A program made the translations under genes and the position numbers. 38,924 nt of DNA, taken from Lachnospiraceae bacterium (GTDB lineage Bacteria; Bacillota; Clostridia; Lachnospirales; Lachnospiraceae). Shown here one piece after another: positions 1 through 38,924 of the stretch. How positions within the stretch are numbered: position 1 is the first letter of the stretch; every line of letters starts with the position of its first letter. The stretch is from contig JAIDPH010000175.1 of the NCBI GenBank assembly GCA_029062885.1, positions 1 to 38,924 of the forward strand, read 5' to 3'. The notes beneath the pieces were generated by a model. The model was not told where the DNA came from, did no database searches, and worked only from the letters and a program-made list of their open reading frames with translations.

Positions 1-447
1 ACTATTAACGCGTCGGCACCGGCAGATGCGTATAAGATGACGGCTATAGCTATAGCGGTTTATACTGTTTTGGTTAATATTGTATTTCATGCCTTCTGCC
101 CGATGGTTATTATGACGGGATTTCCATGCCCCGGATGCGGAATGACAAGGTCGCTTTTCTATCTTGCAACCGGAAGACTTTTAAAGTCCATACAGATGAA
201 TCCAATGGGAGTTCCGATAGTATGTATTTTCCTCTATTTCTGTTGGAACCGATATATAAAAGGAAAAAAGGCTAAGGGAATAATACCTCTCATAGTGATT
301 GCGCTCATCTTGATGTTGGCAGTCTATGCTTTTAGGATGTATCGATTTTTTCCTGACAGAATTCCATATGTTTACAGTAAAGGAAATGTTTTTTCAAGAT
401 TTTTACCATATTACGAACAAATACTGTACGAATTGGGAATATTGTGA
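1..447 (+). CDS. DUF2752 family membrane protein, probably 5'-partial
   Basis: The reading frame is open from the window edge. The first ATG is at 37 but has no convincing Shine-Dalgarno before it, so the true start may lie upstream. The motif GFPCPGCGMTRS (about residues 28-39 counted from the ATG at 37) is the signature of DUF2752, a small membrane family of unknown function with paired cysteines. Hydrophobic segments lie before the motif, at about residues 55-70 and at about 80-100. DUF2752 genes in Clostridia are often next to a short low-complexity membrane protein, as here with the gene at 516. Function unknown; family assignment is confident. Confidence 0.8.
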   Translation, partial: TINASAPADAYKMTAIAIAVYTVLVNIVFHAFCPMVIMTGFPCPGCGMTRSLFYLATGRLLKSIQMNPMGVPIVCIFLYFCWNRYIKGKKAKGIIPLIVIALILMLAVYAFRMYRFFPDRIPYVYSKGNVFSRFLPYYEQILYELGIL

Positions 448-463
448 TAATATATAAGCACTC

Positions 464-487
464 GCAGATTTTTTACATGAAATCTGC
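464..487 (+). other. Small hairpin in the gap between the DUF2752 gene and the Q/N-rich gene
   Basis: GCAGATTT (464-471) and AAATCTGC (480-487) form an 8-bp perfect stem with an 8-nt loop, ending about 16 nt before the GGGAGG ribosome binding site of the next gene. No T-run follows, so it is not a standard terminator. It could be an mRNA processing or stability structure. Weak evidence. Confidence 0.3.
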
Positions 488-515
488 ATATATAAACATA
501 TGAGGGAGGAAAAAA

Positions 516-971
516 ATGGACAGTAACAATATGTATCAAAATCAGCAGTCGGGACAGAATCCTGACAACAATCAGAACGGCAATCAGGGAGGTTATTATC
601 AAAACACGTATACTCAGGGGGATAATAATCAGAACACTTACATGAATGCAAATTCTAACCCGAATGCTAACCCGAGTTATCAGTATAATCCGTATAATAA
701 CGGTTATCAGTCAACGTACCAACCGATGCAGGGTGATTTGGAAGAACCGGTATCGCTGGGTGAATGGATGATTACATTATTGCTTATGGTGATACCTTGT
801 GTTGGTATTATCATGCCATTCGTGTGGGCATTCAGTTCAGGCACAAAGAAGAGTAAATCTAATTACTTTAAAGCAGTTTTAATATTTGCAGCAATCTATC
901 TTGTGCTTTTCATAATTTCTATGGCGGCTTTTGGCGGCGCTATAACTGAGTTTTTCCGTTATTATTATTAG
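516..971 (+). CDS. Gln/Asn/Tyr-rich N-terminus with two transmembrane helices; unknown function
   Basis: A 151-residue protein with a strong GGGAGG ribosome binding site just before the ATG. Residues 1 to about 75 are low complexity, dominated by Asn, Gln, Tyr and Gly. They are followed by LGEWMITLLLMVIPCVGI and a second hydrophobic stretch (KAVLIFAAIYLVLFIISMAA), giving two helices joined by a basic loop (GTKKSKSNY). Residues 1-75 would be a flexible, possibly self-associating tail, while the C-terminal half resembles a membrane family common next to DUF2752 genes in Lachnospiraceae. This context is recalled, not searched. The stop lies 7 nt from the stop of the convergent methyltransferase gene, with no obvious terminator between them. 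Confidence 0.8.
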   Translation: MDSNNMYQNQQSGQNPDNNQNGNQGGYYQNTYTQGDNNQNTYMNANSNPNANPSYQYNPYNNGYQSTYQPMQGDLEEPVSLGEWMITLLLMVIPCVGIIMPFVWAFSSGTKKSKSNYFKAVLIFAAIYLVLFIISMAAFGGAITEFFRYYY

Positions 972-977
972 GTAATG

Positions 978-1844
978 TTATGACAAAGACTGCCAACGTC
1001 CGGAAGCTCCGCATGGAAGTATCAGGCTGTTAGAACTGACAGGCAGACCGATTTCCGATGCCTGTACCTGACCGCCGAATTCCGGGACAATTACTGTATT
1101 CAGCATGTATGACAGTACCGCGGGCTGTAGGCCGGTAGTGTATGAATTGATTAGGAAAAAGAGGGCATTTTTCGATAAAATCTTGGAAGTTAATTCAAGG
1201 AAAGGGAAAATGCTCTCTTCTATTTTCCAGATTTCACCCTTTGGTCCTCTTCCATAGGAAGGAGGGTCCATTATGATTGCATCATAAACGTTGCCACGGC
1301 GTATTTCACGTTCCACGAATTTTACGCAGTCATCGACCAGCCAGCGGATTGGAGCATCGGCCAGTCCTGAAGCGACAGCGTTTTCTTTTGCCCATGTTAC
1401 CATGCCTTTTGAGGCGTCCACATGTGTTACGCTTGCACCGGCTTTTGCAGCTGCAAGGGTTGCGCCGCCTGTATAAGCGAACAGATTTAAGACCTTAACA
1501 GGTCTGCCCGCATTCTTTATTTTAGAAGAAATCCAATCCCAGTTGACAGCCTGTTCTGGAAACAGACCGGTGTGTTTGAAACTGAAAGGTTTTAAATTGA
1601 AGGTCAGTTCTTTATACTGAATGCTCCATTCATCGGGCAGATTAAAAAATTCCCATTCGCCGCCTCCTTTGGCGCTTCTGTGATAGTGCCCGTTTCTTGT
1701 CTGCCAGCCGGGATTATCTTTAGGAGTATTCCATATGACCTGTGGGTCAGGCCTTACTAACAGATAACTGCCCCAGCGCTCCAGCTTCTCCCCGTTTGAT
1801 GTATCTATTACTTCATAATCTTTCCAGTCATCAGATATCCACAT
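978..1844 (-). CDS. Class I SAM-dependent methyltransferase, RlmI-like
   Basis: A 288-residue protein. The SAM-binding motif I is LNLFAYTGGATLAAAKAGA (about residues 120-138), followed by the acidic strand end THVDAS. DPPSYGRGPKGE (about residues 193-204) is the motif IV seen in Methyltrans_SAM proteins of the RlmI/RlmK group, which methylate 23S rRNA cytosine or guanine. It is shorter than RlmI (about 400 residues) and lacks the N-terminal PUA domain, so the substrate is uncertain; RNA is the likely target. The ATG at 1844 has a GGAGGA site 7-8 nt upstream. It lies 23 nt after the MATE gene stop and is probably co-transcribed with it. Confidence 0.85.
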   Translation of the reverse strand: MWISDDWKDYEVIDTSNGEKLERWGSYLLVRPDPQVIWNTPKDNPGWQTRNGHYHRSAKGGGEWEFFNLPDEWSIQYKELTFNLKPFSFKHTGLFPEQAVNWDWISSKIKNAGRPVKVLNLFAYTGGATLAAAKAGASVTHVDASKGMVTWAKENAVASGLADAPIRWLVDDCVKFVEREIRRGNVYDAIIMDPPSYGRGPKGEIWKIEESIFPFLELTSKILSKNALFFLINSYTTGLQPAVLSYMLNTVIVPEFGGQVQASEIGLPVSSNSLILPCGASGRWQSLS

Positions 1845-1867
1845 ATATTAATCCTCCGGTTCTTCTT

Positions 1868-3262
1868 TCAATGTATCTTCGCAAGAGCTTCTTTAGACAG
1901 CATTTTTTTGATATTGCAGACAAATAGTATAGTGGCTGTTGTGGCCGATAATATATCAGAGACAGGCTCCGAATAATACACGCCCATTACACCGAAAAAG
2001 TGTGGAAGAATAATGGCAAGCGGTATTAAAAGAATAATCTTGCGGAAAACTGCGATAAAAAGGGAAATTTTAGCCTGCCCCAATGCCAGGAATGTCGGCT
2101 GTATTCCGTTTTGCAGTCCGAAAATCGACATACCGAACATAAATACAGGCATAGTCTTTCCGACCAGTGCTATTAGTTCTACATCATCTGTAAAGAAAGC
2201 GGCATACCACTCCGGAAACAAAATTGTGGAAACCGTAGTAATAAGCATGAAGCCAAAACAGATTCCTATCATGTATCGGTAGACTTCTTTGACTCTGGTA
2301 AAGTTTCCTGCCCCGTAGTTGTAACTGATAATCGGAGCCATACCCTGTGTAAATCCGCCGACTGGGGCCGAAAATACCTGCATGACACTCTGCATGATGG
2401 TCAGCGAGCCTACATATAAATCCCCTCCATAAGTCTGAAGTCCATGATTCAGCACGATACTGATGAAGCTTTCTGTCGCCCTCATGATAAATGGAGAGAC
2501 TCCAAGGGAAAAAATGCTGAAAAGAATGCTTTTTTCAAGCTTCAGACAGCTTTTCCGTATCTTTATAGAAGACTTAGGACTTATCAAAAAAGCTACTACC
2601 CAGACAGCGCTTAATGCCTGTGAGATGACCGTCGCAATTGCGGCGCCTTTAACTCCGAGTCCGAAAGCAAAAATAAATATCGGGTCTAAAATAATGTTGG
2701 CAATAGCGCCAATCAACACGGACAGCATTGCTGTTCTTGACTGGCTCTGGCAAATGATAAAGGCATTCAGTCCCAGAGCAAGTTCCACAAAAATCGTTCC
2801 AACCAAATAAATCGAGATATAAGAAACAGCATATTCGATTGTAGCGTCGCTTGCACCGAACATATACAGCATCGGTCGTTGAAATTTGTAGAAGACCGCC
2901 ATTAGGACGACCGTGCATATGATCAGAAAAGTAACGCTGTTACCCAGAATCTTCTCCGCGTGTTCTTTATCCTTTTTTCCAAGCCAGATAGCAGCAAGAG
3001 GTGCCGCACCGTTACTGATAAAACCGGAAAAAGCAGATATAAATACCGTAATACAGAATGTCACGCCTACTCCGGTCAGCGCCGTGGCTCCCACATCCTT
3101 CATATGCCCGATATAAATACGGTCTATAATACTATATAAGATATTTATGAGCTGTGCCAATATTGAAGGAACCGCCATGCTGACAATAAGACTTCCGATT
3201 GAAGACGATGCCATCCGTTCCTCTCTCGACAGCTCTGTAGATTTATTGATTTGTTCACTCAT
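1868..3262 (-). CDS. MATE family efflux transporter
   Basis: A 464-residue polytopic protein with about 12 hydrophobic segments and the internal duplication typical of MATE exporters, which move cationic drugs or metabolites out of the cell in exchange for Na+ or H+. Typical sequences include SIPSILAQL-like SMAVPSILAQLINILYSIID near the N-terminus (about residues 27-47) and GFTQGMAPIISYNYGAGN (about residues 300-317), the region where family members carry the conserved Q-P/G-x-x-S-Y-NYGA pattern. The start is the ATG at 3262, with an AGGAG sequence about 14 nt upstream. It sits between the antiporter gene (63-nt gap) and the methyltransferase gene (23-nt gap) on the same strand. The substrate cannot be read from sequence. 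Confidence 0.9.
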   Translation of the reverse strand: MSEQINKSTELSREERMASSSIGSLIVSMAVPSILAQLINILYSIIDRIYIGHMKDVGATALTGVGVTFCITVFISAFSGFISNGAAPLAAIWLGKKDKEHAEKILGNSVTFLIICTVVLMAVFYKFQRPMLYMFGASDATIEYAVSYISIYLVGTIFVELALGLNAFIICQSQSRTAMLSVLIGAIANIILDPIFIFAFGLGVKGAAIATVISQALSAVWVVAFLISPKSSIKIRKSCLKLEKSILFSIFSLGVSPFIMRATESFISIVLNHGLQTYGGDLYVGSLTIMQSVMQVFSAPVGGFTQGMAPIISYNYGAGNFTRVKEVYRYMIGICFGFMLITTVSTILFPEWYAAFFTDDVELIALVGKTMPVFMFGMSIFGLQNGIQPTFLALGQAKISLFIAVFRKIILLIPLAIILPHFFGVMGVYYSEPVSDILSATTATILFVCNIKKMLSKEALAKIH

Positions 3263-3325
3263 GCTTATAACTATGCTCCTTTTTCAGCCTGCGGGTTTGT
3301 GAATCAAAAATTCTCTTATTTCTTA

Positions 3326-4264
3326 TCATGTAAAAGAAGCAACGCAGTACACCATATAGATGCAAAGGAGCGCAACGCCTTGTACTCTGGATGACTTTTT
3401 TCTTATTAAAATAGGTATAATTAGAACCGCCATGACCAGACAGGACAAAGGCATGTCAATCATAACTGTCGAGCGTTCTAACGGAATCCCGGCAATCGCC
3501 GAAGGAATTCCGATTACCAGCAGCATATTCAGAAGATTTGCGCCAATCACATTCCCAAGTCCTACGTTTCCATAGCCTTTTACCAAAGACATGATTGAAG
3601 TCATGAGTTCCGGCAGAGAGGTTCCCAACGCAATAAAAGTAACTGCAATGACACGTTCCGGCACACCTAAAGCTTCGGCGATGATGATTCCGTTATCCAC
3701 CAGAAGCTTTGCCCCCACAAAAAGGCATGCGGCACAGACTGAAAGTATCAGGAGCTGTTTCAAAATAGAAATTTCTCCGGTATCTTCCGTGTCATCTTGG
3801 TTACCACCTTCTGCAGAAGCACGTGCCACATTCAGACAGGCATACACGATGAACAGAAACAGCAAAACCACTCCTGTCGGACGACCAAAAGCCCCTGTCA
3901 TAAATCCCCATACATTCAACCCAATCAGCACCACAAAAAAGAAAATACCGCGCCATGACAGTGAAGTCGTTTCCACCTGTTTTGTGGGGCGTATAGTTTG
4001 GGTCAGCCCGGCAATCAAAGCAGTATTGCAGATAATGGAACCGAACGCATTTCCCGCCGCAATTGCCGCAGAACCATCAAACGCTGCTGTAGTGGAAACT
4101 AATACTTCCGGTAATGTAGTACCAAGACTGACAATGGTAGCTCCCACTACAATTTGTGGAATTCCAAGTTTTTTCGCAATTGCCACCGCTGCATCCACTA
4201 GTCGGTCGCCGCCAAAACAAATTAATATAAGACCTATTACAAATAAAACTACTGCTTTTAACAT
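3326..4264 (-). CDS. Calcium/sodium antiporter of the YrbG/CaCA family
   Basis: A 312-residue integral membrane protein with the two homologous alpha repeats of cation/Ca2+ exchangers. The first repeat holds GATIVSLGTTLPEVLVS (about residues 42-58) and the second FIALGTSLPELMTSIMS (about residues 210-226). The G-T-S/T-x-P-E cores provide the metal-coordinating Glu residues. A variable acidic loop (EGGNQDDTEDTGE, about residues 153-165) separates the halves. Length and order match bacterial YrbG-like proteins, which exchange Ca2+ for Na+ or H+. It is the first gene of a probable minus-strand unit with the MATE and methyltransferase genes; the gap to the divergent phosphofructokinase gene is 231 bp. 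Confidence 0.9.
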   Translation of the reverse strand: MLKAVVLFVIGLILICFGGDRLVDAAVAIAKKLGIPQIVVGATIVSLGTTLPEVLVSTTAAFDGSAAIAAGNAFGSIICNTALIAGLTQTIRPTKQVETTSLSWRGIFFFVVLIGLNVWGFMTGAFGRPTGVVLLFLFIVYACLNVARASAEGGNQDDTEDTGEISILKQLLILSVCAACLFVGAKLLVDNGIIIAEALGVPERVIAVTFIALGTSLPELMTSIMSLVKGYGNVGLGNVIGANLLNMLLVIGIPSAIAGIPLERSTVMIDMPLSCLVMAVLIIPILIRKKSSRVQGVALLCIYMVYCVASFT

Positions 4265-4423
4265 TTTTCTCTTTCCTTTCCTCTAAAGTATTTCTAATAA
4301 AGACTTTCTGCATACAAATTATATGTATCAAAAATAGGCATACCAAAAAAAGCCCCTTATGTCAATGATAATTTTAACTATTTCATATATGTTTGGGCGG
4401 AAAGTTTATAAGTCTTTTTAAGC

Positions 4424-4452
4424 TTGCCACTTATGGTTTTTTTTGGTATAAT
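4424..4452 (+). promoter_or_regulatory. Sigma-A type promoter of the phosphofructokinase gene
   Basis: TTGCCA (4424-4429), a 17-nt spacer and a perfect TATAAT (4447-4452), preceded by TGG, which gives an extended -10. Predicted transcription starts near 4459, about 37 nt before the ATG at 4496. Confidence 0.8.
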
Positions 4453-4495
4453 TTCATGAGAAATTAAAATTTAAAGACATAAAGGAGATATGGTA

Positions 4496-5722
4496 ATGAA
4501 AGGAAATATTGTTGTTGGTCAGTCAGGCGGCCCTACAGCCGTTATTAATTCTTCCGTAGCAGGCGTTTATGCCGCAGCTAAGAATCTGGGAGTGAAGAAG
4601 ATTTATGGTATGGTGCATGGTATTGAGGGCTTTTTGCAGGATAAGATGATTGATCTTGGCGAGTACCTGGATGATGAGACAGGCATTGAATTATTGAAGA
4701 GAACTCCTTCGGCTTTCTTAGGTTCTTGCCGTTTTAAAATGCCTAAGATTGAAGGCCATGAAGATGTATATGAGAAAATTTTTGAGATTATGGAGAAGCA
4801 TGACATTGAGTGTCTGTTCTATGCAGGCGGTAATGACTCCATGGATACTGTGAAGATGTTATCCGATTATGCGGCTGCTCATAACAAACCGCAGAGATTT
4901 ATGGGAGTTCCCAAAACAATTGATAACGATCTTCCTATTACCGACCACTGCCCCGGATATGGTTCAGCGGCAAAATATATTGCAACAAGTATGAAGGAGA
5001 TTATTCGCGATAACGAATCTTTTGGCGCACAGAAGCCTACAATCTGTATCGTAGAGATTATGGGACGTAACGCAGGCTGGCTTACAGCGGCTGCTGCTTT
5101 ATCCAAGGGTGACGATTGCAGCGGTCCTGATGCAATTTATTTACCTGAAAAGGTATTTGATATGGACAAGTTCATGGAAGATGTTAAGAAACTGGCAAAC
5201 GAGAAGTCTTCCGTTGTTATTGCGGTATCTGAGGGCGTGCATATTGCAGACGGACGTTATGTATGCGAACTTGGCAAGGAGGTAGCTGTAGACGCTTTCG
5301 GTCACAAGCAGATGTCCGGTACGGCAGCTATGCTGGCAAATAAGGTTGCAGCAGAAACCGGTTTGAAGACACGTGCCATTGAATTCTCTACTTTACAGCG
5401 TGCAGCTACGCATTTGGCTTCCTTAACAGATATCAACGAGGCATTTCAGGTTGGATTCGATGCTGTCAATGCTGCTGAAGAAGGTAAGACCGGCATGATG
5501 ATAACGCTTGACAGAAACGGTGATTCACCTTATCAGTGCGGTACAAGCGCGTATGATATCCATGCTATTGCGAATGTAGAAAGAAAAGTTCCAGACGAGT
5601 GGATAACAGCGGATGGCAAGAATCTGAACGACGGTTATGAGAAATATGCAAGACCGCTTATTATGGGCGAATTACAGCCGTTATATGTAAATGGTCTGCC
5701 TCGCCATCTGGTACGTAAGTAA
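4496..5722 (+). CDS. 6-phosphofructokinase, pyrophosphate-dependent type by motif
   Basis: Phosphorylates fructose 6-phosphate to fructose 1,6-bisphosphate in glycolysis. From the second ATG the protein has 408 residues. The phosphoryl-donor motif reads GGNDS and the next one PKTIDND. The Asp in place of Gly of the ATP-type GGDGS, and the Lys in place of Gly of PGTIDND, are the two markers of PPi-using enzymes, so inorganic pyrophosphate is the expected donor and the reaction would be near equilibrium. MGRNAGW is the substrate-binding MGR motif. Two ATGs compete: 4490 is only 2 nt from GGAG (4484-4487), while 4496 is 8 nt away, so 4496 is chosen. The gene is monocistronic, with its own promoter and terminator. 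Confidence 0.9.
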   Translation: MKGNIVVGQSGGPTAVINSSVAGVYAAAKNLGVKKIYGMVHGIEGFLQDKMIDLGEYLDDETGIELLKRTPSAFLGSCRFKMPKIEGHEDVYEKIFEIMEKHDIECLFYAGGNDSMDTVKMLSDYAAAHNKPQRFMGVPKTIDNDLPITDHCPGYGSAAKYIATSMKEIIRDNESFGAQKPTICIVEIMGRNAGWLTAAAALSKGDDCSGPDAIYLPEKVFDMDKFMEDVKKLANEKSSVVIAVSEGVHIADGRYVCELGKEVAVDAFGHKQMSGTAAMLANKVAAETGLKTRAIEFSTLQRAATHLASLTDINEAFQVGFDAVNAAEEGKTGMMITLDRNGDSPYQCGTSAYDIHAIANVERKVPDEWITADGKNLNDGYEKYARPLIMGELQPLYVNGLPRHLVRK

Positions 5723-5772
5723 ACACAGTAACGGCTTTATGTAGTGTAGTTATTGATAAAATATTAAAGGTT

Positions 5773-5806
5773 AAAGGCTGAATCAATTCAGGTTCAGCCT
5801 TTTTTT
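5773..5806 (+). terminator. Rho-independent terminator of the phosphofructokinase gene
   Basis: AAAGGCTGAA (5773-5782) pairs with TTCAGCCTTT (5793-5802), extended by a C-G and a T-G pair, with a 6-nt loop and a run of T to 5806. Confidence 0.9.
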
Positions 5807-5851
5807 GAAAGATAAAGATGCAGGTAAAGCATTCTTGATGGGAGATGAAAC

Positions 5852-6925
5852 ATGGCACAGGAAAACAGCGTAAACGAAGCGATAAAGATTCTTATTGTAG
5901 ATGATGTTTCTGCCAACAGGTTCGTGTTGAGGGACATAATTCAGGAGATGGGGTATCAGCCGATATTGGCGGAAAACGGTATGCAGGCTCTGAAAATCGT
6001 AAACAGACTTAATCCGCAGCTGATCATTCTGGATATAGCGATGCCTGAGATGGATGGGTATGAATTCTGCAAAATAGTGAAGGAAAATCCGGCGACCAGA
6101 GACATTCAGATAATCTTTATTTCTGCATATGACGATCCTTCCGATGTGGTGAAAGGGTTTGACTTAGGAGGCGAAGACTATATTACGAAGCCGTTCATTC
6201 CCAAAGTAGTAAAAGCCAGATTAAAGCTGCATCTTAAGCTTTATGAAGCTAATAATGAGATGATGGAAATGAACAGACGGCTGCAGAGTTCTGTTAATGA
6301 GCAGTTGCATCAGCTCGAAATGGAGAAGAAGAATGTTTTATATACACTCATTCGTGTAGCAAGAGAAAATGCCTGCTATGATAAGGATCATATGGAGCGG
6401 CTGAGTTATAACTGCCGGATACTGGCGGAAGCAATGCAACTCTCGGAGGAATACGGACATTTAATATCCGACACATACATAGATACGATTGAATTGGCGG
6501 CGCCGATTTGTGATTTGGGCAATGTAGCGATACCTACCGATCTTTTACAGAAGAAGGAGGCGCTTTCACCGGAGGATGTGGCAGTAATAAGAACCCATAC
6601 TACTATTGGAGCCAGAATTCTGGAAGATATACGGGATACGGGAGATTATAATGATTTTCTTCAGATGTCCATAGATATCGCTCATTATCACCATGAAAAC
6701 TGGGATGGCAGCGGTTATCCCTGTGGAAAGAAGGGAAATGAGATTCCGTTGTCGGCACAGATTATATCTGTGGTGAGCGCTTACTGTGCCATGACTGAAA
6801 ATCGTGTTTACAGAGATCCATATCATATTGAAGAAACATTAAACATGATGGAGTCGGATGCAGGAAAGAAGTTCAACGCGGATATTTTTAGGATCCTAAG
6901 AAAGATATACAGGCAGCTGCATTAG
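5852..6925 (+). CDS. Response regulator: REC plus degenerate HD-GYP domain
   Basis: A 357-residue protein. The REC domain covers about residues 10-130, with DD near 18, phosphoacceptor Asp61 (LDIAMPEMDG) and the conserved Lys in ITKPF. A coiled linker (about 130-165) leads to an HD-GYP-type fold. HD-GYP enzymes hydrolyse cyclic di-GMP with a di- or tri-iron site. Here His180, His249 and the HHENWDGSGYP block (His280, His281) are kept, but the HD dyad is Cys220-Asp221 (CDLGN instead of HDIGK), and the final D-x-x-D-A is SAYCA, with Ser309 and Cys312 replacing Asp. Loss of these metal ligands makes phosphodiesterase activity doubtful; it may be a binding or scaffold module. The next gene starts 12 nt downstream, so co-expression with the kinases is likely. 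Confidence 0.88.
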   Translation: MAQENSVNEAIKILIVDDVSANRFVLRDIIQEMGYQPILAENGMQALKIVNRLNPQLIILDIAMPEMDGYEFCKIVKENPATRDIQIIFISAYDDPSDVVKGFDLGGEDYITKPFIPKVVKARLKLHLKLYEANNEMMEMNRRLQSSVNEQLHQLEMEKKNVLYTLIRVARENACYDKDHMERLSYNCRILAEAMQLSEEYGHLISDTYIDTIELAAPICDLGNVAIPTDLLQKKEALSPEDVAVIRTHTTIGARILEDIRDTGDYNDFLQMSIDIAHYHHENWDGSGYPCGKKGNEIPLSAQIISVVSAYCAMTENRVYRDPYHIEETLNMMESDAGKKFNADIFRILRKIYRQLH

Positions 6926-6937
6926 GAGGAGGGCGCT

Positions 6938-9730
6938 TTGGAATTTCTCAATCAGAATAAGAAGAGTCAAAGAAGTACTGAAATCTTTGTAAATATTTTA
7001 TATGGCATATATACCGTCAATCTGTGTTTTGCCATCGTCAATAAAGGCGGAAATGTATGGATGGCAGGATTTATGCTGATGGCTTTCTTTGCCAGTTTTT
7101 CCGCATTAATAAGTAAATACAGGAATGCACGGGTCAGGGCTGCGATTACCTGTATCATGATACAGATAATGTTTATTCTGTATGCTGTGTCTGTGGATGA
7201 TTTATCTTTACTCGTACCGACATTCATGGTTTTACTGCTGCTTGTGTCGCTTTATGGGAGGTCGGAATTCCTGTGGATTACATGGGCGTCATTGCTTTTC
7301 ATTGTTTTCTATCACGCTGTTATTACAGACAATTTAAAGCAGTTGCCCTCAGAAACGCTTAATTATTTAAGCTACCAGCTTGGAAATGTTTTGTGCATGG
7401 AAGTTGTGCTCTATGTCTGGTTAAAACATCGTAATGAAGCAAGCGACCAGATGTATAAAATAGTAGAAGCGCTTATGGAAGCAGAGCAGAGCAAGGATGA
7501 CTTTTTGGCAAATATCAGCCACGAGATACGCACGCCCGTTAATACAATTTGCGGGATGAGCGAGATGGCTCTGCATGAGCATGAACTGGAAAAAATGCGC
7601 GAAGAGATTTTTGATATCAGGGATGCAGGACACAATCTGATGTCCTTAGTCAGTGACATTCTGGACTTTTCCCGACTACAGCAGGGGAAAATGAATCTTG
7701 AGGAGGAAGCATATAATATCACCTCCACAATCAATGACATTATTAATATGGCTATGGCGCGTAGGGGCGATAAGCAGATTGAATTAATCGTAGATTGTGC
7801 CGCTGATATACCGAATGTGCTTTTTGGAGATGAAAAAAAGATACGAAGGGTAATTATGAATCTGGTGGACAATGCCATCAAATTTACCAGTGAGGGCGGC
7901 GTTATAATTCAGATTAAAGTAAGAAGAGAGAACTACGGAGTGAATCTCTGCATATCGGTGAAGGATACGGGAATCGGAATAGAGGCGGCAAACTTGGAAA
8001 AGCTGTTTGAAAGTTTCACACAGGTAGATACAAGGAGAAACCGTCAGAGCGGCGGCGTAGGGTTGGGACTTGCTATTTCCAAGGAGCTTATTCACCATAT
8101 GGGAGGAACGATTACTGTTAAAAGCCGTCTGGGGAAAGGAAGTACATTTTCTTTTGTTGTACCGCAGAAAGTGCTTGAGGATAAGCCGATTGGACAGGTC
8201 AAAGACAGGGAAAAGATAAATATAGCTACATATTTTGATATGGAGCAGTTTGATATGATGGCTATTCGGGATGAATATACTGCAATCATTGTCAATATGG
8301 TTAAAAATCTTCAGGTAAGATGCCATGCATGCCGTAATTTGGCAGAGTTAAAACGAAGAGAGAGTATTGAAGCGTTTTCGCATATCTTTATCAGCCTGGA
8401 GGAATATCAGGAGGATGAGACATATTTTGATGAATTGTCAAATAGTACTAAAATAATAATTGTGACTGACCGCCCTAGGGAAAAATATATTTCAAATCCC
8501 GATATTATAAGGCTTTATAAGCCATTCTACATATTGCCGGTAGTTTCCATATTGAATGGAAGCAGAGGATTTGAGGGAGGCAAACAGATGGTGCGTCCCG
8601 GTAAATTCACGGCGCCTGACGCACATGTTCTGGTAGTAGACGATAATAGAATGAATATACGAGTGGTTGAAGGGCTGCTGAATGAATACAAGATAAAGGT
8701 AACTTATGCTACCAGCGGAATGGAAGCATTGGATATAATTGAAAACATGACATATGACTTTGTATTTATGGACCACATGATGCCGGAGATGGATGGAATA
8801 GAAACTATGCATCGTATCCGGGATAAGGTGGGACATTACTATAAGAGAGTGCCGATTATCGCATTGACGGCGAATGCAGCTCCGGGCAGCCGCGAGATGT
8901 TCTTAGATGAAGGGTTTAATGATTTCGTGGAGAAGCCGATAGAGACTTCCGTACTGGAAAGGGTTTTGAAACGTAATTTGCCGGAAGAAAAACTTATCTT
9001 CCAGACACAGGAGAAAAAAGAGGAACAAAAATCAGTTGAGAATATAGATGAGAAAGGAAAAACATTAGCAGCAGTTATGGAAAATGAAGAGAAAATAACA
9101 AGTGGTATTGAAAATGAAGAAGAAATTCAGAACAATAACTGCGAGGACTTCGCAGTTGGAGATCTGGACGTGGAGAAGGGTATGATATACTGCGGCGGAA
9201 AAGAGCTGTATCTGGATGTTCTGGAAGCATGCTGTGAGGAAGCACCGGAAGAAATCGGGGTCCTTAACGAATTCTTTGGGAAGAAAGACTGGAAAAACTA
9301 TACCATTAGGGTGCATGCCGTAAAGAGCGGAATGAAGAATATCGGTGCTGAGATTCTTTCTGAGAAAGCCAAGGCATTGGAGCAGGCGGGAAAACAGGAG
9401 GACATAGACTTTATTATAGAGAACCATGAGGCTCTGATTACAGAGTACCACCGTGTAATAAGAGAAATAGAGCAGAGTCTTATGATAGGGCAAAAAGAGC
9501 TTGGTGAGGATAGATTCGACGAACTGCAGGCACTGCTTGAAGACGCTATGTATGCGCTCGACGGAGAGCGAATGCTTGAAATACTATCGGAAATGCAGGA
9601 ATATCAATATCATCAGACTGAGCTTGAAGGGAAACTGGCGCCTGTCAGGAAAAAGGTGGAGATGTCTGATTACATGTCAGCGGTAGAAGCTGTATCACGG
9701 ATTAGGGAAGACTTGAAAATCGGGAAGTAA
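6938..9730 (+). CDS. Membrane hybrid histidine kinase: TM sensor-HisKA-HATPase-REC-HPt
   Basis: A 930-residue protein. The start is TTG at 6938, chosen because AGGAGGAGG (about 6924-6932) ends 5 nt before it. Residues about 18-165 form five or six membrane helices with no recognisable extracellular domain. DHp follows, with His195 in SHEIRTPVN. The ATPase domain has N-box DNAIKF (about 311), DTGIGI (about 343) and GVGLGLAI. An extra REC-like segment without the acidic pocket spans about residues 430-545. A true REC has Asp568/569, phosphoacceptor Asp612 (MDHMMPEMDG) and Lys666. A C-terminal HPt domain has His793 (RVHAVKSG). This is a full internal phosphorelay (His to Asp to His) whose HPt could pass phosphate to the regulator encoded just upstream or to the neighbouring kinase. 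Confidence 0.92.
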   Translation: MEFLNQNKKSQRSTEIFVNILYGIYTVNLCFAIVNKGGNVWMAGFMLMAFFASFSALISKYRNARVRAAITCIMIQIMFILYAVSVDDLSLLVPTFMVLLLLVSLYGRSEFLWITWASLLFIVFYHAVITDNLKQLPSETLNYLSYQLGNVLCMEVVLYVWLKHRNEASDQMYKIVEALMEAEQSKDDFLANISHEIRTPVNTICGMSEMALHEHELEKMREEIFDIRDAGHNLMSLVSDILDFSRLQQGKMNLEEEAYNITSTINDIINMAMARRGDKQIELIVDCAADIPNVLFGDEKKIRRVIMNLVDNAIKFTSEGGVIIQIKVRRENYGVNLCISVKDTGIGIEAANLEKLFESFTQVDTRRNRQSGGVGLGLAISKELIHHMGGTITVKSRLGKGSTFSFVVPQKVLEDKPIGQVKDREKINIATYFDMEQFDMMAIRDEYTAIIVNMVKNLQVRCHACRNLAELKRRESIEAFSHIFISLEEYQEDETYFDELSNSTKIIIVTDRPREKYISNPDIIRLYKPFYILPVVSILNGSRGFEGGKQMVRPGKFTAPDAHVLVVDDNRMNIRVVEGLLNEYKIKVTYATSGMEALDIIENMTYDFVFMDHMMPEMDGIETMHRIRDKVGHYYKRVPIIALTANAAPGSREMFLDEGFNDFVEKPIETSVLERVLKRNLPEEKLIFQTQEKKEEQKSVENIDEKGKTLAAVMENEEKITSGIENEEEIQNNNCEDFAVGDLDVEKGMIYCGGKELYLDVLEACCEEAPEEIGVLNEFFGKKDWKNYTIRVHAVKSGMKNIGAEILSEKAKALEQAGKQEDIDFIIENHEALITEYHRVIREIEQSLMIGQKELGEDRFDELQALLEDAMYALDGERMLEILSEMQEYQYHQTELEGKLAPVRKKVEMSDYMSAVEAVSRIREDLKIGK

Positions 9731-9747
9731 GGGGGACTCTTACGCAC

Positions 9748-12444
9748 ATGAAAAAGCTTTATGATAAAATAGCCAGAATAATATATAGAAGAGATTATGA
9801 GCTGCGTGAACGGATTTTTAGAATGATCATTCTGATTGGCAGTCTTTTAGCCACACTTGGAATCATAGAATGCATCATTCTTATGGATATAAACATTATA
9901 GTAGTTCCTCTTGCGCTCTTGCTTGCAGTAATGATAGGAGAATTGCTGATTACATTTAAATACCGCAGGATTGATATCGCTGCGATTATTGTAGGCTTTC
10001 TTGTTATCCTTTTGGTATTTCCCGCTATGTTCTTTTTGAGCGGGGGACTTGAAGGAGGAGCTACTATTTGGTTTGCACTGGGACTTTTTTATGTTTTTCT
10101 TATGTTTTCCGGTAAAAAGCTGGCATTTTTCCTGCTTTTATCGCTTGTTGTGGATGTTTTCACTTATACATACGGTTATTATCATCCTGAAATGATTGAG
10201 CCGATGGCATCTAAGGCTGCGGCTTATGCGGATTCTATTTTTGCGGTGTTTGTAGTAGGACTTGCGGGCGGAGCCATTCTGAAGGTTCAGATGAAGCTGT
10301 TTGATATTGAGAGAAATATAGCGTACGGACAGCAGGAGGAACTGGAAAAGGCAAGTAAGGAAAAAAACAGCTTTTTTGCCAGCATGAGTCATGAAATCCG
10401 TACCCCCATTAATACGATAATCGGATTGAATGAAATGATTCTTCGGGAAAGCAATGAAAGTGAGACTAAGGAGTACGCACGGAATATCCAGAGTGCCAGC
10501 AGGATGCTGTTGAATCTGGTTAATGACATATTAGACCTTTCTCAGGTTGAAATGAAAAGAATGGAGATTGTTCCGCTGCAATACAAGACTGTTGATTTGT
10601 TTGACGGTCTGATTGATATGATTCAGGTACGCCTTAAGGAAAAGAAGCTGGAGTTTATAGTGGATATTGATGAAAACCTTCCATCTGTTATGAACGGAGA
10701 TATGAAGAGGGTAAGTCAGGTGATTCTGAATATCCTGACAAATGCCGCAAAGTATACGGATACAGGTTCTGTAACGCTTTCTGTGCGCGAAGAGTCAGTA
10801 AAAGGAGAAGATATATATTTAAAGATATCGGTAGTTGATACGGGTATTGGAATCAGAAAAGAAAATCTGGAGCATATTTATGATGTGTTCCATAGGGTAG
10901 ATGCCGGAAAGAACCAGAAAGTAGAAGGAAGCGGTCTGGGACTCGCGATCACGAAACAGCTCGTAGATTTGATGGACGGCGAGATTACGGTTGACAGTAT
11001 TTATACGAAGGGTACAACCTTTACTGTAATCCTTCCGCAGAAAATAGTGGATAGGGCTCCGATTGGAGATGTGAAATTCTTATCGTTAAGCAAAGGTCAG
11101 ATTGAAAAATATCAGCAGAGCTTTACTGCTCCCGAGGCGCGAATCCTTATCGTGGACGACAACTCTATGAATTCAATGGTAGAGAGCAAACTTTTAGCCG
11201 CTACTAAGGTACAGGTCGATGTTGCGCGAAGCGGAGCCGAGTGTCTGGAGAAAATCAAGAGAAAGTATTATCATGTGATTCTGATGGATTATATGATGCC
11301 GGAAATGAATGGAGCAGAGACGTTGAGGCTGCTGCGAAAACAGGAAAACGGTTTATGCCGGGACAGTGCGGTAATCGCTTTGTCAGCTAATCCTGCCGCG
11401 GAAGCGGAACAAAAGCTTCTGGATGAAGGTTTTGACGGATATCTGGAAAAGCCGATTCAGGGAATGGCATTGGAGAAGGAAATACTTAAGTTCATTCCAA
11501 ACGATATTATTGAATACCGTGCCAACCGACAAACGCCGAAAGAAGATGAGGAAGTTCATAAAACTGTGCATCATAAGAGGAAAAAGGTCTATATTACTAC
11601 GGACTGCATCAGTGACTTACCGGAACAGCTTCTGGATAAATATGATATAGGCATGATGTATTTATATATTAAGACGGACAGCGGGCGTTTTGTTGATGTA
11701 TTGGAGATATCGGCGGATAATCTTAACCAATATATGACGGATTCGGCGAGCTGCGCTGTTGCAGATGCCGCTTCTGTGGAAGAATACGAAGAGTTTTTTG
11801 CGGGGGCGCTGACTCATGGAGAACGAATTATTCATATCTCCATGGCAAAAAATATGGGGAACAGTTATGAAACTGCATTAGCGGCGGCACAATGCTTCGA
11901 CCATGTCCGAGTAATTGATTCCAAGCAGGTATCATGCGGACAGGCTTTGGTAGCGCTGTATGCGGGAAAGCTTGCTATGGAGGGCTTTTCTGCCGATGAT
12001 ATCTGCAAAAATGTGGAAAATATGATAAAACGTGTAGAATCACGATATATTCTGCCATCTGCGACGATTTTTGCACAGCATGGATATGTTAATAAGGTCA
12101 GAGCCAAAATATGCGACATGTTCGGATTACATCCTACGCTCAAGATGAGCCAGAGCAGTATGGTTATGTCAGGCACAAGGGCAGGCAGGCTGGATGGGGC
12201 GTGGAGAAGGTTTATTCATTGGCATCTGCTGCGTAAAAATCGAATAAATACAGATGTTATTTTTATTTCACATGTGGGATGCAGCGTAGAGCAGCAGGAG
12301 CAGATACGCCGTGAGGTGCTGCGTTGTGTCCCGTTTGAGCGGGTGTTTATGCAAAGAACCTCTGTTTCTATTGCATGTAATGCCGGAATCGGAACCTTTG
12401 GATTTGCTTACTATGTAAATATAAAAGATGAAATGCTTAACTAA
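9748..12444 (+). CDS. Hybrid histidine kinase fused to a C-terminal DegV domain
   Basis: An 898-residue protein. Residues about 25-180 hold around six membrane helices. DHp has His215 (SHEIRTPIN). HATPase shows TNAAKYT, DTGIGI and GSGLGLAI. REC has its DD pair (IVDDNS, about 471), phosphoacceptor Asp514 (LMDYMMPEMNG) and a Lys in YLEKPI. From about residue 613 to the end is a full-length DegV/FakB-like domain: YITTDCISDLPEQLLDKYDI matches the family start, and VIDSKQVSCGQALVALYAG the central strand-helix. DegV proteins bind fatty acids and present them to fatty acid kinase. The family's usual TSQPS, SGT and GGRI blocks are replaced here by CAVADAAS, GNS and HGYVNK, so the ligand may differ. 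It starts 17 nt after the previous kinase gene and is very probably in the same operon. Confidence 0.9.
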   Translation: MKKLYDKIARIIYRRDYELRERIFRMIILIGSLLATLGIIECIILMDINIIVVPLALLLAVMIGELLITFKYRRIDIAAIIVGFLVILLVFPAMFFLSGGLEGGATIWFALGLFYVFLMFSGKKLAFFLLLSLVVDVFTYTYGYYHPEMIEPMASKAAAYADSIFAVFVVGLAGGAILKVQMKLFDIERNIAYGQQEELEKASKEKNSFFASMSHEIRTPINTIIGLNEMILRESNESETKEYARNIQSASRMLLNLVNDILDLSQVEMKRMEIVPLQYKTVDLFDGLIDMIQVRLKEKKLEFIVDIDENLPSVMNGDMKRVSQVILNILTNAAKYTDTGSVTLSVREESVKGEDIYLKISVVDTGIGIRKENLEHIYDVFHRVDAGKNQKVEGSGLGLAITKQLVDLMDGEITVDSIYTKGTTFTVILPQKIVDRAPIGDVKFLSLSKGQIEKYQQSFTAPEARILIVDDNSMNSMVESKLLAATKVQVDVARSGAECLEKIKRKYYHVILMDYMMPEMNGAETLRLLRKQENGLCRDSAVIALSANPAAEAEQKLLDEGFDGYLEKPIQGMALEKEILKFIPNDIIEYRANRQTPKEDEEVHKTVHHKRKKVYITTDCISDLPEQLLDKYDIGMMYLYIKTDSGRFVDVLEISADNLNQYMTDSASCAVADAASVEEYEEFFAGALTHGERIIHISMAKNMGNSYETALAAAQCFDHVRVIDSKQVSCGQALVALYAGKLAMEGFSADDICKNVENMIKRVESRYILPSATIFAQHGYVNKVRAKICDMFGLHPTLKMSQSSMVMSGTRAGRLDGAWRRFIHWHLLRKNRINTDVIFISHVGCSVEQQEQIRREVLRCVPFERVFMQRTSVSIACNAGIGTFGFAYYVNIKDEMLN

Positions 12445-12451
12445 AAAATAT

Positions 12452-12479
12452 TTGCAAAATCGCATTTTTGTTATATTAT
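12452..12479 (+). promoter_or_regulatory. Predicted promoter of glycogen phosphorylase
   Basis: TTGCAA (12452-12457), a 16-nt spacer and TATTAT (12474-12479). It lies just after the DegV-kinase stop codon and leaves a leader of about 78 nt before the phosphorylase ATG. Confidence 0.6.
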
Positions 12480-12563
12480 GGTAGTTGAGAGTAATTAGGA
12501 AATAATTTGCGTGCAGTTATTTAAACTTAATATTATGATGTTATTTTAAGGAGGTATTTCTTT

Positions 12564-14873
12564 ATGGTACAGGCAAGTAACTTAAAAAGGGATGTACTTG
12601 TAATGAACTTGGAGAAGGAGCTGGAAGAACAGGCAAAAAGCGCCTATGGCAAGAGCGTTGCGGAGTGCAGTAACGAAGAATTATATTATAGCCTGCTTCT
12701 TTTATCCAAGAGGCTGATGACGGTTTCCGAACCAATTGAAGGAGAGAAGAAGATATATTATATTTCCGCAGAATTTTTGATTGGTAAACTGTTATCTAAC
12801 AACTTAATCAATCTGGGCATATATGACAAATTGGACGAGATTTTGAAAAAGAATGGTAAGAGTTTAAGCGTTATTGAAGAAATAGAGCCTGAACCGTCTT
12901 TGGGAAACGGCGGTCTGGGACGTCTTGCAGCATGTTTTCTGGATTCTATCGCCACTTTGGGACTGCCTGGCGAAGGAATAGGACTTAACTATCATTTTGG
13001 ACTGTTTAAGCAGGTATTTAAGGATAAACTGCAGAAGGCGGAGCCAAATGACTGGATTGAGGATAAGTCATGGCTGACTAAAACGGATGTTACTTTCGAT
13101 GTGCAGTTCGGCGATAAAAAAGTAACTTCCAGACTTTATGATGTTGACGTAATAGGATACGATAATGGTGTTAATAAGTTGAGACTGTTCGATATTGAGA
13201 CGATAGATGAGAGCATTGTGAAGAAAGGAATTGACTTTGATAAGGAAGATATCGAAAAGAACCTGACACTGTTCTTATATCCGGATGATTCCGATGAAGC
13301 GGGACATCTTCTCCGTATTTATCAGCAGTATTTTATGGTAAGCAATGCTGCACAGCTTATTTTAAGGGAGATGAAAGAAAAGAAGTATGATCTGCGCACG
13401 ATGTACGAGCATGCGGTAATCCAGATTAACGATACCCATCCGACCATGATAATTCCTGAGCTTATCAGGATTCTGGTAGATGAGAAAGCGTTTACCATGG
13501 ATGAGGCTATTGAAGTGGTAAGTAAAACATGTGCTTATACAAACCATACGATTCTGGCGGAAGCATTGGAAAAATGGCCGTTAAAATATCTGGAAAAAGT
13601 AGTGCCACAGTTAGTTCCTATTATCAAAGAACTGGATAAGAGAGTTGCAGCAAAGTATAAAGATCCTAAGGTTCAGATTATTGATAAGGATAAGAGAGTG
13701 CATATGGCACACATCGATATCCATTATGGTTTCTCTGTAAATGGCGTTGCGGCAATCCATACCGAGATTCTGAAGAATACGGAGCTGAATGCTTTTTATA
13801 AGATTTATCCTGAGAAATTCAATAATAAGACTAACGGAATTACTTTCAGGAGGTGGCTGCTCTCTTGTAACCATGAACTTGCAGGCTTCCTTTCGGAAAC
13901 CATCGGAGACGGATATAAGAGCGACGCTGATAAACTGGAGAAACTGCTGGAATATAAGGATGACGAGAAGGTTCTTTCCAGAATAGCAGAGATTAAGATG
14001 AATCGTAAGAAGGATTTAGCGGCTTATGTGAAGGAAACGGAAGGCGTTACCTTAAATCCCGATTCGATTTTTGACATTCAATCCAAGAGACTGCATGAGT
14101 ACAAGCGTCAGCAGATGAATGCATTATACATTATCCATAAGTATCTGGAAATCAAAGCCGGCAAAAAGCCTGCAAGACCTATGACATTTATTTTCGGCGC
14201 AAAAGCTGCTCCTGCTTACGTGATTGCACAGGATATAATTCACCTGCTTCTGGTATTACAGGAGATTATCAATAATGATCCTGAGGTAAGTCCGTATATG
14301 ACTGTTCTTATGGTGGAGAATTATAATGTTTCTTATGCGGAAAAGATGATTCCTGCATGTGACGTTTCAGAGCAGATTTCACTGGCTTCCAAAGAAGCTT
14401 CAGGAACGGGCAATATGAAATTCATGTTGAACGGAGCCGTAACTTTAGGTACTTCTGACGGCGCCAATGTAGAGATACATGAGCTTGTTGGTGATGAGAA
14501 TATCTATATTTTCGGTGAAAAATCCGAACAGGTCATCAAGCATTATGAAAAAGCAGATTATGTATCTAAAGATTATTATAAGAAGAATCCGGATATAAAA
14601 GCAGCGGTTGACTTTATTGTCAGCAAAGAAGCTCTGAAAGTCGGACACAAAAAGAATCTGGATAGACTTCATAAGGAGCTGTTAAACAAAGACTGGTTCA
14701 TGACATTACTTGATCTGGAAGATTATATCAAGGTAAAGGATAAGATGTTTGCCGATTATGAGGACCAGGATAAATGGAGAAAGATGATGCTTGTAAATAT
14801 TGCGAAAGCAGGTTTCTTCTCATCTGACAGAACCATAGAGGAGTATAACAGGGATATTTGGAAATTGAGATAA
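12564..14873 (+). CDS. glgP: Glycogen/alpha-glucan phosphorylase
   Basis: Releases glucose 1-phosphate from alpha-1,4-glucans with phosphate, using pyridoxal phosphate. The protein has 769 residues, in the normal range for bacterial GT35 phosphorylases. Diagnostic blocks are [19 protein letters not shown] (about residues 111-129), NDTHPTM (about 290), RRWL (about 430), and [20 protein letters not shown] (about 611-630), in which the Lys of GNMKF carries the cofactor; the phosphate-site KRLHEYKRQ is at about 510. An AAGGAGG site precedes the ATG. It sits between the signalling cluster and a HIT gene and has its own predicted promoter, so link to the kinases is only positional. Confidence 0.96.
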
Positions 14874-14896
14874 TGTGAAAAGCCGGAGGTGTTGAT

Positions 14897-15316
14897 ATGA
14901 AGGATAGTAATTGCGGTTATTGTCAGGGCGGAGAGCTTTTGGCGAAGTTTGGCATTAAAATCTGCGATTTGGATGTAAGCCAGTTGATTTTATTCAAAGA
15001 GCAGAGCAAGCCGGGAAGATGCATAGTGGCATATAAGGACCATGTCAGCGAAATAGTGGATATAAGCGAGGAAGAGAGAAACCGCTTTATGGCTGATGTG
15101 ACAAGGGCGGCGAAGGCTATTCATGCCGCGTTTGCGCCGGATAAACTGAATTACGGAGCCTATGGTGATACCGGATGCCATTTGCATATGCATCTGGTTC
15201 CCAAGTACAAAGATAAGGATGAATGGGGCGGTACATTCCAGATGAATCCTGACAAGAAATACTTAAGCGAAGCAGAATATGAAGAAATGATTGAAAAAAT
15301 ACGGGGATGCCTATAA
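14897..15316 (+). CDS. HIT family nucleotide-binding hydrolase
   Basis: A 139-residue protein with the histidine triad HLHMHLVPK (about residues 94-102), the catalytic site of HIT enzymes that hydrolyse nucleoside phosphoramidates or dinucleotide polyphosphates. The N-terminus has CGYC, possibly a zinc site as in several HIT proteins. Length and the central block GRCIVAYKDHVSEIVDISEE match the small HIT family of Clostridia. GGAGG lies 7-8 nt before the ATG. It follows glgP by 23 nt and is probably co-transcribed; the terminator hairpin begins inside its last codons. The physiological substrate is unknown. Confidence 0.88.
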   Translation: MKDSNCGYCQGGELLAKFGIKICDLDVSQLILFKEQSKPGRCIVAYKDHVSEIVDISEEERNRFMADVTRAAKAIHAAFAPDKLNYGAYGDTGCHLHMHLVPKYKDKDEWGGTFQMNPDKKYLSEAEYEEMIEKIRGCL

Positions 15317-15338
15317 GGGCATCTCCGTATTACATTTT
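15299..15338 (+). terminator. Terminator overlapping the HIT stop codon
   Basis: ATACGGGGATGCC (15299-15311) pairs with GGCATCTCCGTAT (15318-15330), one G-T pair included, around a 6-nt loop that contains the stop codon. The following T-run is weak (TACATTTTA), so efficiency is uncertain. Confidence 0.65.
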
Positions 15339-15371
15339 ATGGAAGAGATACCATGCTTAAATAGCAGGAAA

Positions 15372-15403
15372 TTGTCATATTGACTATTGGATTTTGGTAT
15401 AAT
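15372..15403 (+). promoter_or_regulatory. Upstream extended -10 promoter candidate for the sugar ABC operon
   Basis: A perfect TATAAT (15398-15403) with TGG directly before it. The -35 is less clear: TTGTCA (15372-15377) has a 20-nt spacer and TTGACT (15380-15385) only 12. The 14-nt context TTTTGGTATAATTT is also found at the phosphofructokinase promoter. Confidence 0.5.
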
Positions 15404-15446
15404 TTTGATATTTTTGCTAAATTGCACAAAAAAAATGAAATAAGTA

Positions 15447-15501
15447 TTGCAAAATATCCAAAAATGCTATATCATATATGTTAGAAAATGCGAAAACGAT
15501 T
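15447..15501 (+). promoter_or_regulatory. Downstream promoter candidate with a possible CcpA cre-like site
   Basis: TTGCAA (15447-15452), 17 nt, TATCAT (15470-15475). The sequence GCGAAAACGATT at 15490-15501 resembles the core of a catabolite response element and would fall just after the start point, where CcpA binding represses. The cre call is weak and by eye only. Confidence 0.4.
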
Positions 15502-15542
15502 AAGTTATGGCATGACAAAAACAAGGAAATGGGGTAGATGCA

Positions 15543-16448
15543 ATGAAAAGTTTTTTAGAAAACACATGGAAGCACCGAGCGCATGTAATAATGGCTTTGC
15601 CGGTATTCTTGATACTGTTCTTTATCATGTATGTTCCGATGGCCGGTCTTATAATGGCGTTCAAGAATTTTAATTATTCACAGGGTATTTTTGGAAGTCC
15701 ATGGTGCGGAATTGATAACTTTAAATTCCTCATAGCTTCAAAAAGTACATTTATCAGTATAACGAAGAATACTCTTATGTACTACATAATTTTTACCGCT
15801 TTGGGAACGTTTTTAAATGTGGTGCTTGCTATTGCAATCGACCAGTTCTTGTTTAAAAAAGTGGCTAAAACAATGCAGACTATAATGATCGTTCCGGTAT
15901 TTATTTCATATGCGGCTGTACAGTTTATAGTATATGCATTCATTAGCACTGACACAGGTATTATCAACCATGCCTTTAATACAGGTATAAGATTTTATTC
16001 GACAGCATCGTGGTGGCCGATTATTCTGACTGTAGTAAAGATTTGGAACAGTGTCGGCTACGGTTCAGTCTTATATATGTCGGTTCTGGCAGGTATTGAT
16101 ACGGAACTTTATGAAGCAGCCCAGATTGACGGTGCTAATAAGTGGAAACAGATTTGGCATATAACTCTGCCGTCACTGCTTCCTATGATTACCGTTATGC
16201 TGTTGCTTTCCGTAGGTTCTGTTATGCGTTCCGATACGGGTCTCTTCTATCAGGTTACAAGAAACAGCGGTTCACTGTATTCAACTACGCAGGTTATTGA
16301 CTCCTATGTACTGAATGCTATTTTGAACAGCCCGAATTTCGGTTTTGTTGCCGCAACCAGCCTTTTCCAGTCTGTAGTGGGATTACTGCTTATGCTGTTT
16401 GCTAACGGTATGGTTCGTAAGATTTCACCGGATGATGCGTTGTTCTAA
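15543..16448 (+). CDS. Sugar ABC transporter permease, LplB/YteP type
   Basis: A 301-residue inner-membrane permease with six predicted helices. The cytoplasmic EAA loop is YEAAQIDGANKWKQIWHITL (about residues 191-210), the coupling helix that docks on an ABC ATPase. The N-terminal VPMAGLIMAFKNFNY and the end KISPDDALF are typical of LplB-like permeases paired with LplC and large lipoprotein binders. It is the first gene of a three-gene operon (permease, permease, binding protein). No ATPase gene is present; such systems in Firmicutes usually share an MsmX-like ATPase encoded elsewhere. The substrate is probably an oligosaccharide or complex glycan fragment, but is not readable. Confidence 0.92.
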   Translation: MKSFLENTWKHRAHVIMALPVFLILFFIMYVPMAGLIMAFKNFNYSQGIFGSPWCGIDNFKFLIASKSTFISITKNTLMYYIIFTALGTFLNVVLAIAIDQFLFKKVAKTMQTIMIVPVFISYAAVQFIVYAFISTDTGIINHAFNTGIRFYSTASWWPIILTVVKIWNSVGYGSVLYMSVLAGIDTELYEAAQIDGANKWKQIWHITLPSLLPMITVMLLLSVGSVMRSDTGLFYQVTRNSGSLYSTTQVIDSYVLNAILNSPNFGFVAATSLFQSVVGLLLMLFANGMVRKISPDDALF

Positions 16449-16469
16449 TTGAGGAGAGGAGATTGAGAG

Positions 16470-17399
16470 ATGAGTAAAAAAGGTAATAAAGCCGATTTGG
16501 CAATGTCTAAAACTGAAAAAAAGGGAATAGGACAATATATTCTCGGATTTTTCCTTCTGCTATATACACTGTTTTGCGCTCTGCCGGTTATACTGGTATT
16601 TATAGCAGCATTTACAGATGAAAAAGCTATTAACAAAAACGGATTCAGCTTCATACCTGAAACGTGGTCGTTAGACGGAATGCAGTCCGTATTGAAATAT
16701 GGTAAACAGTTGATAATGTCATACGGAGTGACAATTTTTATTACGGTATTCGGAACATTGTTAGGACTGCTGCTTATGAGTATGTTCGCATATTCCATCA
16801 GCAGACCGGATTTTCGTTTATCCAAGTTTTTGGCTATATTCCTGTTGATTCCGATGCTTTTCAACGGTGGTACATTATCAGGATACATAGTATTTACATC
16901 TTATTATCGTTTAAAAGACAGTTTATGGTTATTGATTCTGCCTTTGTGCGTATCAACCATGAATGTTATAATACTAAGAACCTATATTGCGAACAGTATT
17001 CCGGGAGAATTGATGGAAGCTGCTAAGATTGATGGTGCTGGTGAGTACCGTACATTTTTCCAGATTACATTACCGTTGCTTAAGCCTTCACTGGCTGCAG
17101 TAGGTTTCATGATGGCTACGGCTTATTGGAATGATTGGCAGAACGCACTGCTCTATATTACTTCCGATAACAAGAAACCTTTACAGCTCTTGCTTGTTAA
17201 TATCCAAAAGAGTATTGAATTCCTGCTGAACAGCTCCAATGTTCCTGCAGCGGCAAGAGCGGCAATGGGCGGTAACATTCCGCAGTATTCAGCAACAATG
17301 GCAACCGTTGTAGTAGTTATTGCACCTATTATGATAGTATATCCGTTCTTCCAGAAGTACTTCGTAAAAGGTCTTACAGTTGGTTCCGTAAAGGGTTAA
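16470..17399 (+). CDS. Carbohydrate ABC transporter permease, LplC/YtcP type
   Basis: A 309-residue second permease with six helices. EAA loop: MEAAKIDGAGEYRTFFQITL (about residues 187-206). It ends in FVKGLTVGSVKG, the usual C-terminus of LplC/YtcP permeases. The unusually long basic N-terminus (about 25 residues) precedes the first helix. A GAGGAGAGGAG stretch supplies the ribosome binding site; the gap to the first permease gene is 21 nt. It forms the heterodimeric membrane channel with the preceding permease and receives substrate from the following lipoprotein. Confidence 0.92.
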   Translation: MSKKGNKADLAMSKTEKKGIGQYILGFFLLLYTLFCALPVILVFIAAFTDEKAINKNGFSFIPETWSLDGMQSVLKYGKQLIMSYGVTIFITVFGTLLGLLLMSMFAYSISRPDFRLSKFLAIFLLIPMLFNGGTLSGYIVFTSYYRLKDSLWLLILPLCVSTMNVIILRTYIANSIPGELMEAAKIDGAGEYRTFFQITLPLLKPSLAAVGFMMATAYWNDWQNALLYITSDNKKPLQLLLVNIQKSIEFLLNSSNVPAAARAAMGGNIPQYSATMATVVVVIAPIMIVYPFFQKYFVKGLTVGSVKG

Positions 17400-17409
17400 C
17401 TTAGGTTTC

Positions 17410-17436
17410 AACCCCGATGCAATAATGCAAAGGGTT
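17410..17436 (+). other. Intercistronic hairpin before the binding-protein gene
   Basis: AACCC (17410-17414) pairs with GGGTT (17432-17436), and inside it TGCA (17418-17421) pairs with TGCA (17426-17429) around ATAA. There is no T-run. Such stems between permease and binding-protein genes often stabilise the downstream message so that the binding protein is made in excess; that role is inferred. Confidence 0.45.
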
Positions 17437-17470
17437 AGAAATAAATAAAAAAAGGGAGGATTTCATAACA

Positions 17471-19045
17471 ATGAAAATCAAAAAACTTTTGGCTTTGATT
17501 TTGGCTGGCGCTATGACAGCAACATTACTTGTTGGCTGCGGCGATAACAGTAATGATGGTCAATCATCGTCAAACAACAATGAAACACAGCAGTCAGATG
17601 CTGGTACAACAACCCCATCAGATACAGGATCTAATGATGGTGGCTCTGCTGCTTCAGGTGATGTTGTAACAATTAATGTGACAAGAAACACATTTAACCT
17701 TGCAACTCCTGATTCAGCACAGGTTCAGAAAGTACAGGACGCTATCAATGATTATATCAAAGATAAGATTAACGTTCAGATCGTACTTACTGATATCGGT
17801 TCAGGCGAGTATATTGAAAAGTCTAACCTTGCACTCGCTAACAACGAGATTAACCTGTTTTGGACAGCTTCATGGGAAAGCACAATCGGAACAAATGACC
17901 TTGTACCTGCAGGTGCGGTTTATGATATTACCGATTTACTTCCCGGAACTCCTCTTTACGAATCTATGGATGCAGGACAGTGGGAAGCTACTAAATACAA
18001 TGGTAAAAACTACTTCATCCCTGTATACAAAGATAACGTAGAAGGTTATGATATCATCGCTCGTAAGGAAATCGCTGACAAGTATGGCTGGGATCTTTCT
18101 ACAGTTAAAACTCTGGCTGACCTTGAGCCGATGCTCGCTGACGCTAAGGCAGAAGGACTTAAATATCCTTACCTTACACAGAAGACAGCTATGTTCTACA
18201 GATGGTACATTGACAGCTTTGATTTCTTCACAGCTGACGCAAAATCCAACTGGGTTGCTGTTGACAGAGCTACTGATACTGTAGTAGACGTTGTTCTTAC
18301 AGATGAGTACAAAGAGTTCTGTACCTTGATGGGTAAATGGGCAGATGCAGGTTACATTTCAGAAGATGATGTTACCAAGGTTACAGGTGATACAACAACT
18401 CAGTCACAGGATTGGGCATTCACATGGTGGACAGATCTTCCTGTAAATGATGAAGCAGAAAGCCGTTATGGTCAGGAAGTTGTATTATCTCCTTATACAA
18501 GCAGATGGGCACATTCAACATCAGCTCTTGGTTCATGCTACTGCGTAACATCAAACAGCACACCTGAGCAGGCACAGGCTTGTATCGATTTCATGGGTCT
18601 TCTTTACACAGATACCAAACTTGCTGATATCTACACATTCGGTATCGAAGGCGAAGACTTCAACTATGATGCAAATGGTCATGTAGAGCAGACTGACAAT
18701 GGTAAGTACAATCACTCTATGTGGGAGTCAGCTTCCGCTACAGTTGTTTCTCCTATGTACAACCAGCCTGATGGATTCGGCGATCTGTACAAAGATTTCA
18801 ACGGCGGCGCTAAGACATCATCTGCAGCTGGATTCCGTTTTGATAAGAGTCCTGTAGACGCTCAGTATACAGCATGCCAGAACGTATTCGATACTTATGG
18901 TTTCACACTTGAGAACGGTGGATATCCGGAATCAGGCGTAGCAGCAGCTATCGAAGAATATCAGGCAGCTCTTGATGAAGCTGGTTATCAGGATGTTTTA
19001 GCTGAGTTCAGCAAACAGTATGAAGACTGGAAAGCTAACAAATAA
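17471..19045 (+). CDS. Extracellular solute-binding lipoprotein of the sugar ABC importer
   Basis: A 524-residue protein with a lipoprotein signal peptide: basic MKIKK, a hydrophobic core and lipobox LVGC with Cys23 as the lipidation site. A Ser/Asn/Gln/Thr-rich linker (about residues 24-62) tethers the binding domain outside the membrane. The rest matches large family 1 binding proteins that pair with LplB/LplC permeases (about 500 residues, Trp- and Tyr-rich ligand cleft such as WTASWEST and FTWWTDLP). GGGAGGA lies before the ATG. Codon choice is more uniform (ACA, GCT, CTT) than in neighbours, consistent with high expression. A strong terminator follows. Confidence 0.93.
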   Translation: MKIKKLLALILAGAMTATLLVGCGDNSNDGQSSSNNNETQQSDAGTTTPSDTGSNDGGSAASGDVVTINVTRNTFNLATPDSAQVQKVQDAINDYIKDKINVQIVLTDIGSGEYIEKSNLALANNEINLFWTASWESTIGTNDLVPAGAVYDITDLLPGTPLYESMDAGQWEATKYNGKNYFIPVYKDNVEGYDIIARKEIADKYGWDLSTVKTLADLEPMLADAKAEGLKYPYLTQKTAMFYRWYIDSFDFFTADAKSNWVAVDRATDTVVDVVLTDEYKEFCTLMGKWADAGYISEDDVTKVTGDTTTQSQDWAFTWWTDLPVNDEAESRYGQEVVLSPYTSRWAHSTSALGSCYCVTSNSTPEQAQACIDFMGLLYTDTKLADIYTFGIEGEDFNYDANGHVEQTDNGKYNHSMWESASATVVSPMYNQPDGFGDLYKDFNGGAKTSSAAGFRFDKSPVDAQYTACQNVFDTYGFTLENGGYPESGVAAAIEEYQAALDEAGYQDVLAEFSKQYEDWKANK

Positions 19046-19076
19046 GTCTGATTGACAGATAAGAATTATTAATAGA

Positions 19077-19105
19077 AGACTCCGGAGAATTCCGGAGTCT
19101 TTTTA
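19077..19105 (+). terminator. Terminator of the sugar ABC operon
   Basis: AGACTCCGGA (19077-19086) and TCCGGAGTCT (19091-19100) form a perfect 10-bp stem with loop GAAT, followed by TTTTT. Confidence 0.92.
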
Positions 19106-19167
19106 CTATGGGTAATAAATTGTAACGCGTGTTATTTAATGTATTGATTACCTGCAAATCATAGTTT

Positions 19168-20910
19168 TTATGCTTCTAATGAAAGAACATAATTAACTGC
19201 CGGTGATAGTTGTAAGGTGACCTTATGATTTACAATCGGAAATTCTCTGCCTGTTCGCAAATCTTTTACAGACATTATGTTATCCGTAAGCCGCAGCGTT
19301 ACGCTTTCATAATAATCCAAATTTGAACGTATAATAACCTTGTTGTTATCATAAACAAAAATCTGTACCTTTGCAGGACCTTCAAGTGTAACAGGCATTT
19401 CTTTGGTGAAAAGATTTCTGATTACGCCAAGTACCTGTGAAGGATAATGATAAAGGTCACCCATGTTGTCCGGCACTGTCAGAATCGATAACTGCCCTTC
19501 ACCATAGCTGCAGCGTAGAACAATAGGGAAATTATTGTCGGTTCCATATGCAGCTGCAAGTTCCCATATGTCATTAGTGCAGTAGTCCAGCTGTGGAATC
19601 AGAATATCGGCATCTCCTGAGTATTTGCCACTGACGGTCAGACCGTTATCCTTTGTATCGGCATATTCACTAACCAGAGCTTTTCTGGAAGAATATGATA
19701 TATTAACAAAGTCTTTGAATGTCTCACCAAGCTTTCTTACGAAACCGCTTGTGACTATTACATCAGCGCCGTTTAAAAGACTTTTTTTCATTTTATCTAT
19801 GATATCCTTATCGCCGGCAGCGCCTTCTGTCAGAAAAATGACTTTTTCATCCTCGGGATAATTAATATATGGCTCTAATGGTATACCGCACATTCCTATA
19901 TAATTATGAAGGTTATTCTCCCCTCTGGCATATTCGGGTCTGTATGCAGCGGCTCCGACGGGATTGCCTAATTCTCCCAGATATGCATCGACTTCTTCAA
20001 ACAGCTCTCCGACAGCCGGCGGAAATAATCGGAAATCAGGAGCATCTATTAAGGCGCCGAGACAGAAGAGTGTTACTTCTTTTGCTTTGGCAAACAACGT
20101 GAGATACCCTTGCTCAAGGTATGATGTAAGATTATAAGTGCATTCAAACGGGTCGAACCATCCGCCGAGATTTCTGCCCGGTGCAGCGCTTTCCAGATAT
20201 CGCATAACAAAATAGCTTAAGTATTTGGGAAGATGCTGTTGGGAGTAAGTAGGATTTCTGGTCTCGGTTCCTGTATAGATGGAATCGAAGAGTGCAGGCT
20301 CCATTACAAGGTCGTAACCGGTTTCATTATAATCCTCATACCACTGTGGATACTTTACAATTACGTTTACATCAGGATTGATTTCCTTAGCGGTCTTAAT
20401 TACCAGTTCCTCAGTAATCCATTTTTTCTGATCTAGTCTGAATTGTGACCAGCTTCTCTCACCCTTTTGTTTAATACATTCCGCACAGCGGCAATTGATA
20501 AAATAAAAGTCGTCAAATATGAATTCGTCAAATACCTCTGCATTTAGTGTAACCGCTTTTTTAAGTATTTCCTGTCCTTTTTCATTGGAGTAGCAAAGGG
20601 ATACGAACCCCATATTATTGCTGCTGTCACAGGTAGTGATTCCGCCTGAAGTCGCAATGCCCTTATTTTCAAAATACTCTTTTACCTTAAGAAGGTGCTC
20701 TTTACTGCACCATTCCATGCCGCGGTAGCACTCAAGATAAACCCTGCCGATTTTGACATTGTCGTACAACAGCTTGAATTTTTTGTCAAACTCTTCAAAA
20801 TCGGTAATCTGGTTTACATTGGCAACCGGACAATACACAGCGACATTGAAATTACGGTAGCTCATTTTGTTCATTCTTTCTGCGATGCCTTTGTTTCTCA
20901 TTTTTTCCAT
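19168..20910 (-). CDS. Unassigned protein, probable TIM-barrel glycoside-hydrolase-like enzyme
   Basis: 580 residues, no signal peptide, so cytoplasmic. I do not recognise a named family. Residues about 16-330 alternate strand and helix like a TIM barrel, with acidic strand ends: YLECYRG (about 58-64), EFIFDDFYF (about 131-139) and VMEPALFD (about 202-209). A C-x-C-x2-C cluster (CRCAEC, about 142-147) resembles the cysteine group seen in several uncharacterised glycosidase-like barrels. Residues about 340-460 (NGADVIVTSGFVRKLG) resemble the glutamine-amidotransferase-like domain found after beta-galactosidase barrels, followed by a beta-rich end. It converges on a sugar ABC importer, which fits intracellular hydrolysis of the imported saccharide. 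Start ATG 20910 has GGGAGA upstream; Met16 is an alternative. Confidence 0.75.
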   Translation of the reverse strand: MEKMRNKGIAERMNKMSYRNFNVAVYCPVANVNQITDFEEFDKKFKLLYDNVKIGRVYLECYRGMEWCSKEHLLKVKEYFENKGIATSGGITTCDSSNNMGFVSLCYSNEKGQEILKKAVTLNAEVFDEFIFDDFYFINCRCAECIKQKGERSWSQFRLDQKKWITEELVIKTAKEINPDVNVIVKYPQWYEDYNETGYDLVMEPALFDSIYTGTETRNPTYSQQHLPKYLSYFVMRYLESAAPGRNLGGWFDPFECTYNLTSYLEQGYLTLFAKAKEVTLFCLGALIDAPDFRLFPPAVGELFEEVDAYLGELGNPVGAAAYRPEYARGENNLHNYIGMCGIPLEPYINYPEDEKVIFLTEGAAGDKDIIDKMKKSLLNGADVIVTSGFVRKLGETFKDFVNISYSSRKALVSEYADTKDNGLTVSGKYSGDADILIPQLDYCTNDIWELAAAYGTDNNFPIVLRCSYGEGQLSILTVPDNMGDLYHYPSQVLGVIRNLFTKEMPVTLEGPAKVQIFVYDNNKVIIRSNLDYYESVTLRLTDNIMSVKDLRTGREFPIVNHKVTLQLSPAVNYVLSLEA

Positions 20911-20992
20911 AATAGTGATTCTCCCTTCTTTATGTTTATTTTCTTATTTATATTTAGAATTCGATGTACAAGGGTGTAGCTATAGGCTGTGG

Positions 20993-21222
20993 GGGCATAT
21001 TGCGTAAAATGTTCCCTCGCGTCTGGCTGCGGAATATGGATTTTCTAATTATTCCGGCAATGTTGTGAATACGGACGCAACCGCCCGCAATTCGCCGTCC
21101 GGGCTCAGTGCGGGCTTTTCGGGACATCCATGTCCCGAAATTGCTGGGTATCTTATCGGAATATTAAGAAAATCTCATATTCCTCCGCAAGGCACTTCGC
21201 GAACATTTTACGCAATATGCCC
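20993..21222. repeat. Structured repeat family A, copy 1 (230 bp, long inverted repeat)
   Basis: It lies in the gene-free stretch 20911-21659. The ends GGGCATATTGCGTAAAATGT... and its exact reverse complement form a 22-bp perfect terminal inverted repeat. Inside, a second long imperfect stem pairs the segment around 21031-21054 with that around 21158-21186, and the centre holds GCCCGCA/TGCGGGC and CGGGACAT/ATGTCCCG stems. A copy of identical length lies at 26333-26562. No transposase is encoded, so this is either a MITE-like non-autonomous element or a structured RNA gene. Confidence 0.85.
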
Positions 21223-21289
21223 GTCAAGGTTATAGAGATACCTTTTACCTTGAATCTTGTAATATTATAAGCAATTGCAATACCGCTCT

Positions 21290-21494
21290 TTTTCAAAGTG
21301 TAGTTGCACAATTTAGACAATATCAAAAGCAGGTGCTATGGAGCCGTCGGTACTTAGCGAGGTTTTTTCGAGCTTAGTACCGCTACGAGCGACAATGCAG
21401 CGCAAGCGTGCCTGCGTTGATTTGTCTATATTGCGCAACGTCCGTCTTGAACAAGCGTTGATTTGTCTATATTTTATAACGTCTGACTTGAAAA
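21290..21494. repeat. Structured repeat family B, copy 1 (205 bp)
   Basis: Bounded by TTTTCAA (21290-21296) and TTGAAAA (21488-21494). The 5' arm TTGCACAATTTAGACAATAT pairs with the arm ending about 21445, enclosing a GC-rich core that starts GTGCTATGGAGCCGTCGG. The core has a variable hairpin (GGTACTTAGC... GCTTAGTACC) and two small stems, CGCTACGAGCG and GCAGCGCAAGCGTGC. Two 41-bp tandem units (starting 21414 and 21455) finish the element. Other copies are at 31356-31563 and 38829-38924. It starts 67 bp after family A copy 1. No coding capacity is evident. Confidence 0.82.
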
Positions 21495-21581
21495 CGTATA
21501 TTTTATTTGATAATACCACGTATCCGCTCCACATACTATAATACTTCCGCAAATAAATTGTACAAATCTCTTATTGCATAA

Positions 21582-21621
21582 AAATCCCCTGTTATGTCAA
21601 TGTGAACAAAACAGGGGATTT
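21582..21621 (-). terminator. Terminator of metNIQ, possibly bidirectional
   Basis: AAATCCCCTGTT (21582-21593) and AACAGGGGATTT (21610-21621) form a 12-bp stem with a 16-nt loop. On the minus strand it is followed by a short T-run; it starts about 40 nt after the metQ stop. Confidence 0.88.
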
Positions 21622-21659
21622 ATGGTATTTATAGAACATTTTAGCTGTATCTGTCTGGT

Positions 21660-22484
21660 TTAGTTAAATGGAATAACCGCTCCGTCATATGTATTGTTGA
21701 TATAATCGGTAATAGCATCAGATTTCAAAACCTCAATCAATGCCTTGATGCCGTCGTTGTTCTCATTTCCTTCTTTTACGGCGATTACGTTTACATAAGT
21801 TGTAGCAGCTTCGGAATCGGATTTTTCATATGCAATAGAATCTTTTCCAACTGAAAAACCTGCTTCAAGTGCATAGTTACCATTTAAAACTACGAAAGCT
21901 ACTTCATCTTTTACTCTGGGTACCTGTGCGGCTTCTAATTCCAGAATTTCAACATTGTAAGGATTTTCGGAAATATCATTTACGGTAGCTTCCAGACTGC
22001 TGTTTTTCAAAGTGATAATTCCGTTATCCTGTAACAGAAGAAGCGCTCTTGCTTCATTGGTTGTATCGTTGGGAACTGCAATGACGTCGCCTTCTTCAAT
22101 TGTGCTTAAATCGCTTTTCTGACCGGGATAAATACCAAACGGCTCGTAGTGGATTCCGGCTGCATTTACAAGGTGTGTTCCAAATTCTTCATTAAATGAA
22201 TTCAGATAAGGAATGTGCTGGAAGTAGTTAGCGTCAAAGTCACCGCTCTCAACAACGTTATTGGGCTGTACATAGTCGTCGAAAACCGTAATCTGAAGAT
22301 CCCAGCCCTGCTCGGCAAGGATTGGCTTAGCTTCTTCCAGAATCTCTGCATGAGGGGTTGCGGAAGCCGCAACAGTAATGGTTCCTTTGTTTTCGTTGGA
22401 ATCTGATGAGTCATTTCCGCATCCTGTAAGAACGCCCAGTGATAATGCTGCTGTTAATAATACTGCAATAAATCTTTTTTTCAT
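21660..22484 (-). CDS. metQ: MetQ/NlpA family methionine-binding lipoprotein
   Basis: The substrate-binding part of the MetNIQ importer. The protein has 274 residues from the chosen start. The frame extends to an ATG at 22499, but that codon lies inside the ribosome binding site GGAGGAG; the ATG at 22484 is at the right distance and begins a clean lipoprotein signal (MKKRF, hydrophobic core, LTGC, Cys22). The mature part has typical NlpA sequences: TVAASATPHAEIL, DYVQPNNVVESGDFDANYFQ and NDTTNEARALLLLQ. It is the last gene of the minus-strand metN-metI-metQ unit, 128 nt after metI, and is followed by a terminator. The methionine ligand is supported by the Met-rich leader peptide upstream of the operon. 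Confidence 0.94.
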   Translation of the reverse strand: MKKRFIAVLLTAALSLGVLTGCGNDSSDSNENKGTITVAASATPHAEILEEAKPILAEQGWDLQITVFDDYVQPNNVVESGDFDANYFQHIPYLNSFNEEFGTHLVNAAGIHYEPFGIYPGQKSDLSTIEEGDVIAVPNDTTNEARALLLLQDNGIITLKNSSLEATVNDISENPYNVEILELEAAQVPRVKDEVAFVVLNGNYALEAGFSVGKDSIAYEKSDSEAATTYVNVIAVKEGNENNDGIKALIEVLKSDAITDYINNTYDGAVIPFN

Positions 22485-22612
22485 ATTTTTCTCCTCCATC
22501 TTTTGACCTGCGGATTAGTTATTTGCATGTAAAAAATCTATTTTTTACATTATGTTTACGCAGGCATATTTCTATGTAAAGAACAAGAGTTCCTTAAATA
22601 GCGTATTAATAA

Positions 22613-23275
22613 TTACAATTTTCTTTTATCAAGTTTATTGGATAATTTCATTCCTATTGTCTGAAAAATCTGAACCAGTACAATAAGCAGGATGACCGTA
22701 ACAAACATCATATCCAGCTGCCATCTGTGATAACCGTAACGAATCGCAATATCACCAAGACCGCCTCCCCCGATACAGCCTGCCATAGCGGAATACCCCA
22801 GAATGGTACCGAGCGCAATGGTCATGCCCACTAAAATTGAAGTTCTTGCTTCTACTAATAAAACTTTCCAAATAATAGTGAAGGTATCAGCGCCCATACT
22901 CTGTGCAGCCTCAACTACGCCTTTGTCAACTTCGTTCAAAGATGATTCTATCATACGGGCTATAAAGGGAGCCGCAGCGATAGTAAGTGGAACAATGGTT
23001 GCTGTGGAACCGTAGCTTTTTCCTATTAGAAATTTGGTAAAAGGAATGAGTAGAATCAGCAAAATCAAAAACGGTATACTTCTGATTATATTTGCAATAA
23101 AATCCAGAATCTTGTATATGACCGGATTTGGTTTAATTCCGTTCTTATCGGTTACGGCAAGCGTAATTCCCATGGGGAGTCCTAACAGATAACCGAAAAA
23201 AGTTGAAGCTAATGTCATATACAGGGTATCTTTAATTCCTTCAAGTATCATCCATACTACTTCTTTAGTCCACAT
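22613..23275 (-). CDS. metI: MetI-type methionine ABC transporter permease
   Basis: A 220-residue permease with five or six helices and the coupling loop VDKGVVEAAQSMGADTFTII (about residues 124-143), typical of MetI. The C-terminal half shows AMAGCIGGGGLGDIAIRYGY, another MetI hallmark. The start is chosen at the ATG at 23275 (MWTKE), 9 nt from GGAGG; the ATG at 23281 is only 3 nt away and a TTG at 23284 closer still. With this start the gene overlaps the end of metN by 11 nt, indicating translational coupling. Confidence 0.93.
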   Translation of the reverse strand: MWTKEVVWMILEGIKDTLYMTLASTFFGYLLGLPMGITLAVTDKNGIKPNPVIYKILDFIANIIRSIPFLILLILLIPFTKFLIGKSYGSTATIVPLTIAAAPFIARMIESSLNEVDKGVVEAAQSMGADTFTIIWKVLLVEARTSILVGMTIALGTILGYSAMAGCIGGGGLGDIAIRYGYHRWQLDMMFVTVILLIVLVQIFQTIGMKLSNKLDKRKL

Positions 23276-24305
23276 AACCATCAACCTCCTCTACTGCAAG
23301 ACCTCTTTTTGTAAGATATGCTTTCATTTGTTCCTGCATTTCACTATTTTCCGGAAGCTGCAGAATCATTTCTCCTCTGGCAATACCCTCTACATTTTTT
23401 GTATCAGCCTTTAAAATATTGACGGGCTGCCCGAATTTCAGCACCATATTTGCAATTACGGGCTCAAAAGAGGAATTGACCGAAAAAACAATGCGGATAC
23501 AGCTTTTACCTTCCATCAATGACCTTTGATGACTTTCCAGATTCAAATCAGCAGCGTCATCACTGCCTTTGACAATCAGTTTTTTGGCTGCCGGAGTCTG
23601 AGGATGGCTGAAAATATCAAATACCCTTCCCTGTTCAACGAGCTGGCCGTTACTGATAATCGCAACATGGGAGCATATTTCCCTGACTACGGCCATTTCG
23701 TGGGTAATAATTACAATAGTAATGCCGTATTGTCTGTTTATATTTTTAAGTAAGGAAAGAATCGCCTGTGTAGTTTGTGGGTCTAAAGCGCTGGTTGCCT
23801 CGTCACATAACAGAATCTTGGGATTTCCCGCAAGCGCTCTTGCTATTGCCACACGCTGTTTCTGCCCGCCGGATAATTGAGACGGATAAGCTTTTGCCTT
23901 CTCCCGCATGCCGACTATGTCCAGAAGCTCTTCAGCTTTCTTTCTGGCTTCTTTTTTCTTTACGCCTGAAATTACAAGTGGAAAACAGATGTTATCTATT
24001 ACGTTTTTCTGCATAAGTAGATTGAAATGCTGAAATATCATAGCAATTTCACTTCGTTGGTTGCGTAACTCCTTATTTGTCATGGCGCTTAAGTCTTTGC
24101 CTTCAATTTCTACGGTACCTTTTGTCGGACGTTCCAGAAAATTTAAACATCTGACCAGTGTGCTTTTACCCGCTCCCGACATACCGATGATACCGTAAAT
24201 GTCGCCCGCCTGTATTGATAGGTTGATATCCTGCAGCGCTTCTACTTCAGAGTCCTTTGTTGTAAAGACTTTAGTAAGGCCACGAACTTCAATAATTCCT
24301 GCCAT
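23265..24305 (-). CDS. metN: MetN, ATPase of the methionine ABC importer
   Basis: A 346-residue ABC ATPase. Walker A GMSGAGKST (about residues 37-45), Q-loop FQHFN, signature LSGGQKQR (about 142-149), Walker B ILLCDEATSALD (about 162-173) and the H-loop His in IITHE are all intact. From about residue 265 a C-terminal NIL domain follows (FSVNSSFEPVIANMVLKFGQ), which in MetN binds methionine and inhibits transport when internal methionine is high. The start at 24305 has GAGG 8 nt upstream. It is the first structural gene after the Met-rich leader and attenuator. Confidence 0.95.
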   Translation of the reverse strand: MAGIIEVRGLTKVFTTKDSEVEALQDINLSIQAGDIYGIIGMSGAGKSTLVRCLNFLERPTKGTVEIEGKDLSAMTNKELRNQRSEIAMIFQHFNLLMQKNVIDNICFPLVISGVKKKEARKKAEELLDIVGMREKAKAYPSQLSGGQKQRVAIARALAGNPKILLCDEATSALDPQTTQAILSLLKNINRQYGITIVIITHEMAVVREICSHVAIISNGQLVEQGRVFDIFSHPQTPAAKKLIVKGSDDAADLNLESHQRSLMEGKSCIRIVFSVNSSFEPVIANMVLKFGQPVNILKADTKNVEGIARGEMILQLPENSEMQEQMKAYLTKRGLAVEEVDGYVD

Positions 24306-24394
24306 ATGTACATCCTCTCTTTTGAAAAGTTTACCTGTTTCAGTTGTTACTATACCTTATAACTACTGCCTCTGCGTATTTATTCGCTGGACAT

Positions 24395-24425
24395 AAAAAC
24401 AGGTGCATGGGTATCATGCACCTGT
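24395..24425 (-). terminator. Attenuator terminator between the Met-rich leader ORF and metN
   Basis: On the minus strand ACAGGTGCATG (24425-24415) pairs perfectly with CATGCACCTGT (24409-24399), 11 bp around a 5-nt loop, followed by TTTTT (24399-24395). It ends about 90 nt before the metN ATG, so it is placed to abort transcription before the structural genes. Confidence 0.87.
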
Positions 24426-24472
24426 GGATTCACTATAGTAGCAGCTATGAATCAGGCTTTATGATACACATG
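24406..24472 (-). promoter_or_regulatory. Predicted antiterminator pairing of the metNIQ leader
   Basis: Minus-strand CATGTGTATCAT (24472-24461), which codes leader residues 28-31, is complementary to ATGATACCCATG (24417-24406) at 11 of 12 positions. The second segment is the loop and inner stem of the terminator, so the two structures exclude each other. A further hairpin (24484-24493 with 24498-24509) lies between the Met codons and this segment. A ribosome held at the Met codons leaves 24461-24472 free and would favour antitermination; a ribosome reaching the stop at 24452 covers it and lets the terminator form. Confidence 0.7.
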
Positions 24473-24553
24473 AAAAACATCTATAACACTGCACATCTGC
24501 ATTGTGTTACTGCACATCATCATATTCATAGTCATCATGATATTATTTTTCAT
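24452..24553 (-). CDS. Methionine-rich leader peptide of the metNIQ operon (33 codons)
   Basis: A short ORF beginning ATGAAAAATAAT with AAAGG 9 nt upstream, about 31 nt after the predicted transcription start. The peptide starts MKNNIMMTMNMMMCSNTMQM and ends HVYHKA. Met occupies positions 1, 6, 7, 9, 11, 12, 13, 18 and 20 (9 of 33), with Cys at 14 and 21. Such density of one amino acid is the hallmark of attenuator peptides in which ribosome pausing senses charged tRNA. It is followed in order by a competing RNA pairing, an intrinsic terminator and metN, a methionine importer. An alternative upstream ATG (24560) gives only a 5-codon ORF. The peptide itself probably has no function beyond its translation. 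Confidence 0.82.
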   Translation of the reverse strand: MKNNIMMTMNMMMCSNTMQMCSVIDVFHVYHKA

Positions 24554-24590
24554 GTGGCATCGCCTTTCAATTCATATTATATCGTGTCTT

Positions 24591-24619
24591 ACTATATTAC
24601 AAATCAATTCCATTGTCAA
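24591..24619 (-). promoter_or_regulatory. Promoter of the metNIQ leader transcript
   Basis: On the minus strand a perfect TTGACA (24619-24614), exactly 17 nt, then TATAGT (24596-24591). Transcription should begin near 24584. It lies directly after the cysK stop codon, and no terminator is visible between cysK and this promoter, so some read-through into the leader is possible. Confidence 0.85.
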
Positions 24620-24651
24620 GTGCAAACACAAACTCTATTTGCTGTCTGCTA

Positions 24652-25593
24652 TTATGCTTCTGTAGAAAACAGTGGTGTGGATAAGTATCTGTCGCCTGAG
24701 TCGGGTAGTAATGCAACAATCACTTTACCTTTATTTTCGGGACGCTTAGCAAGCTCTGTAGCTGCAAAGAGTGCAGCGCCGGAAGAAATACCTACCAATA
24801 CGCCTTCTTTAACTGCGATTTCTCTTCCTGCTGTAAAAGCATCTTCATTGGATACTTTTATGATTTCATCATAAATCTTAGTGTCTAGGACTTCCGGTAC
24901 GAAGCCGGCTCCGATACCCTGGATTTTATGTGCTCCTGGAGCTCCGCCGGATAAAACAGGACTGCTTTCAGGTTCTACAGCAACAACCTTTACATTAGGA
25001 TTTTTCTCTTTTAAATAAGTTCCTACGCCTGTAATTGTGCCGCCTGTACCTACACCCGCTACAAAGATATCTACTTTACCATCGGTATCATTCCAGATTT
25101 CAGGACCGGTAGTCGCTTTATGTATTTCAGGATTAGCCGGATTCACGAACTGACCTAAGATTACGGAGCCCGGTGTGGAAGACTGAAGTTCCTCAGCTTT
25201 AGCGATTGCACCTTTCATTCCTTTGCTTCCTTCAGTTAATACAAGTTCAGCGCCATATGCCTGCAACAGCTTTCTTCTTTCTACGCTCATCGTTTCCGGA
25301 AGAGTCAGGACTGCTTTATAGCCTTTAGCTGCTGCTACAGCTGCAAGACCGATGCCGGTATTTCCGGAAGTCGGCTCGATAATCGTTGCACCCGGTTTCA
25401 ATATGCCTTTCTTCTCTGCATCTTCAATCATGCTAAGTGCAATACGGTCCTTTACGGAGCCTGCCGGATTTAAGTATTCGAGCTTAACTAAAATAGTAGC
25501 GTCTTCAACCTGATTTGCTTTTGCGTAGTTTGCCACCTCTAATAAGGGTGTACCGCCGATAAGTTCTACTGAGCTTTTTTTAATGTTTGCCAT
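24652..25593 (-). CDS. cysK: Cysteine synthase (O-acetylserine sulfhydrylase)
   Basis: Makes cysteine from O-acetylserine and sulfide with pyridoxal phosphate. The 313 residues match CysK. The cofactor Lys is in [12 protein letters not shown] (about residue 47), the substrate loop is [15 protein letters not shown] (about 74-88), the phosphate-binding glycines are [12 protein letters not shown] (about 180-191), and the end [13 protein letters not shown] is typical of the family. A GGGAGGA ribosome site and its own promoter lie upstream. It is immediately upstream of metNIQ on the same strand, making a sulfur amino acid locus; the two Cys codons in the met leader may add a link. Confidence 0.95.
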
Positions 25594-25677
25594 AATAAAT
25601 TTCCTCCCTAATACGGATTAATAATAAATCTGATTATTTTTTAATTACTACTTAAACAGTAGGTTTTGTATGAAATG

Positions 25678-25706
25678 ATAATACTCCTATATTTTTTATA
25701 TGTCAA
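25678..25706 (-). promoter_or_regulatory. Promoter of cysK
   Basis: On the minus strand TTGACA (25706-25701), 17 nt, TATTAT (25683-25678). Just downstream, near 25647-25665, the short palindrome CTACT-GTTTA-AGTAG could be an operator or 5'-UTR hairpin; the regulator is unknown. Confidence 0.8.
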
Positions 25707-25756
25707 TAGTAAATTTTAAAATTTTTTATTTTTATTATTTTACTCCCTTTTCGGAA

Positions 25757-25785
25757 TTGTGTACTGCCTAAAAACAGATTATAAT
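25757..25785 (+). promoter_or_regulatory. Promoter of the NUDIX gene
   Basis: A perfect TATAAT (25780-25785) with TTGTGT (25757-25762) 17 nt upstream; the -35 is weak. It lies back to back with the cysK promoter. Confidence 0.6.
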
Positions 25786-25819
25786 TACATTGATAGGAAT
25801 TGGGAGGAGTGACAAATAA

Positions 25820-26311
25820 ATGTTTTTTAAATATTGTGCAGAATGTGGTTCTAAATTAGAAGATATTAAATGTGGTGATGATGATTGTAAGATTTGTCCA
25901 TCGTGTAAAAAAATATATGGCAGCAGTCCTTTTCCCGTTGTAGAAGTGTTAGTAGTCAATGAGTTCAATGAAATACTTTTATTAAAGCAGAATTACATAT
26001 CAGAAACTAAATGGACTGTTGTATCCGGTTATATGATAGATGGAGAAACGGTGGAAGATGCTGTTGCACGTGAAGTAAAAGAAGAAACAGGACAGGATGT
26101 TATAAGCTGTAAATATGTATCAAGTTATTACTTTGCACCTAAGCAGCTTATTATGATTGGATTTATTGCTTTTGTAAAGAAATCACAATTTTCAGACTCT
26201 GATGAAGTGGATGATATTAAATGGTATAAAATGGATGAAGTAAATAGTGTTATAGCCCGTGAAAATAATTGTTCCGGTATGCATTGGGACAAATGCAGGG
26301 AACTATTATAG
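25820..26311 (+). CDS. NUDIX hydrolase with N-terminal zinc ribbon
   Basis: A 163-residue protein. The N-terminal CAECGSKL...CPSCKK (four cysteines, about residues 6-34) forms a zinc ribbon as in NADH pyrophosphatases of the NudC group. The NUDIX box runs from GYMIDGETVEDAVAREVKEE on to TGQDV (about residues 71-95) and matches G-x5-E-x7-REUxEExGU, the Mg2+-binding helix for nucleoside diphosphate-X hydrolysis. It is much shorter than NudC (about 260 residues), so the exact substrate is open. GGGAGGAG precedes the ATG. Family A repeat copy 2 begins 22 nt after the stop and may act as the 3' end of the message. Confidence 0.9.
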   Translation: MFFKYCAECGSKLEDIKCGDDDCKICPSCKKIYGSSPFPVVEVLVVNEFNEILLLKQNYISETKWTVVSGYMIDGETVEDAVAREVKEETGQDVISCKYVSSYYFAPKQLIMIGFIAFVKKSQFSDSDEVDDIKWYKMDEVNSVIARENNCSGMHWDKCRELL

Positions 26312-26332
26312 ATTATGTTTTATAGGCTGAGA

Positions 26333-26562
26333 GGGCAGATTGCGCAAAATGTTCACTTGCGCCTGGCTTCGGAATATGGATTTTCTAAATATTCCGGCGA
26401 TGTTGTGGTGGTCGGACGCAACCGCCCGCAATTCGCCATCCGGGCGGGGTGCGGGCTTTTCGGGACCTCCATGTCCCGAAATTGCTGGATACCTAACGGA
26501 ATATTAAGAAAATCTCATATTCCTCCGTAAGGTACTTCGTGAACATTTTACGCAATCTGCCC
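26333..26562. repeat. Structured repeat family A, copy 2 (230 bp)
   Basis: The same length as copy 1 (20993-21222) and clearly homologous along its whole length. The terminal inverted repeat begins GGGCAGATTGCG and ends CGCAATCTGCCC. Relative to copy 1 the sixth pair changes from T-A to G-C on both arms, a compensatory change, while another position becomes C-A. The central hairpin CGGGAC...GTCCCG and the GCCCGCA/TGCGGGC stem are preserved. Both copies are preceded by TATAGGCTG, so the real left boundary may be about 12 bp further out. Short frames inside are shadows. Confidence 0.85.
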
Positions 26563-26626
26563 ATGTTGAGACGGTGGTATTGATGTCACGGACGGACAGA
26601 TAAATGCGCCGGAAAAGGCGTGAAAT

Positions 26627-26680
26627 AAAGGGATTCCGACAGATTATCCCTGTGAGGGCGGTCTGCCAGAATCCCTTTTA
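26627..26680 (+). terminator. Terminator-like hairpin in a gene-free stretch
   Basis: AAGGGATTC (26628-26636) pairs with GAATCCCTT (26669-26677) and is followed by TTTT. The 32-nt loop contains further possible pairing (ACAG/CTGT). It is part of the 402-bp gap 26563-26964, in which I see no intact gene. It may end transcription coming from the NUDIX gene. Confidence 0.45.
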
Positions 26681-26833
26681 TACTTTCCTTGATAATAGTT
26701 TTGAACACAGAAAAATCAGGGTGTGTAACAAGAGAACAGTTTTTTGTCTTTGGCGTAACAAGGTAACTATTGTCAAAGGGGAATTTTACAAGGGTGTGGC
26801 AAGAAAACTGCTGTCAGCCCTACGAGATATTAA

Positions 26834-26944
26834 TTACTTGGATTCTTTTGTCTCGATTTCTTTCAGTGTTTCCCCAAATTCTTGATGAAATTTACACAGT
26901 TCTGTGATACAATAAATTGAACTGACAGTGAAATTGTATTGAAC
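26834..26944 (-). pseudogene. Possible C-terminal gene remnant
   Basis: An open minus-strand frame of 36 codons without a start codon, ending with a protein-like charged tail (EFGETLKEIETKESK, then stop). It is preceded by a stop codon at 26945-26947. It could be the 3' end of a lost mobile-element gene at the edge of the accessory island. The family is not recognised and the call is speculative. Confidence 0.25.
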
Positions 26945-26964
26945 TCAAGTGAGGTATCAAAGGG

Positions 26965-27171
26965 ATGTTAAAGAACAATATCGAGATAGATGTAAAGGTA
27001 AAATGCGTGGAAGAACAGACTACGCAGGCGGAGCTCGCAGAAAAGACAGGCACATCTCCATCCTATGTGAATCGGCTTATTAAGAGCCCTGAAAAGATCA
27101 TAAACAATACCTTTATTAAGATGATGGAACAGCTCGGTTATGATATTGAGCTAACCTATGTTAAGAGATAG
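26965..27171 (+). CDS. Small Cro/C1-type helix-turn-helix protein
   Basis: A 68-residue protein. TQAELAEKTGTSPSYVNRLI (about residues 20-39) is a clear HTH of the XRE class: a first helix with the conserved Q/A-E-L-A pattern, turn G-T-S and recognition helix SYVNRLIKS. It has no other domain, so it would be a simple dimeric DNA-binding protein or an antitoxin-like regulator. It is the first gene of the accessory island. A pair of TCGCGAAA repeats begins 3 nt after its stop and precedes the next gene, a natural target for it. Confidence 0.82.
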   Translation: MLKNNIEIDVKVKCVEEQTTQAELAEKTGTSPSYVNRLIKSPEKIINNTFIKMMEQLGYDIELTYVKR

Positions 27172-27173
27172 TC

Positions 27174-27213
27174 TCGCGAAAATTACAGACTCCATTATAG
27201 AAATATCGCGAAA
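27174..27213. promoter_or_regulatory. Paired TCGCGAAA boxes, candidate operator
   Basis: TCGCGAAA occurs at 27174-27181 and 27206-27213, 32 bp apart (about three helical turns). Each contains the palindrome TCGCGA. The pair fills the short gap between the HTH gene and the next gene, so it may be an operator for that regulator; inference from position only. Confidence 0.4.
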
Positions 27214-27225
27214 GGATTATTTGAT

Positions 27226-28248
27226 ATGGACGAAGAAACAACCATCATTCCACCTGAAGATGCGGAAATAATCGATGCATCTGAATATAGAGAAGAACTA
27301 ACAGAGCATTTTGGACTAGTGCCAGAAGTGGCTAAGCCACTCCTTAAAGGTGCAAAAACTGCTTTCTCTAAAATAGAGAAGGCATTGTATATTGCGCCAG
27401 CTTTTATTAATGCAGTAAAAGCTGCGGTGCCGGATGTAACATTGCAGGCTGTGCTTACAGATGAGCAGAAGCAGCAGATTGCAAAAGGGGCACTTAAGTT
27501 GATGACCAAGAAAGATGGCTCGTTAATGGCTAACCTTATTAATCCAGAGACAAAGAAAATCGTTACTACGATTCCATTAAAGTCTGTGCAAATGGCTCCG
27601 GAAATGACTCAGGCCATGACGAGTTTTTCGACTCAGATGCAGATGGCACAGATTGCCGAAGAGATCCAGGCTGTACAGCTTGCAGTTGAAGAAGTACGAA
27701 TGGGCCAAGAGTATGACCGGTTAGCTACGGCATATAGTTGTCAGCAGAAGTTACTTCAGGCAATGGAAATAAAGAATCCTGAATTGAAAGCTATGGCGCT
27801 CATGCAGTTGGCAGCAGCAGCCGAAGATAGTAGAAATCTTCTAATGTTGAGCCAGAAAAGCAATGTGGAGTTTATAAAGGACCAGCCTGAGAACTTCATC
27901 CAGAAAATTCTCTCAGGAGCTACTCCAGAAAAAATCAACGGAAGAATGAGTGAAATCCGTGAGAACTTATGCGCTGTGAATATGGTTTCTTTTGCAGAAG
28001 CTATGGCATATCAGGAACTTGGAGAGCATGAGGCGGCAAGAAGGAGTCTTACATATTATGCGGGCTTTATCGAGGATACATACACCTCTGTTCCAGGATT
28101 AGTTCAGCGGCTGGATTTGATTGATCCCGCTCCTGAGAATTACTGGTCAAAGACACTGCCTGATATTAGTGAAAAGATAAAAGCACTTCCGAGTGTACCC
28201 GACACAAAATTATTAGAGACTAAGAGAAGACGGAGGAAGAAAAAATGA
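27226..28248 (+). CDS. Unrecognised 340-residue protein of the accessory island
   Basis: I do not recognise the family. The N-terminus is acidic (MDEETTIIPPEDAEIID). The middle, about residues 40-210, is mostly helical, with short hydrophobic stretches (ALYIAPAFINAVKAAV) and a Met/Gln/Ala-rich region around residues 122-160 suggestive of a coiled coil. The C-terminus is strongly basic (LLETKRRRRKKK), possibly nucleic-acid or membrane contacting. No signal peptide or clear transmembrane helix. AAAGG lies before the ATG. The stop overlaps the start of the next gene by four bases (ATGA), so the two proteins are translationally coupled. Confidence 0.75.
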   Translation: MDEETTIIPPEDAEIIDASEYREELTEHFGLVPEVAKPLLKGAKTAFSKIEKALYIAPAFINAVKAAVPDVTLQAVLTDEQKQQIAKGALKLMTKKDGSLMANLINPETKKIVTTIPLKSVQMAPEMTQAMTSFSTQMQMAQIAEEIQAVQLAVEEVRMGQEYDRLATAYSCQQKLLQAMEIKNPELKAMALMQLAAAAEDSRNLLMLSQKSNVEFIKDQPENFIQKILSGATPEKINGRMSEIRENLCAVNMVSFAEAMAYQELGEHEAARRSLTYYAGFIEDTYTSVPGLVQRLDLIDPAPENYWSKTLPDISEKIKALPSVPDTKLLETKRRRRKKK

Positions 28249-28457
28249 AGAACGAATCCGATGTAAGAGTTTGTAAGAACAAGAAGTGTCAGAAAGTTTT
28301 ACCTGAAGGCTATAAGCATAGGTATTGTGAGGCGTGCCGAAATAAGCACGCGCAGACCGCTAAAAATGTTCTGAAAGGTATAGGTGCTGGAGCAGCGACT
28401 GCAGCAAGCGTTGCTGTCGTTGTTGTTACTGGTGAAAAGATTAATCCGAAGAAGTGA
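28245..28457 (+). CDS. Small zinc-ribbon protein with one transmembrane helix
   Basis: 70 residues. Four cysteines in CKNKKCQKVLPEGYKHRYCE and the following AC (about residues 10-31) make a probable zinc ribbon. A glycine/alanine/valine-rich helix follows (VLKGIGAGAATAASVAVVVV, about 43-62), long enough to cross the membrane, and a short GEKINPKK tail ends the protein. It is coupled to the preceding gene by a 4-nt overlap and has GGAGG upstream. A small zinc-ribbon plus helix may act as a membrane anchor or partner for the unknown protein before it; no function is known. Confidence 0.72.
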   Translation: MKNESDVRVCKNKKCQKVLPEGYKHRYCEACRNKHAQTAKNVLKGIGAGAATAASVAVVVVTGEKINPKK

Positions 28458-28467
28458 GGTTGTTGCA

Positions 28468-29091
28468 ATGGCATTGAGACATAAACCAGATGTGCCAAAT
28501 CCTTCTTCTGAGCAGGTTGAGCATTATCTTCGCGCCTGGGATGAACTGGAAAACTATCACCTTCAGGAAGATGCGCTGGATAAGCTCTTCTTTATGCTTT
28601 GTCCCGAGAATAAAGATATGTCTAATATCCTTTTGAAGGTTGCGGCACTGAATGATTTTTATAGCACAAACATCTTTTCTGTATATCCTGTAGCAAAGCA
28701 CATCTTATTATTGGGTATTGATGATCGGCTTAGGGCGGGTGATGTAACACTGGTTTCTGACATACAGAAGGTTACTATCAACGGAGTTGAGAAGAACTTC
28801 TATTCTTTCGCAACGAAGTATTGTAGCCATCACCGGCCGCTGGATTTTCCTATTTATGATAGTTACGTGGAAAAAGTGCTGCGCTATTTCCGGGATCGAG
28901 ATAAGTTCGCATCATTCAAGACTCCGGATTTGAAGGACTACGCAAAGTTCAAAGGAACACTTATCGATTTTAGGTCATTTTACGGTCTCGACCAATATAA
29001 CCTGAAAGAGATAGACAAATATATGTGGCAGCTCGGGAAGGAGTATTTCCCTAAGAGCTACGGAAAGAAAAAAGTACAGGAGGAACAGTGA
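28468..29091 (+). CDS. Unrecognised 207-residue protein, weakly like HhH/OGG-fold proteins
   Basis: The frame is open further upstream, but the ATG at 28468 has GAGG 8 nt before it and begins just after the previous stop. The protein is mainly helical and soluble. The block SFATKYCSHHRPLDFPIYDS followed by YV (about residues 110-131) resembles a motif I associate with proteins of the 8-oxoguanine glycosylase-like helix-hairpin-helix fold in accessory islands; I could not confirm this. Its last base is the first base of the next gene's ATG, so translation is coupled. Confidence 0.72.
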   Translation: MALRHKPDVPNPSSEQVEHYLRAWDELENYHLQEDALDKLFFMLCPENKDMSNILLKVAALNDFYSTNIFSVYPVAKHILLLGIDDRLRAGDVTLVSDIQKVTINGVEKNFYSFATKYCSHHRPLDFPIYDSYVEKVLRYFRDRDKFASFKTPDLKDYAKFKGTLIDFRSFYGLDQYNLKEIDKYMWQLGKEYFPKSYGKKKVQEEQ

Positions 29092-29690
29092 TGAGTTGGG
29101 AAGAAATGTATACTTGCTCGGCCACCTGTCCATGTGGTAAAGGCAAGATAACGCAGACCAGTTATGGCGATGACTGGAACAGATATAAAGATGGCCCTGT
29201 AGTGATTGAATGCGAAGAATGCGCTAAGAAGTATAAAGTCGAAGAAGTAACGCATCATGGGTTGCTCGCGTCAGACGGTTCTTGGAATACATATTATTTG
29301 ACGCCAAGTGATTATCCTGATTATGAAGGACCGAAGGAGTCGGATTTGTATCCTTCAGCGCTTAATCAATATCAGAACTTTCCAGTCTGGCTGATAGAGA
29401 ATTTTACAGAAGACGAGCTGTGCGGTGTGTTGGCTCAGCTTAAAAACACTACTTCAAGTGCTAAGCTGACAGGAATTGCAGCCGTAATTCGTGAAGCACA
29501 TAGAAAAGCCAAGAAGACAGTTCGCGTGGGCGAGATCACAAAGACGGTCGAAGCTGCTCTGGAGAAGTATCCGGAACATGTCGGCAACAAGGTTCAGCGA
29601 GAAGAGATTAGGAAGAAAGAATCTGATGCTCGTGCTGCGTACATAAAGGAAAAACGTAGGCATCAAACGGTCATCGATTTACAGAGATAA
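29091..29690 (+). CDS. Unrecognised protein with N-terminal zinc ribbon
   Basis: 199 residues from the ATG at 29091, 6 nt after AGGAGG; a GTG at 29088 is too close to that site. The N-terminus carries C-x3-C-P-C-G (Cys9, 13, 15) and C-E-E-C (Cys41, 44), a probable zinc ribbon. The middle has the line YPSALNQYQNFPVWLIENFT, and the C-terminus is a basic helical segment (about residues 140-199, REEIRKKESDARAAYIKEKR). No known catalytic motif. It overlaps the preceding gene by one base. Confidence 0.7.
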   Translation: MSWEEMYTCSATCPCGKGKITQTSYGDDWNRYKDGPVVIECEECAKKYKVEEVTHHGLLASDGSWNTYYLTPSDYPDYEGPKESDLYPSALNQYQNFPVWLIENFTEDELCGVLAQLKNTTSSAKLTGIAAVIREAHRKAKKTVRVGEITKTVEAALEKYPEHVGNKVQREEIRKKESDARAAYIKEKRRHQTVIDLQR

Positions 29691-29693
29691 TAG

Positions 29694-30097
29694 ATGAAAA
29701 CAGTTAAAGTTGTCGCAGCGGTGATATGTGATTCGATTCTTGAGAAGAAATCCGTATTTGCTACGGCCAGAGGTTATGGTGAATTTAAGGGTCAGTGGGA
29801 GTTCCCAGGTGGAAAAATCGAGGAAGGCGAAACCGCGCAGCAACGCTTGTTAGAGAGATAAAGGAAGAGCTGGATACGAATATCACAGTTGGTGATCTGA
29901 TTGGAACCATTGAATATGACTATCCGACGTTTCACCTTTCGATGGACTGTTTCTGGTGTGAGGTAGTTGACGGAGAGCTAAAACTCCTGGAGGCTGAAGA
30001 TGCCAGATGGTTGACAAAGGACACCCTGTATAGTGTTCAGTGGCTTCCGGCGGACATTACGCTCATTGAGAGGATCGAGAAACAGATGAAATATTGA
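29694..30097 (+). pseudogene. mutT: MutT-type NUDIX hydrolase split by a single-base frameshift
   Basis: From the ATG at 29694 the frame reads MKTVKVVAAVIC... and WEFPGGKIEEGETAQQ, a MutT-like start and the first half of the NUDIX box, then stops at 29859-29861. The second half (LVREIKEELD, needed for metal binding) follows directly in another frame from 29846 to the stop at 30097. Restoring one base near 29841-29846 gives a continuous 134-residue protein of normal MutT length (8-oxo-dGTP or 5-methyl-dCTP pyrophosphatase class). There is no homopolymer or slippery site there, so this is either a real inactivating deletion or a sequencing error. It stands 4 nt after the previous gene and 13 nt before the nuclease gene. 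Confidence 0.85.
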
Positions 30098-30110
30098 GAG
30101 GAACTTATTC

Positions 30111-31220
30111 ATGAATATATCAGAGAAGGCCCGAAGACAGATTTTGGACAATCTTATAATAATAGGTGAATGTTTTGGCACAAATGGACGAGCAGTAGAT
30201 TTTGTTAACAGGGTAGCACCTTATTATAGAAACACAGGCGAATTAGAACGTCATATGGACCGTTTTAAAGACTGGACATATGATCAGCTTTTTTATGATG
30301 AATTAGGATTGCTTTTAGTAGATGATAAGCAATTTGAAGATTTCTGCAGTGGATATATGAATCCAGTTTTTGTCAGAAAGAAAAGGCTGCACGATGAATA
30401 TGAAGAGCTTTATTGGGAGAATTTAAATCCGAGGTGTTTGAAGGCAATTAATGATGGCCTTGAAATGGCAGATTTAGAGGTTGTTTCTGATACTGATAGA
30501 GAGGGCTTTTATAAGGTGAGAAACAAGGTTGCCCTGCCGAGTGATCCGATTAAGAATATTCTTTTCGCTGCAAATAAAATAAAGCCAGATATTGTTGTTG
30601 ATAATGCGTTGGAAAATACAGTTAAGATTGTAGATGCCGGAGATGCGTTGGTGTACGAAGAGGGTATTTCGGAGCAAGGTTTATCTTGGATTGAACTTGC
30701 CAAATGGTATGAACAGTATGAATCAGAAGATGTACAGAACAAGTTAGCTGAGAGATTACTATCCTCATTAGATAGCCCACCGGAAAAACTGTTTTTTCGA
30801 GCATATTGCGATTTCATAATAAAGAATGGGCGTGATTTGCCTGCACTTATTCCACAGGTTTATTTGTATTATGACCCCAAGACAAGAAGTGAGCGATATG
30901 GAAAACCAGTATTTGAACATCAAAGAATGGATTTTATGTTCGTAATTAGTCGGGAACACAGAGTGGTAATTGAAATCGACGGCATCCAGCATTATGCTGA
31001 TGATAAAAATATTGATGGGACATACTATAAATGTGCTGATGTAAATCGGTATGCGCAAATGATGAAGGCGCACAGAGAAATGGTTCTTGATGGGTATGAT
31101 GTATATCGTATTGGTGGAAAGGAATTATATGTTGGCTCTGACGGAAATGAGGAACCAGCAAAACAGGTTGTATTTGAGTTCCTTGAAGGGCTTTTCAGGA
31201 AATACAGAGTAATGACTTGA
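30111..31220 (+). CDS. Probable abortive-infection-like protein with C-terminal DUF559-type nuclease
   Basis: A 369-residue protein. The C-terminal third has RMDFMFV (Asp274) and VVIEIDGIQHYAD (Glu288, Asp290, His294), the D...ExD-G-x-x-H core of DUF559/Vsr-like endonucleases of the PD-(D/E)XK fold, ending with a helix after YDVYRIGGKELY. The N-terminal third (about residues 5-95: RRQILDNLIII, AVDFVNRVAP, LLLVDDKQFEDFCSGYMNPV) resembles AbiJ-type N-terminal domains found fused to effectors in phage defence proteins; this part is less certain. The AGGAAC ribosome site is weak. It is the last gene of the island; a small terminator and repeat B2 follow. Confidence 0.75.
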   Translation: MNISEKARRQILDNLIIIGECFGTNGRAVDFVNRVAPYYRNTGELERHMDRFKDWTYDQLFYDELGLLLVDDKQFEDFCSGYMNPVFVRKKRLHDEYEELYWENLNPRCLKAINDGLEMADLEVVSDTDREGFYKVRNKVALPSDPIKNILFAANKIKPDIVVDNALENTVKIVDAGDALVYEEGISEQGLSWIELAKWYEQYESEDVQNKLAERLLSSLDSPPEKLFFRAYCDFIIKNGRDLPALIPQVYLYYDPKTRSERYGKPVFEHQRMDFMFVISREHRVVIEIDGIQHYADDKNIDGTYYKCADVNRYAQMMKAHREMVLDGYDVYRIGGKELYVGSDGNEEPAKQVVFEFLEGLFRKYRVMT

Positions 31221-31283
31221 TATGTTTCCTCATACGTATAAAAAAACGACCAGTTTAGTAGGAGCCCTGATATTCATAATGGT

Positions 31284-31307
31284 GTCTCGGCGCACCGAGA
31301 CTTTATT
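31284..31307 (+). terminator. Terminator of the accessory island
   Basis: GTCTCGG (31284-31290) and CCGAGAC (31295-31301) form a 7-bp stem with loop CGCA, followed by TTTATT. Confidence 0.65.
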
Positions 31308-31355
31308 AAAATACCTTTGGCTCCAGAATACTATTGGGAGCTGTGAGTTTCCATC

Positions 31356-31563
31356 TTTTCAATACATAGTTGTACAATATATACAAATTACAACAGGGTG
31401 CTATGGAGCCGTCGGTACTTAGGTGCCGTATTTGGGCACCTTATGTACCGCTACGAGCGACAATGCAGCGCAAGCGTGCCCTGCTGTGATTTGTATATAT
31501 TGTACAACGGTCGTTTTGAATATGCGTTGATTTGTCTATATTGTACAACGTCCGTCTTGAAAA
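31356..31563. repeat. Structured repeat family B, copy 2 (208 bp), directly upstream of addB
   Basis: Bounded by TTTTCAA (31356-31362) and TTGAAAA (31557-31563). The core GTGCTATGGAGCCGTCGG and CGCTACGAGCGACAATGCAG are identical to copy 1. The stems differ but still pair: the outer arm is TTGTACAATATATACAAAT with its complement near 31487-31506, and the variable hairpin is now TAGGTGCC...GGCACCTTA. Two 41-bp units start at 31483 and 31524. The element ends 18 nt before the addB ribosome binding site, so the addB promoter must be inside or before it. Confidence 0.85.
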
Positions 31564-31594
31564 AATTATATCAATTCCAGAAAGGAGAACAAAA

Positions 31595-34500
31595 GTGTCA
31601 CTCCAGTTTTACTTCGGCGGTTCCGGCGCCGGCAAAAGCAAAAAACTTCATGAATACATCATTGACGCCTCAATCCGCGAACCCGGACGTAATTTCCTTC
31701 TTATTGTTCCGGATCAGTTCACCATGCAGACACAGATGGATCTGGTCTTAGAGCATCCCAATAAGGGAATCATGAATATAGACGTGTTGAGCTTCGGAAG
31801 GCTTACGCACAGAATTTTAGAGGAAGTTGGGCGTGAGGATATCCCGATTCTGGATGATACCGGCAAGAGTCTGATTTTGCGCAAAATCGCACAGAATGAG
31901 CAGGGGAATTTATCTGTAATCGGTAAGCATATGCATAAAATAGGCTATGTACATGAAGTGAAGTCTGCTATTTCTGAATTTATGCAGTACGGCATTGGAT
32001 TGGAAGAACTTGGTAAGCTGACGGAATGCGCAGGAAAAAGAGGCGCGCTTTATTATAAGCTAAAGGACTTAGAAACGCTGTATGGCAGCTTTTTATCGTA
32101 TATTCAGGAGAAATTCATTACGACGGAGGAAACATTGGATAAGCTTAGAGAAGCGCTGCCTAAATCCGAGATTATCAGAAACTGTGTGATTGCTTTTGAT
32201 GGTTTTACAGGATTTACTCCGATTCAGAACCGTGTGATTCAGGAGCTTATGCGGCTTGCGGATAAAGTTATAGTCACCGTAACGATTGATACCATGGAGA
32301 ACCCATATCAGATGGATGGCGAGCAGAGGCTTTTTCATTTGAGCAAGAAAACAGTAGCGGATTTGAAAAGGCTTGGCGAAGAATGCGGGTGTGAACTTCT
32401 TCCTGCGATAGTCTGTCAGGAGAAGGTGCAGGGCAGGATTCCCAGATTTGCATATAATCCGGAGCTGGCGCATTTGGAGAAACACCTATTCAGATATCCT
32501 GTAGAAGCTTATCAGGACGAACCGGAGCATATTCATTTGATTGAAGCTTCTACGTCAAAAGAGGAAGTGAGACAGGTTTGTATTGAAATACGAAGATTGA
32601 TGGAAGAGGAGACCGATCTGCATTATCGCGATATCGCTGTGGTGACCGGAAGTATGGAGACCTATGGGAATGATATAGAAGAGGAGTTTTCAAAGTTTGG
32701 AATTCCGATATATATGGATCAGACCAGAGGTATTTTGTTCAATCCTTTTACCGAATATATAAGAAGCGCATTGCAGATTGTGTTAAAAGACTTCGACAGG
32801 GAATCGGTATTCCACTATCTCAGGACGGGCTTGTGTGGATTCAGACGGGAGGATATTGACAGGCTTGAGAATTACATACGCAGGTTCGGTATCCGCGGTG
32901 AGCGGAAGTGGAGCAGCCTATTCATATATAAAGAGGATGCAGGAGAAGAAAGTATAGAAATGCTTGAGCTTTATAACAGGCTGCGTGAGACATTGATGGA
33001 GCAGCTTGAACCGTTGCTTGGAGCTTTTAAGACTGCGGGGGAACTTGTACATGCTTTGTATGATTTTCTGGTGAAGAATGAGCTGCAGCTTAAGCTTAAG
33101 GGTTTTGAAGAGAAATTCAAATCCGAGGGGAATCTGTCAAGAGCGAAGGAGTATGGTCAGATTTATGGGCTTGTGATTGATTTGTTGGATCAGATAGAAG
33201 GACTTCTTAAGGATGAAGAAATGAGTTTACAGGAATTTGCACAGATATTGGATGCAGGTTTTGCTGAAATTACGGTAGGGACTATTCCTCAGAATGTAGA
33301 CAGAATAGTAATCGGAGACATAGAGAGGACGCGTTTAAAACAGGTTAAAACCCTCTTTTTTATGGGAATAAATGATGATAATATTCCGAAGGGAACCGGA
33401 GGCGGAGGTATTATTTCGGATATTGACAGAGAGTTTTTACAGGAGTCAGGCTGGGAGCTTGCACCGACGCCGAGGCAGCAGATGTATATTCAGCGGCTGT
33501 ATCTTTACCTTAATATGACGAAGCCCTCCAGTCAGTTGTATTTATCTTATGCGAAAGTCGGAAATGACGGAAAGAGCAAGCGTCCGGCATATCTGATAGA
33601 TACGGTGCAAAAGCTTTTTCCGGGACTTACATTGCAGAGACCGGAACTGCTTCCGGTAGAGGAACAGCTGGTAAACGGTGAGGATGGTATCAGCTTTTTT
33701 ACGGATATGCTGCGTGAGTATGCGGCGGACAGACTTGATGAGGCTGATGAGAAAAAACTTTTTACGTTTTATCACAGCTATCATAGAAATCCTATTTATA
33801 AGGATTATGTGGATAAGCTGATAGATACGGCTTTTTACTGTTATAAAGACAGCCCCCTTTCTAAACATGTTACGAATCTTTTATATGGAAGTATATTGCA
33901 TAACAGTGTCAGCCGTCTGGAAAAATATGCGGCATGCGCTTATGCACATTTTCTTCAGTATGGATTGACTCTTAAGGAAAGGGAGGAGTACAGCTTTGAA
34001 GATGTGGATATGGGAAATGTATTCCACAGCGTGTTGGAGCTGTTTGCGGATAAGCTGACGGAACGTGGATATACATGGTTCGATTTCACTAAAGAAGCAG
34101 GAGAAGAGATATTAGATGAGGCGATTGAAGCTTATGCGGTGAATTATGGTGAAACCATTCTGTATAGTAATGCCAGAAACAGACATCTGCTGAAGCGGAT
34201 TAAGCGGATTCTTAACAGAACTATACATACTTTGCAGATACAACTTAAGAAGGGCTCATTTCTGCCGGAACATTTTGAAATGTCATTTCAGGTGCTTCAA
34301 GATCTTGATGCAGTGAATATTGCCCTGACAGGACAGGAAAAGATGAAACTGCGGGGTAGAATAGACAGAATTGATACATGTGAGGATGGCGACACCGTGT
34401 ATGTGAAGGTCATTGATTACAAATCGGGGAATCGAAAATTTGATCTTGCAGCGTTATATTACGGGTTGCAGCTACAGCTGGTGGTATATATGAATGCTGC

Positions 34501-35044
34501 GGTGGAAATAGAGCAAAAAAAGCATCCTGACAAGAATGTAGTGCCGGCGGCAATGCTGTATTATCATATATCTGACCCCATGATTGACGACGGGCAGGCG
34601 TTGACGCCCGAACAGTTGAATCTTAAACTTTTGCAGGAGCTTAAGATGACTGGAATAGTAAGCGAGAATGAGAAGGCTGTCAGTCTGTTAGACAGTGAAT
34701 TTACAAATAAGTCAGATATTCTTCCGATAGAGAGGAAAAAAGATGGTACATTTTCGGCGTATTCCAGCGTCATAAGCGAGCAGGATATGACGACGGTTTC
34801 AGATTATGTAAACTATAAGATAAAAGAGCTGGGAAACGGGATTTTACAGGGGAATATAGCGGTAAGTCCCTGTGAACAGAACGGAAACAGCGCCTGTACC
34901 TATTGTGCATATCGAAGTGTCTGCGGTTATGATGTGGAGATTGCGGGATATGAAAAGCGAGAGTTTGAAAAAATGTCCCACGATGAAGCGATAGAACAGA
35001 TGCGGCAGGCAATGGACGGCGTAATGGATGGCGATAGGGAGTGA
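31595..35044 (+). CDS. addB: AddB, helicase-like/nuclease subunit of the AddAB enzyme
   Basis: Works with AddA to resect double-strand breaks for recombination, the Firmicutes counterpart of RecBCD. The start is the GTG at 31595 (reads MSLQFYFGG), 7 nt after AAAGGAG (31581-31587); the frame extends upstream into repeat B2 but that part is not coding. 1149 residues. The P-loop GGSGAGKS is near residue 8. The C-terminal nuclease shows GRIDRID...VIDYKSG. Iron-sulfur cysteines are seen as one in LEKYAACAYAHFLQYG and three in CEQNGNSACTYCAYRSVC near the end, the AddB 4Fe-4S staple. The stop is 4 nt before the addA ATG. Confidence 0.95.
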   Translation: MSLQFYFGGSGAGKSKKLHEYIIDASIREPGRNFLLIVPDQFTMQTQMDLVLEHPNKGIMNIDVLSFGRLTHRILEEVGREDIPILDDTGKSLILRKIAQNEQGNLSVIGKHMHKIGYVHEVKSAISEFMQYGIGLEELGKLTECAGKRGALYYKLKDLETLYGSFLSYIQEKFITTEETLDKLREALPKSEIIRNCVIAFDGFTGFTPIQNRVIQELMRLADKVIVTVTIDTMENPYQMDGEQRLFHLSKKTVADLKRLGEECGCELLPAIVCQEKVQGRIPRFAYNPELAHLEKHLFRYPVEAYQDEPEHIHLIEASTSKEEVRQVCIEIRRLMEEETDLHYRDIAVVTGSMETYGNDIEEEFSKFGIPIYMDQTRGILFNPFTEYIRSALQIVLKDFDRESVFHYLRTGLCGFRREDIDRLENYIRRFGIRGERKWSSLFIYKEDAGEESIEMLELYNRLRETLMEQLEPLLGAFKTAGELVHALYDFLVKNELQLKLKGFEEKFKSEGNLSRAKEYGQIYGLVIDLLDQIEGLLKDEEMSLQEFAQILDAGFAEITVGTIPQNVDRIVIGDIERTRLKQVKTLFFMGINDDNIPKGTGGGGIISDIDREFLQESGWELAPTPRQQMYIQRLYLYLNMTKPSSQLYLSYAKVGNDGKSKRPAYLIDTVQKLFPGLTLQRPELLPVEEQLVNGEDGISFFTDMLREYAADRLDEADEKKLFTFYHSYHRNPIYKDYVDKLIDTAFYCYKDSPLSKHVTNLLYGSILHNSVSRLEKYAACAYAHFLQYGLTLKEREEYSFEDVDMGNVFHSVLELFADKLTERGYTWFDFTKEAGEEILDEAIEAYAVNYGETILYSNARNRHLLKRIKRILNRTIHTLQIQLKKGSFLPEHFEMSFQVLQDLDAVNIALTGQEKMKLRGRIDRIDTCEDGDTVYVKVIDYKSGNRKFDLAALYYGLQLQLVVYMNAAVEIEQKKHPDKNVVPAAMLYYHISDPMIDDGQALTPEQLNLKLLQELKMTGIVSENEKAVSLLDSEFTNKSDILPIERKKDGTFSAYSSVISEQDMTTVSDYVNYKIKELGNGILQGNIAVSPCEQNGNSACTYCAYRSVCGYDVEIAGYEKREFEKMSHDEAIEQMRQAMDGVMDGDRE

Positions 35045-35048
35045 GAGA

Positions 35049-38000
35049 ATGGGTGTAGCATATACGGAAGAACAGCAGAAGGTAATTGATACGCATGGAC
35101 GCAGTCTCTTAGTTTCGGCAGCCGCAGGCTCCGGCAAGACGGCAGTGTTGGTGGAGCGGATTGTAAAGATGGTAAGCGAAGGTGAACATCCGGTGGATAT
35201 TGACCGCCTTTTGGTTGTGACTTTTACCAATGCAGCGGCATCACAGATGCGCGAGAGGATAAGAAACACTATAGGAATTAAGCTGACAACAGATCCGGAG
35301 AACGAGCATTTGCAAAGACAGATGACGTTATTACATAATGCGCAGATTACCACTATAGACAGTTTTTGTCTCTTCGTTATCCGTAATCATTTTCATACAA
35401 TTGGTTTAGATCCCGGTTTTAGAATTGCAGATGAGGGGGAGCTTAAGCTGCTTAAGGCGGATGTGCTTGGAGAGGTGCTTGAGCAGCAGTATAACGCAGG
35501 TGAAGAGGGATTTCTGCATTGCATGGAGTATTTCAGTACCGGAAGCAGGGATAAGGCTGTGGAAGAAGCTGTTTTGAAGCTGTATGAGTTCGCTATGAGC
35601 AATCCTTTTCCGGAAGAATGGCTTCTGGAAAGAAAAGGGGATTACGTAGCGCTTGATTGGATGCAGCGCCTGATGGAAAAGACAAAGCTGATGCTTGAAG
35701 GGGCTTTAGAACGTATCAGTTTGTGTATAGCAATATGTGAAGAACCCGACGGACCGTATATGTATGGTGAATTGCTTGAGCGGGAAAAGGAAAAGTTAGA
35801 AAAGCTGATTGCAGCCGGTGATTATGAAAAACGATACATGGAATTTGCCACTTTATTCTTTGACAAGCTGCCGTCAAAAAAGGACGAAACCGTTTCCACT
35901 ATGAAGCGTGAACTTGTAAAAAATGCACGTACGGAAATCAAGGAGCAGCTTCAGTCGATTCAGAAGAGTTATTTTGCCGATTCTATGGAAGAAATCATGC
36001 GGCAGTCAGATGTATGTGGTGAAGCAGTCGGCGAGTTGGTGGATTTGACACTTTTATTTAAGGAAGCATTTGATAAGGCAAAGCGTGACAAGAATATACT
36101 TGATTTTGATGACATAGAACATTTTGCACTTTCCATTCTGCTGCAAAAAGGGGAAGACGACGGTATTATACCTACGGATACCGCATTGGAATATCGGGAA
36201 CATTTTGCGGAAATCCTTATCGACGAATATCAGGACAGCAATCTGGTTCAGGAATATCTGTTGTCTGCGATATCCGGAGAAGAGGATGGAAATTATAATC
36301 GTTTCATGGTTGGAGATGTAAAGCAGAGTATATATAAGTTTCGTCTGGCGAGACCTGAGATTTTCATGGAGAAATACGACGCTTATGGAGAAGAAAGTAA
36401 GAATGCCATGCGTATCGACCTGCATAAGAATTTTCGAAGCAGAAATGAGGTGCTGACAAGCACTAATGCAGTTTTTTCACAGGTGATGGTAAGGGAGCTT
36501 GGCGGCATCGATTATGACGAAAAGGCGGCTCTGTATCCGGGAGCTTCATATCAGACTGATGAGGATAGTCATAAGAATGATACGGAGTTACTTCTTTATG
36601 ACACGCAAGATGCTGATGAGGAGGCATATGGCATAGCGTCAAAGATTAAGCAGCTTACAACTTCTTTTCAGGTAACAGATAGCGATACGGGACTTCTTCG
36701 TAAGGCTTCTTACAGGGATATAGTTATTCTACTTCGTACTACTACAGGCTGGGATGAAGAATTTAAGCGTATCCTAGAGGAAGAGGGAATTCCGGCGCAT
36801 GTCACATCCAAGACAGGATATTTTGCATCGACAGAGATTCAGGAACTGCTGCATTTTTTACGGATATTGGATAACCCTATGCAGGACATTCCATTGTATG
36901 GGGTGCTGCATTCTGTTTTCGGTGGTTTCTCGGAAGAGGAGATAGCGGTTGTAAAGGCGGAGTTCCCTAATAAGAGGTATCTGTATGATGCAGTCAGGGA
37001 ATATTTGGAAGTGGAGAATAAATCCGAATTACAACAGAAGCTGCGGAATTTTATTAACAAGATAGAGCAGTATCGCGATATGGCGGTATATATGCCTGTG
37101 CATGAATTGCTGCAAGTTATTATCAGGGACTATTCATACCTGTCGTATGTGGCTGCGAAACCTGGCGGGAGCAGACGGCGCGCGAATGTGGAGATGCTGC
37201 TTGTAAAAGCTGCGGACTATGAGAAAACGAGTTACTACGGTCTGTATCATTTCCTGAGATATATAGAACAGTTAGAGAAGTATGATGTGGATTATGGTGA
37301 AGCCAATCTTCAGGACGAAAACGCAGATGTAGTAAGAATCATGAGTATTCATAAGAGCAAGGGATTGGAGTTTCCTATCTGCTTCGTTGCAGGGCTTTCC
37401 AAAAACTTTAACAACAGGGACACAAACGGTCATCTGGTGATGGATGTGGAAGAGGGAATAGGAGTAGACTATATTAATCCCGAGCTGCGAATAACAGGCA
37501 GGAATCTTAGAAGAAATTTTATCGCGGCTAAGCTTAAACAGGATAATTTGGCGGAGGAACTGCGTATTCTGTATGTGGCAATGACCAGGGCAAAGGAGAA
37601 GCTGATTCTGACAGGAATAGTAAAAAATATCGAGAAAAAAGTCGCAGAACTGGCGCTTCTGTTAGGACATAGAGAAAAAAGATTCTCTTATGATACATTG
37701 CTGCAGATGGGCAGTTTTATGGATGTGATGCTTTATGCTTGTGCAAGGAATAAGTGCTTTGATGAGGTTTGGGAGGCAAACGGACACTCACCTGATTGTA
37801 ATAATCCATTCTATAACGAGGAAATAGACATACAGATATCTACTCTGCAATATGAAGACATAGTTGGTGACAGGATAAAAGAAACAATCGAAAGGGAAGA
37901 AGATAGAAGGAAACTTACATTAAGTGGTATGGCATATGGTACTGATGGCCTTGATATGGCGTTGATAGAGGCAATGAATACCAGATTTTCATATCAGTAT

Positions 38001-38708
38001 CCCTATGAATGTCTTAAGGATTTGTATGCCAAGACTACAGTGTCGGAGTTAAAGAAAGCCGGAATGAAGGAAGAAAATGACTTTTCATTTTCACTATATG
38101 AAGAGGAAACGATAGTTCCGTATCTTCCGAAGTTCATCAAACAGGAAGAGAAGGTCAGTGGAACGGACCGAGGAAGCGCATATCATAAGGCTATGGAGCT
38201 GTTTGATTTTAAGTTATTGCTTAATGCGGACAGCGAAGAAGAACGGAAGGCGCTTGTGAATGCGGAAATAGAGAGAATGCTGATAGACAGAAAAATGTCG
38301 CAGATATATCGTGATGTTATTTCCATACCGAAAATAATTGCATTTCTTGAAAGCAATATAGCAAGGCGCATGGCTGACGCTGCTGCAAAAGGAAAACTGT
38401 ATAAAGAACAACCTTTCGTATTGGGATTGCCTGCCAATCGCCTGAATGAGGCGTTTCCTCATGAAGAAACCGTTCTTATTCAGGGAATCATCGACGCTTT
38501 TTTTGAAGAGGACGGAAGATATGTGGTTGTAGATTACAAAACAGATGCCGTCAAGACGGAAGATGAGCTTATCAAACGTTATCGCACTCAGCTTGATTAT
38601 TACGCGGAAGCATTAGTACAGCTTTCCGGACACAGCCAGGTTGACATAAAGCCTGATACCGAGAAAATCATCTATTCCTTCGGTCTTGGGAAAGAAATTC
38701 TATTATGA
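35049..38708 (+). CDS. addA: AddA, UvrD-type helicase and nuclease subunit of AddAB
   Basis: An ATP-dependent 3'-5' helicase with a C-terminal nuclease. The start is the ATG at 35049, 7 nt after GGGAG (35037-35041); the upstream ATG at 35028 has no ribosome site and lies in addB. 1219 residues. Motif Q/Walker A: TEEQQKVI and AAAGSGKTAVL (Lys30). Motif Ia: VVTFTNAAASQMRER. Motif II: ILIDEYQDSN. Motif III: VGDVKQSIYKFR. Motif V/VI: IMSIHKSKGLEFPI and LYVAMTRAKEKL. The nuclease motif near the end is VVVDYKTDAV with Gln in the following RTQLDYYAEAL helix. Coupled to addB with 4 nt between stop and start. Confidence 0.96.
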   Translation: MGVAYTEEQQKVIDTHGRSLLVSAAAGSGKTAVLVERIVKMVSEGEHPVDIDRLLVVTFTNAAASQMRERIRNTIGIKLTTDPENEHLQRQMTLLHNAQITTIDSFCLFVIRNHFHTIGLDPGFRIADEGELKLLKADVLGEVLEQQYNAGEEGFLHCMEYFSTGSRDKAVEEAVLKLYEFAMSNPFPEEWLLERKGDYVALDWMQRLMEKTKLMLEGALERISLCIAICEEPDGPYMYGELLEREKEKLEKLIAAGDYEKRYMEFATLFFDKLPSKKDETVSTMKRELVKNARTEIKEQLQSIQKSYFADSMEEIMRQSDVCGEAVGELVDLTLLFKEAFDKAKRDKNILDFDDIEHFALSILLQKGEDDGIIPTDTALEYREHFAEILIDEYQDSNLVQEYLLSAISGEEDGNYNRFMVGDVKQSIYKFRLARPEIFMEKYDAYGEESKNAMRIDLHKNFRSRNEVLTSTNAVFSQVMVRELGGIDYDEKAALYPGASYQTDEDSHKNDTELLLYDTQDADEEAYGIASKIKQLTTSFQVTDSDTGLLRKASYRDIVILLRTTTGWDEEFKRILEEEGIPAHVTSKTGYFASTEIQELLHFLRILDNPMQDIPLYGVLHSVFGGFSEEEIAVVKAEFPNKRYLYDAVREYLEVENKSELQQKLRNFINKIEQYRDMAVYMPVHELLQVIIRDYSYLSYVAAKPGGSRRRANVEMLLVKAADYEKTSYYGLYHFLRYIEQLEKYDVDYGEANLQDENADVVRIMSIHKSKGLEFPICFVAGLSKNFNNRDTNGHLVMDVEEGIGVDYINPELRITGRNLRRNFIAAKLKQDNLAEELRILYVAMTRAKEKLILTGIVKNIEKKVAELALLLGHREKRFSYDTLLQMGSFMDVMLYACARNKCFDEVWEANGHSPDCNNPFYNEEIDIQISTLQYEDIVGDRIKETIEREEDRRKLTLSGMAYGTDGLDMALIEAMNTRFSYQYPYECLKDLYAKTTVSELKKAGMKEENDFSFSLYEEETIVPYLPKFIKQEEKVSGTDRGSAYHKAMELFDFKLLLNADSEEERKALVNAEIERMLIDRKMSQIYRDVISIPKIIAFLESNIARRMADAAAKGKLYKEQPFVLGLPANRLNEAFPHEETVLIQGIIDAFFEEDGRYVVVDYKTDAVKTEDELIKRYRTQLDYYAEALVQLSGHSQVDIKPDTEKIIYSFGLGKEILL

Positions 38709-38714
38709 TAGCTA

Positions 38715-38803
38715 GGATTCGGGTGTCAAAAGGTGCCTCTTACGAACACTTTGTGCAATCTGCCAGCAATATTTTATATAAGCACCTTTTGACACCCGAA
38801 TTC
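38715..38803. repeat. Long palindrome after addA, enclosing a family A end fragment
   Basis: ATTCGGGTGTCAAAAGGTGC (38717-38736) pairs perfectly with its reverse complement at 38782-38801 (20 bp), with weaker pairs outside. The 45-nt loop contains GAACACTTTGTGCAATCTGC plus C (38744-38764), 18 of 21 identical to the right end of family A (26541-26561). No T-run follows, so it is not a typical terminator, although it may shield the addAB message end. Confidence 0.7.
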
Positions 38804-38828
38804 AGTCAGACAATTGCGAAACTTCCCA

Positions 38829-38924
38829 TTTTCAAAATGTAGTTTGCAATATAGACAATATCATAAGCAGGGTGCTATGGAGCCGTCGGTACTTAGCGAG
38901 GTTCTTTCGAGCTTAGTACCGCTA
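38829..38924. repeat. Structured repeat family B, copy 3, cut by the window edge
   Basis: Begins TTTTCAA (38829-38835), then an outer arm of the same type (TTTGCAATATAGACAATATC), then the core GTGCTATGGAGCCGTCGG and a variable hairpin nearly identical to copy 1 (one base differs in the loop region). The sequence ends at TAGTACCGCTA, so the 3' arm lies outside the window. Confidence 0.82.

Follow-up and report, generated by a model that had tools for sequence, protein, structure and literature searches.

A putative methionine-codon leader-peptide attenuator upstream of metNIQ in the Lachnospiraceae

Introduction

In Firmicutes, methionine genes are usually controlled by the S-box (SAM-I) riboswitch or by the T-box, RNA elements that can act at a terminator. 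The locus described here raises the question of what controls a metNIQ operon that is preceded by a short, Met-rich open reading frame (ORF) and a terminator-like hairpin, an arrangement that the original prediction for this DNA took for a Met-codon attenuator. The whole stretch of DNA analyzed, 38,924 nucleotides in length, is referred to as the window. Comparisons covered genomes of the same genus and metN loci from two wider circles: the family, which was assigned as Lachnospiraceae from named relatives, and other families in the class. Both the conservation of the leader and the lack of a match to SAM riboswitch or T-box models speak for the predicted attenuator. We judge it likely, with a probability of about 0.86, that metNIQ is controlled by transcription attenuation of the trp/his type, mediated by the ribosome and sensing charged elongator Met-tRNA.

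The metNIQ locus and the elements of its leader

The proposed gene order was recovered from best matches to protein family models. The metN gene (23265..24305, minus strand) encodes the ATP-binding subunit of a methionine-type ABC importer, with TIGR02314 MetN as its best NCBIfam match (372 bits; cut-off, 499.7) and a NIL domain (PF09383). The permease gene metI (22613..23284, minus strand) passes the cut-off of the MetI model NF008049 (217.8 bits versus 212), and metQ (21660..22499, minus strand) encodes an NlpA-family substrate-binding lipoprotein (PF03180, 268 bits) whose best NCBIfam match, MetQ, falls under its cut-off. As MetN and MetQ score below the NCBIfam cut-offs, the substrate of the importer is not certain. 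The upstream neighbor is cysK (24652..25593, minus strand), encoding cysteine synthase A (TIGR01139, 462 bits, above the cut-off), which is considered here as context only and lies outside the proposed switch. As predicted, 346 nt separate the cysK stop codon from the metN ATG, and all leader elements lie in this gap on the minus strand. Two full-length TwoAYGGAY RNAs (RF01731; 21024-21190 and 26364-26530, both minus strand) flank cysK-metNIQ on the same strand. The same genome has 17 copies of this RNA that score over the cut-off, spread across 14 contigs, which suggests a dispersed element and not a component of the cysK-metNIQ operon.

The leader peptide ORF MKNNIMMTMNMMMCSNTMQMCSVIDVFHVYHKA (24452..24553) comprises 33 codons, nine of them for Met, as the original prediction had read it apart from the strand, which it did not give; two further codons are for Cys. 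The Met codons occupy positions 1, 6, 7, 9, 11, 12, 13, 18, and 20, so that six fall within codons 6 to 13. The ORF is supported by the sequence itself, by conservation in relatives, and by a shuffle test: its Met/Cys segment score, excluding the initial Met, is 14, whereas none of the dinucleotide shuffles, ten per region for 109 metN upstream regions, scored above 8. The predicted sensing block, MMTMNMMMCSNTMQMC, spans codons 6 to 21 (24491..24538, minus strand). A Shine-Dalgarno (SD)-like AAAGG (24563..24567, minus strand) ends 9 nt before the ATG, in keeping with the fair ribosome site proposed, and AAAGG or AAGGAG was seen by eye at the equivalent position in relatives.

The near-consensus promoter expected upstream of the ORF corresponds to TTGACA-17-TATAGT (24591..24619, minus strand), which matches 11 of 12 consensus positions. 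TTGACA followed by TATAGT or TAAAGT is present by eye at the equivalent site in six of the seven leaders known from the genus, that of the window included, and is absent in G075. The predicted terminator before metN (24394..24425, minus strand) consists of an 11-bp stem with six G-C pairs (24425-24399) followed by T5; it was the sole terminator-like hairpin found within 24000-25200, and all seven genus leaders have one at the equivalent position. Counts from consensus scans of 24000-25200 were near chance, both for promoter-like sites (5 versus 3.4 ± 2.0 in shuffles) and for terminator-like sites (1 versus 0.7 ± 0.8). The promoter and terminator calls are therefore supported by their conservation in relatives and not by the scan counts.

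Four regions of the leader can be distinguished, all on the minus strand. Region 1 (24543..24575) contains the SD, the start codon, and codons 2 to 4 and can pair with region 2 (24448..24480), which contains codons 25 to 33, the stop codon, and 4 further nucleotides. Alternatively, region 2 can pair through 24472-24452 with region 3 (24407..24425), its antiterminator partner, made up of the terminator 5' arm, the loop, and the start of the 3' arm. Regions 3 and 4 form the terminator.

Search for known methionine-responsive RNAs

The original prediction saw neither an S-box nor a T-box in the gap, and covariance searches agree. Neither the SAM riboswitch (RF00162) nor the T-box (RF00230) model matched the window at gathering score or the leader at E ≤ 10, and the permissive threshold brought up just two Rfam matches to the leader, to a Pseudomonas sRNA and to a snoRNA, both under their cut-offs. 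Likewise, no SAM or T-box match was found at gathering scores in any of the 80 named metN loci (L040 to L119), nor in the 20 of 109 family loci that the Rfam search covered. At the metN locus L098, two tandem Clostridiales-1 RNAs (RF01699) lie nearby (961-1317, minus strand).

The genome to which the window belongs does contain both kinds of element. A single SAM riboswitch precedes an ORF that reads by eye as metK, and seven T-box matches, four of them over the cut-off, lie mostly before genes that by eye resemble synthetase genes. One weak T-box match (L134; C380:15223-15460, minus strand; 26.8 bits versus a cut-off of 93) is located upstream of an ORF that by eye resembles a methionyl-tRNA synthetase gene. 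If this were a divergent Met T-box, it would be a third methionine sensor in the genome.

Conservation of the leader within the genus

Five leaders were used to build a covariance model of region 2 and the terminator, which was searched against 77 genomes of the genus at E ≤ 0.001 with stricter filters. Window-type leaders were found in seven genomes, the window's own included, and in all seven lie directly upstream of metN; with the same filters, none was found in the other 70. By comparison, metN was detected at E ≤ 1e-120 in 46 of 60 genus genomes. The seven peptides bear out the expectation that the ORF and most Met codons would be kept while the linker codons drift. In window numbering, Met11, Cys14, Met18, and Met20 are invariant, while Met9, Met12, and Met13 are each substituted in one peptide. 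The tail DVF(R/H)xxxKA is retained, length differences amount to one whole codon, and region 2 is nearly invariant.

Five of the seven window-type leaders are represented in a metN tree of 104 rows, where they fall into one supported clade of eight (97/86). Among the other members, the cysK match stops 21 nt before metN in L014 and L015, and the congener L012 (1180-1500, plus strand) has retained the promoter match and the terminator and lost the leader ORF. The simplest reading is that the leader was ancestral to this clade and was lost in L012, L014, and L015. The natural ORF deletion in L012 should lock the terminator on, unless metN is supplied by read-through from cysK. Of the 104 rows, 11 carry the leader label, whose distribution across the tree requires 8 changes, compared with 10.6 when labels are shuffled. 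The genus model also weakly matches the leader of Anaerobium acetethylicum (24.5 bits, E = 0.019), whose peptide ends in VFRVGYEI.

Distribution of Met/Cys leader ORFs upstream of metN

The survey of the family used 299 Lachnospiraceae genomes, one per genus except for the window's genus, 114 of which contained metN at E ≤ 1e-100. Besides the window's own, the 600 nt before metN were scanned in 109 of them (G247, G366, G228, and G080 were left out). A Met/Cys segment score of at least 8 was found in 28 of the 109 regions and a score of at least 12 in 22, compared with shuffle expectations of 0.2 and 0 per 109, respectively; no ORF scoring at least 8 was found in the other 81. The opposite strand yielded no Met/Cys ORF scoring at least 8 in any of the 109 regions. 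Off-target tiles of 600 nt reached a score of at least 8 in 4 of 1,044 cases and of at least 12 in one, a Cys-rich frame in L074. Met plus Cys ranked first among all 190 residue pairs at a score of at least 12. At the laxer score of at least 8 it was outranked by three pairs of common residues, LR (36 of 109), RS (34), and IR (30). The leaders include those of Anaerocolumna aminovalerica (MNMMMCCGHMCGSMYMAYCCAC, L053), A. acetethylicum (MSEDMMMCCFSCMCM, L059), and Roseburia inulinivorans (MMSEMMCMCRCMCMSCMSC, L079), as well as that of L208 (MQMNMCMMNDMCMMMCRMLMC). In L110 and L113, which have leader sequences unlike that of the window, cysK lies downstream of metQ and not upstream of metN.

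Other families of the class contributed 28 metN loci, not counting the window and one family member. Among them, L248 alone passes a score of 8 (with 19), and L249 comes to 7 (MLMCKLDMMNM); each of the two ORFs is followed, by eye, by a hairpin and a T-run. The terminator finder saw no terminator in 8 of 45 candidate leaders; as it tolerates no mismatch, it may have missed some, such as that of L079. These eight did not enter the pairing tests, nor did L162, L171, L172, and L230, which were dropped for a weak or distant hairpin or for lack of an SD, or the duplicates L136 and L142. In the remaining 31 leaders, the Met/Cys block ends 2 to 23 codons before the stop codon and the terminator begins 15 to 67 nt past it.

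Alternative pairings of the leader RNA

Beyond the original prediction, the leader can form the alternative pairings of an attenuator, which are partly backed by compensatory changes. The predicted antiterminator (2:3) of the window joins CATGTGTATCATAAAGCCTGA, comprising the last codons and the stop codon, to ACAGGTGCATGATACCCAT in region 3, with a duplex energy of -16.7 kcal/mol compared with -10.1 ± 2.1 kcal/mol in shuffles (p = 0.017). The 1:2 duplex reaches -25.6 kcal/mol versus -14.4 ± 2.6 kcal/mol (p = 0.007) and appears in the minimum free energy (MFE) fold of the leader RNA. The antiterminator was significant (p < 0.05) in 15 of the 31 leaders and in 9 of 25 without the six other window-type leaders (Fisher, 1e-10, a value that is too strong because some leaders are homologous), and the 1:2 pairing was significant in 19 of 31. 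The same threshold was missed by 16 and 12 leaders, respectively. L111 (p = 0.69 and 0.86) and L242 (p = 0.25 and 0.54) clearly failed for the antiterminator and for 1:2, L237 failed for the antiterminator (p = 0.39), and L167 (p = 0.80) and L239 (p = 0.58) failed for 1:2.

When the 15 antiterminator pairs were followed through the seven window-type leaders, with loops aligned from the left, 102 of 105 cells held standard pairs. Two pairs between regions 2 and 3 switch from A-U to G-C in relatives. One of them involves the terminator loop, on which the terminator itself imposes no pairing constraint. These compensatory changes may represent one or two events only.

In nine leaders, five of them window-type, folding of the RNA 3' of a ribosome in the block, with region 1 omitted and the terminator 3' arm absent, gave the antiterminator in every case. 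Equilibrium folding of the complete RNA, by contrast, favored the terminator in all states tried for eight of the nine, with values of 0.91 to 0.99 in all five window-type leaders whether or not a stalled ribosome is present. Only L206 switches at equilibrium, and it does so only when a queued ribosome masks region 1. The Escherichia coli trpL control behaved alike, as its terminator reached 0.94 to 0.96 in all states and its pairings were no stronger than those of the leaders studied here (antiterminator, p = 0.18; 1:2, p = 0.91). As the terminator is favored at equilibrium, the switch would have to be kinetic, as in trp, and as trpL behaves in the same way, equilibrium folding neither proves nor refutes a switch.

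Cysteine codons and alternative explanations

Cys codons, which the original prediction had not considered, are enriched as well as Met codons. Selecting leaders by Met alone gave 23 of 109, and among the 100 non-Met residues in the blocks of these leaders, Cys is enriched 5.3-fold and Asn 5.8-fold. Cys is thus not the sole enriched residue, as Asn is enriched too; a Cys input alongside Met appears plausible. The same enrichment favors an alternative in which the attenuator senses a shortage of cysteine, or of sulfur amino acids in general, with the Cys codons doing the work and Met being secondary. This would fit the position of cysK upstream in the window and the Cys-heavy composition of some leaders, such as that of R. 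inulinivorans. However, the window leader has eight internal Met codons versus two Cys codons, most of the listed leaders have more Met than Cys in the block, and the genes downstream are metNIQ by best match, all of which makes primary sensing of cysteine unlikely.

Two further explanations seem highly improbable to us, and about equally so. The ORF might encode a functional Met/Cys-rich small protein, for example, a copper-binding one, with the terminator being incidental. Met/Cys-rich peptides can bind Cu(I), and the ORF has an SD, but it has no Pfam match, such ORFs stand directly before metN in many genera, the peptide is free to vary outside its Met/Cys residues and its paired tail, and the alternative pairings are conserved. 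Alternatively, the leader RNA could act as a riboswitch of an undescribed kind or bind a protein, and the ORF would then belong to the aptamer, to which the strong fold of the leader RNA (z = -4.8) and the near invariance of region 2 within the genus would be suited. Other genera, however, keep the Met/Cys codons and the ORF-terminator layout and not the sequence, which is not as expected of an aptamer.

Least probable of all is that the hairpin serves only to end cysK transcripts and that the ORF is a chance frame. In favor of this, cysK lies upstream in the same orientation, and no terminator-like site was found between it and the promoter match. However, the hairpin is downstream of that match, and the shuffle survey makes such an ORF improbable by chance. 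Leaders also occur in L045, Anaerocolumna (L053), Anaerobium (L059), and Roseburia (L079), where no cysK match was found upstream, and the hairpin was rejected as a cysK terminator for this reason. Three of these loci have a terminator, and L079 has an imperfect hairpin and T-run by eye.

Proposed mechanism of attenuation

The ORF, the promoter match, the terminator, and the three possible pairings can be read directly from the sequence, as can their conservation and position. Translation of the ORF, ribosome stalling, the sequence of folding events, and the methionine response we infer as follows. Transcription would start between cysK and metN, at the predicted promoter, and the transcript would present, in order, region 1 (from the SD to codon 4), the Met/Cys block, region 2 (the last codons and the stop codon), region 3, and region 4. 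With elongator Met-tRNA charged, the ribosome would reach the stop codon and cover region 2, allowing the 3:4 terminator to form. With elongator Met-tRNA uncharged, the ribosome would stall in the Met block; this ribosome, probably together with one queued behind it, would occupy region 1, so that regions 2 and 3 could pair before region 4 is made and the polymerase could read through into metNIQ. If the ORF were not translated at all, 1:2 would form and then the terminator. The two Cys codons may give a second input.

A ribosome stalled at codons 9 to 13 would already have passed most of region 1, and masking this region would therefore need an early stall, at codons 6 and 7, or a queued ribosome. 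One or the other would have to keep region 1 open in leaders of the window type.

Internal AUG codons are read only by elongator Met-tRNA. As AUG is also the start codon, the leader would sense the elongator Met-tRNA pool only, and its signal should be distinct from SAM. On a wider scale, the leaders could form a widespread class of dual Met/Cys-codon attenuators in Clostridia, independently arisen or repeatedly remodeled, which would read the charging of elongator Met-tRNA and Cys-tRNA and gate the import of sulfur amino acids, while the SAM riboswitch before metK would read SAM within the same cell. We advance this generalization tentatively, rating its chances as somewhat short of even. If it is true, the translation status of methionine and the status of SAM would be sensed separately, and if the Cys codons are also read, one peptide would integrate two amino acids.

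Overall, the SAM riboswitch and the T-box are the textbook means of control for methionine genes in Firmicutes. In about a quarter of the metN-bearing genera sampled in the family (28 of 109), metN is instead preceded by a leader ORF on whose AUG codons ribosomes would stall. The leaders may represent a case of one regulatory logic kept or remade across sequences that are unlike each other. The proposal makes a testable prediction for the cultured species R. inulinivorans, A. aminovalerica, and A. acetethylicum.

Comparison with known attenuators

Leader-peptide attenuators of the trp, his, leu, and thr operons are known from Proteobacteria. The leader described here resembles them in having regulatory codons in a short ORF, a region 2 that can pair with region 1 or 3, a 3:4 terminator, and a structural gene downstream (trpL was compared directly; the others are drawn from general knowledge). 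Unlike in those systems, the codon sensed here would be AUG (Met), together with Cys codons, the operon encodes a transporter, and region 1 of the window type does not cover the sensing codons but the SD and start codon. S-box and T-box RNAs share with the leader the ability to act at a terminator, but the window leader matches neither model.

Within the Firmicutes, histidine leader peptides are in print (PMC2965389, PMC9413887). As described in the available parts of these papers, they are likewise leader-peptide attenuators with a terminator and an antiterminator, but they use histidine codons, precede hisS, hisZ, and other his genes, and belong to other lineages. Branched-chain amino acid leader peptides have been described in Staphylococcus aureus (PMC5794164, in the text available). 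In mycobacteria, cys operons have Cys-codon leader ORFs (PMC1262725), which are similar in being rich in codons for a sulfur amino acid and in preceding sulfur genes. In contrast to the leader studied here, they contain Cys only, have no conserved terminator hairpin reported in the available portion of that paper, and occur in Actinobacteria. Polycysteine attenuators have also been reported, in sources available in part. For methionine operons of Actinobacteria, Seliverstov et al. (2005) reported, in the same portion of PMC1262725, no conserved structure upstream.

The attenuator had originally been thought undescribed, which stands in part. No Met leader peptide in Firmicutes was found in the open-licence literature, and Rodionov et al. 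(2004), whose subject is the regulation of methionine genes in Gram-positive bacteria, may already mention one. However, a leader peptide, metL, has been listed before metNIQ in Streptomyces lividans TK24 as an attenuator predicted from RNA-seq (PMC8079986). According to the available text of that report, metL, which is given there as MSTTSDRTPATEATTTPGARCMCRRMCAF, is likewise a short peptide that contains Met and Cys and lies before metNIQ, but it has a leaderless start, fewer Met codons, unclear termination, and no typical intrinsic terminator, and it comes from Actinobacteria. The leader described here, in contrast, has an SD-led ORF, a denser Met block, a clear terminator, both 1:2 and 2:3 pairings, and comparative support, and it comes from Clostridia. 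What appears to be new is thus the occurrence of such a leader in Clostridia, its putative four-region architecture, and its spread.
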